A DNA stretch of 64,000 bases from Candidatus Hydrogenedentota bacterium. Its GTDB lineage: Bacteria; UBA8481; J006. The stretch covers positions 1 to 64,000 of the forward strand of contig RFFU01000078.1 in NCBI GenBank assembly GCA_003697085.1, read 5' to 3'. A program made the position numbers and the translations under genes. This document shows, one piece after another, positions 1-64,000 of this stretch (position 1 is the first letter of the stretch; every line of letters begins with the position of its first letter). The notes beneath the pieces are model-generated. The model searched no databases and was not told where the DNA came from. It was given only the letters and a program-made list of their open reading frames with translations.

Positions 1-351
1 ACTTCGGTCGCCTCGTTGAGGCTTGCCTCGAACCGATATTTCCGTTCGGCGGGAAAGGAAGGCGATGGATGGCGAAGGAAGAATCTCTTTATCAATACCA
101 CGCTTTTCGGAAAAGCGGCCGAACGCGTCGCCGCTCGGCGGAAAAAGGGAGAATACGTTCTCGTGCGCGGACGTTTGGAGCTCAATGAATGGATTGGCGA
201 GGACGGACGGACCCGGCGAGACTATAGCATCTTCGCCGAGGAAATTTCGAGCCCTGGAGGAGGAAAGAGGGGACTCGATAAGGAACCTGGAGCCGATGAC
301 GAGAGGGAAGAAGGCTCCGGAAACCCCGCCAACGCGGCTCGCTTGAATTGA
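1..351 (+). CDS. ssb: Single-stranded DNA-binding protein, 3' part (N-terminus outside window)
   Basis: Coats single-stranded DNA in replication, recombination and repair. The reading frame is open from base 1, so the true start lies upstream. The first visible residues (TSVASLRLASNRYF) match the early OB-fold strand of bacterial SSB. They are followed by the block around KNLFINTTLFGKAAERVA and the strand with VLVRGRLELNEWIGEDG, all typical of the family. The C-terminus is short and ends in NAARLN. It lacks the acidic DDDIPF-type tip that usually recruits partner proteins, so this may be a paralogue or a divergent SSB. About 116 residues are visible. No other gene is visible in its transcript within the window. 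Confidence 0.85.
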   Translation, partial: TSVASLRLASNRYFRSAGKEGDGWRRKNLFINTTLFGKAAERVAARRKKGEYVLVRGRLELNEWIGEDGRTRRDYSIFAEEISSPGGGKRGLDKEPGADDEREEGSGNPANAARLN

Positions 352-434
352 GTGCTCCTCGGTGCTTAAGGAAGCCTGGCGTAAGATAGCCGGGAAAGGA
401 GGTGAAAAATAGAAAGATTGATGTTATCCAAAAT

Positions 435-959
435 TTATTCTGAATCGTATTGCACGAGGGATGATACGCGATAAGAAGACAGTTTTGTCGCACGAGCCTT
501 GAGAAAACTGAGTTCTATCACGAACGCCATCTCCATTACTTCAGCTCCAAGTTCCTTGACAAGCTCCCCCGTGGCGGCGGCGGTTCCGCCGGTGGCAAGG
601 AGATCATCAATAACGACGACCCGATCACCGGCCTTCAACGCATCCGCGTGAATTTCGACGCAGTCCGTCCCGTATTCCAATGCGTATTCCCGTCGAATTG
701 TCTTGGCCGGAAGTTTCCCTGGTTTTCTCACAGGAACAAAGGGAATCTTCAGACGATCCGCCAACGGCGCCCCGAAAATGAACCCCCGCGATTCGATTCC
801 CACTACGGCCGTGATACCGTTTCCTCTGAACTGCTTCTCCCACGTATCCCACACGAACTGCGAGGCCTCCGGGGAAGCCAGCAGCGTCGTTACATCTTTG
901 AAAACGATTCCTTCCTTTGGAAAATCCGGAACGTCCCGAATATGCGCTTTCAAATCCAC
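435..959 (-). CDS. apt: Adenine phosphoribosyltransferase
   Basis: Salvages adenine by condensing it with PRPP to give AMP in the cytosol. The 174-residue protein matches the family in length. It has the N-terminal DVPDFPKEGIVFKDVT block, the GIESRGFIFG loop (about residues 54-63) and the PRPP-binding motif VVVIDDLLATGG (about 114-125). The frame stays open far upstream, but that extension is low-complexity and unlike any APT. A GTG at 959 has GGAG about 10 bases upstream and gives the standard N-terminus, so I place the start there. It stands alone, separated by a 530-bp spacer from the operon ending with the GT2 gene. Confidence 0.92.
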   Translation of the reverse strand: MDLKAHIRDVPDFPKEGIVFKDVTTLLASPEASQFVWDTWEKQFRGNGITAVVGIESRGFIFGAPLADRLKIPFVPVRKPGKLPAKTIRREYALEYGTDCVEIHADALKAGDRVVVIDDLLATGGTAAATGELVKELGAEVMEMAFVIELSFLKARATKLSSYRVSSLVQYDSE

Positions 960-1489
960 GGTCTTTCCGCTCCTTTCCTCTTTCCTTTTTTCCGCTCCGC
1001 TCCCCCCTCCCTCCCGAAGAAATCGCCCCGCCACCGAACCGCCACCGAAAAAGTCCCTCCCCCTCAACGAAAAAATCTTCCGCCTCGCCGAAGAACTCTT
1101 CGAATCTCCTTTTCCCCGGATGATCCTTGAGAGTACCCCCTCTCCTCCAGGTCCGCAACGAAACTTTTCAACGCTGTCAACGCAAAGAGGCAGGTCGCAT
1201 TTCGAAAACCATGGACAACACCTGTCTGTCGCCACGCAGGCTGAGAACGCAGAAAAATCACGGAGAAAAAATGTGAATGAGCAAGAGCAACAGCAACACC
1301 AAGGAGAGAGGCCAGCGAAAAGGGGAAAGGAGTCTTTCCGCTCCGCGATTCCGTTTGTGCCCTTTTGCGTTCTCCTTCTGCCTTCCCTCTTCTCTCCGTG
1401 GCAAATCCCTTTTTGCAACAGGCCCGCTTCGGGTGTTTTGTTGTCCGGAGGAATTCACTTATGGTAACCGAATTTCTCCGGTCACCGCC
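960..1489. other. Gene-less spacer with a purine-rich repeat
   Basis: About 530 bp between apt and the GT2 gene with no credible gene. The open frames here give compositionally odd peptides. Positions about 1231-1272 hold a purine-rich stretch built from CACG, AACGCAG and CACGGAG followed by A runs. Similar motifs recur in other spacers of this window (see the repeat entries). Confidence 0.6.
1231..1272 (+). repeat. Dispersed purine-rich spacer repeat, copy 1
   Basis: Imperfect units of the type (C)ACG-C/G-AG followed by A tracts, for example AACGCAGAAAAATCACGGAG. Related units lie at about 26371-26410, 26496-26525, 40932-40956 and 50740-50790, on either strand and always outside genes. Confidence 0.5.
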
Positions 1490-2164
1490 TTACGGTTTCC
1501 AAAACCGGCACTTCAACAGTGTCCAAATGGCGACCGCCCCGTCCCACCAACGGATTTTCTTTCCCTCGTCCATCGAACGCGGATGATATTTGATGGGAAC
1601 CTCCTCAATCCGGAATCCCGCGCGAAGCACCTTCGCCGTCACCTCCGGACAAAACTCGAAGCCCGTGCATTCGAGAGGAATCTTTTCTATCGTGCTTCTC
1701 CGAAACATCTTGTAACACGTCGGTTCGTCCGTGATCGAAGCCCCATACAGAAGATTGACGAGAACCGAAAGAAGCCTTCCGCCGAGATAGAATCGAAAAT
1801 ACGAAAATGCATTTTTCCCAAGAATCCGCGAGCCATAAACGACGTCGGCGCCGGCGCGAATCTTCGCCAGCATCGGGACGAAATCCCGCGGATCGTACTC
1901 GAGGTCTCCATCTTGGATCACAACTACGTCGCCGCGCACTCGCTCTAATCCCGTGCGGATCGCGGACCCCTTTCCTTGATTTTTTTCATGTCGAAGAACG
2001 ACGATCCGCTCATCCAACGCCTCCAGACCATCCGCTGTGCCATCCGTGGACGCATCATCAACAACGATAACCTCGCTCACCTCCGATACTTCCAACACCT
2101 TCGCCAAGATTTCACGAATCGTCGCCCGCTCGTTGTACACGGGAACGATTACGGAAAGTTTCAA
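1490..2164 (-). CDS. Glycosyltransferase family 2 (dolichyl-phosphate-mannose-synthase-like)
   Basis: Probably transfers a sugar from a nucleotide donor to a polyprenyl phosphate or glycan at the cytoplasmic face of the membrane. The 224-residue GT-A fold starts with SVIVPVYNERATI. It then shows VVDDASTDGT (about 35-43), the KNQGKGSAIRTGL block and QDGDLEYDP (about 85-92) carrying the metal-binding Asp motif. It ends after a GFEFCPEVTAK block typical of DPM1-like enzymes. No C-terminal membrane segments follow, so it resembles the short soluble DPM1 form. The start is TTG, overlapping the panB stop as TTGA, so it is the last gene of the overlapping operon. The acceptor is unknown. Confidence 0.85.
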   Translation of the reverse strand: MKLSVIVPVYNERATIREILAKVLEVSEVSEVIVVDDASTDGTADGLEALDERIVVLRHEKNQGKGSAIRTGLERVRGDVVVIQDGDLEYDPRDFVPMLAKIRAGADVVYGSRILGKNAFSYFRFYLGGRLLSVLVNLLYGASITDEPTCYKMFRRSTIEKIPLECTGFEFCPEVTAKVLRAGFRIEEVPIKYHPRSMDEGKKIRWWDGAVAIWTLLKCRFWKP

Positions 2165-2976
2165 TGAAAGGATTCCTTTTCTCCAGGAAAGCGCCCCGCC
2201 CGTACATCAGCTGCGTATTTTCGAAGGGCCTCCACAGCCTCCGTGCTCAAATCCGCATACCGCCTCACAAACCGCGGCCGGAATCGATCGAACATTCCAA
2301 GAAGATCGTAAAGGACCAGAATCTGCCCGTCACAATTCGGACCGGCACCGATGCCGATCGTCGGAATTCCAAGAATCTCCGTCAACCGTTCGCCGATGCC
2401 GACCGGAACCTTTTCCACCACACAGGAGAAGGCGCCCCGTTCCTCCGCGTCTCTGGCCGTTTCAAAAATCCTCTCCGATTCCTCGGGCGTCCGCCCCCGC
2501 ACTTTGTAATTGCCCAACCGTTCGATCTCCTGGGGCAAGAGGCCCACGTGCGCCATCACCTCGATCCCCGCCTCGCGAATCTCTCTCAACGCCGAGCCCC
2601 CCAGTTCATGACACTCGATCTTCACCGCATCCGCCCCGGAATCGATCAACCTCCGCGCGCTGGAAACCGGATCATCGAGTCCCGACAGCGGAATATCCGC
2701 CACCAGCAACGGCCGCGGCGCGCTTCCCTCCTTCTTCCCTTCGGCCTCCATACCCCGGTTCACGGCTCGTGTCGCCCGCGCCATCTCCTCGACCGTCACT
2801 TCCGTCGTCGTCTCGTCTCCAAACACGACCATCGCCAACGAATCGCCGACGAGAGCAATGTCGATCCCGGCCCGACGGCACCAGACCCCCGTCGCGTAAT
2901 CGACAGCCGTGACCGCCGTGATAGACCCTCGGCCTTTCCTGCCACGAATCTCCGCAACCGTTATCTTCCCGCTCAT
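2161..2976 (-). CDS. panB: 3-methyl-2-oxobutanoate hydroxymethyltransferase
   Basis: First committed step of pantothenate synthesis: adds a hydroxymethyl group from methylene-THF to 2-oxoisovalerate, giving ketopantoate. The 271-residue protein has the PanB landmarks: ITAVTAVDYATG, ALVGDSLAMVVFG with the metal-binding Asp, VKIECHELGG, GHLGL-like AHVGLLPQ, PTIGIGAGPNCDGQILV, and a FPGEKESFH tail close to the E. coli ending. ATG overlaps the HAD stop (ATGA), and its own stop overlaps the GT2 start. No other pan gene is in the window. The substrate comes from the valine pathway, whose ilv genes are elsewhere here. Confidence 0.96.
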   Translation of the reverse strand: MSGKITVAEIRGRKGRGSITAVTAVDYATGVWCRRAGIDIALVGDSLAMVVFGDETTTEVTVEEMARATRAVNRGMEAEGKKEGSAPRPLLVADIPLSGLDDPVSSARRLIDSGADAVKIECHELGGSALREIREAGIEVMAHVGLLPQEIERLGNYKVRGRTPEESERIFETARDAEERGAFSCVVEKVPVGIGERLTEILGIPTIGIGAGPNCDGQILVLYDLLGMFDRFRPRFVRRYADLSTEAVEALRKYAADVRAGRFPGEKESFH

Positions 2977-3662
2977 CTCCGGCTCGCCGTTTCCTCACCG
3001 AGAAATTCCCGCGTGATCTTCTCCTTCAATTCCGCCATATCCTTCACGCGATCTACCTCTTCCGGAAATTCCAACGCATTCTCCGGCGTCTCTCTCAAAC
3101 AAAATCGAACTTCCACCTCCCTGGCGGCGTGGAAGTCCGATACCGCGTCCCCCACGAAAAGAACCTCTCCCGGGGTGACCCTCCATTCCTCCAACCACTC
3201 CCGCAAGGTCGGTGCCTTTTCCCGCGGAGCACCGGCGATCTTTTCAAAGAATTCCTTCAAACCGTGATGCGTAACTACTTCCAACAACTCCTTCTCCGGA
3301 GTTCCTGATATCAAACCGGTATGAAATCTTCCGGCGGCCCAGGAAAGCAGTTCCCTCGTCCCCGGCACCAACGCCGCCGAAAAGACCTCCTTGCGTACCT
3401 CTTCCGTATAATCCGCCACCAGTTCCTCCACTATTCCCTCGACCTCTTCCTCCGGTGCCTTCACCAATTCCCGCACGAGGTATTCCAACTTGACTCTCCG
3501 CGTGATCCCGCCGTTTCGGCGATGATGGTCCAGAAAAGCCTCTACGTGATCGGGGAATCTCTCGCCAACGACCCGCCGGTAGGCATTGGTCTTGATACCG
3601 CTCGATTCCAACAGAACGCCGTCGAAATCGAAGTTCAGCGCCCGAAGTGCCGCCTCTCCCAT
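2973..3662 (-). CDS. HAD-superfamily phosphatase/phosphohydrolase
   Basis: Probable small-molecule phosphatase, 229 residues. Motif I is NFDFDGVLLES (nucleophile Asp12, acid Asp14), with an alpha-helical cap after it. Motif II is LISGTP, motif III the Lys in APREKAP, and motif IV FVGDAVSDFHAA. The cap resembles the phosphoglycolate-phosphatase/beta-phosphoglucomutase type. It sits between a 2-hydroxyacid dehydrogenase and panB with 1- to 4-base overlaps, so it is co-translated with them. In this cluster it may dephosphorylate a sugar acid or glycerate intermediate, but the sequence does not fix the substrate. Confidence 0.8.
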   Translation of the reverse strand: MGEAALRALNFDFDGVLLESSGIKTNAYRRVVGERFPDHVEAFLDHHRRNGGITRRVKLEYLVRELVKAPEEEVEGIVEELVADYTEEVRKEVFSAALVPGTRELLSWAAGRFHTGLISGTPEKELLEVVTHHGLKEFFEKIAGAPREKAPTLREWLEEWRVTPGEVLFVGDAVSDFHAAREVEVRFCLRETPENALEFPEEVDRVKDMAELKEKITREFLGEETASRR

Positions 3663-4645
3663 CAGACTTCGTTCCTTCTCAAATCATCCGGGACTCTTCC
3701 GGGAGGAGATTTCCCTTCGAAAAATGCAATAATGTTTCCCGCCGCTTCCTCCTCCATCCTTTTCCTCGCCAAATCGGAACACGACCCCATATGACAGGTC
3801 AACAGTACGTTCTCGAGAGACCGCAGCGGCCCCTCATACGGTTCCTTCTCGAAGACATCGATGGCCGCACCGGCAATTCCGCCCTTCCTCAAGGCTTCAT
3901 ACAACGCCGGCTCATCAACAACCGAACCCCGCGATGTGTTGATCAAAACGGCCGTCGGTTTCATTCTGTTCAAAAACGCCTCATTCACCATCCCTTTGGT
4001 CAGTTTCGTCAGCGGAACATGAAGCGTCACAAAATCGGATTCCGCCAACAGATCCTCCCGCGCTCTCCATTCCACCCCCCACTTTCGGGCAAATTCGTGG
4101 TCAGGAGCAATATCGTTCGCCACGATCTTCGCACCGAGAGCCTTCATCGGAGGAACAACCAATTTACCGATCCGTCCCAGACCGATGATTCCCAGCGTCC
4201 GGGAATGAATTTCCAAACCCACATACCGCTTCCACTCTCCCCGCCGCAAGCCGCGATCGGCCTTTCCGACGAAGCGTGTCGTGGAAATGATCAACCCGAC
4301 GGTCAGTTCAGCCACGGCGCGCGACACCGCATCGGGGGTCCAACACACTTCGATCTCAAGACGCGACGCGGCCGAAAAATCGATATTGTCGAGCCCGACT
4401 CCGACCCGAGAGATGATTCTCAGGTTGGGAAGCCTCTCCAATAAGGAAGCGCCATAAGAATCCGTCCCCGCCACGACCGCAACCGCATCCTTCATCAACT
4501 CCGCCTTTTCCTCCGTCGATGGCTTCCGCGTTGATCCCACCAATGTCGTATCCACGAAAAAGCCCGCCTCCCGAAGCATTTCGACGGCTCGGCTCGCCTC
4601 ACCAAAAACGCTCGTCGCCACGACAACCTTTCCCCGGTGTATCAC
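3662..4645 (-). CDS. D-2-hydroxyacid dehydrogenase, D-3-phosphoglycerate dehydrogenase-like
   Basis: NAD-dependent oxidoreductase of the D-isomer-specific 2-hydroxyacid dehydrogenase family. From GTG 4645 the protein has 327 residues. It shows a split substrate domain, a Rossmann core with LGIIGLGRIGKLV, the catalytic Arg in LINTSRGSVVDEPAL, the Glu in FEKEP and the catalytic His in LLTCHMGS. It lacks the ACT domain of long SerA, so it may be a short phosphoglycerate dehydrogenase or act on another 2-hydroxyacid. The frame extends 27 codons upstream inside the cytidylyltransferase gene. I choose GTG 4645 because it overlaps that gene's stop exactly (GTGA). Confidence 0.85.
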   Translation of the reverse strand: MIHRGKVVVATSVFGEASRAVEMLREAGFFVDTTLVGSTRKPSTEEKAELMKDAVAVVAGTDSYGASLLERLPNLRIISRVGVGLDNIDFSAASRLEIEVCWTPDAVSRAVAELTVGLIISTTRFVGKADRGLRRGEWKRYVGLEIHSRTLGIIGLGRIGKLVVPPMKALGAKIVANDIAPDHEFARKWGVEWRAREDLLAESDFVTLHVPLTKLTKGMVNEAFLNRMKPTAVLINTSRGSVVDEPALYEALRKGGIAGAAIDVFEKEPYEGPLRSLENVLLTCHMGSCSDLARKRMEEEAAGNIIAFFEGKSPPGRVPDDLRRNEV

Positions 4646-5388
4646 TTCTTCTCCTCTTCTTCCTCTCCCCCGTCCCGGCGTTCCAGCCCCATTCTTTTCA
4701 CCCAGTATTCCCAGCCGTACTCCCACGGTTCTCGTTCGAGAGAAGTAAAAATTTTTCTCAACCGCTCCAACTGCTCCTCCCGATCCACAGAAAGGTCACA
4801 GGAAGAGAAATCCGCCGGCGCCGCGATGTTGTGAATCCGAAAGCGCCCCGCATGGCGATAAAAATACCGGGTGACATGTTCCTTGTCTTCCTTTTCCGTC
4901 CACTGTGCCGACCATTCGACAAATACCCTCGTGCGAACCACCTCCACCGATTCCCCCTTCGGAAAACTCCGGCGCAATACATTTGTTACGATATCCACTT
5001 CGCGCCTTCGGAATTCTCGAACAAGGAGATCCACCAATCGGTAATCGAGAAGCGGGCTGTCCCCGTTGACCCGAACGAAATATTCGGCCGGGCAACGTTC
5101 CAACACTCCTCGAAACCGGGCCGCGACATCCTCCAGCGGTCCCCGGAAAACCGATACCCCCTCCCGCTCACCGAACCCCGCAACGGCATCATCGTCCCTC
5201 TCCCAAGAAGTCGCCAGAATGATCTTCTTCAGTTCCCGAGCCCGGCGCAACGATTCCAAGGTCCAATGGAGCATGGGACGCCCATTGAGATCGGAAAGCA
5301 CTTTCCCCGGAAACCGTTTCGACGAGAAACGGGCTTGAAGAATCGCGATCACCTCCGGATGCTCCCGATCCTCTTTCTCGAATTTCAT
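4642..5388 (-). CDS. Cytidylyltransferase-family protein (SpsF/KdsB-like)
   Basis: Nucleotidyltransferase of the CMP-sugar synthetase type, 248 residues. It opens with IAILQARFSSKRFPGKVL, the SpsF-type nucleotide-binding loop, and continues with GRPMLHWTLESLRRA and VRVNGDSPLLDYRLVD, where the acidic motif binds metal. The tail is Glu/Lys-rich. SpsF homologues occur in surface polysaccharide and nonulosonate loci and are thought to activate an acidic sugar with CTP. Here the neighbours are a 2-hydroxyacid dehydrogenase and a HAD phosphatase, which would suit synthesis and activation of a sugar acid (inference). Start ATG 5388 follows GGAGAGG and overlaps the tsaC stop (ATGA). Confidence 0.78.
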   Translation of the reverse strand: MKFEKEDREHPEVIAILQARFSSKRFPGKVLSDLNGRPMLHWTLESLRRARELKKIILATSWERDDDAVAGFGEREGVSVFRGPLEDVAARFRGVLERCPAEYFVRVNGDSPLLDYRLVDLLVREFRRREVDIVTNVLRRSFPKGESVEVVRTRVFVEWSAQWTEKEDKEHVTRYFYRHAGRFRIHNIAAPADFSSCDLSVDREEQLERLRKIFTSLEREPWEYGWEYWVKRMGLERRDGGEEEEEKK

Positions 5389-6410
5389 CGTTTCCTCTCC
5401 GCACCAGACCTCTTCACGCAAGAACCCCTTTTCGCACGCGATGCTCTGATGACGCGGTCACGAACGGCCCTTCCCAGCTCCTTCTCCGGCGGAAGCTCCA
5501 CGAAAAGCCTCCGTATTCCCCTCCGATCCGCTTCCCGAAACAAGGCATACAACCGCCTGGCGAGGTCGTCCACGCTTTCTACAATAAATATCCGTTCCTT
5601 TCTTTCTCGATGTGACGAAGAAGAAAGACATATCGCCGCCTCGTTCTCCCTCAGGACGGGACATTCTCCCTCGAAGGGAATAACGTTCGCCTCCGGAGCA
5701 TAATGCGCTTCCGACGTTCCCGGCGATTCCCGTTGCCGCCCCGAGTCCTCGATACGAACGGGGAATCCCAAAATCGCCTCGATATCCTCGATCCCGATTC
5801 CTCCGGGTCGGAAAAGAACCGCCTCACGATCAAATAGTCCCAGCACGGTCGATTCGATTCCGACACGGCACTCTCCTCCATCCACCACTGCATCAACTTC
5901 GCTCCCCAACTCCTCGAGCACGGCCCCCGCCGTCGTCGGACTCGTTCTCCCCGATCGGTTCGCGCTCGGCGCCGCAACGGGTAAATCCGCCTTCTCAATT
6001 ATTGTCCGTGCCACCGGATGATCAGGAATCCTTACACCAACGGTTGGATACCCCGCTGTTACGACATCGGGGATCTCCGACCTTTTTTCAAGAACCAAAG
6101 TCAGAGGCCCGGGCCAAAAGGCCTCTGCCAACTTCTCCGCCGCCTCCGGAACGTTCGGCACCAAGGCCTCCAGCCTTTCGACCGCATCGATATGCACGAT
6201 CAACGGGTTGTTCGCCGGTCGCCCCTTGATCCGAAATATACGCTCGACGGCCGCGATGTTAAAACAGTCGGCTCCGATTCCGTACACGGTCTCCGTGGGG
6301 AACGCAACGAGCCCACCTTGGCGAAGTACCCCGGCGGCTACCTCGAGGTCGGATTCCCTTGAAGAAAGAATCCGGTCTCGTCCCCTCGATCCGACCGCCG
6401 CTCCGATCAC
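5385..6410 (-). CDS. tsaC: L-threonylcarbamoyladenylate synthase (Sua5-type)
   Basis: Makes threonylcarbamoyl-AMP from threonine, bicarbonate and ATP for the t6A37 modification of ANN-decoding tRNAs. The protein has 341 residues and two parts. The first is a YrdC-like domain (about 20-210) with LVAFPTETVYGIGAD and the Lys-Arg block RIKGRPANNPLIVH. The second is a Sua5 C-terminal domain (about 230-330), so it is the long Sua5 form rather than short TsaC. The apparent start is GTG 6410, two bases after the preceding stop codon. No ATG fits the conserved N-terminus, so the start is uncertain by a few codons. Confidence 0.93.
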   Translation of the reverse strand: MIGAAVGSRGRDRILSSRESDLEVAAGVLRQGGLVAFPTETVYGIGADCFNIAAVERIFRIKGRPANNPLIVHIDAVERLEALVPNVPEAAEKLAEAFWPGPLTLVLEKRSEIPDVVTAGYPTVGVRIPDHPVARTIIEKADLPVAAPSANRSGRTSPTTAGAVLEELGSEVDAVVDGGECRVGIESTVLGLFDREAVLFRPGGIGIEDIEAILGFPVRIEDSGRQRESPGTSEAHYAPEANVIPFEGECPVLRENEAAICLSSSSHRERKERIFIVESVDDLARRLYALFREADRRGIRRLFVELPPEKELGRAVRDRVIRASRAKRGSCVKRSGAERKR

Positions 6411-6412
6411 CC

Positions 6413-6847
6413 CTATTTCTTCCGTCCGGAGGCTCGTTCCACATACCCTCCTCCGAAGTCGAGGCTCACCGTGGCATCCCGGAAATTGTAACTCCAGTGT
6501 TCCGTCCCCAAACCATAGTTCTTGATGGTATCCGGAGGCCCGAGAATGAAGCGGACTTCATCGGGATCCTTCTTGCGGAGTCTCGCGTTCAGTGTCGCCC
6601 CGAAATTTTCTCGCGCATAGATCGGACATCGACGGCGCGAGTTGTCCTGGGTCCTCTTTCCACTCCACACCCGTTTCTTCGTCTGCTTCACCGTCACCTT
6701 CGAAGTATCGAACCCATACTGCTTGTACGTGACATAAACGACACTTCCAAGAATCAGAAGGATCAGCGGCGGCAACAGCACCGTTAATGACAACTTTTCC
6801 TTCGGTGCGTTCGCTCTCATCCCCGCACTCTTCTTCTTTCTGGCCAT
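6413..6847 (-). CDS. Small membrane-anchored protein with BamE/SmpA-like tail
   Basis: Unrecognised 144-residue protein. A basic, Lys-rich N-terminus precedes one membrane segment (SLTVLLPPLILLILGSVVYV, about 19-38). After a charged linker comes a C-terminal domain of about 60 residues with DPDEVRFILGPPDTIKNYG and GTEHWSYNF. That pattern, a helix ending in LGPPD followed by a W-Y-Y/F strand, resembles the SmpA/BamE outer-membrane-assembly fold, but the similarity is weak. Start ATG 6847 is chosen because GGAGG lies 8 bases upstream; an earlier GTG would sit inside that site. It is the first gene of the operon running through tsaC to the GT2 gene. Confidence 0.65.
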   Translation of the reverse strand: MARKKKSAGMRANAPKEKLSLTVLLPPLILLILGSVVYVTYKQYGFDTSKVTVKQTKKRVWSGKRTQDNSRRRCPIYARENFGATLNARLRKKDPDEVRFILGPPDTIKNYGLGTEHWSYNFRDATVSLDFGGGYVERASGRKK

Positions 6848-7654
6848 AACCGACACCTCCCGAGGAACTGATGAGATTCTACACGAATCCTAAGTTCTCT
6901 ATAAACCACTCTTTTGAAAAAGGCGCATTTCCTTGGTGTGTTGCCGTCGTACCGACAGATTCTTTCACTTTTCCGGCCTCAAGCCATCTATCAAATGATG
7001 ATGTTTTTCTCAAATCGTTTAAAAGTGATGCCTATTCCTCCGATTTTTCATCGTTTCTGTTCCAGCGGGTGCGATTTTATTTTGTAGGTAGGGGAGCCTT
7101 GCGGGGGATTCCGAAGCCGTTAAAAACGTCCGCAAACGGACGTTTAGGCCGATGCCTCGGAGGCGGCCAGGATGGCCGCCGAGAAAGAGTGAAAGACGAT
7201 ATTGGACAACTAGAAGCGGTTTCATAAGGCTCCCTTTCTCCTTGATAATGAAGGATTTCCGAGGCCATAACGGTACTTATGAAACCGCGTCTACCTACTT
7301 TTTGAATCCGCACCCGTTTCGGCAGTTTTCTTCACCGCCAGACCAATTTCAGCGAAGGTATTTGTCGTGAGAGGCTTTTTCGGTGAAAAGCCATTTATCA
7401 GAAAGAATGAAGCCGACGAATTACACCGTTGTCTACGTAGATCACAGTAAGGTTTTCTTACCACACCATTGGAATCTGAAAGCCGATTTTCGACTTTTTC
7501 GTCATCGCTTATCTAGACTGGATTCCGTTCACGCGATATATTCCCTAATTACAGGCCGATGAACAATATCAGTCGGAGGTTTCGAACCTTACTTTGTGCA
7601 AGATAGACACAACACCTTTGCGCCGACTCCATCTTGAAATCGAAAGGATTATTC
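6848..7654. other. A/T-rich gene-less spacer with hairpins
   Basis: About 800 bp between the divergent small membrane protein gene and the MBOAT gene. I see no credible gene. Composition turns A/T-rich at about 6870 and stays so to about 10210. The middle (7084-7298) holds nested inverted repeats described separately. The remainder (7299-7640) shows no structure I can name. Confidence 0.6.
7084..7298. repeat. Nested inverted repeats with two perfect hairpins
   Basis: Four paired elements lie in 215 bp. (1) GTAGGTAG at 7084-7091 and its complement at 7291-7298. (2) A 9-bp stem with CAAA loop at 7124-7145 (AAACGTCCG/CGGACGTTT). (3) An 8-bp stem with a 3-base loop at 7162-7180 (GGCGGCCA/TGGCCGCC). 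(4) A 13-bp perfect inverted repeat, GCGGTTTCATAAG at 7216-7228 and its complement at 7276-7288. There is no transposase, so a MITE-like element or a structured RNA are both possible. Confidence 0.6.
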
Positions 7655-9097
7655 GTGTTATTCAATTCCTTTGATTTCGCAATTTTCTTACCCATAGTTT
7701 TTGCTGTCTATTGGATGTTGCGTAAAAACTTACGGCTACAAAACGCTTTTATCGTCGCCGCAAGTTATATTTTTTACGGGTGGTGGGATTGGCGTTTCCT
7801 CTCGCTTATTCTTTTGAGCACTTTAATTGACTACTGTGCCGGGCGTGCTCTTTCGCGCACTGAAAACCCAGCAACTCGAAAAAAGATTCTTTTGTGCAGC
7901 CTCGTAGGTAATCTTGGTATTCTTGGATTTTTCAAGTATTTTAATTTTTTCCTTGACACCTTTCTTTCCGCTTTCTCCTTTTTCGGTGTTAAAATTTCGG
8001 GGCATTATTTGAACATCATTCTCCCTGTGGGAATCAGTTTTTATACATTTCAGACAATGAGCTATACCATCGATGTCTTCCGGCGAAAAATGGACGCTTG
8101 CAATAATTTCCTCGCCTTCGCCGCCTATGTCAGTTTCTTTCCTCAATTGGTAGCCGGGCCGATCGAGCGCGCCACGCACTTACTCCCACAATTCGAAATT
8201 GACCGCCATTTCGACTATTCGAAATCCGTCGATGGATTGCGCCAATGTCTTTGGGGGGGGTTCAAAAAAGTCGTGATTGCCGACAACTGTGGTCATTTTG
8301 TCAACTTGATCTACTTCTCTCCTGATAGTCACAGCGGAAGCACACTATTTTTGGCAACAGTTCTTTTTTCTTTTCAAATCTATGGAGACTTTTCCGGCTA
8401 TTCCGATATCGCTATTGGAGTTTCACGTCTCTTCGGCTTTGATCTGCGGCGTAATTTCGCGTACCCTTATTTTTCCAGGGATATCGCTGAATTTTGGAGA
8501 AGATGGCACATTTCCTTGTCGACGTGGTTTCGCGATTACCTCTACATTCCTCTCGGTGGAAGTCGTTGTAACACAACAAAAAAAATCCGCAACACGTTTG
8601 CCATTTTTCTTGTGAGTGGCTTTTGGCACGGCGCCAACTGGACTTTCCTCGCTTGGGGAACGCTTCACGCCTGCTTTTTTCTTCCCCTGCTTCTGGCAAA
8701 CCGCAATCGCCGGCATCTCGGTATTGTATCGGAGAAAAACGCTCTTCCCTCTTTAAGTGAACTCCGCTCGATCATAACAACCTTCGCGCTGGTAACACTC
8801 GGGTGGGTTTTCTTTCGTTCCAATTCCTTGGCAACCGCAATGCATATTCTCAACAAAATCTTTTCGACAAGCCTTCTCTCTGTCCCAGAACTCCCGGAAG
8901 CACCGATTACTCTCTTTTCTTTGCTCGCTTTTCTGTTAATCGCCGAATGGATCGGCCGGTATTACGAACATCCGTTGATGATTCTTCAAACGATCCCGTC
9001 ACGTTTTTTTCGGTACACATCTTATTATGGGCTCGTTCTTCTAATACTACTCTTCGGCAGTTTTGATAACATGGAATTCATTTATTTTCAGTTTTGA
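7655..9097 (+). CDS. MBOAT-family O-acyltransferase (AlgI-like)
   Basis: Polytopic membrane acyltransferase expected to move an acyl (often acetyl) group across the membrane for O-acylation of a polysaccharide. The 480-residue protein has many membrane segments. It carries the family signature: RRWHISLSTWFRDYLYIPLG (conserved His near 285) and VSGFWHGANWTFLAWG (catalytic His near 325). GTG 7655 gives the typical MLFNSFDF start, with AAAGGA six bases upstream; an in-frame TTG at 7634 is less likely. The next gene encodes an SGNH-type partner, the usual AlgI/AlgJ-like pairing. Codons are much richer in A/T than the flanks, suggesting recent acquisition. Confidence 0.92.
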   Translation: MLFNSFDFAIFLPIVFAVYWMLRKNLRLQNAFIVAASYIFYGWWDWRFLSLILLSTLIDYCAGRALSRTENPATRKKILLCSLVGNLGILGFFKYFNFFLDTFLSAFSFFGVKISGHYLNIILPVGISFYTFQTMSYTIDVFRRKMDACNNFLAFAAYVSFFPQLVAGPIERATHLLPQFEIDRHFDYSKSVDGLRQCLWGGFKKVVIADNCGHFVNLIYFSPDSHSGSTLFLATVLFSFQIYGDFSGYSDIAIGVSRLFGFDLRRNFAYPYFSRDIAEFWRRWHISLSTWFRDYLYIPLGGSRCNTTKKIRNTFAIFLVSGFWHGANWTFLAWGTLHACFFLPLLLANRNRRHLGIVSEKNALPSLSELRSIITTFALVTLGWVFFRSNSLATAMHILNKIFSTSLLSVPELPEAPITLFSLLAFLLIAEWIGRYYEHPLMILQTIPSRFFRYTSYYGLVLLILLFGSFDNMEFIYFQF

Positions 9098-9101
9098 AGT
9101 T

Positions 9102-10211
9102 ATGAAATTATTTATCAATAAGATCGTTTCTTTCCTATTTCCAATCTTTCTCACGATTGTAATAACGAACTTCTTCGTTGACCCTGGAACCCGATTTTTT
9201 CGGAAACCCATCGTTGAAAACAAAATTTACAGTGCTCTCCTCCAGGGCCACAATCTTACGGGAATCGGAAACCTCGACGAATTCTCATTTCAACAAAGAC
9301 TGATTTTACAAACGGACCAATGTCCGGAAATTGTCGCCGTCGGCTCAAGTCGGTCAATGCTGATTCACAATTATTATTTTTTTCCCCATTCTTTTCGAAA
9401 CAATAGCATTCCAAATTGCCGAATCTCGGAAATGGCGAGTTTTCTCTTCGAATACATAGAAAAAGGGTGCCGCCCGGATACTGTGTTGATCGAGGTTGAC
9501 CCGTGGTCTTTCGACGCCTCCCACGAAAGAGGAGCCGTCCAAAACACAGATGTTTCGCGGGCATTGACCGCTCTCGGACATTCTCCCCCGGCTGTTCCTC
9601 GTTATCAAAAATGGCTTCGAAAGACGAAGGCGGGTGTCTCTTACGTTTTACCCTTGGTTCTTCCCTCCTATTTTCAGTCGTCCATCCGTCAGTTATACCG
9701 TCACGATACCGGCATTGTTGTCACTGATCAAATTTTCAATACCCTGCCAACCCGTTTGGCCGACGGCTCTCTAAGCTACCAAAAAGCAATTAACACATTG
9801 ACCCCTTCGGAATCCGAAAAACTCGCAATAAAAGATCTCGATCGACCTGACATGAAATCGAAAATTACGAGGTCTCACGTTTCTCACGAAACAATCTCTC
9901 TATTTGAAAATTTTCTGAAATATTTGGAAGAACGACGAATTGAAATTATCATCATCGACCCCCCTCTCCATCCTCTTATTTGGGAATATATATTACAGTC
10001 GCCGGAATGCCGAGAAGTTCTGGAATGGGACAAAATCCTAAAACAAATCGTAAAAAAACATCACATTTTATTGATCGGCTCACTTAATCCGAAATCGCTT
10101 GGAATGAAATCAACTGATTTTGCTAATGGATTTCACCTCAATCAAAAAGGGGTCACCAAGCTTCTTAAGCCGATCTCGACTTGTTCTACACCAAATTGCT
10201 CATCGAAATAA
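9102..10211 (+). CDS. Membrane-anchored SGNH/AlgJ-like protein, partner of the MBOAT acyltransferase
   Basis: Probable acyl-transfer partner of the upstream MBOAT enzyme, working on the outer face of the membrane. It has 369 residues from ATG 9102, four bases after the MBOAT stop. An N-terminal anchor (about 4-25) is followed by VAVGSSRSMLI (about 78-88), which fits the SGNH nucleophile block. Near the C-terminus, STDFANGFHLNQKG supplies the Asp-His block. The middle contains VLIEVDPWSF. Families with this layout include DltD, AlgJ/AlgX and PatB, but I cannot place it in one of them. It shares the A/T-rich composition of its neighbour. Confidence 0.72.
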   Translation: MKLFINKIVSFLFPIFLTIVITNFFVDPGTRFFRKPIVENKIYSALLQGHNLTGIGNLDEFSFQQRLILQTDQCPEIVAVGSSRSMLIHNYYFFPHSFRNNSIPNCRISEMASFLFEYIEKGCRPDTVLIEVDPWSFDASHERGAVQNTDVSRALTALGHSPPAVPRYQKWLRKTKAGVSYVLPLVLPSYFQSSIRQLYRHDTGIVVTDQIFNTLPTRLADGSLSYQKAINTLTPSESEKLAIKDLDRPDMKSKITRSHVSHETISLFENFLKYLEERRIEIIIIDPPLHPLIWEYILQSPECREVLEWDKILKQIVKKHHILLIGSLNPKSLGMKSTDFANGFHLNQKGVTKLLKPISTCSTPNCSSK

Positions 10212-10627
10212 TTACCAATGATCGATTCACAAATGGTTATTCCTCGCACTTCCGCATTATCCCACGCGGAGCGTCCTCCCGGATACCGTACCTGAAATCC
10301 TTCCTTTCCCTTTAACAACCAAAGAGAATTCCTCGGCGGCGCATCAGCGCGAACGAAGCGAGGGAATGCTTCGGAACGACCGATGAAGAAGGCGGCGCCT
10401 TCCGCCCGTGCCCCGCACTCCGCGTCCTTTCCGAAGGGCCGCGAAATTCTCCCATAAACCATTTTGAACCCAAAGCCGCCGCTGACTTCTGTGCCAACTC
10501 GAAGGACACGGCTTTGCAAAGATGCAAACGAAAGCGCGACTGTCGGCGGCTGTACGTCAGGCGGAAGGTTTCGAAGGCATACCATCAAATCCTTCTTTTC
10601 CAACGCCGGCAGTGCGAACGCGATCAA
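10142..10627 (-). CDS. Uncertain 161-codon reading frame
   Basis: An open frame with TTG start that overlaps the 3' end of the SGNH gene by 70 bp. Codon choice looks fairly coding-like in the first 110 codons (many codons ending in G or C), but no motif, signal or membrane segment is recognisable. A segment near residues 85-120 reads like translated spacer repeat. No clear ribosome binding site is present. It could be a lineage-specific gene, a decayed gene or chance. If it is not a gene, 10212-10711 is a 500-bp spacer holding only short hairpins such as CGAAGC/GCTTCG around 10357-10376. Confidence 0.22.
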   Translation of the reverse strand: MIAFALPALEKKDLMVCLRNLPPDVQPPTVALSFASLQSRVLRVGTEVSGGFGFKMVYGRISRPFGKDAECGARAEGAAFFIGRSEAFPRFVRADAPPRNSLWLLKGKEGFQVRYPGGRSAWDNAEVRGITICESIIGNYFDEQFGVEQVEIGLRSLVTPF

Positions 10628-10711
10628 CCGCGGTGTCTGAACAGGACCCGAGACTGGAATAAAAAGGCATTTTTATCCCCATCTATTTCTGAAAACCCGA
10701 TCCTGGTCAAA

Positions 10712-12223
10712 TCACAACTTCTCCCGCGCGAGCAAAATACTTTTTTCGTCTTCGTACAAGACCCGCCACTTCGGCAACCTCCTTATTTTCTGAACCACGG
10801 GCAACCGGGACGGTAAAAGAACAGCATCTGTCGGATAGTTTTCCAGAAGCCGCCGCCAGCCCTCACCAGCATAATAAAAGTCGAAGGCCATCTTCGCGGT
10901 CGCCGGAGAATAGACCGTCTCGTAACGCCCGTCGAAAGCCACTTTCCACCGCCCCCGCGTCTTCCACGTAATATATTCTCCCCAGCCGAACCACGCCGCC
11001 ACATTTCCCCCCTCCCCCCTTCCTTCGAGAACCTCCAATGCCGCTATCGGATAAACGATTCCCGCGCCGTTCCCCTTCGTCTCGATCCGCCAAGAGAGAT
11101 GCCGCGCCGTCCCGCGAAAAACTCCGACGGAAAGAAGAAGAAGAATTGTCCCCCAAACGCCTCGGAATCTTCTCTTCACCAACAAAATCCTCTCCGCCCG
11201 AAGACACACCCTGCGCGCGGTCAAGGCGATCGCGACATAAGCGCTCATCGCAAGAAACGGAAGGTGCCGTGCATGCCGAAAACCGAGAAACACGCACGCG
11301 CCTGTCACGATAAGAAAGGGAAGGTTCTTCCGAACACCGCGAATCAACCCGGCCAGGGCTCCCAGCGAGATCAGTGTCGCACTTGCAAGAATAACCCGTC
11401 CTTGAAGATCACCGCGACTCCATTTCCCCAGCGGCGCCCATTCTCCGATGAACCGCCGCTCCATTCCCACCGCGCGAATAAGATAACTCCAATAATCCAA
11501 ACCATAGGGATTGAACAGCGTGATCAGCAACACTCCGGAAACAAGTACCAACATCGGGGGGAGCCAGATTCCTTTTTCGGAAGGGGCCCGAAGAAACGCT
11601 CCGAAGGAAAACAGCCCCAGAATTCCCAAGCCGGCCAGAACCCCCCCGTGCAATCCCGCCCACAGCGGAAAAAGCAGCGGAAGGAAGATATTCGTCGCCG
11701 TGATCTTCCCTTGCTCCCACGCGACACAACATTTCAAGATCACGGCAAAGAAGAAATACGTGAAGACTTGGGCTCGAACGGGAGAATATGCCACGCCCAT
11801 CACGACGAGGAGTAAGATGCCCGCCGCCAAGACCACTGTTCGGGAGGCGTTGTTTCTTGCCGCAATACGGAAGAGAAGAATAAAGGTCGCCATTCCGACC
11901 GCCCATTTCAGGATCTGAAGCGCGCTCCATCCGAAGAGCGCCTGCAACGGGTAAAAAAGAATCCCCGTCAACCATTCGTGATAGACCCATCGGCTCCGAA
12001 CCGGGGTGTACGCCGCACCGTAATCCGTAAAGGGAAACTTTCCTGTTGTCCAAAAATGTTTTCCAAACTGAAGATAACCGAAGAGATCCGGATCCGCAGT
12101 GACCGTTCCCAGGGCTCGCACCGCCGAGACAACGGCGAACAGACCGAGACAGAAAACGAGCCAACGACCACGGCCCCGCGGCGGCGGCCCCCCGATGGCC
12201 GGCACGTTTCCTTCACGCCCCAT
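10712..12223 (-). CDS. Polytopic membrane protein, possible GT-C-type glycosyltransferase
   Basis: A 503-residue integral membrane protein with about ten hydrophobic segments between residues 20 and 380 and a soluble C-terminal part of about 110 residues. The first loop has DPDLFGYLQFGKHF and a later WVYHEWLTGILFYPL. Acidic residues in the first extracytoplasmic loop followed by such segments are typical of lipid-linked-sugar (GT-C/PMT-like) enzymes. The tail around AFDGRYETVYSP and VLLPSRLPVVQKI resembles a domain seen behind such membrane parts. No family name is certain. The start overlaps the 3' end of cbiO by 11 bp, so it may be translated with the cbi genes although unrelated in function. 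Confidence 0.7.
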   Translation of the reverse strand: MGREGNVPAIGGPPPRGRGRWLVFCLGLFAVVSAVRALGTVTADPDLFGYLQFGKHFWTTGKFPFTDYGAAYTPVRSRWVYHEWLTGILFYPLQALFGWSALQILKWAVGMATFILLFRIAARNNASRTVVLAAGILLLVVMGVAYSPVRAQVFTYFFFAVILKCCVAWEQGKITATNIFLPLLFPLWAGLHGGVLAGLGILGLFSFGAFLRAPSEKGIWLPPMLVLVSGVLLITLFNPYGLDYWSYLIRAVGMERRFIGEWAPLGKWSRGDLQGRVILASATLISLGALAGLIRGVRKNLPFLIVTGACVFLGFRHARHLPFLAMSAYVAIALTARRVCLRAERILLVKRRFRGVWGTILLLLSVGVFRGTARHLSWRIETKGNGAGIVYPIAALEVLEGRGEGGNVAAWFGWGEYITWKTRGRWKVAFDGRYETVYSPATAKMAFDFYYAGEGWRRLLENYPTDAVLLPSRLPVVQKIRRLPKWRVLYEDEKSILLAREKL

Positions 12224-13013
12224 GCGTATGAGGAATTCCTTCTTCGTGGTGGCGGCGATGATGCGGATCGTCCGGCATGATCGGATGGATATGCTCTCTT
12301 CTCAAACTGTAGGGTATCTCGAGGCCGTGCCGGGTGAGCAGCGGCCCGTTTTGCATAATCTCACTCGTGGCTCCGTCCGCTACGATCCTTCCTTCGTCGA
12401 GCAGGACTGTTCGCGGACAGAGTTCAAGGACGAGTTCAAGATCGTGTGTGGCAACGATAAGTGTTTCCTTTCGTGAACGGAGGAACTCGATGATTCTCCT
12501 TCGTGCCCGAGGATCCAATCCGCTCGACGGCTCGTCCAACAAGAGGAACCGCGGGGCCGTCACGAGTGCGCCGGCAAGAGCCACGAGCCGTTTTTCCCCT
12601 CCCGAAAGACGCGCCGGATGCCGGTGCTCCAAGGCTTCAATGCCGATCGTTCTCAGCATCTCGCGGGCCTTCCGCTGCGCCCTTTCCTCTTCGCATCGCT
12701 CAATCCGTAACCCAAACGCTACGTCGTCCAGAACCCGAGGAAAGATCACTTGATCATCCGGATCCTGGAAAAGCACGGAAAAACGGGAATCGACCGCCGT
12801 CCCCTCACGAGAACTCTCCCCGACGAAAATTCTTCCTCGGATCGGCTGGTACAGCCCCGCGAGCACCAGAAGCAAAGTGGTCTTTCCCGCTCCGTTCGGT
12901 CCAACAACCCCTACTCGACTCCCTTTCGCCACGGAGAGGGTTATTTCATGGAGCGCCCGCGTGCCGTCGGGATAGGAGTAATCGACCGCTTCGAGCAACA
13001 CCGCCGCTGTCAT
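12213..13013 (-). CDS. cbiO: Energy-coupling factor ABC transporter ATP-binding protein (CbiO-type) with His-rich tail
   Basis: ATPase that powers cobalt or nickel uptake with CbiM/CbiQ. It has 266 residues from ATG 13013, which overlaps the cbiQ stop (ATGA). Walker A is VGPNGAGKTTLL, the signature is LSGGEKRLVALAGAL, Walker B FLLLDEPSSGLD, and the switch His is in IVATHDLEL. After the core, the last 30 residues carry eight histidines (HIH, HHRRHH, HTH), a likely metal-binding tail. The ORF runs 26 codons further upstream, inside cbiQ, without family resemblance. The operon order is cbiM, cbiQ, cbiO. Confidence 0.93.
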   Translation of the reverse strand: MTAAVLLEAVDYSYPDGTRALHEITLSVAKGSRVGVVGPNGAGKTTLLLVLAGLYQPIRGRIFVGESSREGTAVDSRFSVLFQDPDDQVIFPRVLDDVAFGLRIERCEEERAQRKAREMLRTIGIEALEHRHPARLSGGEKRLVALAGALVTAPRFLLLDEPSSGLDPRARRRIIEFLRSRKETLIVATHDLELVLELCPRTVLLDEGRIVADGATSEIMQNGPLLTRHGLEIPYSLRREHIHPIMPDDPHHRRHHEEGIPHTHGA

Positions 13014-13798
13014 CCGAATCCGCCGCTGAAAAACGGATGGCTCTTCGGAAAGCAGGAAAGAAACCTCAAAATTCCAAAAAGACTCAACCAACCCGCACTA
13101 TAAACACCCTCCCGGATTCCAAACCGATGACCTTGGGGAAGAGGAATTCTCCCCTTGAACCCCCGCGCCGCCATTCCCAGATAAAGACGCCGTGACCGCT
13201 CGAGAGAACGAACCAGAAGGGACCCCAAGAGCGCGGCGGCGGGAACCGGAGGGGGACCGCGGCGGGAACGCGAACGGATTCGAAAGGCACGAAGCATCCC
13301 GGCGGCTTCTTCCTGTAACACAGCGATATAACGATGAAGGATCAGAACCTGAAGCACGAGCGGATCGGGGACGTGCAGCCGCCTCAAGGCCACGCAGAGA
13401 TCAGGGAAAGGAACCGGAGCCGCCAGCGCCACTGCCGCCAGAACAGCCAAACTTCCGCGCACCAGAAGCGAAAGCCCCGTGGCCGCTCCTACGCTTATGG
13501 AAGTTTTCCCAAAGAACCGCAAACTTTGAGAATCGAGGAAGAAGTTCGGTATCGCCACGGCAAGGAGAAAAGGAGCGGAGGTGAGAAACCATCGAGCCAT
13601 CGTTCGAAGAGGAACCTTCTCGACGATAAGAGTTCCGAGCGGAAATATCGTCCAGGGAAGGAAATCCAAAACCGCAGTTCGCGGATAGGAGGCCAGGAAG
13701 ACCAGATAAATTCCCGTCACGACCACGCGAACCTCGAGACTCGGACGCCTCCGCTCTTCTCCTCCAAGGTCCGCTGAACTCGTGACGTCTTTTCTCAC
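13010..13798 (-). CDS. cbiQ: Energy-coupling factor transporter transmembrane protein CbiQ
   Basis: T-component of the metal ECF transporter, coupling CbiO to the substrate-binding CbiM. It has 262 residues with about five membrane segments. The cytoplasmic coupling region contains AFRIRSRSRRG and the family's second Arg-rich block, LERSRRLYLGMAARGFKGR (MxARG-like). GTG 13798 is chosen because it overlaps the cbiM stop (GTGA). The longer frame to 13864 would lie inside cbiM and adds no family sequence. It is translationally coupled on both sides. Confidence 0.88.
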   Translation of the reverse strand: MRKDVTSSADLGGEERRRPSLEVRVVVTGIYLVFLASYPRTAVLDFLPWTIFPLGTLIVEKVPLRTMARWFLTSAPFLLAVAIPNFFLDSQSLRFFGKTSISVGAATGLSLLVRGSLAVLAAVALAAPVPFPDLCVALRRLHVPDPLVLQVLILHRYIAVLQEEAAGMLRAFRIRSRSRRGPPPVPAAALLGSLLVRSLERSRRLYLGMAARGFKGRIPLPQGHRFGIREGVYSAGWLSLFGILRFLSCFPKSHPFFSGGFG

Positions 13799-14865
13799 CC
13801 GCGACCATCCCGCCGCTTTCGCCGATTCCGGCGGGCGCTCAACCAAATTACACCGCCGCCCCAAACAGCGGAACCGATCAGAGTTATCACCACCCCGGCC
13901 CCTCCGGCCAGCGCACGTTCAGCACTCTCCTCCCATTCGATTCCGGAAATCCGGTAGTTTTCAAAAGGAGCGGGAACGGCCCTTCCGTTTCCTTCCGTCG
14001 TCGCATCTCGATATCCGATCCCGTTTCGAAAATATTCGAGACTCCAATTCAAACCATCGGGCGCCTGCGACGCAAAGGCGGAAACCACGAGCGCTGTCAC
14101 CAGCGCCGCCGTGCCAAAAAATGTCCACACCGTCCTTCTTCCCCCGCAAGAGCCTTCCACCAATTTAAGCGCGGGAACGATCGACTCCCTCCCTAGAAAA
14201 CGCAAAATCAACACCGTGATCCCTCCCTCGAAAAGCCCGATCGGAATGTGAACAAGGAGCATCAGAAAGAAGAACTTCCCCGAAGGAAGAAGCGTCTTCC
14301 CGGAAAGCAGTATCTCGGCGACGACGAGGGCCGCTCCGAGAACGATACTGAGAAAGGCGCCGAAAAAAACCGCCACGGTCGTAAGAGACCTTCCCGGGTA
14401 CAAAAGCCCCCCCGTCTCTTTTCGAAACTCTCTTTCTTCCTCCCGAAACTCCTTCCTCCCGCTTGCATGCCCGCGGCCCGCGAAAAAGGCAACCAATGGG
14501 AAAATTCCGTAGCACGGCAAGACTCCCATATTGAAGATATTCGCCCCCAACGCCAGTAAACCTCCGTCCCCAAAAAGGAAGGCTTGGATGAGAAGAACCG
14601 AAGTGACGGCCAAAAGCGCCGCGTCCGGTCCCAAGAGAATCGCAAGAAGCATTCCCCCCACGAGATGCCCCGAAGCACCGGTTCCTGGAATGGCGACGTT
14701 GACCATTTGCGCGGCGAAGACGAAGGCCGCAAGGATTCCCATACGGGGCACCGTTTCCGCATCCGCGGCGGCTACGCGGCGAGAAGCGTAGCCGACGGCC
14801 AGAGCGGAGATACCCAACATCCCTCCGCCGACACGAGCCGAAAGTAACGCGTCGCTGATATGCAT
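13795..14865 (-). CDS. cbiM: Cobalt/nickel transporter substrate component, CbiM fused to PDGLE (CbiN-like) domain
   Basis: S-component that binds Co2+ or Ni2+ through its N-terminus. The protein has 356 residues and starts MHISDALLS, where Met1, His2 and the following residues form the metal site. This fixes the start at ATG 14865, with AAGGAGG ten bases upstream. Residues 1-240 are CbiM membrane segments, including GASGHLVGGMLLAILLGP. The C-terminal 100 residues carry SAFASQAPDGLNWSLEYF, the PDGLE/CbiN-type domain, and a final membrane helix. The fusion replaces a separate cbiN. No cobalamin synthesis or urease/hydrogenase genes are nearby, so Co versus Ni is open. I found no B12 riboswitch in the leader. 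Confidence 0.92.
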   Translation of the reverse strand: MHISDALLSARVGGGMLGISALAVGYASRRVAAADAETVPRMGILAAFVFAAQMVNVAIPGTGASGHLVGGMLLAILLGPDAALLAVTSVLLIQAFLFGDGGLLALGANIFNMGVLPCYGIFPLVAFFAGRGHASGRKEFREEEREFRKETGGLLYPGRSLTTVAVFFGAFLSIVLGAALVVAEILLSGKTLLPSGKFFFLMLLVHIPIGLFEGGITVLILRFLGRESIVPALKLVEGSCGGRRTVWTFFGTAALVTALVVSAFASQAPDGLNWSLEYFRNGIGYRDATTEGNGRAVPAPFENYRISGIEWEESAERALAGGAGVVITLIGSAVWGGGVIWLSARRNRRKRRDGRG

Positions 14866-15044
14866 CTTCGCAATTCCTCCTTGAAGCATCAGCATATCGT
14901 CGCCGTTCCCTCTTGCAAGTCGGGAGTGGGTGCATGGCAACACGTAAAAGAAAGGACGGAAAAGAATGATAGGCAACGGGAAAAGAAGACTGCTTCGCCG
15001 TTTCTTTTGACACGGCACGAATATTGCTCCCCGTACCGTTGCTC

Positions 15045-15074
15045 TTGAAAATCTCGCGGAAAGACTGGTAAAGT
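15045..15074 (+). promoter_or_regulatory. Possible sigma70-type promoter for the OmpA-family gene
   Basis: TTGAAA at 15045-15050 and TAAAGT at 15069-15074, separated by 18 bp, 70 bases before the GTG start. Found by eye only. Confidence 0.35.
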
Positions 15075-15144
15075 CGCGATGATAACGAAATCGCCGCGTC
15101 GAAGACGAAAGCGTCGTCGAATCAAAAAGGAGGAAATTGATTCA

Positions 15145-16125
15145 GTGAAAAAAATTTCTTTTTCATCTCTCGGACATTTTTTCGTTCTCTTGTTCGTTTT
15201 TTCCCTTCCGGCGGCCGCGGGGGCCGCGAAAGCGACATCCCACCCTTTTCGCTCCAAGATGGCGTCCGACACGCCGGGAAAGTCCTATCCCGACGGACAC
15301 GGAGGGACCGTCTTCTTCCCGCTCGGTGACCTCTCCTTCGCCGATGAAGTCGTCGATTTCCTTCCGGGGGATCCTCCCCCTCCCTCGTATGTCGCCGCTC
15401 CTGAATTGGCCTTAGGAATTCCTGATTACGTTGAGGACACACGCTATGTCACGCTCGGGTGTCGAGGAACCCTGACGGTACGTTTCACCGACAACGTCTT
15501 GATCGATGTTCCCGGACCGGACCTGTATGTTTTCGAGATCGGGCCGGCCGTCGAACCGACCGAACTTCAAATCTCTCCGGATGGAAAACGTTGGACGAAG
15601 ATCGGAACCATCAGCGGCGGCAGAGCGGAAGTGGATCTCGAGGGAAAAGTTCGGCCGGGAGAGGTCTTCCACTACGTTCGACTCACCGACCTCGCAACGG
15701 GGTGTGACGGAGACTGGCCGGGAGCGGACATCGACGCGATTGGAGCGATCGGTTCCGCCTACCAGTTCACGTTGAGCGATTCCGTCCTTTTCGATTTCGA
15801 CAAGGCGGTACTCAAGCCCGAGGCGATGGCCGCTCTGGAAAAAGTCGCCGATCTTTTTCAAAAGGTTCACGGCGGCAGAATCATCGTTTCCGGCCACACC
15901 GACAGCGTGGGAGACGATCGTTACAACTGGGAGCTCTCCGGAAAACGCGCGAAGGAAGTAAAACGTTTTCTGAAGAGTCTCAAGCCCTTGCGCGGGGTTC
16001 CGATCGAAGCGATCGGATACGGAGAATCGAGGCCCCGCGCCTCGAACGACACCGCCGAGGGACGTGCCGCCAACCGCCGCGTCGAAATCGTCGTCGTTCC
16101 GAAAGCACAACCGAATTCGAATTGA
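15145..16125 (+). CDS. OmpA-family secreted protein with peptidoglycan-binding domain
   Basis: Envelope protein that probably anchors to peptidoglycan. It has 326 residues from GTG 15145, with GGAGG eleven bases upstream. This start yields a clean signal peptide (KKISFSSLGHFFVLLFVFS, cleavage near AAAGAAKA). Residues 35-210 form a beta-rich domain around VADFLPGD-like and CRGTLTVRFTDNVLIDV; such F5/8-like domains occur in OmpA-linked proteins. Residues 215-320 are the OmpA C-terminal domain: SVLFDFDKAVLKPEA, VSGHTDSVGDDRYN and LSGKRAKEVKRFL, with the Asp and Arg that contact diaminopimelate. There is no outer-membrane barrel, so it is periplasmic or lipid-free. It is divergent from cbiM. Confidence 0.85.
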   Translation: MKKISFSSLGHFFVLLFVFSLPAAAGAAKATSHPFRSKMASDTPGKSYPDGHGGTVFFPLGDLSFADEVVDFLPGDPPPPSYVAAPELALGIPDYVEDTRYVTLGCRGTLTVRFTDNVLIDVPGPDLYVFEIGPAVEPTELQISPDGKRWTKIGTISGGRAEVDLEGKVRPGEVFHYVRLTDLATGCDGDWPGADIDAIGAIGSAYQFTLSDSVLFDFDKAVLKPEAMAALEKVADLFQKVHGGRIIVSGHTDSVGDDRYNWELSGKRAKEVKRFLKSLKPLRGVPIEAIGYGESRPRASNDTAEGRAANRRVEIVVVPKAQPNSN

Positions 16126-16280
16126 CATACGTCATCCCCCGCGGACACATTCCTTCCCACAACGCCAATTTTTCCAAGCACGCCCTGGTCTCATTCTCTT
16201 TTCGAGCCCGAAAACGCATTATTCTCTGATAACCATTCTTGATAATCCCGTTCCCCGGTGACGGTCCTCGAGAATCCCCT

Positions 16281-16300
16281 TTGATCGGTGTCCCGATCAA
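16281..16300. other. Perfect hairpin between convergent genes
   Basis: TTGATCGG, a TGTC loop and CCGATCAA form an 8-bp stem between the ends of the OmpA-family gene and the LigD-PE-like gene. No T tract follows on either strand, so terminator function is only possible. Confidence 0.3.
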
Positions 16301-16345
16301 CAAACGACCAGAAACGTTACAGTCCTTCTTTCGAAAATGTGTTCG

Positions 16346-16708
16346 TTATAAGAAGAGAATCTCCTCTCCTCGGAGAATTCCACATACAACTCTCCGGCCG
16401 AATTTCAACGAAATCCTGCCATGCTGAAGCAAAAAACGCCCCCGTTCCACGACCGTCACCGTTCCGCGGCCGCGAGAGAGAGGCCCGGAATAGGTAAGAT
16501 AGATTCGGCGGTGAGGAAACGAAATTCTTGCGATATCGGATGGTTCCGGCGGCCAACGTTCGAGGCGGAAAGCGCGCAACTTGCCTTTCCGCGACGTTTC
16601 TAGGAAGAGATCGAAGTGTGACGAATGTTTCTTGAGATGCCGGCTGACCGTGAAACGCCCATGCTTTCCGGAAAAGCGACGTTGAAAAAACGCCGGACGA
16701 AAAAACAT
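16346..16708 (-). CDS. Small protein related to the LigD 3'-phosphoesterase domain
   Basis: About 120 residues, not long enough for a full NHEJ ligase. The core reads RFTVSRHLKKHSSHFDLFLE (about 17-36), then LRAFRLERWP, HRRIYLTYSGPLSRGRGTVTVVERG and a final strand. This follows the order of the LigD PE domain: His in the first strand, H-x-D-x-x-L/F-E, then the gly-rich GPLSRGRGTV corresponding to GNYGAGTV. Stand-alone relatives are known as hypothetical proteins in several phyla. It lies directly downstream of ruvB on the same strand (25-base gap), suggesting co-expression with recombination genes. Start ATG 16708 is uncertain; GTG 16711 is adjacent. Enzymatic activity is inference. Confidence 0.7.
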   Translation of the reverse strand: MFFRPAFFQRRFSGKHGRFTVSRHLKKHSSHFDLFLETSRKGKLRAFRLERWPPEPSDIARISFPHRRIYLTYSGPLSRGRGTVTVVERGRFLLQHGRISLKFGRRVVCGILRGEEILFL

Positions 16709-16733
16709 CACGAACTCGGTGGACCAGGAAATA

Positions 16734-17756
16734 TCAGTCGAAGAGGCCCGGCGGTCGCGAATCCTCGATCCCGAGGTATTCGTAGGCCCTGGGGGTCGCC
16801 ATCCGCCCACGGGTCGTTCGCTTCAGGAGTCCGATCTGAATGAGATAAGGTTCGTATACCTCCTCGATCGTCCCGGGATCCTCGGAGACCGATACGGCCA
16901 GGGACGTGACCCCGACGGGACCTCCGCCGAATTTCTCCACGACGGCGCGCAGGATGCGTCGGTCCATCGCGTCGAGCCCCCATTCATCAACCTCGAGCAT
17001 CTCGAGCGTCCCCCGCGCGGCTTCCCGCGTCAATCGTCCATCTCCCTTGACTTGAGCGTAGTCACGAACCCGGCGCAGAAGGCGATTGGCGACCCGCGGC
17101 GTCCCCCGGCTCCGGTGCGCCAGCTCCTCGATCCCTTCCGAGGTTTCGGGGACCCCGAGCAGGCGCGCAGCGCGCGCCACGATCTCCTTCATCTCCTCTT
17201 CCGAATAGTGATCGAGCCGGTGGGTGATCCCGAAGCGGGCGCGCATTGGAGACGAGATGAGTCCCGAGCGGGTGGTTGCGCCGATCAGAGTGAAAGGAGG
17301 CAGTGTCAACTTGATACTCCGTGCCGCCGGTCCCTTTCCCAGGATGATATCGATCGCGTAATCCTCCATCGCCGTGTAGAGAATCTCCTCGACCGTTCGC
17401 GGCAAGCGATGAATCTCGTCGATGAAAAGAACGTCGCCGTTTTGGAGCTGGGTCAGGATTCCGGCGATGTCCCCCGGTTTCTCGATCGCGGCGCCGGATG
17501 TAGAGTGAAATCCGACTCCGAGTTCGCGCGCGATAATGGCCGCCAGCGTCGTCTTTCCCAGGCCCGGCGGGCCGGAGAGTAGAACGTGATCCAACGCCCC
17601 GCCGTCGGCGCGTTTCTTGACCGCGGTGATCGCCAGACGCAGATTCTCAACCGCGCGCTTCTGCCCTATGAACTCGTCGAAAGAAGTCGGCCGAAGCGTG
17701 ACATCGAAACCGGCGTCTTCCTGCATCTGCTCACCCGCAACAATACGTTCCGTCAT
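16734..17756 (-). CDS. ruvB: Holliday junction branch migration helicase RuvB
   Basis: AAA+ motor that, with RuvA, drives branch migration. It has 340 residues from ATG 17756, which overlaps the pepA stop (ATGA). It shows [12 protein letters not shown] at the start, Walker [13 protein letters not shown] (about 61-72), Walker [10 protein letters not shown], sensor 1 [20 protein letters not shown] with the Arg finger region, and the winged-helix C-terminal part with [12 protein letters not shown] and [12 protein letters not shown]. Everything expected is present. The frame extends 36 codons upstream into pepA and that extension is not used. ruvA lies one gene upstream, and ruvC is absent from the window. 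Confidence 0.97.
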
Positions 17757-19228
17757 CTTTTCCACCGGGACGAGGTCTTTCGCAGTCGGCCGGGCGAGAG
17801 CTCCTCCAGAAACCGCAACGTCGTCATCAAACCGAAGCCGGTCGCCCCCCGCGGCCAACCGCACGCTCCCTTCTCCAGAAATGCCGGACCGGCGATATCG
17901 AGGTGGATCCAGGGAACGGACCCGACGAATTTTTCAAGAAACGCGGCCGCGGTCGAGGCTCCACCATACCTCCCTCCCGTGTTCTTAATGCGGCCTTCCT
18001 CACCCTTGATCGCCTCATCGTAACAACGCCCCAAAGGCAGAGCCCAGAACGCCTCCCCGGAACATTCCGAATGCGAAAGGAATTCCTCGGCCAACCTCCG
18101 GGATCGCGTGAAAAACCCCCCTGTAGTTTCCCCCAAAGCCACCATACACGCCCCCGTCAAGGTCGCCGCGTCGAGGATCAGATCGGGTTTTCGTTCGAGA
18201 GCGAGATCGAGGAGATCACCGAGGAGAATCCTGCCCTCCGCGTCCGTGTTGAGTACCTCGACCCGCTTCCCGGACCGCATTGTGATGACGTCTCCCGGCT
18301 TGTAGGCTTTTCCCGAAGGCAGATTCTCGGCAAAGCCGAGAAAGCAGAACATCTCCCAGGGGAGCCCGGCTTCGACGGAGGCGCCGAACACCGCCGCCAT
18401 CAGGGCCGCTCCCGCCATGTCGCACTTCATCGTCTTCATCCCCTCGGCGGTCTTGACATTCAAGCCTCCCGAGTCGAAGGTGACCCCCTTTCCGACAAGC
18501 GCGATTCTTCCTCGGGACTTCGGTGGGGTATAGTGAGCCGTGAGCACAACGGGGGGATTATCAGAACCCCCGCCGACCGCAAGAATTCCGCGGCATTTTG
18601 ACCGTTCCAAATCCCGTCGGCGCCAGAGTCGAGTTCGGACGTGCGGCCGGGACAGAACTTTACGCATCCGTTGAGCGAGGGTCAGAGGTGGTTTCCGAGC
18701 GGGAATCGTGTTGACCCAATCGCGGATGTGATCTTCCCATGTTACAACCGAACGGAGGCGGCGCTTCCGTACAGGCGAAAGATTCGGAAGAAGAACTTCA
18801 AGATTCCTCCGGCGGTTTTTTGTGGGTGAATAGGAATACGAAGCCGCGGCCGCGCCGCGGAATGCGGCTTCCTGGAACCCGTCCGGAATTGCGTGAAGTT
18901 CGAGAAGAGAGAACCCTTCTCTCTTGGCGAATGCAGCCGCCGCAGAGCCCGCCTGAAAGACCGCCGCGGCATCCGTGTCGCTTTCCGTCTCGGAAAATCC
19001 GAGAAACGGTTTTGAAACACGACAGCCGCAGAGAATTACAGGACATGGTCCCGTGAAGACGGTCCGAATCGTTCCCGGCGTTGGCTCGAACGTTCCACGT
19101 TCCACGGCCCGCTGAAGAAGGAGAGGATCGATTTCCGGAGGGAGGTGAGATGTTGAAGGAATCTTCTCGGTTGCCGTAAAAATCGCGATAAGCCGTTTTG
19201 GATTTCCCTTTCTTAACTTCATCTTCAT
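17753..19228 (-). CDS. pepA: Leucyl aminopeptidase family protein (M17)
   Basis: Di-metal aminopeptidase that trims N-terminal residues in the cytosol. Some PepA proteins also bind DNA in Xer recombination. It has 491 residues: an N-terminal alpha/beta domain to about 170 and a catalytic domain with [24 protein letters not shown] and [14 protein letters not shown], the M17 signature with metal ligands. ATG 19228 overlaps the ruvA stop, and its own stop overlaps the ruvB start, so it is embedded in the ruv operon. The N-terminal domain is divergent and basic ([18 protein letters not shown]). Confidence 0.93.
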
Positions 19229-19791
19229 ACTCCTGTTTGCAGGGCGGCCCTGAGCAGATCTTCTACTTCCGCCTTCCCGCCTAATTTCTTCCGCGCCGTC
19301 CGAGCGCGGCGTTCCGCATCCATCTCGGAAAAGCCCAACTCCAAAAGCGCCAGCACAACATCGTCGCGAATTTCTTTCCTCTTTCCGACTTTGTCGAGCG
19401 CAATTTTTCCACGCAATTCCAAAAGCAGCTGCTGCGCCGTCTTTTTTCCGATCCCGGGAATCGCGGTCAACGCCGCGACGTCCTCCGCCTCGAGAACAGC
19501 CTGCAAGCCATCGACTCCGAGCGTGCCGATCACGGCTTGGGCCGCCTTCGCGGGAAGACCGCGGACCTTTTGAAGCGTCTCAAAAAGTTCCAACTCGGCG
19601 CGAGTGCGAAAGCCGAAGAGGTCCAGCGCGTCTTCCCGAACACGTTGAAATGTCCAGTATTCGGCATGAGAACCGGGGGAAGGAGGCGAGAGCGTCGTAG
19701 AGACCCGGACGAGATAACCGACCCCGCCGCAGGAGACAACGACTTCCCCCGGTGCCGAGTGAAGAACCGTTCCGGAGAGATGCCGTATCAT
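19225..19791 (-). CDS. ruvA: Holliday junction DNA helicase subunit RuvA
   Basis: Tetrameric protein that binds four-way junctions and loads RuvB. It has 188 residues starting MIRHLSGTVLHSAPGEVVV, the OB-fold domain. Two helix-hairpin-helix motifs follow, the second being LTAIPGIGKKTAQQLLLELRGKI. The C-terminal domain contains VLALLELGFSEMDAERRAR, the RuvB-contact helices. The reading frame is open to 20037, but upstream sequence has no family resemblance, so ATG 19791 is used. It begins the ruvA-pepA-ruvB run and is separated from the HAD gene by a 208-bp spacer. Confidence 0.95.
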   Translation of the reverse strand: MIRHLSGTVLHSAPGEVVVSCGGVGYLVRVSTTLSPPSPGSHAEYWTFQRVREDALDLFGFRTRAELELFETLQKVRGLPAKAAQAVIGTLGVDGLQAVLEAEDVAALTAIPGIGKKTAQQLLLELRGKIALDKVGKRKEIRDDVVLALLELGFSEMDAERRARTARKKLGGKAEVEDLLRAALQTGV

Positions 19792-19999
19792 GATCCGGTT
19801 CGCCTCGAAGAGGAAAACAGGGAGGCGGGAGGCAACCATTCCGCGCATCGGAACGAAGAACCGACACCGGCGAAAAGGAGCCAGATTCTTTCTCTTATCC
19901 GGCCGCTCGCGGCGGAACCGCAAGGCGAGAACCTCGCCCCCGCAAGAAAACATCCCTCGGGCGGACACCGCAACAAGAATGGAACAAAGGAAAACGGAT

Positions 20000-20683
20000 T
20001 CATAATCTTTTCTTCTCTTTTCCCTCCAGGAAACCAACGGCCTCGGGAATCTCGAAGACCGATTCTACCACGCAATCGGCCTCTCGCAACTCGCTCTCGT
20101 TCGCTGAAGAATAACCGTAGGCACAGCCGATCCAGAAAATGCCCGCCTCCCGCGCCGCCTCCCCATCCGAGGAACGATCTCCCACGAGAACCGCTTCCCC
20201 GGCAGACGAAAAGCTCTTCACGAGGCCGTTCTTGCCCAGATCCGGATATTCTTCGTTGCAGGCCATTTCCTCGAAAAAGGAACGGAGGTCGTATGTATCA
20301 AGGACGGCATCGAGATAAGAGCGGCGGCAATTGGAGACCAGATAGAGTCGGCGGCCCTCGCCGCGAAGTCGTTTCAACATTTCCGGGACTCCGGAAAAGA
20401 GGTCGCCTTCCCGATTCCGAATCCTCCGGCAGATGTGCCTGAGAATCCGCCTTCCCAGTTCGGCGCGACGGGCCTCGGGAAGTTCCCCGAAAAAATGCTT
20501 CATGATCTCGTTCGCGGGGCGACCCACCTCGCGCAGAATCTCGGCTCGCGTCGGACACCGGTAGGTTTCCCCCGATTCCGTACCGAACTCCTCAATGCCG
20601 TCACGATAAGCCGGCTCGAGAAGATTTTCAGAGGAGAAGAGCGTACCATCGAGATCGAAGAGAACGCGTGCGATTTTCGGCAT
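20000..20683 (-). CDS. HAD-superfamily hydrolase, phosphoglycolate phosphatase-like
   Basis: Probable phosphatase, 227 residues from ATG 20683. Motif I is VLFDLDGTLFSSENLL, motif II LYLVSNCRR, motif III the Lys in DLGKNGLVKSF and motif IV VLVGDRSSDGEAAREAGIFWIG. The helical cap between residues 15 and 90 places it in subfamily IA with Gph-like enzymes. The frame runs 100 codons upstream into ilvB, and that part is antisense-like noise. It starts 30 bases after ilvB ends and has no obvious functional link to it or to ruvA. Confidence 0.85.
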   Translation of the reverse strand: MPKIARVLFDLDGTLFSSENLLEPAYRDGIEEFGTESGETYRCPTRAEILREVGRPANEIMKHFFGELPEARRAELGRRILRHICRRIRNREGDLFSGVPEMLKRLRGEGRRLYLVSNCRRSYLDAVLDTYDLRSFFEEMACNEEYPDLGKNGLVKSFSSAGEAVLVGDRSSDGEAAREAGIFWIGCAYGYSSANESELREADCVVESVFEIPEAVGFLEGKEKKRL

Positions 20684-20712
20684 CGGGAACCGTTTCGGCC
20701 GTCCGAGGCGGC

Positions 20713-22437
20713 CTAACGGTAGATCAAATCGCGGAAGGTCTTGCCGGACGGGATCATCGGAAGAACGTGCTCTTGGTAGGGGGTGATGACGTCGAGCACG
20801 AAGGCGGTTTTGGCCGCCAGCATCTCGTCCAGCGCATCCGCCACTTCTTCCAACTTCGTCACGCGGCGGCCCGGAATACGATACCCTTGGGCGATGGCGA
20901 CGAAGTCGGGATAGGGGCCGTCCGCCTCGGGATCTCCGATATATGTGTGAGCCCGGTTCGCGCCATAGAAACGATCTTCCCACTGCGCCACCATCCCGAG
21001 GTGCTGATTGTTAAGAATGAGCGATTTCACGGGAATGCGATCGGAATAACAGGTCGCCAGTTCTTGAATGTTCATCTGGAAAGAACCGTCACCGTCGATG
21101 TTGATGACCGTAGCCTCGGGACGAGCGAGTTGTGCTCCCATCGCCGCGGGAAGACCAAACCCCATCGTGCCGAGCCCACCCGAAGTAAGCCAACGCCGCG
21201 GTTCCTCAAAGGTGAGAAACTGTGCCGCGAACATCTGGTGCTGCCCGACTCCCGTCGTCACGATCGTCTCCGAGGTCAACCTTTGGTTCAAAAGGCTCAA
21301 CACGGCCTGCGGCGTGATCTTCTCCCCCATATCCGGAATATGGAAGGGCTTGTCTCTGCGCACTCCATCCAATTCTTCGATCCAACGATCGTGATTCTTT
21401 TCCTGGAGCATCGGAAGGAGCCGTTTCAAACTTTCCTTGAGATCCGCCACAATGCCGATGTCCGCTCGCTTGTTCTTGTTCAGTTCACTGGCGTCGATGT
21501 CGATATGCACGATCGTGCCGTGCTTACAGAACTCGTCAAGTTTTCCGGTAACCCGATCATCGAAACGAACGCCGAAGGCCAAAAGCAGGTCCGCGTGATG
21601 AACGGCGTAGTTCGAAGCGACGGATCCATGCATCCCAAGCATTCCGTAAAAGAGAGGATGCGAACCGGGAACGACCCCGAGGCCGAGCAGGGTCTGCGCC
21701 ACCGGAATCCGACATTTTTCGACCAAGGCGCGAATCTCTTCCGCGGCACCTGACGCCACCGCTCCTCCGCCGACATATAAGACGGGCTTGTGCGCCGCGG
21801 CAATCGCTTCTGCTACTTTCTTGAGTGCCTCCTCCGGCGGGTCAGGGGGACTCAGCGATTTTCGGAAAAGAGAACGTGTGATCTCGCCGGGCGGCGCATC
21901 CACGGATTGTTGGACATCCTTCGGGATATCCACGACCACGGGACCCGGACGCCCGCTGACTGCTAATTTGAAAGCATCGTGAATTACGACGGGAAGATCG
22001 TCGAGAGATTTCACGAGAAAGGCATGTTTTGTGATCGGCCGTGTCACCCCCGTCACGTCCGTTTCCTGAAACGCGTCTCGGCCGATCATCGCTGTGGGAA
22101 CCTGCCCCGTGATGCAGATGATCGGGACGGAATCCATCATCGCATCAGCGACGGGGGTGACCAGGTTTGTGGCGCCGGGGCCGGAGGTAGTGAGAACCAC
22201 GCCGGGCTTTCCCGTCGCTCGGGCATAGCCTTGTGCCGCGAACCCACCCCCTTGCTCGTGACGAACGAGCACTAAACGAAGGCGGGCTCCCTTTTCCTCG
22301 ACTCGCGTTATCGCCTGGTGGATCTCCATCGAGGCCCCCCCCGGATATCCGAAGATGATCTCGGTTCCTTCTCGAACAAGAGAGTCAACGACGATATCGG
22401 CTCCCTTCATCAAGGATTTTTCCGAGGCGGATATCAT
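20713..22437 (-). CDS. ilvB: Acetolactate synthase large (catalytic) subunit
   Basis: TPP- and FAD-dependent enzyme that makes 2-acetolactate or 2-aceto-2-hydroxybutyrate, the first step of valine, leucine and isoleucine synthesis. It has 574 residues. The N-terminal domain carries FGYPGGASMEIHQAI and the catalytic Glu in RHEQGGGFAAQGYARATGK. The FAD/middle domain spans 200-340. The C-terminal TPP domain has GLGTMGFGLPAAMGAQ and the metal motif DGDGSFQMNIQELAT. The regulatory subunit gene ilvN is not adjacent; one lies 35 kb away at 57857, next to ilvC. The leader (22438-22553) shows no attenuator I can identify. Confidence 0.97.
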   Translation of the reverse strand: MISASEKSLMKGADIVVDSLVREGTEIIFGYPGGASMEIHQAITRVEEKGARLRLVLVRHEQGGGFAAQGYARATGKPGVVLTTSGPGATNLVTPVADAMMDSVPIICITGQVPTAMIGRDAFQETDVTGVTRPITKHAFLVKSLDDLPVVIHDAFKLAVSGRPGPVVVDIPKDVQQSVDAPPGEITRSLFRKSLSPPDPPEEALKKVAEAIAAAHKPVLYVGGGAVASGAAEEIRALVEKCRIPVAQTLLGLGVVPGSHPLFYGMLGMHGSVASNYAVHHADLLLAFGVRFDDRVTGKLDEFCKHGTIVHIDIDASELNKNKRADIGIVADLKESLKRLLPMLQEKNHDRWIEELDGVRRDKPFHIPDMGEKITPQAVLSLLNQRLTSETIVTTGVGQHQMFAAQFLTFEEPRRWLTSGGLGTMGFGLPAAMGAQLARPEATVINIDGDGSFQMNIQELATCYSDRIPVKSLILNNQHLGMVAQWEDRFYGANRAHTYIGDPEADGPYPDFVAIAQGYRIPGRRVTKLEEVADALDEMLAAKTAFVLDVITPYQEHVLPMIPSGKTFRDLIYR

Positions 22438-22553
22438 TGTTTTTCGCTTTCCACTTTCTTCACATCTTTCCCTTCGTCTCTCGAAACATAAAACTCACGC
22501 GTCCGATTTGCGTCCCACTCCCCCGCAGCATCTCTCCAGAAGGAAATTCGGAC

Positions 22554-22874
22554 CTAGGCCAACCCGAGCCGCTTTCGTTTTTCCTCGGCCGTCGGAAGAG
22601 GATCGCGACGCTCCGTGATATTGACCGCTTCCGGGCACTGCGACCGTTCCGCGTTTAATTCGATATATTGTTGCTGATCTTCCGGCACATCCGCCTCGGC
22701 AAAGATCGCCTCCACGGGACACGCGGGAACACAGGCGTTGCAATCGATGCATTCGTCCGGATGAATGTAGAGCATCCTGTCTTCCTCAACGACATAGAAA
22801 CAACTGACAGGACACTCCTCCACACAGTCCGTAAACAAGCAGTCCTTGCAATTCTCCGTTACGACGTAAGCCAT
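22554..22874 (-). CDS. fdxA: Seven-iron-type ferredoxin
   Basis: Small electron carrier, 106 residues from ATG 22874 with GGAGG upstream. It starts MAYVVTENCKDCLFTDCVEECPVS, the FdxA pattern where the first cluster has a modified spacing suited to a 3Fe-4S centre. The CIDCNACVPACP motif then forms the 4Fe-4S site. The C-terminal extension EDQQQYIELNAERS is typical of the FdxA family. Partner enzymes cannot be named; lipoyl synthase nearby needs reduced iron-sulfur donors, but that link is inference. Confidence 0.93.
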   Translation of the reverse strand: MAYVVTENCKDCLFTDCVEECPVSCFYVVEEDRMLYIHPDECIDCNACVPACPVEAIFAEADVPEDQQQYIELNAERSQCPEAVNITERRDPLPTAEEKRKRLGLA

Positions 22875-23029
22875 CGCCCTTCCTCCTCTTCTCCACTCCG
22901 CCTCGAGGTTTTCGCGGCGGAAATGATCTCGCGGCATTCGAAGGTCCGCCTGCCGCGGCGGAGAGTATAATCCTTCCCAAAAATAAAGTCGATACCCTCG
23001 CCGGCTCTTTTTTCCAAATATCTCGGAGA

Positions 23030-23506
23030 TTAGGACTCGTTCTTTAGGACGGCTTGAATTTCATCAAACGACGGCAGCACCTTCGGATCGTCGGAAACCC
23101 ACGCGTAACGAATCGTCCCGTCCGGTCCGACGACGAAGGCCGACCGCTTTGCAACTCCTTTGAGTCCTACCAGTTCCTCGTGAGCGCAATCAAAGGCCTG
23201 AATCGCTTCCTTGTTGAAGTCGGACCAGAATTCGTATTGGAATCCTTCCTTCTCCGCCCAGAGTTTCTGTGCAAAGGGGGAATCCACGGAAATGGCAATC
23301 ACCCGCGCCTTCAAATTCTTGTACTGTTGCAACGTGTCGCGGATCGTACAGAGTTCCTTTTCGCACACTCCGGTGTTGACCAACGGGAAGAAGAGAAGAA
23401 CCGTTGTTTCGCCTTTCAGGTCCGATGTGTTGACGGTCTGCGGTCCCGCTTCTCCCAACGCAACAAGTGACGCGGAAGGAACGGGAGAACCTACGGTTAC
23501 TGGCAT
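23030..23506 (-). CDS. Peroxiredoxin (AhpE/BCP-like)
   Basis: Thiol peroxidase reducing hydrogen peroxide and organic peroxides. The 158-residue protein has a thioredoxin fold. The peroxidatic motif is PLVNTGVCEKELC, with Cys48 as the likely attacking residue and Thr45 three positions before it; Cys53 could resolve. The later block VAKRSAFVVGPDGTIRYAWV carries the conserved Arg. Start ATG follows AAAGGAGG. It may be monocistronic between fdxA and lipA. Confidence 0.9.
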   Translation of the reverse strand: MPVTVGSPVPSASLVALGEAGPQTVNTSDLKGETTVLLFFPLVNTGVCEKELCTIRDTLQQYKNLKARVIAISVDSPFAQKLWAEKEGFQYEFWSDFNKEAIQAFDCAHEELVGLKGVAKRSAFVVGPDGTIRYAWVSDDPKVLPSFDEIQAVLKNES

Positions 23507-23715
23507 GGTAAAGCCTCCTTTATCGATCGAATTGTGTGGGGAAGAAGACTTCCCTCACCGTGGATGCCGAATTATAGGCGCCGAAATCGAAAGAGAAAAG
23601 AATATTCCGACTTAGACAGTGAGATTTTTCCTTGGAAACGTTCGTCGGCGACATTCTGCCCCGGCGCTGTTCGGACAGTCGGCGCGCGCCCTCCTTCGCC
23701 CAATGCCTTCCCCGA

Positions 23716-24621
23716 TTACGAACCCGACTCCACGGGGGCAACCGGGCGCACGGCGTCCCAACCTCGTTCAGCGTGGTAGGAGGAGCGGACAAGCGGACCG
23801 GATTCGACATGTGCGAACCCCAGTGTGATTCCGGTACGCCGCCAATGTTCGAACTCGTCGGGATGAACGAAACGTTGAACGGGAAGATGCCGCCGAGAAG
23901 GACGAAGATATTGTCCGATGGTGAAGATTGAAACTCCGGCGGCAACGGCGTCGCGCATGACGGGAAGAATCTCGTCGACCTCCTCGCCGATACCCACCAT
24001 AATGCCGGACTTCGTTCGAAAGCCGGCTTCCGACGCACGAGAGAGAATCTCCAGGGAAAAACTATAATCCGATTTCGGCCGTACCTGCGGATAAAGCCGC
24101 GGGACGGTCTCGAGGTTGTGAGCGAGAACGTCTGGTCGGGCATCGAGGACCGTCTCCAAGGCGCCGTCCTTTCCCCGAAAGTCAGGAATGAGGACTTCGA
24201 TCGTCGCCTTCGTGCTTTGTCTCACGGCGCGAATGGTTTCGGCCCACTGAAACGCCCCTCCGTCGGGGAGATCGTCTCGATCCACAGACGTGATAACGAC
24301 GTGGCGGAGTCTCATTCGTTTTGCGGCCTCGGCCACCCGTTGGGGTTCTTCCGAGAGAGGCGCGGCGGGCCGGCCGCTCTTGACGGCGCAAAAGCCGCAA
24401 GAACGCGTGCAGACATCGCCCAGGATCATGAAGGTCGCGGTACCATGACTCCAGCACTCACCAATGTTCGGGCAGAGCGCGCTCTCACAGACGGTGTGAA
24501 GACCTCGGTCACCAAGGAGACGCGCGACGGCCGCGGCGGTTTCTCCGGATGGAAGGCGCCCGCGGATCCACGGAGGCTTCCGTGCTCTCAACGACAGCCC
24601 GGTTTCTCTCAGTCTCACCAT
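23716..24621 (-). CDS. lipA: Lipoyl synthase
   Basis: Radical-SAM enzyme that inserts two sulfurs into octanoyl groups on lipoyl domains. It has 301 residues. The auxiliary cluster is CESALCPNIGEC (Cys45, 50, 56). The radical-SAM cluster is CTRSCGFC (Cys71, 75, 78). Downstream are TSVDRDDLPDGG and HNLETVPRLYPQVRP. The conserved RSSYHA segment near the C-terminus supplies the Ser ligand. The start has AGGA eight bases upstream. lipB and the 2-oxoacid dehydrogenase genes are not in the window. Confidence 0.97.
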   Translation of the reverse strand: MVRLRETGLSLRARKPPWIRGRLPSGETAAAVARLLGDRGLHTVCESALCPNIGECWSHGTATFMILGDVCTRSCGFCAVKSGRPAAPLSEEPQRVAEAAKRMRLRHVVITSVDRDDLPDGGAFQWAETIRAVRQSTKATIEVLIPDFRGKDGALETVLDARPDVLAHNLETVPRLYPQVRPKSDYSFSLEILSRASEAGFRTKSGIMVGIGEEVDEILPVMRDAVAAGVSIFTIGQYLRPSRRHLPVQRFVHPDEFEHWRRTGITLGFAHVESGPLVRSSYHAERGWDAVRPVAPVESGS

Positions 24622-25089
24622 TCAAGACATCCTTTCCTTTCGTCTCTTGGAGAAGACGTGAAGACGATACCTTCCTGGTGAGACGGCGGCAAGGGTGCAC
24701 GGCGAAAAAAGGGGCGCTTTTTGACGAAAATGAAAAAGACGCGGCCTCCAGGTCTTGCTTGCCAGTAGGCACGGTGGCTCAATGGGGAGCAGACCAGGGA
24801 ATTTTGATTCCAATGCTCGTTCCTCCAAGAAGGCCTTTCCAGCGACCTTTACCTCCGCCGACAATCTTTCGTCGCCCGGCGGCGGTGGAACCTCGAAATA
24901 TCTCTCGTCCGCGTAGGTCGGGCTTAAACCCGGTTTCGAGGCTCTTCGCCGGCGCGGAAATTTTCCGATTCGAAAGAAAGTTTCGTCTTCCAGGAAGATT
25001 CCTTCTCGTGTACCTTCCCCTTCACCGGCGTTCGTCGACTGTGGAATTTCCGAAGTTCTCCGCGGGAACGGAAGAGGTGAGGAAAAAAG
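24622..25089. other. Gene-less spacer upstream of the aldolase gene
   Basis: About 470 bp between divergent lipA and the aldolase gene with no credible gene. It contains a small hairpin (AAAAAG at 24706-24711, CTTTTT at 24717-24722). Around 24775-24815 a stretch looks like a tRNA D-arm followed by an A/T-rich loop but does not fold as a tRNA. Promoters for both genes are expected here; I could not pick them out reliably. Confidence 0.5.
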
Positions 25090-26082
25090 ATGAGCAAGAA
25101 GAACGAGATTTCCCCGGCGAGGAAATGGCTTTCCTATCGTCCGGAAATAAAGGTCTTGGACTGCACGATTCGAGACGGGGGGTTGATGAACAACCACCGT
25201 TTCAGCGACGAGGTCGTTCGGGCGGTCTACCGCGCGTGTGTCGAAGGGGGGATCGACTACATGGAGTTCGGATACAAGGCATCGACGGAAAGTTTTCCTC
25301 CGGACGAATACGGCCCATGGAAATTTTGCCGCGAGGAGGACGTACGGCGCATCGTAGGTGACAACGATACCGACTTGAAACTTTCCGTTATGGCCGACGT
25401 CGGGCGGACAAACTACAAGGAAGACATCTTGCCGTCCGAGGAGAGCATCTTCGACATGGTGCGAGTCGCCGCCTACATCCATCAAATTCCCGCGGCGCTC
25501 GATATGATTCACGATGCACACGAAAAAGGTTACGAAACCACGCTCAATCTCATGGCGGTTTCAACGATCCCCGACTACGAATTGGAACAGGGACTCGAGA
25601 TGGCCGTGCAATCAGAGGTGGGGACGATCTACGTCGTCGATAGTTTCGGAGCGCTCTACAGCGAACAAGTCCATTACCTCGTCCGCAAATACCTCGATTT
25701 TGCCGGAAAGGCCGGGAAGCGCGTGGGAATGCACGCCCACAACAACCTCGGCCTCGGCTTTGCCAATACGATCGAGGCGATCATCGAGGGAGCGGAATTG
25801 CTCGACGGAAGTATGGCGGGGTTGGGCCGAGGAGCCGGCAACTGTCAGACGGAACTTCTGTTGGGTTTTCTTCATAATCCCAAATATCGGCTTCGGCCGG
25901 TCATCGAGTGTATTCAGAACCACATCGAACCGATGCGAAAGGATCTTCTTTGGGGACTCGACATTCCCTATATGCTTACGGGTTTTCTGAACCAGCATCC
26001 CCGTGACGCGATCAAGTTCAATACCACCGAGGATCGTGGAAATCTTGTAAAATTCTTTGATCAGATGATGGAAAAGGAATAG
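25090..26082 (+). CDS. DRE-TIM-type aldolase/lyase family protein (HMG-CoA-lyase/HOA-like)
   Basis: Carbon-carbon bond-forming or -cleaving TIM-barrel enzyme, 330 residues. The metal-binding start is VLDCTIRDGGLMNNH, a variant of the DRE motif with Asp and Arg retained. IDYMEFGYKAS follows, then VVDSFGALYSEQVHYLV, and VGMHAHNNLGLGFAN provides the two metal-binding His. The layout is closest to 4-hydroxy-2-oxovalerate aldolase-like and other unnamed family members. It lacks the regulatory domain of isopropylmalate synthase, so it is probably not LeuA. The RBS is GAGG seven bases before ATG. No neighbouring gene explains its role. Confidence 0.82.
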   Translation: MSKKNEISPARKWLSYRPEIKVLDCTIRDGGLMNNHRFSDEVVRAVYRACVEGGIDYMEFGYKASTESFPPDEYGPWKFCREEDVRRIVGDNDTDLKLSVMADVGRTNYKEDILPSEESIFDMVRVAAYIHQIPAALDMIHDAHEKGYETTLNLMAVSTIPDYELEQGLEMAVQSEVGTIYVVDSFGALYSEQVHYLVRKYLDFAGKAGKRVGMHAHNNLGLGFANTIEAIIEGAELLDGSMAGLGRGAGNCQTELLLGFLHNPKYRLRPVIECIQNHIEPMRKDLLWGLDIPYMLTGFLNQHPRDAIKFNTTEDRGNLVKFFDQMMEKE

Positions 26083-26560
26083 GAGAGGTTTTCTTCGTCG
26101 AGAACCGGACCGCCTATCTTTCCGTTTTCCCTTACATCCTTCCTCCTCCCAATCTTTTCTATCAATCAGCGCCCACTGCTTTGCCCCCTACGGCAGCCCC
26201 GCCTTCCCTGCCTGCCGACGCGCACGGCGGCAATCTCGGAAGAAAAACCAACACACCAAGGTATTGTGCCATTCGGGACTTCTTCCCGCAGGCAAGACGC
26301 CTGCGTTCCCAGGTTCCGAACTTTTTTCTTTCTTCCTTTCCAGTATTTCCCCTTCCCTTCTGCCTTCCCTTTTTTCCGCGTGTTCCGTGTTTTCCGCGTG
26401 GTCCTTCGCAAACAAGAGTCTCCGCGCTCCACCGACTTCTTTATTTCGTCATTCTCGATTCGTTCCGTATTATTCCATTCTTAGCGGGGGTTCTCTTCCT
26501 TCCGTGTTCCCCGTGTGCTTCGCTGCCTCTTCATATGCGACTCGCAGGTATCCGGGCAAT
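26083..26560. other. Gene-less spacer rich in dispersed repeats
   Basis: About 480 bp between the convergent aldolase and prepilin genes. It is pyrimidine-rich on the plus strand and contains two stretches of the purine-type repeat read on the minus strand (about 26371-26410 and 26496-26525, units CACGCGG/AAAACACGG). Translations of this strand give spurious peptides and I call no gene. Confidence 0.6.
26371..26410 (-). repeat. Dispersed purine-rich spacer repeat, copy 2
   Basis: On the minus strand the units read CCACGCGGAAAACACGGAAC and then CACGCGG plus A run. A shorter related stretch follows at 26496-26525 (CACACGGGGAACACGGAAG). Confidence 0.5.
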
Positions 26561-27178
26561 TTAATACTCGTCGTAGCGCTTCCCTTCGGTCGAAAGCGAA
26601 TTGTTATTGATCCTCAGTTTTCCGTCCGTATTTCGATAATGCCATCCCCGAAAATTTCCGACCGGATTGCCGCTGGGAGGCAAAAGATTCGATTGCCAGA
26701 CCCCGTTGGATGGGACTTTGGCACCGTCGGCCCAGGTCCAATTGCCTTGATCCGCAACCTCGGCGAGAGGGATCACCGAAAGAAACTGACTCATCTCCGC
26801 CGAAACGTGGAAATTCTGCCCTTCGTCCTGACCACCTGACATTCCGTCACCCGCCGCCCAATTCTCCGAACCCGCCGGCGGCGTGAACCAGTTTCCTTCC
26901 TTCAACGTCCACGGCCACCCTCCCGTCGGATTTCCGCCGAAGTTTTGGTCCTTGTTCACGAGAGAATAATTCATATAGATCGCCGTCCGCAACGTGTTCA
27001 AACCAGCAAAGGTCCGCCCTTCCTTCGCCTTGCGAAGTGCATGTCGAATGTTCGTCAGCATTACAGCGGCCAGAATCCCAATGATCGTGACCACGACAAG
27101 CAACTCGATCAGCGTGAATCCGCGCGCAACGCGAACTCTTTGCCCACCAATCTTTCTTCTCGGCCGATGCGATGGCAA
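26561..27178 (-). CDS. Prepilin-type protein (type II secretion/type IV pilin-like)
   Basis: Exported pseudopilin-like protein of 205 residues. The leader of about 20 residues is basic and ends RVARG, followed by FTLIELLVVVTIIGILAAV, the prepilin peptidase/methylation motif and helix. The C-terminal part is rich in Trp, Gly and Asn (GGWPWTLKEGNWFTPP, GNFRGWHYRNTDGKL), resembling the G-type secreted prepilin-like proteins that are numerous in several PVC and candidate-phylum genomes. The start is TTG 27178, the only start codon after an in-frame stop. No other pilus or T2SS gene is in the window. A promoter and a LacI-like palindrome lie upstream. Confidence 0.85.
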   Translation of the reverse strand: MPSHRPRRKIGGQRVRVARGFTLIELLVVVTIIGILAAVMLTNIRHALRKAKEGRTFAGLNTLRTAIYMNYSLVNKDQNFGGNPTGGWPWTLKEGNWFTPPAGSENWAAGDGMSGGQDEGQNFHVSAEMSQFLSVIPLAEVADQGNWTWADGAKVPSNGVWQSNLLPPSGNPVGNFRGWHYRNTDGKLRINNNSLSTEGKRYDEY

Positions 27179-27295
27179 TGTCCTTTTTCACCCCGTTTCT
27201 TCTTCCATCTTGAAGCGTCTCATCGAAATCCTTACCGGTCCAATTGCCCGTTCAATCCACCCTCCAAACGAATTCACTCACTCCACATCACATAA

Positions 27296-27309
27296 TGCAA
27301 GCGTTTGCA
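27296..27309. promoter_or_regulatory. LacI-family-like operator palindrome
   Basis: TGCAAGCGTTTGCA is a near-perfect 14-bp palindrome (6 of 7 pairs) with a central CG, the shape of LacI/CcpA-type operators. It lies just downstream of the expected start point of the minus-strand promoter at 27319-27348, a classic repressor position. Confidence 0.5.
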
Positions 27310-27314
27310 CTAGA

Positions 27315-27343
27315 GTGAAGTATAGGATATTCTGTGCTATAAT
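27315..27343 (+). promoter_or_regulatory. Possible extended -10 promoter reading toward the Slt gene
   Basis: TGCTATAAT at 27335-27343 is an extended -10 element on the plus strand with a weak -35 (GTGAAG at 27315-27320). It overlaps the minus-strand promoter, so the two would compete. Its transcript would have about 270 bases before the transglycosylase start. Confidence 0.35.
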
Positions 27344-27348
27344 GTCAA
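27319..27348 (-). promoter_or_regulatory. Sigma70-type promoter reading toward the prepilin gene
   Basis: On the minus strand TTGACA (27348-27343) is followed after 18 bp by TATACT (27324-27319). The transcript would start near 27312, leaving a leader of about 130 bases before the prepilin start. Confidence 0.5.
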
Positions 27349-27623
27349 TAGTCGGGAAGGAAAACTTTCGGTCTATCGTTTTCCGGCCATCTGGTTTTGG
27401 CAAAAGGTGTGGCGCGCCATTCCCAAAATCCGGCGATGGGAGCCGCCTCTCGAAGCGCCACCGGAAAAAACGATGACCGGAAGAGTGTGTCTTTCGAAGA
27501 TTTTACGTTCCCTCGCGGTTCCTTCCTTGGCGCGATATTTGCTCGGAGTTGAAGAAAAATGAATTGTTTTCAAAGTTATGTCAAGGACTTGAAACAGGGA
27601 AGGGGGTTGTCGATAAGAGAGAT

Positions 27624-29978
27624 ATGAAACGCGTTTTTCCCGTTATTCTGGTCTCGATGGTTCTTCTCGGAACGGGTTTTTCTCTGGGGAACCCGGGGCG
27701 CAATTCACGAATATCGAGCGGATATCTTGCCGTCGAGCCGGCTTATGCCGGTTTCACGCGGACACTACCTCGGAACCGCGCCTTATTGCCTTTTGAACGA
27801 TTCGAGCGGTATCGCGACCAAGGCGAGTGGGACTCGGCCGTGAAGGTTTTGACGGCGATTCTACGAGAGAATAAGCGGCTTCTGCCCTACGTCAACGCGG
27901 CTTTTGCGGAGTTAGAGATAGCCCGGGGGGAGACGACGAGCGCGATGGTGTACGCGGCTTCGGCGGCGGCCACACTGGACCGGGCGGTGGCCCGTTCGGC
28001 CGCCCGACTCCTGGCCGGATGGAAAGAAGCCGCGGGAGAGACGGCGGTGGCATTCCGAATTTACGGGAGGCTGGCGGCGGCTCCTGAAAACGACCGCCGT
28101 TTCGAAGACGCAATGGAAGCGGAGCGCTTGAGGATGCGGCTGGGGGACACCCAAACAGCCCTGATGCATCTGAAACGTCTTTTGAAACACGAAAGAAATC
28201 CCCAACGAAGGGCCCGGATCGTCGAACAGGTTCTTGCCGCCGAAAATCCTTCCTCGATCAAAACGTTGAGACGTTATGCGGATGCGTATTACACCGCCGG
28301 CGATTTTCCAAAGGCGCGGCGGCTCTATTACCGTGCCTTCTCGATAGCCCGTTCCGGAAAGCGCCCTTCGCGCGGGTACTCGCGAGGCGAGGCGGAGCTG
28401 ATCTACCGACAGGCGCGCAGCGAAGAGCGGGCGGACGACTTTCGAACCGCAATTCGCACTTACAAGAAAATCCGCGCTCACGCTCCCAAATACCGTCCGG
28501 AGGAGATCTATTATCGGATCGGACTTTGTTACCAAAGGTTGGGAAAAGACAGGACGGGGGAAAAGTATTTCCGCAAGGCATTGCGCGCGACCAGAAAGCC
28601 ACGCCATCGCGACGACATCTGGTATCGAATGGCTTTACGCCGAGATAACAGGAAGCATCGGAAAGAGGCGGTCGCGTTCTATTCCAAGATCTTGAAGCAC
28701 CATTCACGGTCCTCGTGGGCGGACGACGCGGCGTGGAGAATCGGTTTGGGGCTTCTGGAGGACGGGAAGGAAGAGGCGGCCCTGGCGGCTTTCGAGAAGG
28801 CCCTGAAGCGTTATCCCCGTTCGGACTACGCTCCGGCATTCGCCTACTGGCGTGGAAGAATCCTCGAACGGATGGGGAGACGCGCGGAGGCGGCCGCCGC
28901 ATACGCTGCCGTGCTCGAAACCCCCGGAATGCCGTACTATCGGGCGCGGGCCGTGGAGGGCTTCGAACGTTTGGGAGCGGAACTTCCCGACACGATGGAA
29001 AAAACGGCGAAGGAATTTTATGAGCGCGGAGAGACGATCGCGGGAATGAATCGTCTCCGGGTCGTCAGGGAAATCGGAACGAACGAGCGTTCCGTCGCCG
29101 CTGCCCGTCAGTTGCGGAAGTGGGTTCTTGAATCTCCACCGTGGGGAGCATTAGCCGAGGCCACAGGCGGCGCTTTCGAATCGAGGATTCTCTCGACCAT
29201 TGAAGGAGCGCGGGGAAACGAGGTTTCGAAGGAGCGGTTGGAGGAGATCGAAGCGTTGATCGGGATCGGGGCGTTTGGTCTGGCAGGTCAGGAACTGTTG
29301 GCGACGGGGGTAACCCCCCCCGATCAACCCGAAAAGCGCGTTATGCTGGCTCGTCTGATGGCGGAAGCGGGGCGGTACCGCGAAGCGATTCGAGAAGTGG
29401 GAAGCGTGGTGGAAGCGAGCCCGGTTCCGGTCGATCCTCTTTCCGTCCCACCGCTCGTCGCCGATCTCTGGTATCCGCATTTCTACGCCGATCTTGCCCG
29501 CCGGGAGGCGCGGCGTTACGGGATCGATACCCGTCTCATTTTAGCCGTCATTCGCGAGGAATCGCGTTTTCAAGCAGACGTAGCCTCTTGGGCGGGAGCG
29601 CGCGGCCTGATGCAGATTATGCCATCCACCGGAAGAATGTTGGCGAAAAGCACCGGTTTGGAAGACTTCCACGTATCCTGGTTGAATCGTCCCGAAATCA
29701 ACCTTCGGCTCGGAGTACACTATCTCAATAACCTCGCAAAGATGTACGGGGGACGTTGGTTTCTGGCCCTCGCGGGATACAACGCCGGTCCCGGAAACAC
29801 GAATCGATGGGTCCGCCAGTTTCCCGTCGAGGACGAGGAAAGTTGGATCGAGCGGATCGAATTTCGCGAGACGCGGCGTTATGTGAAGAAGGTTCTGGGA
29901 ACGTACGCAATTTACCGCCAGTTGGATGGAGAACGATTGCGTTTGACGAATGCATTCAAAACGCACGGCGAAGGTTAA
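27624..29978 (+). CDS. Soluble lytic murein transglycosylase (Slt70-like) with TPR region
   Basis: Cleaves peptidoglycan glycan strands in the periplasm, leaving 1,6-anhydro ends. It has 784 residues from ATG 27624 (AGAGAG upstream), which gives an N-terminal signal sequence (KRVFPVILVSMVLLGTGFSL). Residues 70-560 are helical repeats of TPR type, for example IYYRIGLCYQRLGKDRTGEKYF. The catalytic domain (about 620-770) has VIREESRF with catalytic Glu near 646, GLMQIMPSTG and LALAGYNAGPGN. A TTG 25 codons earlier is possible but spoils the signal. It has no close functional partner. Confidence 0.93.
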   Translation: MKRVFPVILVSMVLLGTGFSLGNPGRNSRISSGYLAVEPAYAGFTRTLPRNRALLPFERFERYRDQGEWDSAVKVLTAILRENKRLLPYVNAAFAELEIARGETTSAMVYAASAAATLDRAVARSAARLLAGWKEAAGETAVAFRIYGRLAAAPENDRRFEDAMEAERLRMRLGDTQTALMHLKRLLKHERNPQRRARIVEQVLAAENPSSIKTLRRYADAYYTAGDFPKARRLYYRAFSIARSGKRPSRGYSRGEAELIYRQARSEERADDFRTAIRTYKKIRAHAPKYRPEEIYYRIGLCYQRLGKDRTGEKYFRKALRATRKPRHRDDIWYRMALRRDNRKHRKEAVAFYSKILKHHSRSSWADDAAWRIGLGLLEDGKEEAALAAFEKALKRYPRSDYAPAFAYWRGRILERMGRRAEAAAAYAAVLETPGMPYYRARAVEGFERLGAELPDTMEKTAKEFYERGETIAGMNRLRVVREIGTNERSVAAARQLRKWVLESPPWGALAEATGGAFESRILSTIEGARGNEVSKERLEEIEALIGIGAFGLAGQELLATGVTPPDQPEKRVMLARLMAEAGRYREAIREVGSVVEASPVPVDPLSVPPLVADLWYPHFYADLARREARRYGIDTRLILAVIREESRFQADVASWAGARGLMQIMPSTGRMLAKSTGLEDFHVSWLNRPEINLRLGVHYLNNLAKMYGGRWFLALAGYNAGPGNTNRWVRQFPVEDEESWIERIEFRETRRYVKKVLGTYAIYRQLDGERLRLTNAFKTHGEG

Positions 29979-30062
29979 AGGGAGAGGAAAGCAGGAAGGA
30001 GAAAGACGGCAGAGCTCCTGCTTGAAAAGAAGACCTGATCGCCTATACTTTCTCTCCAGCGG

Positions 30063-32345
30063 ATGAATACGAAGGAGACATTAGAGCCGGTCGAGTCGGA
30101 GGAGGCTCCGCCGATCATCGGTGAGAACCTCCCCCGCCCGGAAGGAATCCGAAAGGTTTGCGGGACGGCCCTTTACGCCGACGATCTGAAGTTCGACTCC
30201 TGCCTTTTCGGAAGAACGGTTCGTTCTCCCGCCCCGCGGGGCCGGGTGCGACATATCGCCTTTGGAGAAGGAATTCCGTGGGACGAGTTCGTGATCGTTC
30301 TTCCCGACGACATTCCCGGCGAAAACGCAGTGACTCTCATCGAAAAAAGCCAGCCGTTTTTAGCGACCTCCGTTCGGCACATCGGGGAACCGGTGGCGCT
30401 TATTGCTCATCACGACCGGGCCCTTCTCAATAAGGCCTTGAAGGCGATCACGGTGGAGATCGACGAGGAGCCGGCGATCTTCTCCATTGAGGAAGCCCTG
30501 GAGGGAAAGGAAATTCAGTACGGCCGGGATAATATCTTCAAAGAGTACCGCATCACGCGCGGGAAACTTGAGGAGGCGTTCTCGGAAGCCGACCACGTCT
30601 TGGAAGGGGTGTACGAAACCGGTGCCCAAGAACAGCTCTACATCGAGCCCCAGGGTGTTATCGCTCGTGCGGACCCGAAGGGGGAAGTGACGATCTGGGG
30701 ATCGATCCAATGTCCGTTCTATGTTCAGAAGGCCTTGGCTCCTCTCTTCGCTCTTTCGCCGGAAAAGGTCCGGGTCATTCAGACGGAAACGGGAGGAGGT
30801 TTCGGAGGAAAGGAGGAGTATCCCAATCTTCTTTCGGGACATGCGGCCCTGTTATCTTACAGGGCGGGGGGGGCGGTTGTTCGTATGATCTATGACCGCC
30901 GCGAGGACCTTTTTGTCACGCCCAAGCGTCATCCCTCCAGGACCCGCATCAAATCGGCCTTTCGAAAGGATGGAACCTTCCTGGGGTTGGAAGTCGACTT
31001 TGTTCTCGACGGCGGCGCGTATCCCACGTTGAGTTCGACGGTTCTTTCCCGCGGCATTCTTCATTCCTTCGGCCCGTATCGAATTCCGCACGCCGATCTT
31101 CGGGCCCGCGTGGTTTTCACGAATTCGACACCTTACGGTGCCTTCCGCGGTTTCGGCGCCCCGCAGTCCATCTTTGCTCTGGAACTTCATCTCGATCGCG
31201 TCGCCCACGAACTCGGCCTCGATCCCGCCGAGTTGCGTCGAAGGAATTTCGTGAAGAAGGGGGACACCTTTCCGACGGGGCAGGTCATAAAAGAAGAGAT
31301 TGACCTTGCTCTTTTGATGGACACGGCTTTGAAGAAAGCGGACTACGCGCGAAAGAGAAAGGCCTACGAGGAGGAAAACCGAAAGAATCCTCGTGTGAAG
31401 CGTGGAATTTCCCTCAGCGTCTTCTTTCACGGAAGCGGTTTTACGGGAAGCGGCGAGGTGATGTTGGGGTCGAAGGCCGCTGTACGGCTTCTCAAGGACG
31501 GAAGTGTCGAGGTTCTTTCGGCGAACGTTGAGTTTGGTCAAGGAACCAACGCCATGTTCACTCAGATCACCGCGGCCATTCTGGGAATCCCCCCCGAGTG
31601 GGTTCGGATTCATCAACCGGACACGGCGGTCGTGCCGAACAGTGGTCCGACGGTGGCTTCCCGAACGACGATGATCGTAGGACGATTGGTCGAACGCGCC
31701 GCAAGGCGTCTTCGGGAACGCGTTCTCGAGGAAGGCGGTCTTTCGCAAGGGTACACGGGAGAGGAGTTCCGAGAGACGGCGAAGCGTTTGGCGGCGCGAG
31801 AGGAGTTTCGCGAGGAAGCGCAATACGTTCCTCCCCCCGATGTCCACTGGGACGAACAGCGGTATCAGGGCGAGGCCTACAGCGGTTACTCGTGGAGTTG
31901 CGACGTGGCGGATGTTGAGGTGGATATGACCACTTTTCAAGCCGAAGTGAAACATTTCGTTTCGGTTGTCGAATGCGGTACGGTTGTCAATCCGATCATC
32001 GCGGCGGGGCAGATCGAAGGCGGGATCGCCCAGAGCATCGGATATGCGCTTTATGAAGACGTTCATACCGAACGAGGTGTGATGGTGAACAACCAGTACA
32101 CGAATTACATCATTCCCACTACGGCCGACATCCCCTCGATCGAGGTTTCCTTCATCCGCTTCCCCCTCTGCAATTATGGGCCCTTCGCCGCAAAGGGAAT
32201 CGGAGAACTTCCGGCGGATGGTCCTGCTCCGGCCGTCGCAGCCGCGGTTGCTCATGCCTTGGGATATCGTTACATCAACAAAATTCCGTTATTGCCGGAG
32301 CGAATCGCCGCGGTTGTCTTGGAAGAAGAGGAGACGGCGGCGTGA
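30063..32345 (+). CDS. Xanthine dehydrogenase/aldehyde oxidase family, molybdopterin-binding subunit
   Basis: Catalytic large subunit of a molybdenum hydroxylase, which adds oxygen from water to a heterocycle or aldehyde. It has 760 residues. A small a/b-hammerhead domain (20-130) precedes the Mo-binding part with GGFGGKEEYPNL, TPYGAFRGFGAPQ, FGQGTNAMFTQI and the catalytic Glu (about 715) in AKGIGELPADGP. Next come the 2Fe-2S and FAD subunits in the order Mo, FeS, FAD with overlapping or near-touching junctions. The active-site residues that distinguish xanthine from other substrates cannot be aligned by eye. A MocA-like cofactor gene 6 kb away supports a Mo-cofactor enzyme. Confidence 0.93.
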   Translation: MNTKETLEPVESEEAPPIIGENLPRPEGIRKVCGTALYADDLKFDSCLFGRTVRSPAPRGRVRHIAFGEGIPWDEFVIVLPDDIPGENAVTLIEKSQPFLATSVRHIGEPVALIAHHDRALLNKALKAITVEIDEEPAIFSIEEALEGKEIQYGRDNIFKEYRITRGKLEEAFSEADHVLEGVYETGAQEQLYIEPQGVIARADPKGEVTIWGSIQCPFYVQKALAPLFALSPEKVRVIQTETGGGFGGKEEYPNLLSGHAALLSYRAGGAVVRMIYDRREDLFVTPKRHPSRTRIKSAFRKDGTFLGLEVDFVLDGGAYPTLSSTVLSRGILHSFGPYRIPHADLRARVVFTNSTPYGAFRGFGAPQSIFALELHLDRVAHELGLDPAELRRRNFVKKGDTFPTGQVIKEEIDLALLMDTALKKADYARKRKAYEEENRKNPRVKRGISLSVFFHGSGFTGSGEVMLGSKAAVRLLKDGSVEVLSANVEFGQGTNAMFTQITAAILGIPPEWVRIHQPDTAVVPNSGPTVASRTTMIVGRLVERAARRLRERVLEEGGLSQGYTGEEFRETAKRLAAREEFREEAQYVPPPDVHWDEQRYQGEAYSGYSWSCDVADVEVDMTTFQAEVKHFVSVVECGTVVNPIIAAGQIEGGIAQSIGYALYEDVHTERGVMVNNQYTNYIIPTTADIPSIEVSFIRFPLCNYGPFAAKGIGELPADGPAPAVAAAVAHALGYRYINKIPLLPERIAAVVLEEEETAA

Positions 32346-32833
32346 CGGAACCGCTCGATCGGATGACGTTGACTCTGACGGTCAACGGTCGCACGATAAA
32401 GGTGGCCGTTCATCCGATGGCCCGCCTGCTCGATATCCTTCGTGAGGAGATCGGTTTGACGGGAACGAAGGAGGGATGCGGCGAAGGGGAATGCGGGGCC
32501 TGCACCGTTTTGATGAATGGAGTGCCTGTCTTGGCCTGTCTCACTCCGGCTTGCCAAGTGGATGGGGCCGAAGTGGTTACCGTGGAGGGTTTGGCGAAAG
32601 AGACGCTTCATCCGATCCAACAGGCCTTTCTCGAGGAAGGCGGAGCCCAGTGCGGAATCTGCACTCCGGGGATGCTTATCAGCGCGTTCTATTATCTCGA
32701 GCACCCCGAATGCGCGGAGAATCTCCGGGAAGCCTTGGCGGGAAATCAGTGCCGGTGCACCGGATACACGAAAATCTTTTCCTCTGTCCGAAAGGCCGCG
32801 GAGCGTTTGGGAAAGACGATACCGGAGGTTTAG
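32342..32833 (+). CDS. Molybdenum hydroxylase 2Fe-2S subunit
   Basis: Electron-transfer subunit of the preceding hydroxylase. The 163-residue protein carries two clusters. The plant-type ferredoxin domain has GCGEGECGACTVL plus Cys66 (Cys46, 51, 54, 66). The helical domain has QCGICTPGM (Cys104, 107) and CRCTGY (Cys137, 139). All eight ligands are present. GTG 32342 overlaps the large-subunit stop (GTGA), so translation is coupled. Confidence 0.96.
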   Translation: MTEPLDRMTLTLTVNGRTIKVAVHPMARLLDILREEIGLTGTKEGCGEGECGACTVLMNGVPVLACLTPACQVDGAEVVTVEGLAKETLHPIQQAFLEEGGAQCGICTPGMLISAFYYLEHPECAENLREALAGNQCRCTGYTKIFSSVRKAAERLGKTIPEV

Positions 32834-32836
32834 CCC

Positions 32837-33712
32837 GTGCCGGAAGCCTCATTGCTCGATTTCTCCGTTTTTAATCCGCGGCGGCTCGACGAAGCGCTGT
32901 CTCTGTTGGCCGAAGAGGAGAACGTCGTTCCTCTGGCCGGCGGAACGGATCTGATGGTGACGTTGGAGACCGGTAATTTATCTCCGTGTCGTTTTCTCAA
33001 TCTGATGGGAATCGCGGAATTTCAGGAGCCTTTCTCGTGGTGCGATGGAAAATTACGGATGTCGCCGCTTTGTTCTTACCGCGATACCCGTATCGACAAG
33101 GATGTTGCGACTCGATACCCGTTGTTGGTTCGAGCGGCCCGCGAAGTGGGAGTCCTGGCGATCCAGTCCCGCGGAACTTGGGCTGGAAATATCGTGAATG
33201 CAAGTCCGGCTGCGGATGGTGTACCGGTTCTTATGGTCTATGATGCGGAGGTTGAGTTGCGAAGCACGAGCGGAACGCGAACGGTTCCCCTTTGTGATTT
33301 CTACCGTGGTTACAAGGAGATGGACCGTGCTTCCGACGAACTCGTGACCGGCATAATACTGCCCCCGCCACCGGAGGATCGAATCGAATACTTCCGAAAG
33401 GTCGCCCCACGCCGGTTGCAAGCGATCACGAAGGTTCTCCTTACCGGATATCTTCTCCGCTCGGACGACCGAATAGAAGACTGCCGGATCGTTCTTGGAA
33501 GCGTGGCGCCGTTTACGTTGCGCGCGCGTGAGACGGAATCGATTTTGCGCGGAAGTGTTCTTGATTCGGAAACGATCAAAGCGGCGCGAGCCGCGCTTCA
33601 AGGGGAGATTTCCCCCATTGATGACATTCGTTCCACGGCGATGTACCGTCGGAATGTCGCGGAACGTCTCCTGGACGAATTCCTCCTTTCTGCTTCGCCC
33701 GAATCCCATTGA
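32837..33712 (+). CDS. Molybdenum hydroxylase FAD-binding subunit
   Basis: Passes electrons from the 2Fe-2S centres to an acceptor such as NAD. The 291-residue protein has the FAD signature VVPLAGGTDLMVTLE (about 35-49), followed by the second FAD-binding loop SRGTWAGNIVNASPAAD (about 112-128). The C-terminal CO-dehydrogenase-type domain covers 170-285. The usual fused Fe-S motif of some selenium-type FAD subunits is not seen. GTG start, three bases after the 2Fe-2S stop. The stop overlaps the TTG of the next gene. Confidence 0.94.
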   Translation: MPEASLLDFSVFNPRRLDEALSLLAEEENVVPLAGGTDLMVTLETGNLSPCRFLNLMGIAEFQEPFSWCDGKLRMSPLCSYRDTRIDKDVATRYPLLVRAAREVGVLAIQSRGTWAGNIVNASPAADGVPVLMVYDAEVELRSTSGTRTVPLCDFYRGYKEMDRASDELVTGIILPPPPEDRIEYFRKVAPRRLQAITKVLLTGYLLRSDDRIEDCRIVLGSVAPFTLRARETESILRGSVLDSETIKAARAALQGEISPIDDIRSTAMYRRNVAERLLDEFLLSASPESH

Positions 33713-34758
33713 AGGACACCTCGCTTTCGAACTCCTCCGCCGAAGAAGCCGTCGGCCCCTTTCTGAAGGCGGGAATCATCGGGCTCGGGGTCGGAGAACG
33801 GCACATCGCCGGGTACGAGGCCCATCCTCAATGTCGGGTTACGGTCCTTTGCGACCTCAATGAAGAGGCCCTCCGTTCCTGCGGGAAACGCCATCCGGGA
33901 AGACGTCTCACAACGCGGCCGGAAGACGTTCTCGACGATCCCTCCCTCGATATCATTTCCGTCGCGGGTTACGATGATTCCCATGCGGCGCAGGTTATTG
34001 CTGCATTGGAGAGGGGCAAACATGTCTTTGTGGAAAAGCCGCTTTGTCTGAGCCGCGAGGAAGCGGATTCCATCCGGAAGGCTTGGAAAAGATCCGGAAA
34101 ACGATTTTCATCAAATCTGATTCTCAGGCTCTCCCCGCGATTCCAAGCGCTACGCGAGAGAATCGCATCAGGCCTCTTCGGAAATCTCTATTATGTGGAG
34201 GGAGATTACAACTACGGAAGAATCTGGAAGATCACGGAGGGGTGGAGGGGGAGGCTGCCCTTCTATTCCGTTGTTTACGGTGGCGGAGTTCATATCGTTG
34301 ATCTTCTCGTCTTCCTTACGGGCCGGAAGATCCGATCGGTCGTTGCGCGTGGCAACAAGATCTGTACGGCAAACACGAGATTTCGATACAACGACTTCAA
34401 TGTGGCTCTTTTGGATTTCGAAGATGGAATGATCGGAAAGGTCTCTTCCAATTTCGGTTGTGTTCTTCCGCACTTCCATCAGATTCAGATCTACGGAACG
34501 AAACGAACCTTTCTTCAGACCGCGGCGGGCACGCGAGAATACGATTCACGGGAGCCGAATGATTCCGGTCATGAAGTCTCGGAGGCGTATCCGGGAATCG
34601 AGAAGGGGGATTTGCTTTACAATTTCGTCGAGGCCGTGTTGAATAGAGCCCCTTTATTGATTTCCGAAGAGGAAGTCTTTGACGCAATGGCTGTCTGTTT
34701 TGCGATCGAGGAATCGGCCCGTGAGGGCAAGGCGGTTGAGATTTCCGCTATTCGTTGA
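33709..34758 (+). CDS. Gfo/Idh/MocA-family oxidoreductase
   Basis: NAD(P)-dependent sugar or cyclitol dehydrogenase-like protein, 349 residues. The Rossmann part begins AGIIGLGVGERHIAGYEAHP and continues with GKHVFVEKPLCLSREEA, the family EKP motif (catalytic Lys). The C-terminal beta-sheet domain has VVYGGGVHIVDLLVFL, with the conserved Asp/His region. TTG 33709 overlaps the FAD-subunit stop (TTGA), and about 17 N-terminal residues precede the fold. It sits in the hydroxylase operon and before a sugar-nucleotide epimerase, so it may handle a sugar, but the substrate is unknown. Confidence 0.88.
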   Translation: MKDTSLSNSSAEEAVGPFLKAGIIGLGVGERHIAGYEAHPQCRVTVLCDLNEEALRSCGKRHPGRRLTTRPEDVLDDPSLDIISVAGYDDSHAAQVIAALERGKHVFVEKPLCLSREEADSIRKAWKRSGKRFSSNLILRLSPRFQALRERIASGLFGNLYYVEGDYNYGRIWKITEGWRGRLPFYSVVYGGGVHIVDLLVFLTGRKIRSVVARGNKICTANTRFRYNDFNVALLDFEDGMIGKVSSNFGCVLPHFHQIQIYGTKRTFLQTAAGTREYDSREPNDSGHEVSEAYPGIEKGDLLYNFVEAVLNRAPLLISEEEVFDAMAVCFAIEESAREGKAVEISAIR

Positions 34759-34781
34759 TTGAAAGGAATCGCGACGGGAAA

Positions 34782-35804
34782 ATGGAAGAGTTCGAGAAAA
34801 AGAGGATCGCCCTGATCGGCGGTGCGGGATTCATAGGGCACCATTTGGCCTTGGCTCTGAAAGAAGAAGGGGCGGAGGTGTTTGTTTTGGACAGCCTCCA
34901 GGTCAATAATATTCTCGCCTTCACCGTCACCGATGATATTCCCAACAAGGACCTCTACCTTTCGATTCTGAATTCCCGGCTCGACCTCCTCAGGGAAGCG
35001 GGCATTCCTCTCTATATTCAGGACGCTCGGGACTATCACACACTTTCCAAACTTCTCGGTGCCATCGATCCTGATACCATCATTCATCTCGCGGCCGTCG
35101 CTCACGCAGGCAAATCAAACAAAGATCCTTACAGTACATTCGACCACAGCCTGAGAACGTTGGAAAATGCACTGGATTTCGCTCGAGGCGAAAACATGAA
35201 TGTTTCGCATTTCATCTATTTCTCCTCGAGTATGGTTTATGGACATTTTCCGTCGGGCGAGGTTACGGAGGAAACACCGTGCAACCCCTTGGGCATTTAC
35301 GGGGCCCTGAAATTCGCGGGAGAAAAGATCGTGATCGCATACAATCAGGTGTTCGGCTTGCCATACACAATCGTTCGTCCATCGGCTCTGTATGGGGAAC
35401 GTTGCGTCAGCCGACGCGTGGGACAAATCTTCATCGAAAACGCGATGAGAGGACTCGATATCTCGGTAAACGGGGATGGAAATGACAGATTGGACTTCAC
35501 GTATATCGGAGATCTCGTGGAAGGAATTAAATGCGTGCTCCGTTCCCCCGCCTCGCGGAACGAAATCTTCAATCTCACTTATGGCGAATCGCGGACGATC
35601 GGACAGATGGCGAACATCTTGCGGAAACACTTTCCGAATGTCGAGATCCGATACCTTCCGAAGGATGAACTGACGCCGGACAGGGGGACGCTGAGCGTCG
35701 AAAAAGCGCGAAAATTGATCGGTTACGAACCCAAGTATCCGTTGGAGCGGGGATTCCCGGAATACATTCGTTGGTACCGCTCGATTTGGCCTGAAAGAAA
35801 ATAA
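34782..35804 (+). CDS. NAD-dependent epimerase/dehydratase (extended SDR)
   Basis: Extended short-chain dehydrogenase acting on a nucleotide sugar, 340 residues. It has IALIGGAGFIGHHLALALK (NAD loop, about 10-28), DTIIHLAAVAHAG and the catalytic Ser in FIYFSSSMVYG. The catalytic Tyr-Lys is in YGALKFAGEKIV, followed by VRPSALYGERC. The residue set matches UDP-glucose 4-epimerase and UDP-glucuronate epimerase relatives, without a certain substrate. ATG 34782 is chosen. A TTG at 34755 overlaps the previous stop and is an alternative adding nine residues. Confidence 0.88.
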   Translation: MEEFEKKRIALIGGAGFIGHHLALALKEEGAEVFVLDSLQVNNILAFTVTDDIPNKDLYLSILNSRLDLLREAGIPLYIQDARDYHTLSKLLGAIDPDTIIHLAAVAHAGKSNKDPYSTFDHSLRTLENALDFARGENMNVSHFIYFSSSMVYGHFPSGEVTEETPCNPLGIYGALKFAGEKIVIAYNQVFGLPYTIVRPSALYGERCVSRRVGQIFIENAMRGLDISVNGDGNDRLDFTYIGDLVEGIKCVLRSPASRNEIFNLTYGESRTIGQMANILRKHFPNVEIRYLPKDELTPDRGTLSVEKARKLIGYEPKYPLERGFPEYIRWYRSIWPERK

Positions 35805-35938
35805 GACCGGCGACTTTTTCACCAGAGGATGTGTTCCGACGGGAGATTTTTGTCACCTCCGAAGTTGCGAACGAAACCGCCGGCTTTTTCGAAAGGACAA
35901 TGTTTTGTGGAAAAGAAAGAGTTTAGGGAGGAAAAAAA

Positions 35939-37747
35939 ATGAGAGCGATTCTGGGTATTCAAGAGGCTCACGATGCTTCAGCCGCCTTGATGGTGGACGG
36001 CCGTATCGTGGCGGCGGCTCAGGAGGAACGTTTCTCGGGCTTAAAAGGCGACTATGGCTTTCCCCGCCAAGCCGTCGCGTATTGCTTGAGAGAAGCGGGG
36101 ATCGATTCCTCGGACCTCGATGAGGTCGCGCTGGCTTCTCATTCTTGGAACCCCGTCCTCACGAAGATCAAGAGGAACGCGAACTTTTCGGTCGAGGATT
36201 GGGTCAAGGAACAACACGACTACTGGTATCCCACGAAATACGAAAAGAAAAATGTCGTCTACTACGATCTCTGGAAAGATCGGAAGGATTTTCGCTTCGA
36301 CGATTTTTATCCGATGGAGGGCATCCTCCAGGGATATATGGACCCGGTGGAAATGGAGAAAATGAAGGAACTGAGACTTCAAACCGTGGCGGACTACCTT
36401 CGCCTGCCTCGGGAGCGTGTTCGTACGGTCACACACGAGGATTGCCATCGGTTCTACGCTTATTTTGGAAGCCCACTTCGTGGAGAAGTCCTTTCGTTGA
36501 CCTCGGAGGGCATCGGAGATTATTCGAACGGCACGGTCGGTATCTTTTCCGAAAAGGGATTCCGCGAATTGGCCCACACGAAAGACAATCACATCGGACA
36601 CATTTATCAATATGTAACGCTTCTTTTGGGAATGAAGCCCGCGCAACACGAGTACAAGGTTATGGGCTTGGCGCCGTACGCCAACGCGAGGGAACTCGAA
36701 AGGAGTTATCGCGTTTTCGAACGAGTGTTGAAGGTGGATGGATTGAAGATTGTCTTCGATCAGGAACCGCCCGACCTCTATTTTCACTTCCGAAAAGCGC
36801 TTGAAGGCCATCGTTTCGATGGAATCGCGGGAGCGGCGCAGAAGATGGTGGAGGAACTCCTTTGCGCTTGGGTGAGGAATTGTATTGCGGAAACCGGGTT
36901 GCACCGCGTAATCTTCTCCGGAGGGGTCGCCCAAAACATCAAGGCCGATATGAAGATCGCTCAGATGGATGAAGTGGAGGACATCTTTGTCTGTCCCGCC
37001 GCCGGCGATACCTCTCTTCCTCTCGGGGCGTGCTACTTGGCGATGTGGGAATTTTTAAAGAAGGAAGGGTTGAGCGCGGACCGGCTCCTCCCCCTCGACA
37101 CGGCCTATCTCGGTCCCCAATTTACCGACGAAGAAACCCGAAGGGTCATCGAGGAGACGAAAGCGGCGGAACGGTACGATGTTCGGGAGCATGTCGCCCC
37201 GGCCGAAGTGGCCCGTTTGCTGGCGGAGGGGAAAATCATCGCGCGGTGCGCCGGTCGCATGGAATTCGGCCTGCGTGCCCTTGGAAATCGCTCGATTCTT
37301 GCCGACCCCCGCCATCCGCAAACCGTGCGAAAGATCAATGAAGCGATCAAGTTTCGGGATTTTTGGATGCCGTTTACTCCCTCGATTTTGGCGGAGCGGG
37401 AGAGCGAATACATCGTGAATCCGAAAGGTTTGAAGGCCCCTTTTATGACGATGGCCTTTGATTCCACCGCCCGAGCACGACGGGAGCTTCCGGCGGCGTT
37501 GCATCCCGCCGATGAAACCGCCCGACCGCAAAGCCTCGAAAAACGACACAATCCGATCTACCACGCGATTATTTCGGAATTCGAGAAGATAACCGGAGTC
37601 GGAGGGATCTTGAATACGAGTTTCAATTTGCACGGATATCCGATCGTGCTCGGCCCGAAGGAAGCCCTCTTCACCTTGGACAATTCCGAACTCGACGGCG
37701 TCCTTCTCGGAGACATCTTGGTCAGCCGGCGCGCTCCGATGTCCTGA
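35939..37747 (+). CDS. Carbamoyltransferase, NodU/CmcH family
   Basis: Transfers a carbamoyl group from carbamoyl phosphate via carbamoyl-adenylate to a hydroxyl of a sugar or natural product. It has 602 residues. The N-terminal Kae1-like domain starts LGIQEAHDASAALMVDG and has AQEERFSG, EDCHRFYAYF (metal His) and VIFSGGVAQNIKAD. The C-terminal YrdC-like domain has AGRMEFGLRALGNRSIL and VGGILNTSFNLHGYPIV. It is preceded by a strong GGGAGG site. The nearby epimerase and oxidoreductase suggest carbamoylation of a polysaccharide sugar. A 134-bp spacer precedes it. Confidence 0.93.
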   Translation: MRAILGIQEAHDASAALMVDGRIVAAAQEERFSGLKGDYGFPRQAVAYCLREAGIDSSDLDEVALASHSWNPVLTKIKRNANFSVEDWVKEQHDYWYPTKYEKKNVVYYDLWKDRKDFRFDDFYPMEGILQGYMDPVEMEKMKELRLQTVADYLRLPRERVRTVTHEDCHRFYAYFGSPLRGEVLSLTSEGIGDYSNGTVGIFSEKGFRELAHTKDNHIGHIYQYVTLLLGMKPAQHEYKVMGLAPYANARELERSYRVFERVLKVDGLKIVFDQEPPDLYFHFRKALEGHRFDGIAGAAQKMVEELLCAWVRNCIAETGLHRVIFSGGVAQNIKADMKIAQMDEVEDIFVCPAAGDTSLPLGACYLAMWEFLKKEGLSADRLLPLDTAYLGPQFTDEETRRVIEETKAAERYDVREHVAPAEVARLLAEGKIIARCAGRMEFGLRALGNRSILADPRHPQTVRKINEAIKFRDFWMPFTPSILAERESEYIVNPKGLKAPFMTMAFDSTARARRELPAALHPADETARPQSLEKRHNPIYHAIISEFEKITGVGGILNTSFNLHGYPIVLGPKEALFTLDNSELDGVLLGDILVSRRAPMS

Positions 37748-37783
37748 AATTCGGTGCACGGAGCATTATCGGCTGAAGCGCGA

Positions 37784-37808
37784 AACAATTCCATTAGGCG
37801 GAATTGTT
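37784..37808. terminator. Hairpin between convergent genes
   Basis: AACAATTCC, a seven-base loop and GGAATTGTT form a perfect 9-bp stem 36 bases after the carbamoyltransferase stop. It lies between that gene and the convergent MocA-like gene. No T tract follows on either strand, so it may be a weak bidirectional terminator or an RNA-stabilising hairpin. Confidence 0.4.
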
Positions 37809-37973
37809 CGGGCCGGCTTCGGATTCCGCTCTTCGATGATGATTTTGCGGTCTAGAGAATCCACGATCGATTTTTCGGTCCAGGGGGGGCACGGTCGGCC
37901 GTGCGCTCTTACGGAGATTGGATCGAGGCGTGAATCGAAGGAAGTGAAATTTACCACTCGGTATTCCTCCGCT

Positions 37974-38600
37974 TCAAGGTCCGATGCGTGAAGCAAGAAA
38001 CCGCCGGTAATCCTCGGGCGTGTCGATGTCACGGGGCTGGCGCCCCTCGATTCGAACCCTCTCAACCATTGCTGGTTTCTCCCGGATAATCGTTTTCAAG
38101 CCTTGCGGAAGGGAATCGTCGAGCAAAGTGTAGAGCGACCGGGTGATGAGAACGGGATGACCGTATCCGTCGTCGTATTCCGGGAGAAGTATTCCGACAC
38201 CGTCGGCTGTTTCGTATTGCAACATCGTCTTGATCGCGTCCGGCCGGATGGTCGGCACATCAACCAGCGAAATCAGAAGACGCTCTCTGTCGGAGAACGC
38301 TTCCCGGGCCCGGCGGATTGATTCGATCATTTCCGCCTCAGGAACGGGATTGATAATGATCAACAGTCCAAGTCGCTTTTCCTCGTTCAACCTCGAAACC
38401 GTCACCTCGTCCGAAGGATTGACGACAACGCCGATCGTTTCGATACCGGCTTTGCGGAAGACGAGTGTGATTTTTTCCAGAAAGGTTCGCGAAGGTCCTT
38501 CCTCGGAAGAGGGGATCTCGAGCGAAAATTTCGGGCGTCCCATTCGGCGGGACCGTCCCGCGGCAAGTATAACTCCGGCTGTTATTCTGGAATCGGGCAT
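37974..38600 (-). CDS. MocA-like nucleotidyltransferase (molybdenum cofactor cytidylyltransferase family)
   Basis: Probably links CTP (or GTP) to Mo-molybdopterin for hydroxylases of the xanthine dehydrogenase family. It has 208 residues: AGVILAAGRSRRMGRPKFSLEI at the N-terminus, the GT-A nucleotide loop of MobA/MocA proteins; LLISLVDVPTIRPDAI, with the Asp that binds metal; and GYGHPVLITRSLYTLL, the GHP motif typical of MocA. It is convergent with the carbamoyltransferase and lies near the hydroxylase operon, which supports the cofactor role. Start ATG 38600 with GGAGG 14 bases upstream; TTG 38621 is an alternative. Confidence 0.82.
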   Translation of the reverse strand: MPDSRITAGVILAAGRSRRMGRPKFSLEIPSSEEGPSRTFLEKITLVFRKAGIETIGVVVNPSDEVTVSRLNEEKRLGLLIIINPVPEAEMIESIRRAREAFSDRERLLISLVDVPTIRPDAIKTMLQYETADGVGILLPEYDDGYGHPVLITRSLYTLLDDSLPQGLKTIIREKPAMVERVRIEGRQPRDIDTPEDYRRFLASRIGP

Positions 38601-38742
38601 TGGTGATAGCAATTCCTCCAACCGCGGGCATTATGTCCGAATAAGGAAACAACACAAGGCGGGGAAAGAGAGAAACCGAATTTTTGCAGGCCTCCGATCG
38701 GAAGCAGTGCAACCTCCGGACGAAGTGTCAAAAAGTCGCGGC

Positions 38743-38790
38743 GGTAAACAATGCTGTTGCGCGGAAGGTAAACAATGCTGTTGCGCGGAA
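38743..38790 (+). repeat. Perfect tandem duplication of a 24-bp unit
   Basis: The 24-bp unit beginning GGTAAACAATGCTGTT and ending GCGCGGAA occurs twice in immediate succession (38743-38766 and 38767-38790). It lies in the 341-bp spacer (38601-38941) between the divergent MocA-like gene and the secreted-protein gene. Nothing else is recognisable in that spacer. Confidence 0.85.
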
Positions 38791-38941
38791 GGAAGAAGTC
38801 TGGGTATGATATCATCTGGCGTCCGGAATGAGCACCGTTTCAAAAATCGATTTCGCGTCTTCGATACGCTGTCTCTCATGGAAAAGATCGGGTTCGGGGG
38901 TGGACGACGGCACTGCTTCGCGGCGGAATACGAATTCGCCA

Positions 38942-39937
38942 GTGAAACAGATTCTTTTCCTTTTTCTCGTGGTTCTCGCGTTGACGGGTTCGCCTCTGTT
39001 TCTTGGTTCGCCCGCCGCCGCTGCTGGAGCCGTGGTTCCGGCGGGCGCGCGCGCCGTGATCCCGCCGGATGCTCCCGGAGTGGTCGAGTTCCGGGTGGCC
39101 GGCGGTTCCATCGTCTGGGTAACGGCCGTCGGTGACGGTTTGGAAGGAATCGAGGCGAGTACGAAGGAGGCGAGGGTCTCTCGCAGCGGTACCAATCGCT
39201 GGCAGGAAGTTGTCTTACCCGTGGCGGAAGACGGGATCTTGCGCGTTCGACTCCATCGCTCTGATGACCGTGGGGTCGTGACGGTCTGGACGTCCTACGG
39301 CGTCGGGAAGGTCGTTTCGCCGGCGGATGTAGGGGCCTTCCGGCGAAAAGTGATTTCCTCCGTCGGCGAGGAGGGAGAAGGAAATTCGCAAGAGAAGCCC
39401 CCTTCGGAATACCGCCCGAAGGAGAACGCGAAGGTTCAAGAGAGAAAACCTTCCTCCTCGACCACGACCGGGAGCAAGGAAGAAGAACAGCCGCGAAAGG
39501 AAGCCGTGAAACGAAAGGAAACTTCTCAGAGATCGGAATCGAGCGAAAACGAAACGGTTCCTCTCCAAAAAAAGGAAAGGGAGAAAAGCGAGGACCGCAG
39601 GGCGGCCCGGGCTCGGGAGATGAACGCCGAAATACTCGAACTCGGCCCGGTAACGATGGAGGCTCCCTTCAACGCGGTGGTCCCCTTAACCGTGGGATCC
39701 GGAGGCGAAATAACGGTAAAATTCTATGTTCCGAACAGAGTCCCGTTTCGCATCACGATTTTGGGCGCGGATCTTTTCCGATTGAAATCGCTCCGAGGCT
39801 TTTTCGATAAGACAGTTTCCGTTTCCACCGAGGAAGGAACGGGAACACTTCTCGTAAATCCGCCGGACGATGAATATTACCTCCTTGCAGTGCGCGGCAG
39901 GGGTACGGTCCTGATGGCGACGGAGAGCCTGAAATGA
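38942..39937 (+). CDS. Secreted protein of unknown function with charged low-complexity linker
   Basis: Unrecognised, 331 residues from GTG 38942. An N-terminal signal sequence (KQILFLFLVVLALTG, cleavage near SPAAAAGA) is followed by a beta-rich domain (about 35-130, VVEFRVAGGSIVWVTAV). A strongly charged linker of about 100 residues rich in Lys, Glu, Ser and Arg comes next (about 150-230). A second beta-rich domain (about 240-325) contains NAVVPLTVGSGGEITVKFYV. The start overlaps nothing. The 3' end overlaps the next secreted protein by ATGA, so the two are a unit and may act together at the envelope. A longer N-terminus is possible, but only this one gives an export signal. Confidence 0.65.
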   Translation: MKQILFLFLVVLALTGSPLFLGSPAAAAGAVVPAGARAVIPPDAPGVVEFRVAGGSIVWVTAVGDGLEGIEASTKEARVSRSGTNRWQEVVLPVAEDGILRVRLHRSDDRGVVTVWTSYGVGKVVSPADVGAFRRKVISSVGEEGEGNSQEKPPSEYRPKENAKVQERKPSSSTTTGSKEEEQPRKEAVKRKETSQRSESSENETVPLQKKEREKSEDRRAARAREMNAEILELGPVTMEAPFNAVVPLTVGSGGEITVKFYVPNRVPFRITILGADLFRLKSLRGFFDKTVSVSTEEGTGTLLVNPPDDEYYLLAVRGRGTVLMATESLK

Positions 39938-40866
39938 AGCGCCGGCGATTCGTTTCTTCAGCCTTGTTGTGGTTGATGAGCGCCTTCCTGTTCACGTCGG
40001 GGGGCACCGTTCGAGCGGCGCGCCCGGGGTTGACTCCCGGTTCAGCGATTCCCCTCGGAGAGGAGACCGTGACGGGAACCGTTACACGGAATATCTACTA
40101 CAAGTGGACGGCGTCCGAGAACGGTCTTTTGGAAGTACGCTTGACTCCCACGTCGGGGGAAGCGGACTTGGCTCTGATTCATTTTTCGGGCAATCCCACG
40201 ATCGAATCGCGAAGAGAAGGTCTTTCTCCCGAAGAGGTTGCAATCCGGGTGCGGAAAGGAGACGAGTACCTTATCCGTGTCAGCACTCCTTTGGGCCGAC
40301 GCGGAACCTATTCTCTGCGCGTTCGACGCATCGCGGCAGAAAGGGAAATTCGCGGGTCGGCGGTTGCCGTGCCGCACACGATCTCCTCGGGGAAAACGGC
40401 GCTCGAGGCCGTGGAGCTTCCCGTAGGAAAGATTGCACCCGTGTTGGCGCGTGGAAAACGGTATTTCAAGATCGCCGTGCCCTCGGGGGTCGTTCTGGAC
40501 TGCCGCATCTATCCGATCAATGCGGATTTGACGGCGGAAGCCGAAATCCGCTCCGGGGGTCTCACTCTTTCTGCTCGTTCGGCGCGGTCCGGCTTACAGG
40601 CGGAAGAGATTCTGTTGCCGCCGAGCGAAGGAGGAATGGTCTATCTCGTTGTAACCCCGCCGGCCGATTTCACGGCCTTGGCGCGTTATGGAATCGTGGC
40701 GAGATTGCGAGAACCCGGAGTCACGCCAGGAAAGAGGGCGGATATTTTCGATGATGCGAACCGGCTTCAAGCCTTCTTTCAGAGGTTGGATGCGGGAAGC
40801 GGTGTTCCCGCGGACGTTCTTCCGGAAGGGGAAAAAGAGACTCCGAAGGTCTTGCGCCTGGAGTAA
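39934..40866 (+). CDS. Secreted protein with pre-peptidase-C-like beta domains
   Basis: 310 residues with a signal sequence ([19 protein letters not shown], cleavage near VRAARP). The first domain (about 35-130) has [20 protein letters not shown] and [22 protein letters not shown], the pattern of bacterial pre-peptidase C-terminal (PPC) domains. A second, similar domain follows (about 145-265). No enzyme motif is visible, so it is likely a binding or structural envelope protein. It overlaps the preceding secreted-protein gene by four bases (ATGA). Downstream is a spacer of 121 bp with a dispersed repeat, then rpmE. Confidence 0.7.
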
Positions 40867-40931
40867 AAGGGCTGTATATTTCCGCTCCGCCTCGGAACTT
40901 GTTTCTCGAGATCGTTTTTCGGATTTGCGAA

Positions 40932-40956
40932 AAGAGAGACACGAAGAGACACGAGG
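40932..40956 (+). repeat. Dispersed purine-rich spacer repeat, copy 3
   Basis: AGAGAGACACGAAGAGACAC and following bases sit in the short spacer before rpmE; related units are listed at 1231. Confidence 0.45.
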
Positions 40957-40987
40957 TGAGAGTTTCAATGAAAGGGCGTGTGTCGCT

Positions 40988-41200
40988 TTGAAGAAGGATA
41001 TCCATCCGCGGTACGACGAGTGTGTGGTTCGCTGTGCCTGCGGGAACTCGTTCCGAACCCGTTCCACGGTTCCCGAGATCCATATCGAGATCTGCTCGGT
41101 ATGCCATCCTTTTTACACGGGAACGCAGAAGATCGTGGACACCGCCGGTCGCGTGGAGCGATTCCGGAGGAAGTACGCGGATCCCTACAAGACCCGCTAG
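40988..41200 (+). CDS. rpmE: 50S ribosomal protein L31
   Basis: Small ribosomal protein at the subunit interface, 70 residues. The sequence [21 protein letters not shown], then [10 protein letters not shown] and VERFRRKYA is the L31 pattern. The zinc-ribbon cysteines are retained (CAC and CSVC), marking the zinc-binding form. The start is TTG 40988, the only start consistent with the family, with AAAGGG about 11 bases upstream. It is followed by prfA, as in many bacteria. It is hidden inside a longer open frame that begins further upstream. Confidence 0.95.
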
Positions 41201-41326
41201 CCCAGACGTTCTACTCTCCCAGGGGAATCTCCCGATGACTCTCTCTCTGAAGGACCCCGACTTCTTTTTTCCAGACGACACCGCGCCGGCCGAGAGGCCA
41301 GGTGGGGAAGAGGGGGAGAGTCGGCG

Positions 41327-42430
41327 GTGAAGATCGAGTCGAAACGGGAACGGGCGGAAAAGATCCTCGAGGAGTTCGCAGAGATCGAGGAACGGATCGC
41401 GGCCGCGGCGAGTGCGGGACATTCCGAAACCCTGACGGATCTCCTTCGGAGGCGGGCCGCGATGGAACTTCCCGCGAAGGCGGCGCAGCGTTTCTTGGAT
41501 CTGCTCGAAGAAGCACGCGGGGTTTCGGAAATGACGGAACAAGCCCGTCGGGACGGCGATGGCGCCCTACTCGATCTTTCCCTCGAAGAGGCGAGGCGGT
41601 TGGAGAAGGAGATCGAGAAAGCGAAAGACGCTTTCAATAAAAGCCTTCTTCCGCCCGATCCGTATGATGAAAAGAACATCCTGATGGAGATCCGCGCGGG
41701 AACAGGGGGCGAGGAAGCCGCTCTTTTCGCGGCGGATCTCTTTAAGATGTACACCCGCTATGCCGAACGAAGCGGTTATACCTGTGAAGTCCTTTCTTCT
41801 CACGAAACGGAGATCGGTGGCTACAAGGAGATCGTCTTTTCCATATCAGGAAAAGGGGCTTATTCTCGGTTGAAGTATGAGGGCGGTGTTCATCGCGTGC
41901 AGAGGGTGCCGCGGACGGAATCTTCCGGGAGAATCCATACCTCCGCCGCCACGGTTGCGGTGCTTCCGGAGGCGGACGAAGTGGATGTAAAGATCGATTC
42001 TTCCGAACTCCGCATCGACGTCTTTCGCTCGCAGGGTCCAGGCGGGCAAAGCGTCAATACCACGGATTCCGCGGTGAGAGTCACTCATCTTCCCACCGGA
42101 CTGATTGTCACCTGTCAGGACGAAAAGAGCCAACACAAGAACAAGGCGAAGGCCCTGCGTGTTTTGCGGTCCCGACTTTTGGAGCTGCGGGAGGAAGCAG
42201 AGAGAAGGGAACGTGATTCGGCACGGCGTTCGATGGTGGGAAGCGGTGATCGTTCGGAACGGATTCGCACATACAATTTTCCGCAGGGGCGCGTGACGGA
42301 TCACCGCGTGGACTTGACGCTCTATGCTCTGGAGGATGTCCTCGACGGCGATCTCGAGAAGATCATCGATGCCTTGCGGGAGGCGGATGACCGAAAGAGA
42401 CTGGAGGCGATGGAGAAGGCGGGAAATTGA
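41327..42430 (+). CDS. prfA: Peptide chain release factor 1
   Basis: Terminates translation at UAA and UAG. It has 367 residues. The codon-recognition tripeptide sits in [14 protein letters not shown] (Pro195-Arg-Thr197, the P-x-T position). The hydrolysis motif [15 protein letters not shown] contains GGQ at 239-241, where Gln241 is the methylation target of PrmC. GTG start with a GGGGGAG site. prmC lies 82 bp downstream, so the methyltransferase and its substrate share a transcript. Confidence 0.97.
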
Positions 42431-42512
42431 AAGAAAACAATGCGCGGGGGAGAGGAGCGCGAGTTGAACGAGAACGCGGGTTCACGGACTTGCGTGTTCT
42501 CCGGGGGAAATA

Positions 42513-43397
42513 ATGGAGCGCGGAAAGCAGGAACTGGAAGCGCCGTTCCGCACGGTTGCGGAAGCGGTCGAGTGGGGGGCACGCCATCTTCGAGAAGGAA
42601 CGCGGTGCGAGGTCCGCGGGGAGCCCGTGCCGGGGACGGAAGACCTTTTTCGGCGAGAGGCGCGCTGGCTTCTGGAAGCAGCGGCCGTTTCCGCCGGGCG
42701 CGATCCAACCTTTCTCCGCCTTCCTGAACTGACCCAACGCGTCGCGGCCGTCTTTCGTTCTTCCATCGCCCGTCGGGCGCGAGGCGAACCTTTGGCTTAC
42801 GTTCTCGGCACAGCGAATTTCCGCGGTTTGGATCTGGAGGTCACACCCGATGTCCTGATTCCGAGACCGGAAACCGAGGAACTCGTCTCAATAGCGCTGG
42901 AATTTCTCGAAAGTGTCCGCACTCCGAGAATCCTCGATCAGGGAACGGGGTGTGGGGCCATCGCGATTGCGTTGGCGGTCGAGAGGCCGGATGCGCGAAT
43001 AACCGGAATCGACATTTCTCCTTCGGCGCTGGCGATTGCTGAACGCAATGCGCGGCGGCATGGCGTCACGAAACGGGTGAGATTTATCGAAGCCGACCTC
43101 TTTCCGCAAGAGGCGGAATCTTTCGATCTGATCGTGGGGAATCTTCCGTATGTTTCGGATACGGAGGAACTTCCATCCGAGGTAGAACTTTGGGAACCGC
43201 CGGGGGCTTTGCGGGGGGGGGCGAAGGGAACAGAGATCATTTGCCGTGCCTTGGCTCGGACCGGTGAATTCCTTACAAAAAACGGAAGGTTTCTCTATGA
43301 GATCGGGGAGGGGCAGCATAAGATTTTCGGACCTCGATACAGTTATCGGCGTGACGCGGCCGGTCGCATCCGTTTTCTTTGGGGCGGATGTGGTTGA
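42513..43397 (+). CDS. prmC: Release factor glutamine methyltransferase (PrmC) with NLPY motif
   Basis: Methylates the Gln of the GGQ motif in release factors with SAM. It has 294 residues: an N-terminal helical domain (to about 85) with FRSSIARRARGEPLAYVLG, then the Rossmann-type methyltransferase with VLIPRPETEELV and ILDQGTGCGAIAIALA. The catalytic loop reads DLIVGNLPYVSD (Asn210-Leu-Pro-Tyr213), where the family normally has N-P-P-Y. The C-terminus ends RIRFLWGGCG and is somewhat short. It follows prfA and precedes murA, a common arrangement. ATG with GGGGGAAATA upstream. Confidence 0.92.
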   Translation: MERGKQELEAPFRTVAEAVEWGARHLREGTRCEVRGEPVPGTEDLFRREARWLLEAAAVSAGRDPTFLRLPELTQRVAAVFRSSIARRARGEPLAYVLGTANFRGLDLEVTPDVLIPRPETEELVSIALEFLESVRTPRILDQGTGCGAIAIALAVERPDARITGIDISPSALAIAERNARRHGVTKRVRFIEADLFPQEAESFDLIVGNLPYVSDTEELPSEVELWEPPGALRGGAKGTEIICRALARTGEFLTKNGRFLYEIGEGQHKIFGPRYSYRRDAAGRIRFLWGGCG

Positions 43398-43436
43398 AGC
43401 GACACGGCGTTTATTGGAGAAGGAAGCGGAGGACGA

Positions 43437-44729
43437 ATGGACAGGATTCTTGTAAACGGTGGAAGAGTGCTGAAGGGCGAAATTCCGATCTCCGGCTCCA
43501 AGAACGCAGCGCTTCCGATTCTCGCGGCGACGATCCTTTGCCGTGGCGCGGTGACGTTGAAGAATGTTCCAATGATTCGAGACATCACCTCGATGGTGGC
43601 CGTTCTACGGACGTTGGGAGCCGAGGTGCGCGTCGAGCGGAAGGAGAACCGCGTAACCGTGAACACGGAGCGCATTGTTCGACCGGAGGCTCCCTACGAA
43701 CTCGTGAAGACGATGCGCGCCTCGATTCTTGTCTTGGGCCCGCTCGTGGCCACGCTTGGCCGCGGCCGGGTCTCCTTGCCCGGCGGTTGCGCGATCGGCA
43801 CACGTCCGATCGACATCCATCTCGCGGGTCTGGAGGCCTTGGGAGCGGAGATCACTCTTGAACACGGTTACGTGATCGCCGAATCACGCCGGCTCCGCGG
43901 CGGTTATTTCCGGCTTCCTTTTCCCAGCGTCGGCGCGACAGAAAACCTCGTGTGTGCGGCCGCGCTGGCCTCCGGAAGAACAATTCTCGAGAACGCGGCG
44001 CGCGAGCCGGAGATCGTGGATCTGGCCGATTTCATCAACGCCCAAGGGGGAGCAATCTCCGGAGCAGGAACAGAACGAATCGAAATTGAAGGTGTCGGTT
44101 CCTTGGCTCCCAGGGAATACTCTGTAATGCCGGATCGGATCGAAGCGGGAACGTTCCTCGTGGCCGGTGCCATCACCGGAGGCAGGATCGCCGTTCGACC
44201 AATGAGGCGCGTCTGGCTCGCCTCCTTCCTCGATACCCTCGACCAGGCCGGTGTTCCCGTCGCCGTCGAGGATGCGGAAGAACGGATAACGGTTTCTCCT
44301 CCTTACCGATTTCGGCCTGTTGAGGTGCGCACGGCCGTCTTTCCGGGGTTTCCTACGGACCTTCAGGCTCAAATGATGGTCCTGTCCGTTCTAACGGAAG
44401 GCGAATCTGTCTATCATGAGACGATCTTCGAGAACAGGTTTATGCACGTGGCGGAGTTGCGGAGGATGGGAGCCCATATTGAGATCGTGGGGAAATCGGC
44501 TCACGTCCGAGGTGTACCGTTCCTTTCCGGAGCGGAGGTTATGGCTTCGGACCTGCGTGCCTCCGCGGCCTTGGTTCTGGCCGGTTTGATCGCGCGCGGC
44601 CGAACCACGGTGACGCGCGTCTACCACATCGACCGCGGTTATGAGCGTTTCGAGGAAAAACTGGCTGCTGTCGGAGCGGATATCCTTCGTGATCGAGACG
44701 CCGCCAACGAAGCCCGGATGGGATCATGA
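43437..44729 (+). CDS. murA: UDP-N-acetylglucosamine 1-carboxyvinyltransferase
   Basis: First committed step of peptidoglycan precursor synthesis: transfers enolpyruvate from PEP to UDP-GlcNAc. It has 430 residues in an inside-out alpha/beta barrel. It shows SGSKNAALPILAATIL near the N-terminus, LPGGCAIGTRPID with catalytic Cys118 (the fosfomycin-reactive Cys, so sensitivity would be expected from the target), and FPTDLQAQMM further on. ATG with GGAGG at good spacing. The stop overlaps the cysS start (ATGA). Confidence 0.97.
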   Translation: MDRILVNGGRVLKGEIPISGSKNAALPILAATILCRGAVTLKNVPMIRDITSMVAVLRTLGAEVRVERKENRVTVNTERIVRPEAPYELVKTMRASILVLGPLVATLGRGRVSLPGGCAIGTRPIDIHLAGLEALGAEITLEHGYVIAESRRLRGGYFRLPFPSVGATENLVCAAALASGRTILENAAREPEIVDLADFINAQGGAISGAGTERIEIEGVGSLAPREYSVMPDRIEAGTFLVAGAITGGRIAVRPMRRVWLASFLDTLDQAGVPVAVEDAEERITVSPPYRFRPVEVRTAVFPGFPTDLQAQMMVLSVLTEGESVYHETIFENRFMHVAELRRMGAHIEIVGKSAHVRGVPFLSGAEVMASDLRASAALVLAGLIARGRTTVTRVYHIDRGYERFEEKLAAVGADILRDRDAANEARMGS

Positions 44730-46111
44730 AAATCTTCAACGCCTTAACCGGAGAGAAGGAAGTATTTACTCCGCACAGACCCGGCGAGGTACGAATGTAC
44801 GTCTGTGGAATGACCGTTTCCGACGACATCCATCTCGGACACGCCCGTTCCGCGGCGGCTTTCGATCTTTTCAGGCGGGTCTTCGAGTTTCACGGATGGC
44901 GGGTCCTCTACGTCCGGAATATCACCGATATCGATGACAAGATCATCGAACGGGGGCGGAAGGAGGGACGCGATCCAGCCGAACTTGCAGAATATTATCG
45001 CCAGCGCCATGAAGAAGATCTCGAACGCCTGCGGGTTCCACGAGCCAATGTCGAACCGAAAGCCTCCGAGCATATTCCCGAAATGATCCGCTTTGCCGAG
45101 GAATTGGTGCGGGCCGGATTGGCGGTGGTCCGGGACGGTGGCGTCTATTTCAATCCGGAGAAAATCTCTTGTTACGGCTGTTTGGCCCGGCGCCGCAATC
45201 TGACACCCGAACGAACGGAAGTTCCGCTCTGGAAGCCGTCTCGAAAAGACGAGCCCGGGTGGGACTCCCCTTGGGGACGCGGGAGGCCGGGATGGCATAT
45301 CGAGTGTTCAACGATGGCGCGCGTCTTTCTCGGCGACGTTTTCGATATTCACGGCGGTGGGGAGGATTTGTTGCATCCGCACCACGATACGGAGATCGCC
45401 CAGAGTGCGGGGTTGACGGGAAAGATTCCCGCTAATTTTTTTCTTCACAACGGCCTTGTCTATCTTCCTCAAGAAAGCCGCAAGATGTCGAAATCCCTCG
45501 GGAACGTCTTTACGCTTCGTGAAATCTTCGCACAGTTCGATCCCGCCGTCGTGAGGCATTATCTCTTTTCGCGGCACTACCGAGAACCGATGACGTTCCG
45601 GTTGGAAGATTTGGAACGTTCGCGAGTCGCTGTCGATCGGCTCGAAGGGTTCCTCCGACGTTCCGCCGCGGCCCCCCGGCCGGCGCGCCTTGTCCCGGAG
45701 GCCGGGGAACGGGTTCGGGACGTCCTCAAATCGGCCCGGGTCCGTTTTCTCGAGGCGTTGGAAGATGACCTTGATACCGTCAAGGCCTTGAATGTCGTGG
45801 AGGATGTACTGGCGGCCGGCGAGGAATATCTTGAAAGCGGCAGCGCTGAACCGCGGGAATTGGTGCGGATCGAGGAGTTGATCGAGGAATTCGACGAACT
45901 CCTCGATCTCCGACCGGAAGGGGCGCGAACCCACTCCCCCGAAGCCGTATTGATCGAGGAAATACTCAAGATTCGCGGGGAATTGCGCCGTTCCGAAAGT
46001 GAAGAAGCCCTTTCCTTGGCTCGAAGACTCGAGGAGGTTCTCGAAAACGCCGGGATCGAGTTCAGCGATACCGCTTGGGGAACCCGCTGGAAATGGCGGC
46101 AATATGAGTAG
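44726..46111 (+). CDS. cysS: Cysteine-tRNA ligase
   Basis: Charges tRNA-Cys. It has 461 residues. It shows MYVCGMTVSDDIHLGHAR with the HIGH-type HLGH (36-39) and a zinc Cys27. RPGWHIECSTMA, together with HGGGEDLLHPHHDTEIAQS, supplies the remaining zinc ligands. SRKMSKSLGN is the KMSKS loop. The C-terminal helical tRNA-binding part runs from about 320 to 450. Translational coupling to murA (ATGA) and an 8-base overlap with the downstream transporter show a compact operon. Confidence 0.97.
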   Translation: MKIFNALTGEKEVFTPHRPGEVRMYVCGMTVSDDIHLGHARSAAAFDLFRRVFEFHGWRVLYVRNITDIDDKIIERGRKEGRDPAELAEYYRQRHEEDLERLRVPRANVEPKASEHIPEMIRFAEELVRAGLAVVRDGGVYFNPEKISCYGCLARRRNLTPERTEVPLWKPSRKDEPGWDSPWGRGRPGWHIECSTMARVFLGDVFDIHGGGEDLLHPHHDTEIAQSAGLTGKIPANFFLHNGLVYLPQESRKMSKSLGNVFTLREIFAQFDPAVVRHYLFSRHYREPMTFRLEDLERSRVAVDRLEGFLRRSAAAPRPARLVPEAGERVRDVLKSARVRFLEALEDDLDTVKALNVVEDVLAAGEEYLESGSAEPRELVRIEELIEEFDELLDLRPEGARTHSPEAVLIEEILKIRGELRRSESEEALSLARRLEEVLENAGIEFSDTAWGTRWKWRQYE

Positions 46112-47867
46112 TGCCGCGATTGTGGGCCTTTTGGGCCTGGCCGCAATCATCCTCTTTATGACGGAACGCTTCCCGAACGAGATCGTTGCGTTGGGGCTCC
46201 TCGTGGCGCTCGCTTTGACGCGTGTTCTCGATCTCCGCGAAGCGTTCTCCGGATTTTCCCACGCCTCCGTAATCACGATCGGAGCGTTCCTCGTCCTTTC
46301 GGAAGCGCTGGTCAAGACCGGCGCCGTCTCACTTCTGGCGCGCCACCTCTTCCAAACAACCGCTCCGCGCCGCATCCTCGCCATCGTCCTGGCCGTCGTC
46401 GCCTTTTCCTCCGCTTGGATATCCAACACCGCCCTCGTGGCACTCTTTATCCCCATCCTTTACGAGGTTTCGCGCGAGAAGAACATTCCCGCCAGCCGCC
46501 TCTTTCTTCCTCTGGGGTTCGCCGCCCTGATCGGGGGAACCTTCACCGTTATCGGCAACTCCTCGATGATCTTCGGCGCGGCGCTCTACAAGGACATTAC
46601 GGGTTCCACGATTCCTTTCTTCGCGCCTCTAAGGTTCTCGCTCTTCTTCTTCCTTCTTTATGCCACGTATCTCCTCTTCTTCGCCCACGCGCGCTTGCCT
46701 TTACGGCCGGAGCCGGAGGGCATCGAGATGCCGTTGGACGTCAGAGAGTTTCTCGCGCAGGCGCGAGTTCTTCCCGGCAGTCCTTTAATCGGGCAACCCG
46801 CAACCGGTTCCTATGTTCAGGAAACCTATGATTGGGAAATCGTCGCTCTCCGGAGGGGAAACCGGGCCTATTACCGTGTCCCCCCCGAACTCACGTTGCA
46901 GGCCGGAGACCTCGTGCTATTTCGCGCGGAACCCGAGTTGGTCGCGACACTGGCCAACGTGTTGCATTTGGAAGTCGAGCCGGAAGTAACGCTTCAAAAG
47001 GAGGGGTATGCCGCGGGCGAGATGGAATTTGCGGAGGTGATGGTGGGACCGCAATACCTCAACCATCCGGTGTCCGAAACACGATTGCGGGAGAAATTCG
47101 GTGCCAGCGTCCTGGCTGTCTGGCGCCGCGGACGGCTTCGCCGCCGGCGCGTAAACGACATCCTGCTGCTCCCTGGTGACGTCTTGGTTCTTCTCGGCGG
47201 CCGCGGTGTCGTGAATCTGCTCGAAAAAAATCGTGACTTCATTCTTCGACGGGAACATATCCTTCCCATGGAACGCCTCTCGCGCCTGCCCATCGCCGTC
47301 TTGACAATGCTGGCTGTATTGGTCACCGGTGTCTGGGGAGTCATTCCGCTGCCTCTGGCCGCACTTACCGGCGCGGTTTGCGTCGTTTTGACCGGCTGCT
47401 TGACACCGCGCGAGATGCGCACCGCCGTGAACTGGAATATGCTTCTGCTCATTGCGGGACTGATCCCCTTCTCGATTGCTTTTCGAGAATCCGGACTTGC
47501 CGATCGCCTCGCCGAAACGGTCGCCGCTTCCGCGAGCCTCTTCGGTCCCCGCATTTCCCTCGCTGTCATTCTTGTCGTTGCTTCGCTTCTGGGCCAATTT
47601 GTCCAGCCCAACGGAGCGGTTGCGATCGTTCTCCCTCTGGCCTGCTCCACCGCTCAGGCTCTCGGAGTCGATCCGATGCCCTTCGTGATGGCGGTCCTTT
47701 ACGCCGCAATCTATACCTTCATCACGCCCTACAGTTACACCGTCAACATTATGATCGCCTCCGCGGGAAATTATCGAGCCCGCGATTTCGTTCGTCACGG
47801 AATCGGTTTGCTTCTTCTCTTCTACATCCTCGGCCCCCTTTTTCTCCCTATTCTCTTTCCATTTTAG
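46104..47867 (+). CDS. SLC13/CitT-family transporter with RCK_C (TrkA-C) domains
   Basis: Sodium- or proton-coupled anion transporter (sulfate, dicarboxylate or similar), 587 residues. An N-terminal membrane half (about 1-210) includes SAWISNTALVALFIPIL and GGTFTVIGNSSMIFGAALY, the first Asn-Thr-type hairpin. Two soluble TrkA-C domains occupy about 230-400, with LRRGNRAYYRVPPELTLQAGD and ILLLPGDVLVLLG. The second membrane half (about 415-587) has a matching hairpin near VQPNGAVAIVLPLA. The start overlaps the cysS stop by 8 bases. A later Met would break the first helix. The substrate cannot be read from the sequence. Confidence 0.88.
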   Translation: MSSAAIVGLLGLAAIILFMTERFPNEIVALGLLVALALTRVLDLREAFSGFSHASVITIGAFLVLSEALVKTGAVSLLARHLFQTTAPRRILAIVLAVVAFSSAWISNTALVALFIPILYEVSREKNIPASRLFLPLGFAALIGGTFTVIGNSSMIFGAALYKDITGSTIPFFAPLRFSLFFFLLYATYLLFFAHARLPLRPEPEGIEMPLDVREFLAQARVLPGSPLIGQPATGSYVQETYDWEIVALRRGNRAYYRVPPELTLQAGDLVLFRAEPELVATLANVLHLEVEPEVTLQKEGYAAGEMEFAEVMVGPQYLNHPVSETRLREKFGASVLAVWRRGRLRRRRVNDILLLPGDVLVLLGGRGVVNLLEKNRDFILRREHILPMERLSRLPIAVLTMLAVLVTGVWGVIPLPLAALTGAVCVVLTGCLTPREMRTAVNWNMLLLIAGLIPFSIAFRESGLADRLAETVAASASLFGPRISLAVILVVASLLGQFVQPNGAVAIVLPLACSTAQALGVDPMPFVMAVLYAAIYTFITPYSYTVNIMIASAGNYRARDFVRHGIGLLLLFYILGPLFLPILFPF

Positions 47868-47953
47868 CAATGAAAAGAACGGGGGCGTATGGCTCTTTTT
47901 CGCCCGGGAACCGGGCAGAACAAAGGAAGCGAAGACAGTTGGGTCGGGTCTCT

Positions 47954-48586
47954 TTATTTTTCCGATTTCAAATTGATTACGGGGGCGTCGAGAAGTCGTT
48001 CCATAATGGCCTCATTGATCAAATCCACATCTCGTGTCTCGATATGACTGAAGTGCAAGCCGTGTCCGAAAAGGCCGTTGCCCTTCTCCTCACTCCAAAC
48101 GACCATTGCAAAAGCCGAGATCGACTCCGGAATCGTCGGAAGTTCAAACTGAATTTCCAAAAGCGTCGATATCGGATACCGACTTCCCGTCACGATGTAA
48201 AGCCCGCCGGCCGAAAGGTTTTTGATATGCCCGGTTTCTGTTAAGGGCGCCGATTCCCGATACGGTTGTTCGGGGACCCATAGCACACGATAAAACGCTG
48301 ATATCTCGATCGGAATTCTACGAAAACGTCTTCGTTCGGCGCCGCGCGGCTCCTCCTTTTCGGATTCGAGCGCGGATTCTCGGTCTTGCGAGGGCAACCC
48401 GAGATATTTCTCGAGCCATTTTTCGTAATAGCGATCGAGCCACAGAACCGTTGCTTCCCGCAGGGAAAGGTTCTTCCCTTGGTTATTCTTCCGCTTCCGA
48501 TACGCTTCGATCTCCTCGCGCATCTTCGGAATAATCACCGTAAAATCCATCGCTTTTCTACCCGAGGAATCCATGTTGTCGAGCAT
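47954..48586 (-). CDS. PilZ domain protein
   Basis: Probable c-di-GMP receptor, 210 residues. The N-terminal part (about 10-75) is helical and charged (DFTVIIPKMREEIEAYRKR), unlike known effectors. The PilZ domain begins with RRRFRR (about 86-91), the Arg-rich RxxxR element. It continues with KNLSAGGLYIVTG, an NxSxxG variant of the D/N-x-S-x-x-G motif, and FAMVVWSEEKGNGLFGHGLHF. ATG 48586 lies inside the leuD gene with an SD-like GGCGGGA, and alternative ATGs follow at 48574 and 48550. It overlaps the 3' end of leuD by 29 bases and is convergent with the transporter. Confidence 0.82.
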   Translation of the reverse strand: MLDNMDSSGRKAMDFTVIIPKMREEIEAYRKRKNNQGKNLSLREATVLWLDRYYEKWLEKYLGLPSQDRESALESEKEEPRGAERRRFRRIPIEISAFYRVLWVPEQPYRESAPLTETGHIKNLSAGGLYIVTGSRYPISTLLEIQFELPTIPESISAFAMVVWSEEKGNGLFGHGLHFSHIETRDVDLINEAIMERLLDAPVINLKSEK

Positions 48587-49097
48587 AATTGAATATCCCG
48601 CCCGCGTCGAGTACCGGAAGCGCTTCTCCCAAGGGCATCAAGGAAACAATCGTTCCATCCTTCTCGTAGATCATCTTGTTCTCATCGAGATCGATCGTCA
48701 CTTCGTCGCCCGTCTGGATCCTCGGGAGTTCTCCCGAGGGTTCCACGGGGATGATCTCTCCCGTCGCAATGCAGTTGCGATAAAAGATCCGCGCGAAACT
48801 CCTCGCCACCACAACCGAACACCCCGCCGCTCCCAAGGCAATCGGAGCGTGCTCCCGTGAGGACCCGCAACCGAAGTTCTTTCCCGCCACGATGACGGAA
48901 TACGGCGTCTTGTCCGCTCCCTCCGGAACAAAGCATTCTTCGCCCGGAAGACCGGCCAGAGCATAGCGGCCGAGTTCTTCATATTCTTTTGGAATCGTCG
49001 GCACCAAATTGAGATACTTCGCCGGAATAATTTGGTCCGTATCGATATTGTCTCCGACCACGAAGGCCGGCCCTTTTATCCGATGCGTTCTCTTCAT
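48558..49097 (-). CDS. leuD: 3-isopropylmalate dehydratase small subunit
   Basis: Swivel-domain subunit that with LeuC interconverts 2- and 3-isopropylmalate in leucine synthesis. It has 179 residues: VVGDNIDTDQIIPAKYL near the N-terminus, then VAGKNFGCGSSREHAPIALGAAG, the loop that closes over the active site. Length suits the short LeuD of the archaeal-like or homoaconitase-type group, fitting the form of LeuC here. It starts 29 bases after leuC ends. Confidence 0.95.
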   Translation of the reverse strand: MKRTHRIKGPAFVVGDNIDTDQIIPAKYLNLVPTIPKEYEELGRYALAGLPGEECFVPEGADKTPYSVIVAGKNFGCGSSREHAPIALGAAGCSVVVARSFARIFYRNCIATGEIIPVEPSGELPRIQTGDEVTIDLDENKMIYEKDGTIVSLMPLGEALPVLDAGGIFNYARQHGFLG

Positions 49098-49126
49098 CCT
49101 TCCGACTCCTTCCCGCTACAATTCCG

Positions 49127-50497
49127 TCAATCCCGCGGATCCGCTATATGACCGGCCAGTGCCGAAGCCGCAACCGTCGCCGGAGATGCCAGAATAACCC
49201 GGGAATCGCGGTGCCCCATCCTCCCTGGAAAGTTCCGGTTCGTGGCGCTGATGCACGTCATCGGTGAGTTGAGCCGACCGAAGGAATCTTCCGGACCCCC
49301 GAGGCAAGCGGCGCAAGAAGCGTTTTCCGTCATTCTCACGCCGGATTCCTCGAGAATCTCCCACACCGTCTTCTCCCCGAGTTGCGCTCTCTGAAGTTCT
49401 TCGACAACGCGCGGAGTTGCAGGAACTCCAAAGGTCGGAACCTTCACCTCCTTGCCCTTCACGATCCGGGCGAAGGCGAGAAAGTCACTCGTCTTTCCCC
49501 CCGTACAAGAACCTATGTATGCCCGGTCGATCTTGATGTCGGTTACTTCCCGCGCTTTCCGGCGGTTTCCTGGATTCGGGTGCAACGCCACCAAGGGTTC
49601 GAGCTCGGAAAGATCAATCCGATACTCCGCCTCCACCGGCGCTCCCAAATCCTGCTCCACCGGCTCGAACTCGCTCACCGTTCCCTCCGCCTCTGTTCTC
49701 TCCCTCACAAACGCCACCGTCGCTTCATCACACGGAAAGATTCCGTTCTTTCCCCCCGCTTCAATCGCCATATTCGCGATGGTCATCCGATCATCCATCG
49801 TCAAGCCGCCCACTCCCTCCCCGCCGTATTCCATTGCTTTGTAAGTGGCTCCGTCGAAACCGATCATACCGATAATATGGAGGATGACGTCTTTCGCCAT
49901 CACGCCGGAAGGAAGTTCTCCATCGAGAAGAAAGCGCAACGTGGGTGGAATCCGAAGAAGAATTCGACCGGTTCCGAGCACGAATCCCGCATCCGTATTG
50001 CCGATTCCCGTCGCGAACTCGTTGAAGGCCCCTGCCGTGCATGTGTGGGAATCCGTCCCCAACAGAACCTCGCCCGGACGTGTGTGCCCGTGTTCGGGCA
50101 ACGCAGAATGGCAGACACCCGCGTATCGCGAACCATATTGTCGCTTGAACGGCCCCTTTTCGGCTTTGTATCGCCACCGCCCCTCGGAATCGTCGATCAC
50201 GTCGTAGAAATACCGTATTCCCTGTTCCTTCGCAAATTCCCGAAGAATATCCACATTTCGATTCGCCAGAGAATCCGTGGTAAAAATGTAATGGTCCGGA
50301 ATCAGTACCACTCGGTTCGGATCCCATACCCTCGCTTCCTTTCCGAATTCTCTCCGGAAAACCCCGATCGTCCCCGGCCCGCAAACGTCGTGCGTCATCA
50401 AAACATCCACATTCACCCAGACATTCTCCCCCGGCCGCACCTCCGCACGTCCGGATTTCCGGCAAAGAATCTTCTCCGTTAGTGTCATCTTAGGCAT
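49127..50497 (-). CDS. leuC: 3-isopropylmalate dehydratase large subunit
   Basis: Iron-sulfur lyase subunit. It has 456 residues with the cluster ligands in GSCTGGKTSDF and ENASCAACLGG (C-x-x-C), and substrate-binding LGTDSHTCTAGAFNEFATGIG. Sequence features (HACN-type HGHTRPGEVLLGTDSH) put it in the LeuC/HacA superfamily group with a separate small subunit, so homoaconitase activity cannot be excluded. ATG 50497 has GGAG just upstream. leuC and leuD form an operon, and leuA and leuB are not in the window. Confidence 0.94.
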   Translation of the reverse strand: MPKMTLTEKILCRKSGRAEVRPGENVWVNVDVLMTHDVCGPGTIGVFRREFGKEARVWDPNRVVLIPDHYIFTTDSLANRNVDILREFAKEQGIRYFYDVIDDSEGRWRYKAEKGPFKRQYGSRYAGVCHSALPEHGHTRPGEVLLGTDSHTCTAGAFNEFATGIGNTDAGFVLGTGRILLRIPPTLRFLLDGELPSGVMAKDVILHIIGMIGFDGATYKAMEYGGEGVGGLTMDDRMTIANMAIEAGGKNGIFPCDEATVAFVRERTEAEGTVSEFEPVEQDLGAPVEAEYRIDLSELEPLVALHPNPGNRRKAREVTDIKIDRAYIGSCTGGKTSDFLAFARIVKGKEVKVPTFGVPATPRVVEELQRAQLGEKTVWEILEESGVRMTENASCAACLGGPEDSFGRLNSPMTCISATNRNFPGRMGHRDSRVILASPATVAASALAGHIADPRD

Positions 50498-51007
50498 AAA
50501 ATCTCCAACCGGCCTTTCCAGAGATTTCTCCTCTCGAGAAGAAACGCACCTCCCGTGAGAAGAAAAACATATTAGCAGAAGAAACGAAGGACTTCTTCCT
50601 TTTTTTGGCTCTTCGGAGGTATTTTTGGGTGAGGGATCGGTAAAATTCGAACTCCGAAAGGAAACCTCGGATATTATGCATTCGCCTTTTTCTCTTTCCT
50701 ACTTTCGCCCAGGGAAAGCCTTTTCTTCGGGGCTTACACTTCCTCTTCCTCTGTGACTTCTCGGTGTCCTCTGGGTTCTCAGTGGCTTCCTAATGCGAGT
50801 TGCAGAAGTTCCGCTGGGATTTATTTCGAATTTCGAAATTCGGATTTCTTGATTTGCTTTCTCATACATCCCATTCATTGCCAAAGAGAGACAACCATCT
50901 CCCACCCGCCAATTTTACTGATGAATCCATTTTTCTTTTTCGTGGCCGAAATCGTCGATCGCCGAGAAAACGGGTTTGAGGAAGAAAATTCCCCCTTTTG
51001 TCAACTG
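50498..51007. other. Gene-less spacer with two repeat types
   Basis: About 510 bp between leuC and the M23 peptidase gene. No gene is credible. It contains a purine-type repeat on the minus strand (about 50740-50790, units CAGAGG, ACACCGAG, CACAGAGG). It also contains a short A/T-rich motif of repeated TTCGAAATTCG type (about 50822-50846). Confidence 0.6.
50740..50790 (-). repeat. Dispersed purine-rich spacer repeat, copy 4
   Basis: Minus-strand units such as CAGAGGACACCGAG and TCACAGAGG match the pattern of the copies at 1231, 26371 and 40932. An AATTTCGAAATTCGG motif follows at 50828-50842. Confidence 0.45.
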
Positions 51008-52078
51008 TTATCCGCGGCGTAACGCACCGTTCCAGGCTTTCAGAGGATTCAACCGTCTTCCGCCGCGGATAACCTCCAAGTGCAGGTGCGGGCCGGTCGA
51101 AAGCCCTGTCGAACCAACGCGTGCAATCGGCTGCCCCCCCGCAACCCTCTGTCCCCGCTTCACCAGAATCTTCGAATTATGGGCGTAGCGGGTGATCGTT
51201 CCGTCCGCGTGGTGGATATCCACGAGATAACCATAACCGCGAACATAGCCGGCACGAATGACGCGGCCACCGCGGACCGCGTGGACGACTGTCCCCTTCG
51301 GCGCGGCGATATCGATTCCGGCGTGGAACCGCACCTTGTGTGTGATGGGATGACGACGGTATCCGAACCGCGAACTCAACCTGCCGCCGCGAATCGGCCA
51401 ATAGTACTTCACCGAGCCCTCCCGACCATGACCGGAGCGCGCCTTTGCCCCGGGAAGAAAGAGATACTGTCCCGCACGGACGTTTCCCGCATCCTTCAAT
51501 CCGTTCGCCTCAACGACATCTCCGATCTTCACATGATAGTAACGAGCCAAAGTCCAAAGATTCTCTCCCCGCCGGAGGCGAATTCGGATTCCCTTTCGGT
51601 TCGGTACCTTCAATCTCTTTCCCGGCCTCAGCACCGTTGATCGGAGTCCATTGACATTCATTATCGTGGCCACATCCACTCCATATTTCCGCGCGATTCG
51701 CCCCAACGACTCGCCTCTCTTCACCTTGTGAATCACCATTCGAACACGACGGGAGGTAGGTTGGTGGGCAGAAGAGGATTTCGTCTTTTTGGCTTTCTGT
51801 ACGGGGGTCTTTTCCGCGTACCCCCCGCCCCAGTCTTCCTCCGGCTCCTCGGATTCCCGTCCTTCGATCAAATGGAATTCGACCTTCTTGAGAGCGTTGA
51901 TCTCGAGTCCATCGCCCGCGGGATAGTCCAGATCCATTCCCGTCAACGCCAACGCCGGTTCGAGCGGTGCCGGCTCCTCCCGCTTCGCAAACGATGACGC
52001 TCCCCGCGAAAAACTCAAAAGAACAGCGGCGACTCCCGCGAGAAAAAAGGCTTGCTTGAGAAGTGTATTCTGGTTCAA
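51008..52078 (-). CDS. LysM and M23 peptidase domain protein
   Basis: Envelope-located peptidoglycan-acting protein, 356 residues. The N-terminal hydrophobic segment (about 8-25) is a signal or anchor. Two LysM modules follow: IHKVKRGESLGRIARKYGVD (about 116-135) and RLRRGENLWTLARYYHVKIG (about 167-186). The M23/LytM domain (about 225-350) has FHAGIDIAAPKGT (zinc His and Asp) and HLHLEVI (HxH), so the metal site is complete and it may be an active endopeptidase. TTG 52078 is the only sensible start, with GGAG eight bases upstream. The next gene (YggS) is unrelated. Confidence 0.92.
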   Translation of the reverse strand: MNQNTLLKQAFFLAGVAAVLLSFSRGASSFAKREEPAPLEPALALTGMDLDYPAGDGLEINALKKVEFHLIEGRESEEPEEDWGGGYAEKTPVQKAKKTKSSSAHQPTSRRVRMVIHKVKRGESLGRIARKYGVDVATIMNVNGLRSTVLRPGKRLKVPNRKGIRIRLRRGENLWTLARYYHVKIGDVVEANGLKDAGNVRAGQYLFLPGAKARSGHGREGSVKYYWPIRGGRLSSRFGYRRHPITHKVRFHAGIDIAAPKGTVVHAVRGGRVIRAGYVRGYGYLVDIHHADGTITRYAHNSKILVKRGQRVAGGQPIARVGSTGLSTGPHLHLEVIRGGRRLNPLKAWNGALRRG

Positions 52079-52230
52079 ATCAGCGGCTCCACGCTCTCTT
52101 TTCTCGGGAACGTTCCGTTCTTGCCGTGCCGCTCCCTCTCTCCATTATGTCGGCACGGAAGAAGGTTGTCTTGAATGCGCGTCTTTTCTTTTCTTTTCAA
52201 AATTCGACTTTTGGATCGAGAAGTTCGGCG

Positions 52231-52911
52231 TTATTTTCTTCTCGGGCCGAAGAGCGCTGTACCGATCCTCACCATCGTCGCCCCCTCCTCGATCGCCACC
52301 TCGAAGTCGTTCGACATTCCCATTGAAAGCCCCTCGATCTCCCACTCGCGAGCCAAATCCCGCAAAAGAGCGAAATATTTTCGGCTCTCTTCCGCCTCCT
52401 CGGCAAACGGCGGAATCGTCATCAATCCGCACAAACGTATCTTCGTCGCTTCGCGCGCCGCACGGACGAGCGCCCCCAAACGGTCGGGAGGAACCCCCCC
52501 CTTCGTCTCTTCCCCGCCAACGTTAACCTCAAGGTAACATTCAACCGGCTCGGAAGCCCGCTTCTCAATCTCCCGAATCTCTTCCTCCCGACTGACAGAT
52601 AATAAAGAACGACTATAGTTGAGAATTGTCCGTATCTTTCTTCGTTGAAGTCGGCCCTGGAAATGCCACCGCGCCGGTATAACGGAAGCCTTCTCTTCGA
52701 GTTCCGAGAGATAATTCTCACCGAAATCCTCGACCCCGGCATCTTTGAGGACATGCACGGCCTCGACTCCATGCCCCTTGCTCACTGCGATCAACCGTAC
52801 CGCATCCGGCGACCTGCCGGAACGTTCCGCCGCACGCCGAATCCGCTCCCGCACCATTTTCAAACGTTCCAACAACGCCGCGGTATCAATCTTTTCCTCA
52901 GTAGGGCTCAT
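52231..52911 (-). CDS. YggS-family PLP homeostasis protein
   Basis: Pyridoxal-phosphate-binding protein that helps keep PLP levels balanced; it has a TIM-barrel alanine-racemase-like fold. It has 226 residues. The PLP Lys45 is in RLIAVSKGHG, with FGENYLSELEEKA and IPARWHFQGRLQRRKIR following. The last block is LSMGMSNDFEVAIEEGATMVRIGTALFG, the phosphate-binding loop. It starts inside the 3' end of the class II aldolase gene (14-bp overlap), so it is translated from the same message. Confidence 0.92.
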   Translation of the reverse strand: MSPTEEKIDTAALLERLKMVRERIRRAAERSGRSPDAVRLIAVSKGHGVEAVHVLKDAGVEDFGENYLSELEEKASVIPARWHFQGRLQRRKIRTILNYSRSLLSVSREEEIREIEKRASEPVECYLEVNVGGEETKGGVPPDRLGALVRAAREATKIRLCGLMTIPPFAEEAEESRKYFALLRDLAREWEIEGLSMGMSNDFEVAIEEGATMVRIGTALFGPRRK

Positions 52912-53572
52912 CTTCGTTACACAAGGGAGCGGGATTTTGGAATCCGAGCCGGCGGCGTGTGTCCCTCAATTTTGCGACCTGTTCCGGGTTCAAGGCGTGC
53001 GGACCTCCCAGCGGCATTGAAGCGAGAAGAATTCGGGCGGCATGATCGAGCGATTCCATCTTGTAAAGCGCTTCGAAAAGGTCCGCGCCGACGGTGAGCG
53101 CGCCATGATTCTCGAGCAAAACGGCGTCGGCACCGCGAATGTATGGTTCGATCGATTCCGGAACCTCTTCCGTCGAGGGTGTGGCGTAAGGCGCAAGCGG
53201 AATCGCTCCCAACGCAACAATGATCTCGGGTATGACACAACCGGTAATCCCGCGACCCGCCACGGCGAACGCCGTCGCATACGGCGGATGCGCGTGACAA
53301 ATCGCCGCGACATCGGGACGAAGCCGGTACGTTGTCAGATGCATTCGGATCTCGGAAGAAGGCCGCTTTTTTCGTTCCCCGATTATTGTCCCGTCGAGGC
53401 GCATTTCCACGATGTCGCCGTCCTTCAAGAAGCCCTTTGCCACCCCGGACACCGTGGCCAGGATTCTTCCGTTCTTCATTCGGATCGAAAGGTTGCCGTC
53501 GGTTCCGGAAACGAGTCCCCGTTGCCAAAGGCGTCTTCCCACTTCGATGATGTCGCGGCGTGTCATAACCAT
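52898..53572 (-). CDS. Class II aldolase/adducin family protein (FucA-like)
   Basis: Zinc-dependent enzyme of the fuculose-phosphate aldolase family, 224 residues. The zinc site is CHAHPPYATAFA and LLENHGALTVG (His residues), with the catalytic Glu in SSEIRMH. The family also includes ribulose-phosphate epimerases and methylthioribulose-phosphate dehydratase, so the substrate is open. ATG 53572 follows GGGGAG at good spacing; ATG 53566 overlaps the manC stop (ATGA) and is an alternative. It sits between manC and yggS. Confidence 0.87.
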   Translation of the reverse strand: MVMTRRDIIEVGRRLWQRGLVSGTDGNLSIRMKNGRILATVSGVAKGFLKDGDIVEMRLDGTIIGERKKRPSSEIRMHLTTYRLRPDVAAICHAHPPYATAFAVAGRGITGCVIPEIIVALGAIPLAPYATPSTEEVPESIEPYIRGADAVLLENHGALTVGADLFEALYKMESLDHAARILLASMPLGGPHALNPEQVAKLRDTRRRLGFQNPAPLCNEDEPY

Positions 53573-54612
53573 TTTTCTTCTCCCCTCTCGCGCAACTTCT
53601 CCAGCACTTCCTTCACCCTCTGTTCCTCACCGCGCTTCATCACAAGGAGAATCTCCTCGCGCCGAACGATGACGAGGTCCTCCACACCGATCGTGGCGAC
53701 AAGCCCCTCGTCGGAATCCAGAACGAGATTTCGCGAATCGATCAGAAGCGTCGAGAAACCGGAGGAAGCCGTGACGTTGCCGTCCGCGTCCGGATCTCGC
53801 ACGCGCCTCACCGCTTCCCAATCACCAAGGTCATCCCAGGGAAACATCCCCCGTACAACGCCCGTCCTTTCGCTCTTCTCCATAATGCCGCGATCCACGG
53901 AGATACTCGGGCATTCGGAAAAGCCGTCCAGCGAACCCGTAGTCCGATAACGGCGACAAAATTCCGCCCACACGGGAAGATGTTCCTCGAGAAGCCCCTC
54001 GTACACCCCCGCACGCACGATGAAGATACCCGCGTTCCACAGAGCACCCTTGGCAAGGAGCTTCCTAGCCACTTCCTTCGCCGGTTTCTCCACGAACCGT
54101 TCGATTCTCCGAACCCGGTCCCTTCCCCCCAAGGGCTCACCGGGAATAATGTAGCCATATCCGGTCGCGGGTCGGTCGGGTTCCACTCCCAAAGCAAGAA
54201 TAATTTCCTCGTTGCGGGCCGTTTCAACGGCTTCCGAGACGGCTTCACGAAAACGTTCCCCGTCCGGAATATGGTGGTCCGCCGGTAGGGCGATGAGGAC
54301 ATCTTCACTCGAAACACCCCGCATTCCAAGAACGATCGCCGGGGCCGTGGAACGACCGCAGGGCTCCTCAATAACCTTCAACGTATTTGCCCAACCTGCC
54401 GCCGTAATGATCTCCCCGGCTCGGGGGGCGAGATCCGTTCCCGTAATGAGAACACCCTTCCCGGCGATCTTCGAAATCCGCTTCCAGGTCTCCTCGAGAA
54501 AGGTCTTTCCATCCGGAGCCGAGAGAAACTGTTTCGGTCGCCTTCGCCGGGACCATGGCCACAGCCGTTCTCCGCGCCCGCCTGCCAGGATGACCGCTAC
54601 GATCTCACTCAT
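53563..54612 (-). CDS. manC: Mannose-1-phosphate guanylyltransferase
   Basis: Makes GDP-mannose from mannose-1-phosphate and GTP for polysaccharide or glycoprotein synthesis. It has 349 residues: VILAGGRGERLWPWSRRRRP (GT-A nucleotide loop), RSTAPAIVLGMRG, ALPADHHI (metal-binding Asp), PATGYGYI and FVEKPAKEVA. It is the short form without an isomerase domain, typical of stand-alone ManC. ATG 54612 is preceded by GAGTGGGAACG; GTG 54621 is an alternative. The class II aldolase gene follows with an overlap. Confidence 0.94.
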   Translation of the reverse strand: MSEIVAVILAGGRGERLWPWSRRRRPKQFLSAPDGKTFLEETWKRISKIAGKGVLITGTDLAPRAGEIITAAGWANTLKVIEEPCGRSTAPAIVLGMRGVSSEDVLIALPADHHIPDGERFREAVSEAVETARNEEIILALGVEPDRPATGYGYIIPGEPLGGRDRVRRIERFVEKPAKEVARKLLAKGALWNAGIFIVRAGVYEGLLEEHLPVWAEFCRRYRTTGSLDGFSECPSISVDRGIMEKSERTGVVRGMFPWDDLGDWEAVRRVRDPDADGNVTASSGFSTLLIDSRNLVLDSDEGLVATIGVEDLVIVRREEILLVMKRGEEQRVKEVLEKLRERGEEKWL

Positions 54613-55132
54613 CGTTCCCACTCTTCCGATCGTGAAAGAATTTCAATGGAAAGAGACCCTCTCTCTCCTGTCCGCCTTTTTATCTTAGGCATTATTGACT
54701 CCTCCCGAAACAATAACCTTTTCTTCGCTCCAAAAAAAGGACGGAACAGGACGTCCAGCCAAAAATCGCTCCCATTGTTCCGGAGTAGGGTTCGACTCGA
54801 ATTGTGGCGTTATGGCGCCCTCTAACTCAAGAAGGCATTGTCCTCCACAAAATGTTTTTCAGAAGGACCTCGATGACGGGCTGTCAAAACGGAAGGATAA
54901 AAAACCGAAGATTTTCCGAGGCGCTTTCCCGTGTCCTCTTCCTTTCTTCCCACGTTCTGAGCGGCTGTTTTAAGCTAACCCAATAGTAATCAGCCGTTTT
55001 ACCCCAAACCCGTAGAGAGGAGAGATCACACTCTCGTTCAAGAGGGAGAAAACTGAAAGCCGCCACGCTCTTCCCACGAAACGTTTAACGTCACCGCATA
55101 AAATTTCCTGCAATGATGTCAGTCCAATCTTC
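54613..55132. other. A/T-richer spacer between manC and the carrier-ligase fusion gene
   Basis: About 520 bp downstream of the carrier-ligase fusion gene (same strand) with no credible gene or repeat that I can name. The change to A/T-richer sequence here coincides with the boundary of the downstream cassette. Confidence 0.5.
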
Positions 55133-56884
55133 TCAACAATCACGCGATATTTGCCGGCCGGTTTGTTCCTCCTCGAGACGCCGACGGACTTGCTCCACTT
55201 CGCGATAGTATTCGTTGTCCAAGTCGACGCCCTTCTGCGCCATAAGTGCATAGAGAATCCTATCAAATCCCCAGCCGACGCACCCGGAACAGCGCCGAAC
55301 ATCGTTCGGAGCGGAAAGTTCGAACTCGAACCGCGAATAGAATACTTGTCCATGGTTGTTAACGGAAACCGCCGCGATGCGTTTTCCGAGATGTGGTATG
55401 GTTAATCGAAACTCCATTTTCGATTCTTCCAGTAATTGGGCCGATTGCTTGATCTTGGAATCCTCACCAAAAAACGGGTCGGCCGCGGTATAGATCCCAA
55501 AATCGAGATCGAGGATATCCCGAAACCACAACCGAGTTTTCTCCAGAATTTCTTCCAGTCGTTCCTTGCAGAAAGCGGCATCACCGACGACAACGATTTC
55601 CCGCATCCAGAAATTGCGAAGCCGATCGAGAATATCACCCTCGCTCTGTTCATTTCGAAAACAATTCGAAGCCGAAGTAAAAATCAAACCATTATGAGGA
55701 ACCCTTTTTTTCGCCAAAGAGCTAAATATGTGGTAGCATACTGTTGGACTCGCTAGACCTCTGAAATGGCTTTCGGGAAGCACGGATTGCACCGTAAGGG
55801 CTTGGTGTTTAAAGGAATTGAGATACTGGCTTCGTGCGGCATTGGTTTGGTCGAGAATCGCCGGAACCTTTACCTCTTTCGCTCCAAGTTCTTTTGCCAT
55901 CTGAAGAATAAAAAAATCGAGAGTAGAGAAGAGTCGCGTCACCTTCGAGCCATAGACCACCAACCCATCTCCCACCGGCCGGATTTCATCGTATTCCCGG
56001 AGAAGCCGTGGAAAATCCGATGTCTTCTTGACGGTCCCGACGTTTTCGTATTTGACACGCGAACGCGCCGTTCGAAGCCATTTTCTCTGCTCCCTCGGCC
56101 GCGATAAAAAGGAGATCAGATAAAAGCGATCTTCTTTCAGTTTCTCGCCTATGACGCGATCTATATCTCGCGCTCGGAAGAGCACCAATGGCGCTCCATG
56201 AAACGTCGTTCTGCGGGCCAAATCGCGGCGGACGAGTTCCTCTTCCAAATCCTGCCAGCTGTCATCTATGTCCAGTTCCCGATATCGAACGTAGTAACGG
56301 CTTTTGACTCGAAATTCCTCCGTACCGTCCTTGATCGGTCCCCAGAAATCCTTGTAATAACGATAGGGCACGCCATATTTTTCTTCCGAAGCATAGACGC
56401 ACGTGGCCCCTTTTTGGATGGGTATCCCAAACATCAAGTAGAGAAAGTCGTGTTCGAACATCTTAGCGAAAAAGGACTTCGGTCCAAAACACTCGTAACT
56501 ATCGATTCGCAACAATTCATCCGCGGCCGGACCCAAGCCCGCATAGGAGAAGATCGGATGGCGCGACCGCTTTACTCCCGGATAGCGACGAAAATAGTCG
56601 GTAAGCGCTCCGACCGTGGAGGGGGTCTCCGCGACATCATAAAGTTCGCCGGAACACGCCGAATATGTGAAGGTCGGCATCAATAACGTTCCGGCTCTTC
56701 CCACCGCAGCGATGAGCGTCTCAGTATAGACCCTGAACAGCGCCTCAACCCCCTCTTTCGCGACCAAAGGGCGTAAATCCTTGGGCACTCCGAAAGCGGA
56801 AGCATCGCTGTGCACCGCAACGACGTCTCCTTCTTTCAACCCCAAGCTTCTTAAAACGTCCAGAAGTTCTTCATATACCGTCAT
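55133..56884 (-). CDS. Fusion of AAC(3)-type N-acyltransferase and amino acid:carrier-protein ligase-like domain
   Basis: 583 residues in two parts. Residues 1-265 match the AAC(3)/YokD antibiotic N-acetyltransferase fold: VHSDASAFG, LLMPTFTYSACSG and HPIFSYAGLGPAADELL. Residues about 275-565 form a class II aminoacyl-tRNA-synthetase-like core without a tRNA-binding arm. Motif 2 is NCFRNE (Arg410, Glu412), and motif 3 is GWGFDRILYAL (Arg542). Candidate zinc ligands are Cys383, Glu429 and Cys532/535, as in atypical SerRS-like amino acid:[carrier protein] ligases. An acyl carrier protein gene lies nine bases upstream. Known ligases load an amino acid onto carrier phosphopantetheine; transfer from the carrier to an amine by the AAC(3) part is inference. 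Confidence 0.82.
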   Translation of the reverse strand: MTVYEELLDVLRSLGLKEGDVVAVHSDASAFGVPKDLRPLVAKEGVEALFRVYTETLIAAVGRAGTLLMPTFTYSACSGELYDVAETPSTVGALTDYFRRYPGVKRSRHPIFSYAGLGPAADELLRIDSYECFGPKSFFAKMFEHDFLYLMFGIPIQKGATCVYASEEKYGVPYRYYKDFWGPIKDGTEEFRVKSRYYVRYRELDIDDSWQDLEEELVRRDLARRTTFHGAPLVLFRARDIDRVIGEKLKEDRFYLISFLSRPREQRKWLRTARSRVKYENVGTVKKTSDFPRLLREYDEIRPVGDGLVVYGSKVTRLFSTLDFFILQMAKELGAKEVKVPAILDQTNAARSQYLNSFKHQALTVQSVLPESHFRGLASPTVCYHIFSSLAKKRVPHNGLIFTSASNCFRNEQSEGDILDRLRNFWMREIVVVGDAAFCKERLEEILEKTRLWFRDILDLDFGIYTAADPFFGEDSKIKQSAQLLEESKMEFRLTIPHLGKRIAAVSVNNHGQVFYSRFEFELSAPNDVRRCSGCVGWGFDRILYALMAQKGVDLDNEYYREVEQVRRRLEEEQTGRQISRDC

Positions 56885-56893
56885 ATTCTCGAT

Positions 56894-57151
56894 TCAGCCC
56901 GTTGCTCTCTCCACATAATCGACGAGGTCTGAAAATGTTCCTATCTCCCTGAACTCCTCCGGTCCGATTTCAATATCAAAACGCTCCTCAATCGCCATTA
57001 AATAGGTTAAATGCTTGAAAGAATCCCACCCTGGTAAATTTCTGATCTCCGTCGAAAGCGAATATTTCTCGATATCCGAAAGGTGGAATGGTAAAGTCGC
57101 CAAAACGTTTTTCAACTCCGCGAATATGTCGCTCGAATTCTGTTTCGTCAT
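56894..57151 (-). CDS. Acyl carrier protein-like protein
   Basis: 85 residues, acidic, four-helix carrier-protein pattern. The phosphopantetheine site is GWDSFKHLTY with Ser44, a DS variant of the usual DSL. Later helix sequence FDIEIGPEEFREIGTFSDLVDYV fits helix III. It is more divergent than the FabD-type ACP of fatty acid synthesis, as expected of a dedicated carrier. ATG overlaps the VOC gene stop (ATGA). The ligase fusion gene follows nine bases after its stop, so ligase and carrier are almost certainly partners. Confidence 0.9.
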   Translation of the reverse strand: MTKQNSSDIFAELKNVLATLPFHLSDIEKYSLSTEIRNLPGWDSFKHLTYLMAIEERFDIEIGPEEFREIGTFSDLVDYVERATG

Positions 57152-57588
57152 TGTCCCTCCCTCTTCCGACCCGTGATCTCTATTAAACCAACATGCGGAT
57201 GGAAAAAGTGAGCCGCCCAGAAACCCGGCGTCACTTGCGACGCAAATGGTTCCGTTACGAGAAAGAACCCCTGCTTCTGAAGCCGCTCCTTATCTCGCGA
57301 AAAATCCGTTACCGCGAAGCAAATATGATACAGTTGGCTCTCTCGTGTTTCAATAAGATTCTCGACCGGATTCCCTTTCTCCGCCGGTTCGACAAGTTCA
57401 ATCTTGTGGTCAGTCCAGGGTGCTCCAAGATATGTGATGAAAACCTTTTGTTCTGGCTCAAGCTTCTTGTAAGTCCTTATTTCAGGATAAAAAATCGAAA
57501 AAAACCTTATCGCGGCGTCGGTAGAACGCACCGCATAAGCAATATGATCGAGTTGGCCCCCGGGAAAAATATTTGAAACATCACCCAT
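57148..57588 (-). CDS. VOC (glyoxalase/dioxygenase) superfamily protein
   Basis: 146 residues in two beta-alpha-beta-beta-beta units. The first opens DHIAYAVRSTDAAIRFFS with a metal-type His, and IELVEPAEKGNPV supplies the usual Glu. The second opens LYHICFAVTDFSRDKERLQ and ends GLIEITGRKREG. The set resembles methylmalonyl-CoA epimerase and polyketide-linked VOC proteins more than glyoxalase I. A function as epimerase or isomerase on a carrier-bound group is inference. ATG 57588 is chosen over an upstream extension of basic residues. It is the first gene of the cassette. Confidence 0.82.
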   Translation of the reverse strand: MGDVSNIFPGGQLDHIAYAVRSTDAAIRFFSIFYPEIRTYKKLEPEQKVFITYLGAPWTDHKIELVEPAEKGNPVENLIETRESQLYHICFAVTDFSRDKERLQKQGFFLVTEPFASQVTPGFWAAHFFHPHVGLIEITGRKREGQ

Positions 57589-57856
57589 GGAAGTTTCGCC
57601 CCCAAAGGGAGTCCGCGGTGCCTTCGCCGGTCGTCTCCTTTTTCTCCATCGCTTCCGAACCACTCACACGATCCTGGCCCAAGAAAACCATCGCCTTCTC
57701 CTTCAATTCCTTCCGCCAGCGCGAAAAACGGCATAAACCACGTTGGTGAACTTACAGAAACCGATTCGTCTTGTCCACTGCGAAGATTTCGCACGGGACT
57801 GTTTCATCGAAAATTCCTCTTGAAGGAAGACAATAGCAGGTCTAGAGTCCGACCTT

Positions 57857-58357
57857 ATGGTTCGAAGGCACACCATATCGGTATTGGTGGAAAACCAGCA
57901 TGGGGTCTTGGCGCGGATCGCGGGGCTCTTCGCCGCCCGCGGATTCAACATTGATTCTCTCACCGTCGGAAGAACCAAGGACGATACGCTTTCGCGGATG
58001 ACAATCGTGGTTCTGGCCGATGACGAGACGCTCGAACAGATCGTCAAACAACTCGATCGGCTCGTGACAACCGTCCGCGTCGAGGACTACGTGGGACAGG
58101 ACATCGTCGAACGGGAACTGATTCTTTTAAAGGTGCAGCCGGAGCCGGAGAAACGGAACGAGGTCTTCCAGATCGTCGAAATATTCCGCGGAAAGGTCGT
58201 CGACCTCAACCCGCGTAATCTCGTGATCGAGATCACCGGTTCCGAGGGAAAACTTGCGGCGATCATCGAAGCCCTGAAGCCGTACAATGTTCAAGAACTG
58301 GCGCGTTCCGGAAAGATCGCGATGGCGCGGGGAAAGACGCTGAGAGATCCTCTTTGA
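57857..58357 (+). CDS. ilvN: Acetolactate synthase small (regulatory) subunit
   Basis: Regulatory partner of IlvB that confers valine feedback control. It has 166 residues. An ACT domain comes first (HTISVLVENQHGVLARIAGLFAARG, then a strand ending TIVVLAD) and the IlvN C-terminal domain follows, with VERELILLKV and ARSGKIAMARG. The catalytic subunit gene lies about 35 kb away in the other direction. The ribosome binding site is weak. ilvC follows on the same strand, 129 bp on, so they may share a message. Confidence 0.95.
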   Translation: MVRRHTISVLVENQHGVLARIAGLFAARGFNIDSLTVGRTKDDTLSRMTIVVLADDETLEQIVKQLDRLVTTVRVEDYVGQDIVERELILLKVQPEPEKRNEVFQIVEIFRGKVVDLNPRNLVIEITGSEGKLAAIIEALKPYNVQELARSGKIAMARGKTLRDPL

Positions 58358-58486
58358 ACAGGGGCGGAGAAACGCGCGCGAGAGGCGGCATGGAGGGGAG
58401 AAGGAAGAGAACATAAGGAAGCCAAGTTTTTAGGATGCGGAAAGTCGCATCCGATGAATTTGAAAGATTATTGAGGAGGCGAAGGA

Positions 58487-59485
58487 ATGGCCAGGATTTA
58501 TTACGAAAAGGATGCGGATTTGCGTCTGATTCGCAAGCGGACGGTTGCGGTTTTGGGGTACGGCTCGCAGGGGCACGCGCACGCGCTCAACCTGCGCGAC
58601 TCCGGCGTCGATGTGATCGTGGCGCAGAGAAAGGGTTCGGAGAATTACCGCCGAGCGGTGAAGGACGGCTTCAAGCCGGTCAGTGTCGCGGAAGCCTCGG
58701 AAAGGGCCGATGTGATCATGGTCCTCCTTCCGGACGAGGTACAAGCCGCGGTGTATCGCGAGGACATTTTGCCGCATCTCTCTCCGGGGAAAACGTTGGG
58801 ATTCGGCCATGGATTCAACATTCGGTTCGGTCTGATCGACCCTCCGAAGGGCGTCAACGTTTTTCTGATGGCTCCAAAAGCGCCGGGACACCTGGTCCGG
58901 AGAACGTTTGCTGACGGCAAAGGCGTCCCGATGCTCGTCGCGGTCGAACGGGATCCGTCACGGACGACTTTGCGGCTGGCTCTCTCCTACGCCAAGGCGA
59001 TCGGCGGGACACGGGCCGGCGTCATCAAGACGACCTTCGCCGAGGAAACGGAGACGGATCTTTTCGGCGAACAAGTGGTTCTGTGCGGCGGAATCACGGC
59101 CCTGATAAAGAGCTCCTTTGATACGCTCGTGGAAGCCGGGTATCAACCGGAGGTGGCCTATTTCGAATGCTGCCACGAGATGAAATTGATCGTGGACATG
59201 ATCAACGAGGGGGGACTCCAATGGATGCGCTACTCGATCTCGGATACCGCGGAATATGGCGATTATACGCGAGGTCCTCGGATCATCACGGACCGCACGC
59301 GCCGGGAGATGAAGAAAATTCTCCGGGACGTTCAGTCAGGAAAGTTTGCAAAGGAGTGGGTCAGGGAAGCCACTGTCAACAAGAAACGCAACTTTCACAA
59401 GATGCGAAAGGCCGCCGAGAAGGAATTGATCGAACGCGTGGGAGCGAAGCTGCGCAAGATGATGGCGTGGTTGAAGAAGGGATAG
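58487..59485 (+). CDS. ilvC: Ketol-acid reductoisomerase
   Basis: Class I NADPH-dependent isomeroreductase, second step of branched-chain amino acid synthesis. It has 332 residues with [20 protein letters not shown] for [17 protein letters not shown], and [13 protein letters not shown]. The C-terminal knotted domain carries the metal and substrate residues ([12 protein letters not shown] and [15 protein letters not shown], with the catalytic Glu and Asp). A strong GAGGAGG precedes ATG. It converges on the DapA-family gene with a 10-base gap. Confidence 0.98.
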
Positions 59486-59495
59486 AAGCCCGTCG

Positions 59496-60383
59496 TTACT
59501 CCACGGTCGTGTCGCGAAGTCCTCGAACGTAGTTCTTCTGCTCCTTCGAAAGCGGCATCAGAGGGGGACGAACCGTTCCGAGCGGGATTCCTTCGAGTGT
59601 AAGCCAGTATTTCATCGCGGCGGCGGTCGGAAGAATTTTAAGGCGTTCTTTTACAAGCGCCACTCTCTTTTGAAGTACCGCGGCGGCTGATTCGTCCTCC
59701 TCGTATTTCTCGATGATCTCCCGAATACGCGTTCCCTGGATGTTTGCTCCCGCCGAGATGATCCCCTGAACCCCCAACTTCAGACCGCTCAGAATCATCG
59801 TATCCGAACCGAGAAGAACGCGTCCCGGAGGCGCGGCAAGATAACGGGCGGTTTGGCGGAGATTCCCTCCGGTATCCTTGATCCCCCACAGGCTTTCGAA
59901 GCGTGTCAAGCGCTCCAACAACGGTCGCGAGAGGGGAATCGCCGTATACATCGGCACGTGGTAGAGAATGACCGGGAGCCCGGCCTCCTCGAGGAAGGAC
60001 GCGAAGAAACGTTCCAATCCGTCATCCTTGATGGTGCGGAAATAATACGGCGGAGGAAGAAGAAGGGCATCGGCACCTTTTCTTCGCGCGTATTCCGCCA
60101 GAGCAAGGGACTCCCACAGTGCCGTAGAACCGCATCCGGCTATCACCTTCAATCCTGCTCGACACATCATCACTTCATCCAAAATCGAACACTTCTCATC
60201 GAAGGTGAGAGAAGGAAATTCTCCCGTGCTGCCCAAGACCAAAACGCCATCGATTCCCCTCTCCTCGAGAAACGAAAGGTAAGGCCCCAACGCACCTTGG
60301 ATCACGTTTCCGTCTTCGTCGAAAGGCGTCAGAAGCGCCGTGATCAGCGGTTTCGACCCCTCGCGGCTCCATTCTTCCAGCAT
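59496..60383 (-). CDS. DapA/NanA-family lyase
   Basis: Pyruvate-dependent class I aldolase, 295 residues. The Schiff-base Lys169 is in LWGIKDTGG and Tyr141 in VILYHVPMYT. The pyruvate-binding loop reads GSTGEF, with Ser where DHDPS has Thr and closer to N-acetylneuraminate lyase, so dihydrodipicolinate synthase, NanA or keto-deoxysugar aldolase remain possible. Four-helix tail after 230. ATG 60383 with GAGGA upstream. It converges with ilvC. Confidence 0.88.
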   Translation of the reverse strand: MLEEWSREGSKPLITALLTPFDEDGNVIQGALGPYLSFLEERGIDGVLVLGSTGEFPSLTFDEKCSILDEVMMCRAGLKVIAGCGSTALWESLALAEYARRKGADALLLPPPYYFRTIKDDGLERFFASFLEEAGLPVILYHVPMYTAIPLSRPLLERLTRFESLWGIKDTGGNLRQTARYLAAPPGRVLLGSDTMILSGLKLGVQGIISAGANIQGTRIREIIEKYEEDESAAAVLQKRVALVKERLKILPTAAAMKYWLTLEGIPLGTVRPPLMPLSKEQKNYVRGLRDTTVE

Positions 60384-60535
60384 TTCACGTCCTCATTCAT
60401 CGAAACGATTTTCTCTTTCGGAAGAAGAAGCATACACGAAATCGAAAGAACCTTGTGGAAAAAAGGGGGCTTGGCGTCCGGCGGCCCGTAGAATTGTCTC
60501 CTCTCACTTCGACAAGACCGTATTCTACAAAGCCG

Positions 60536-62200
60536 TCATCCAAAGACGACCCAGCGCCAAAGGTGCGGCACCGAGAGGAAAATCCAGTCCCACAGAAGTT
60601 GGACGCCGAGAAGAAGTGAAAAGATTCGTTCTCCACGCCTCGTTCCGCAAAACACCTTCACTTTCACGGCCCAAAAAGGAATCCACAAGGGAAGAACGGG
60701 AATGAGGTATCTCAGATGCGGCCAGGAATCGAAGGTGTGGGGATAGGTGATAATCACCGCAAGGTAGAGCAGGGATATCCAGAGGAAGGAGCGCACCAGG
60801 CGCCGCTCCTCATTCCGGCATCGTGATTCCCCCGCTATCCTCCGGCGTCGCCAGGGAAACAAGAGAACGAGCCAGGGGGGAAGATGGACGAAGAGCCCGA
60901 TCTCGACGGAAAAGAGGTGGGCGTAGATCGCGCGGACCCATCGAGTCGGCTCCCAGAAATGCACTCCCTTGAGGCCGTAGGCGTGCGGGAGATGGTGGGG
61001 AAAGGAAAAACCAAATATCGCCGCCAAGCCCAAGAACGACGGAACCGCCCCGAGACCGAGTCCGGCCAGAACCCGGCGGCGCTTCCGAGAGAACCAGAAG
61101 AACGCAATCAGAAACGGCAATCCCACGAGCCCGAGGCGTTCGTGAAAGATTGGTGTGACCGTTGCCAGAAAGCTGCCTGGAAAGGGATCGGCATTGGTCC
61201 GAATAATTCGTTCGAGTGCGAACATCAAGGCGGGGACAATCGCGAAAAAAAGGCCTTCCGGTTGGGTATTCGTCGTGTAATAGAGAAAGGGGGTCATGGA
61301 ACCGACCGCGATGAATACGGGGAGCGAAAAAAGATCCAATTCAACAAGCATTTTCGTCAGGAAGAAGATTCCGATTGCGTAGGAAAACAGCGTGGGAAGA
61401 TAGGCGATCCACCATCGGACCATCGGCACGGGAACGTGGGAGGCAACCGCGACGAAGGGAGCCAACAGCAGGGGGTATCCGAAGGGACGTTTCGACCAAA
61501 GATAAATCGGCGTGCCTCTTTCGAGGTTGAAGGTGTACCACGTGAACGAAGACGGGATCTTGCCGAAGTAGAATTCTGTCATTTTTCCTTCCCTTGTCAC
61601 TCCATCGACACGCGGAACGCCGTGGTCGGCGATTCCCAGCGCTGCCGCCACATAATCTCCCTCGTCGGATTCGTTCGGCGGCTGCGTCGAGACCGCGAAC
61701 GAAAGGAGAAAGACACCGAAAAAGAGGGCGGAGATAAGGCGCTTGGCGTCAGGCCTTGTTGTTTCTCGAAGGGTATGCTTCATAAGAAGCGCGGTGGCTG
61801 TTCCCGTTCCGAAAATCCACGCGGCGGAGAGGAAATGCTTGGCTGGTCCCAGCGGCGTCCCCGTCATCCCGTACCGTCCCTCGGGAAAAAGAAAAATCCC
61901 CCAAGGAAGAAGCACCGCCCCCCACGGCAGCCATGCTTCGATCATATTTTCCGTCTCCGCCTTGAAAAGCCACGCGAGCAAGGCGGTCCAAAGGATTGAG
62001 AGGCAGAAGCCGCCGGACGCGAGAATGGTTCCGGCGCGGATCATTATCTTCGTGGGAACCGCCGTGGGATGAGAACAGACGTGGCCCGCGGCAAGGGGAA
62101 GATAGAGAGCAAGCAAGAGTCCGGCCGTCAACCCCGGCAGGCCGCGATTAAGAAGGCGTTTCAAACTATTCTTTCCTGTCTCGCTGTTATCGAGAAACAT
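60536..62200 (-). CDS. Polytopic membrane protein, possible glycosyltransferase (GT-C-like)
   Basis: 554 residues with about 12 hydrophobic segments. The first extracytoplasmic loop contains QPPNESDEGDYVAAALGIADHG with clustered acids, followed by YLWSKRPFGYPLLLAPF. Such a loop is typical of PMT/ArnT/RgtA-type enzymes that use polyprenyl-linked sugars. Later segments have PFLYYTTNTQPEGLFFAIVP and a lysine/arginine-rich end. The frame extends 105 codons upstream and overlaps the divergent DCC gene antisense; ATG 62200 gives a natural N-terminus and is chosen, although its ribosome binding site is weak. No donor or acceptor can be read from the sequence. Confidence 0.72.
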   Translation of the reverse strand: MFLDNSETGKNSLKRLLNRGLPGLTAGLLLALYLPLAAGHVCSHPTAVPTKIMIRAGTILASGGFCLSILWTALLAWLFKAETENMIEAWLPWGAVLLPWGIFLFPEGRYGMTGTPLGPAKHFLSAAWIFGTGTATALLMKHTLRETTRPDAKRLISALFFGVFLLSFAVSTQPPNESDEGDYVAAALGIADHGVPRVDGVTREGKMTEFYFGKIPSSFTWYTFNLERGTPIYLWSKRPFGYPLLLAPFVAVASHVPVPMVRWWIAYLPTLFSYAIGIFFLTKMLVELDLFSLPVFIAVGSMTPFLYYTTNTQPEGLFFAIVPALMFALERIIRTNADPFPGSFLATVTPIFHERLGLVGLPFLIAFFWFSRKRRRVLAGLGLGAVPSFLGLAAIFGFSFPHHLPHAYGLKGVHFWEPTRWVRAIYAHLFSVEIGLFVHLPPWLVLLFPWRRRRIAGESRCRNEERRLVRSFLWISLLYLAVIITYPHTFDSWPHLRYLIPVLPLWIPFWAVKVKVFCGTRRGERIFSLLLGVQLLWDWIFLSVPHLWRWVVFG

Positions 62201-62368
62201 CTTTGTATCCGGAGTGTGGGCTGCCGGACTTCGAAACTCGATGGAGTCTGCCGAAATCTCTCGAAAAATTTTTTCCCCCCGAACCTCTTTGCTTGATCCC
62301 GGTTTTCGTTTCTCCCCTTCGGAATCTTTCCCTTTGGAAATTTTTTTTGGCAAAATAGGGATTCTGAA

Positions 62369-62743
62369 ATGGAACAGAGGACTCCAAAAGAGGGGCGCGT
62401 TCCCGTGGCCGTTTACGATGGCCGCTGCGGGCTCTGCAGGAACTTCGCGGCATTGTTGCGGAAGCAGATTCCACTCGAGGATCTCGATGTTGTCCCCTGT
62501 GGGTCGCCTCTCCAAAAGAAGCTGGCGCCCGAGGCGAACGAAGCCTGCCGAACATCATTCGTGATTGTTGAGCCCGACGGTCGCGTTCTCTCGGGAGGAG
62601 ACGCGGCGGCGCGCGCCGTGGCGATGGCACCCCGCCTGAAGCCGTTCCGTTGGATGATCGACAGCCGCGCGGGACGAAGCGTCGCCCGGCGCGTCTATCG
62701 GGGAACGCAATGGTTGCGCCGCCGACGGCGCTGTTGTGAATAA
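62369..62743 (+). CDS. DCC-family (DUF393) thiol-oxidoreductase-like protein
   Basis: 124 residues, thioredoxin-like fold of the DCC family. VAVYDGRCGLCRNFAALL (about 12-29) contains the D-x-x-C-x-x-C motif that names it, and SFVIVEPDGRVLSGGDAAARA is the usual second block. The C-terminus is very basic (RRRRRCCE). Exact substrate is unknown. Direct neighbours on the minus strand (membrane protein, FtsX) are unrelated. It starts 167 bases from the divergent membrane protein gene; ATG has no clear SD. Confidence 0.85.
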   Translation: MEQRTPKEGRVPVAVYDGRCGLCRNFAALLRKQIPLEDLDVVPCGSPLQKKLAPEANEACRTSFVIVEPDGRVLSGGDAAARAVAMAPRLKPFRWMIDSRAGRSVARRVYRGTQWLRRRRRCCE

Positions 62744-62788
62744 CATCGGGAAAGAACACCTGGAGTTCGGGAGATAAAACCGAAAAAC

Positions 62789-63655
62789 TCACTCCCCATT
62801 TCGGCCGCTCTCCGCGCCCGAAATCGCCCCCGCAAGCCCCCATAGTCCGCAGAAAAGGACGACGGTTGCGGCCGCCGGGGTGACGTCGAGACGGAGGCTC
62901 GACAAGAACGGTGTTCCTCGGGAATAGATTTTGAAAAGCAGATAGGCCAGAAGTAAACCGAATTCGGAGCCGAGAATTCCGATCAAGGCACCCTCGCCGA
63001 TCAGCGGACCCCGAACGGCGAGCTCGCTTCCCCCGAGAGAGCGGATCACGGCGATCACCGAACTCCGTAACGCGAAACGGAGTCTTCCGGCTATCAAGAT
63101 CACCACGAGAAGTCCGGCGACCCACACAATGCGTACGATGCCCAAAACGGAGGAAAAGCGCCGACGGTCCCGCTCGGCCCGAAGATAACCGCGCCGAGCA
63201 TAGATCACTTCACGAACTCCCGGTCCGGATTGCAACAGGGAAGCAATGCGCTCGGGGGAACATGCGCCAGCATCGATCGCCATCTCGATGAACGGCGGAA
63301 CGGCGGGAGCATCAACGGCGTTTTCGATCCCCTGCGCGACGCTGTCACCCGCCACTTCCCGGAAGAAGGCAAACGTCTGGGCGCTCGAAAAATATTCGAT
63401 CGACTCGACACAAGGGAGGCTGGAGACACGGGACGAAACGGGGACGGCGTCCTCTTCTCCCTCGAGAACGATTTCCAACTCGAATCCCTTCATTCGTTCG
63501 GTGAGTCGGCGGTCGACTTCCGCGGAGACGATGAGCAACGTCACGGTTGCGAGGGAAAGAACGGCGGTCAGAAGAACAACCCCGACGAAGGCCGCGGGAT
63601 TTTCCTTCACGGACTGGAAAATCTCGCGAGCCGTAAAGCGAAGCAAGCGCATCAC
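62789..63655 (-). CDS. ftsX: Cell division protein FtsX
   Basis: Membrane subunit of the FtsEX complex, which controls peptidoglycan hydrolases at the division site. It has 288 residues with four membrane segments. The first (AAFVGVVLLTAVLSLATVTL) is followed by an extracytoplasmic domain (about 50-165) with VESIEYFSSAQTFAFFREVAG and GPGVREVIYARRG. Three segments follow near 175-190, 215-235 and 255-275. The start is either GTG 63655 overlapping the stop of the ATPase gene (GTGA) or the adjacent ATG 63652. It is co-transcribed with the FtsE-like gene upstream. Confidence 0.9.
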   Translation of the reverse strand: MMRLLRFTAREIFQSVKENPAAFVGVVLLTAVLSLATVTLLIVSAEVDRRLTERMKGFELEIVLEGEEDAVPVSSRVSSLPCVESIEYFSSAQTFAFFREVAGDSVAQGIENAVDAPAVPPFIEMAIDAGACSPERIASLLQSGPGVREVIYARRGYLRAERDRRRFSSVLGIVRIVWVAGLLVVILIAGRLRFALRSSVIAVIRSLGGSELAVRGPLIGEGALIGILGSEFGLLLAYLLFKIYSRGTPFLSSLRLDVTPAAATVVLFCGLWGLAGAISGAESGRNGE

Positions 63656-64000
63656 GGTATTTCTCCTCGGCCGTCTCCCGCCTCGGTTACGCTTCTATAA
63701 ACCTCGCCGTTCTCGATATATAACCGTATTCCCTCCAGAGCCTCGACCTTTTCCGGATCGCTCAAGGCCACCACGATCTCCCTTCCTGCTTCCCGCAGAG
63801 CGAGAATTCGCTGAAGGATGAGGCGGCCTTCCGCGGGAGCGAGTCCCAGGAAAGGCTCGTCGAGAACGAGCATAGGGTAGGGCAACGCGGTCACGAGAAA
63901 GACGGCCGCCAACCTCTGCTCGCGATAGGAGAAGGCGCCAAGCGGCCTTCGAGAGCCGAGATCGAGCCCGAAGGTTTCCGCTGCTTCCTTCACACCATCG
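63652..64000 (-). CDS. FtsE-like ABC ATPase with degenerate signature, partial (N-terminus outside window)
   Basis: C-terminal part of an ABC ATPase expected to pair with FtsX; 115 residues are visible and the Walker A part is beyond the window end. Walker B is MLVLDEP. The signature region, normally LSGGEQQR in FtsE, reads AFSYREQRLA. The usual switch His position in VAT-H-D reads ALSDPEK, so the His appears to be replaced by Ser. The D-loop is FLGLAP. The gene's stop overlaps ftsX, which supports the FtsE assignment, but these changes are unusual for an active ATPase. Confidence 0.75.
   Translation of the reverse strand, partial: DGVKEAAETFGLDLGSRRPLGAFSYREQRLAAVFLVTALPYPMLVLDEPFLGLAPAEGRLILQRILALREAGREIVVALSDPEKVEALEGIRLYIENGEVYRSVTEAGDGRGEIP

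Follow-up and report, generated by a model that had tools for sequence, protein, structure and literature searches.

What might be the work of a bacterial protein in which an AAC(3)-type domain, of a fold usually associated with antibiotic resistance, is fused to a SerRS-like ligase, and whose gene lies next to those of a carrier protein and a VOC protein? The cassette was found in a stretch of 64,000 nucleotides from a Candidatus Hydrogenedentota bacterium (contig RFFU01000078.1), referred to below as the window. The reading favored here, with slightly less than even confidence, is that the whole cassette may be a cytoplasmic, tRNA-independent aminoacyl-transfer module, in which the ligase would load an amino acid on the carrier, the VOC protein would enolize or epimerize it, and the AAC(3)-type half would transfer it to an amine.

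All three genes lie on the minus strand, in the order VOC (P0003; 146 aa; 57148-57588), carrier (P0002; 85 aa; 56894-57151), and fusion (P0001; 583 aa; 55133-56884). The VOC and carrier genes overlap by 4 bp, and the carrier and fusion genes are separated by 9 bp. The sequence-only reading of this DNA had described three co-directional genes, overlapping or nearly touching, in a cassette richer in A/T than its surroundings; the coordinates, strands, and overlaps proved correct, and the GC content of the cassette is 0.494, compared with 0.567 and 0.572 in the flanks. Among the genes measured in the window, the only others that are strongly A/T-rich are an MBOAT/DUF1574-like pair at 7634-10211. 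Upstream of the cassette, ilvN (named from its sequence) starts at 57857 and runs in the opposite direction. From this layout, the cassette promoter is expected in the divergent intergenic region (57589-57856; strand not assigned), where a promoter scan gave nothing above chance. A mobile element was considered and rejected, as the repeat search returned only short, weak pairs.

The fusion protein is encoded by one uninterrupted open frame of 583 aa, which answers the worry, raised in the sequence-only reading, of a frameshift between its halves. Profile searches bore out both of the halves that had been named: PF02522 matches residues 51-243 (E 5.6e-32; 111.6 bits, cut-off 25), PF00587 matches residues 400-550 (E 5.8e-9), and the NF005479 model, "amino acid--[acyl-carrier-protein] ligase", matches with an E of 9e-35. 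A phmmer search of the PDB with P0001 likewise found Bll0957 and AAC(3)-IVa. With matches of E 1e-32 to 1e-35 for the two halves, the two-domain assignment is, on sequence grounds, not due to chance.

The C-terminal half, residues about 275-583 (55133-56062, minus strand), is a predicted SerRS-like ligase core without a tRNA-binding arm, as judged from AlphaFold2, Foldseek, and profile searches. Its NF005479 score of 120 bits is below the equivalog cut-off of 357, and the ligase half is therefore placed outside that equivalog and only in the wider homologous group. In a PDB profile search, the closest match was Bll0957 (E 3e-73). The AlphaFold2 input alignment had no rows for the AAC(3) half, and the confident model is that of the ligase half, with residues ~275 to 575 mostly at pLDDT >90. 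The best Foldseek matches of this model (4h2s, 4h2w, and 3mey) are all structures of the glycine:[carrier protein] ligase Bll0957 of Bradyrhizobium, some of them complexes with the carrier protein. The class II residues R410 and E412 (motif 2) and R542 (motif 3) are invariant among 28 aligned ligases, as are the candidate zinc ligands C383 (codon 55736-55738, minus strand), E429, and C535, which were also aligned with Bll0957. Thus, the motifs 2 and 3, the candidate zinc ligands, and the missing tRNA-binding arm that had been read from the sequence all hold, the last because the modeled half fits the stand-alone Bll0957. The carrier-loading role that had been claimed along with them gains support from the same homology and fold, and a carrier gene adjoins or lies near most of the ligase loci examined. 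Of the proposed steps, the loading of an amino acid on P0002 has the strongest support; the ligase half that would carry it out shares with Bll0957 the class II core, the zinc triad, the lack of a tRNA-binding arm, and an adjoining carrier gene.

There are also differences. Bll0957 is a stand-alone enzyme, whereas P0001 has an AAC(3) domain fused in front. Unlike enzymes of the Bll0957 type, P0001 falls far under the NF005479 cut-off and, immediately ahead of the zinc Cys, is without some 30 residues that most ligases have. The same segment is missing from three ligases of the Gemmatimonadetes type, which carry a fused carrier domain. The ligase half is also the longest branch of its tree, at 2.66 changes per site compared with a median of 0.15. 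The long branch and the missing segment count against the aminoacyl-transfer reading.

The carrier protein is assigned by PF00550 and by its W[DN]SxxH motif, with Ser44 (GWDS44FKH; codon 57020-57022, minus strand) as the predicted phosphopantetheine site. Its PF00550 score, 21.3 bits, only just exceeds the cut-off of 20.8, and a PF00550 search of the genome found one fatty-acid-type ACP and missed P0002 itself; hence, further weak carriers may exist. One AcpS-type transferase is encoded in the genome. The W[DN]SxxH motif is common to the carriers of two loci with FkbH loaders, G111 and Maritalea, which are discussed below, and occurs in the carriers of ligase loci with GNAT, AAC(3), or formyltransferase neighbors and in most ligase loci with MBOAT neighbors (L068, L070, L082, and L100; not L055). 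It is absent from the numerous ligase loci of actinomycetes (AINSLAF and similar) and from the genome's own fatty-acid ACP (GADSLDTVEL).

The N-terminal half, residues about 1-262 (56099-56884, minus strand), is assigned to the AAC(3)-type (Antibiotic_NAT) domains by PF02522 and by its position in the tree. In AAC(3) enzymes, the catalytic motif is TxPhiHPhiAE, whose His takes a proton from the acceptor amine, and mutants with Ala in place of this His have been called catalytically impaired or inactive (PMC8956665). The corresponding residues of P0001 are T161-C-V-Y164-A-S-E167; the T and E are kept, and the catalytic His is replaced by Tyr164 (codon 56393-56395, minus strand). The His is retained in nearly all of 45 homologue rows (some loci appear twice), the exceptions being the window protein, L017, and L031, all with Tyr, and L047 of Solidesulfovibrio, with Val. 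Another protein, L155, which has an adjoining carrier gene, also seems to be without the His (TFTVYIE). Given this replacement, N-acyl transfer by the AAC(3) half is not assured, and P0001 is assigned to the AAC(3) fold family only and not to the AAC(3) acetyltransferases. It shares the PF02522 fold family and the T and E of the motif with AAC(3)-IVa, FrbF, and YokD, but differs from them in its Tyr164, its fused ligase, and its membership in a clade linked to carrier proteins.

That clade has 10 members (support 95/93) in a tree of 37 AAC(3)-type domains, and seven of the ten each share a locus with carrier domains. Three adjoin DUF4910 genes (L037 by Pfam; L038 and L022 by sequence). An aminoglycoside resistance gene was rejected as an explanation on the basis of this clade membership and the missing His. 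Three kinds of loader occur near or fused to the AAC(3) domains of the clade, namely FkbH, A domains, and, in the window, the SerRS-like ligase. For example, the G111 locus has FkbH, a carrier, and a protein in which AAC(3) is fused to MaoC, and in Maritalea (L048) the AAC(3) domain is itself fused to FkbH (TIGR01686, 290 bits; cut-off 147). A domains are found near clade members in Solidesulfovibrio and G119 (both by annotation and Pfam) and in Paenibacillus (by sequence). No SerRS-like ligase was seen beside any other member of the clade of 10. In a Phycisphaerae MAG, an ACP, a ligase, a GNAT, and an AAC(3) are encoded by four tightly packed, co-directional, separate genes, and this AAC(3) falls outside the carrier-linked clade. 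Finally, CA_C2186-2199 of C. acetobutylicum brings together a glyoxylase (VOC), an acyl carrier protein, and an aminosugar N-acetyltransferase, along with a fusion listed as "aminosugar N-acetyltransferase + HAD phosphatase", and surface-sugar modification has been proposed for this locus (Das et al. 2014, PMC4000134).

Both the Maritalea and the C. acetobutylicum loci resemble the cassette in joining an AAC(3)-type domain to an enzyme that loads carriers, and the latter also has a carrier protein and a VOC protein, as in the cassette. However, the loader is FkbH (HAD-IIIC) there and a SerRS-like amino acid ligase here, and genes for DUF4910, NeuB, or glycosyltransferases do not adjoin the window cassette. 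A fusion of loader and AAC(3) thus has a precedent in kind in Maritalea, and P0001 joins the pattern of loader-plus-AAC(3) loci with a loader not otherwise seen there. From the clade analysis, one branch of the AAC(3)-type proteins may constitute a family of carrier-protein-dependent acyltransferases that pairs with FkbH, A domains, and SerRS-like ligases. The sequence-only reading had proposed that P0001 hands a carrier-bound aminoacyl or acyl group directly to an amine. Placement of the AAC(3) half in the carrier-linked clade favors that proposal, but its acyl-transfer part is weakened by Tyr164.

Two other accounts of the AAC(3) half need to be weighed at this point, both of which appear unlikely. 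In the first, it would be a non-catalytic domain for docking or acceptor binding, and the aminoacyl-carrier would be used by another enzyme, such as the MBOAT/DUF1574-like pair. Loss of the catalytic His is consistent with this account, as is the direct adjacency of MBOAT genes and a carrier to SerRS-like ligases in five loci (L055, L068, L070, L082, and L100); moreover, the MBOAT pair of the window shares the unusually low GC of the cassette. However, T161 and E167 are kept and the AAC(3) domain is full length, the pair lies 45 kb from the cassette with no common operon, and none of the ligases in the MBOAT loci examined has an AAC(3) domain. The second account, to which we give a similarly small share of belief, reverses the roles: the carrier-bound amino acid would be the acceptor, its alpha-amine would be N-acylated from acyl-CoA by the AAC(3) half, and the N-acyl-aminoacyl-carrier would pass to some other enzyme. 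Acetyl-CoA is the substrate of classical AAC(3) enzymes, and N-acyl-transfer genes of unrelated kinds lie beside ligase-carrier pairs elsewhere: Lindowbacteria (L122/L040) have a formyltransferase gene there, L060 has a GNAT (by its sequence), and L063 has both a GNAT and an AAC(3). The missing His speaks against this account as well. So does the pairing of other clade members with FkbH and A-domain loaders, to which they are fused or adjacent, a setting in which the role of donor comes more naturally to the carrier.

On the aminoacyl-transfer reading, the VOC protein would act on the amino acid between loading and hand-over. P0003 was characterized by PF13669 (E 1.5e-11), TIGR03081, tblastn, and alignment. 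Its score of 44 bits against TIGR03081 (methylmalonyl-CoA epimerase) is below the cut-off of 115, and a simple methylmalonyl-CoA epimerase was rejected on that basis. The metal-ligand positions H15, E64, H88, and E137 are kept in alignment with the methylmalonyl-CoA epimerase in the PDB and are invariant in three aligned VOC proteins; in methylmalonyl-CoA epimerase, one metal ligand is Gln where P0003 has Glu. A tblastn search of plasmids found relatives with E <1e-5 in 9 CmaC, 10 Rahnella, and 1 Azospirillum records. Identity to P0003 is 35% for CmaC (over 88% of P0003), 34% for the Rahnella VOC, and 37% for that of Azospirillum. The Rahnella gene lies among genes for an A domain, a carrier, an acyl-CoA dehydrogenase, and a ketoacyl synthase, and the Azospirillum gene adjoins those of an A-domain-PCP protein and a PhyH-family enzyme. 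CmaC, of the coronamic acid pathway, generates a carbanion at the alpha carbon of an aminoacyl group on a carrier protein. These relatives suggest that P0003 may likewise act on the alpha carbon of a carrier-bound amino acid, in the manner of the VOC protein CmaC on its aminoacyl-S-carrier, although VOC functions diverge widely and similarity to P0003 is only 33-38%, which counts against this role. The pathways differ in that no PhyH-type enzyme (halogenase) was found in the genome; cyclopropane synthesis is therefore not expected and was rejected, and inversion at the alpha carbon would be the most natural role for P0003.

The same relatives invite a third alternative, which we regard as quite improbable: the carrier would serve, as in coronamic acid synthesis, for building an uncommon amino acid or small metabolite that ends up free, and the role of the AAC(3) half would be confined to its release or capping. 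The relatedness of P0003 to CmaC and to the Azospirillum VOC beside a PhyH-type enzyme points this way, as does a locus of Longirhabdus (L119) in which a SerRS-like ligase is flanked by a VOC gene on one side and a chlorinating-enzyme-like gene on the other. On the other hand, the genome has no PhyH-type enzyme, the cassette has neither a thioesterase nor an exporter, and the PF00550 search of the genome found no further carrier set.

The sequence-only reading knew of no described system with the architecture of P0001. The Maritalea fusion tempers that claim, and what stands is that a SerRS-like ligase as the fused loader was found nowhere else. No second fusion was found elsewhere in the organism's own genome, in 386 diverse genomes, or in 383 genomes around G111, a set that overlaps the 386 in part. 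Plasmids yielded no AAC(3)-ligase fusion, and a scan of viral contigs found no relative. Two exact ligase peptide patterns, run against 84,980 species genomes, gave 68 ligase loci, none with a fused AAC(3), although this absence is not proof because the scan depended on those two patterns. The one genome of the same order that was compared, from a poorly sampled lineage, gave no match to P0001. A literature search (most subscription journals outside its scope) for a system of AAC(3), FkbH, and carrier, or of N3-acetyltransferase, ACP, alanyl, and polysaccharide, found none. The fusion is a single instance, which counts against the aminoacyl-transfer reading. It is hardly credible that P0001 is nonfunctional, whether through chimeric assembly or through decay of its gene, for although it is a single, low-GC instance with no relative in the one same-order genome, its frame of 583 aa is clean, its zinc and motif residues are conserved, it is tightly coupled to the carrier and VOC genes, and the whole cassette is unlike its flanks in GC.

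The aminoacyl-transfer module favored above would work in four steps. First, the host AcpS would put phosphopantetheine on Ser44 of P0002. Second, the C-terminal half of P0001 would use ATP to activate a small amino acid and form a thioester on the carrier, like ligases of the Bll0957 type. Homology, fold, and conserved residues argue for both of these steps. Third, P0003 would remove a proton from the alpha carbon of the amino acid on the carrier, most likely epimerizing it, as its VOC relatives and ligand positions suggest. Fourth, the AAC(3)-type half would bind the loaded carrier and pass the aminoacyl group to an amine; its clade and its fusion to the loader point to this hand-over, and the change from His to Tyr weakens it. 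The loaded amino acid, the chemistry, and the acceptor of the module are all inferred. The acceptor would most likely be the amine of an amino sugar, nucleotide-linked and bound for the cell surface, although a sugar acceptor, which the sequence-only reading had also suggested, is a guess. An amino sugar is a reasonable acceptor in that the genome has nine strong DegT-family aminotransferase matches, all away from the cassette, and the AAC(3) clade occurs in sugar loci. Nevertheless, no amino-sugar gene adjoins the cassette in the window, which counts against it. A more specific, NRPS-independent version of this scheme, in which the SerRS-derived ligase would load the amino acid, the CmaC-like VOC would convert it to the D form, and the His-less AAC(3) would pass the D-aminoacyl group to an amino sugar, is doubtful and held with much less confidence than the module as a whole. 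The nearest familiar comparison is the D-alanine Dlt system (DltA-DltC-DltB-DltD), in which a ligase and a carrier deliver an amino acid to the cell surface. The cassette resembles it in pairing a ligase with a carrier that would deliver an amino acid, but differs in that the loader is a class II ligase and not an A domain, and in that no MBOAT/DltD pair lies within the cassette.

The biological role of the amino acid:[carrier protein] ligases has been stated to be unknown (PMC9437257). The cassette matters because its loader and presumed hand-over enzyme are one protein, encoded in an operon together with the carrier and one further enzyme, so that the role of the ligase can be tested here with three proteins. 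If the proposed reading is true, a tRNA-free kit for loading, adjusting, and handing over an amino acid would give this orphan enzyme family a testable job.

SerRS-like amino acid:[carrier protein] ligases also occur beside membrane acyltransferase-type genes. For example, in five comparison loci from other genomes, MBOAT genes (PF03062) immediately adjoin ligase and carrier genes (L055, 5432-9085; L068, 8113-11135; L070, 7874-10845; L082, 4865-8941; and L100, 6858-10929), and a weakly GDSL-like partner gene is also present in some of them. These loci look like a Dlt-type surface aminoacylation system in which the SerRS-like ligase replaces DltA, the enzyme found at the loader position of the Dlt system. 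The window itself carries an MBOAT gene (PF03062) paired with a weakly DUF1574-like gene at 7634-10211, approximately 45 kb from the cassette. With GC contents of 0.44 and 0.42, this pair has the highest A/T content among the window genes measured, the carrier gene excepted.

Other arrangements were found among the relatives of the fusion protein. In the Gemmatimonadetes-type clusters L056 (4051-5196), L057 (9833-10972) and L058 (2524-3744), the ligase bears a carrier domain fused to its N-terminus; the segment preceding the zinc cysteine is missing from these ligases, and likewise from the window protein, P0001. On the acyltransferase side, AAC(3)-DUF4910 fusions are adjoined by carrier, KAS III-like or SDR-like genes in L156 (76-2166), L158 (115-2211), L039 (9942-11822) and L042 (7627-9540).

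In Longirhabdus (L119, 4194-6766), a chlorinating-enzyme-like gene is followed by a SerRS-like ligase and then a VOC gene, an arrangement resembling a coronamate-type route, with the ligase standing where that route has an A domain. Finally, in a single Lindowbacteria locus, recovered twice (L122, 9716-12074; L040, 7386-9741), a formyltransferase-family gene comes after the ligase and carrier genes, and the region appears to be a sugar-nucleotide locus; here, the carrier-bound amino acid may possibly be formylated.
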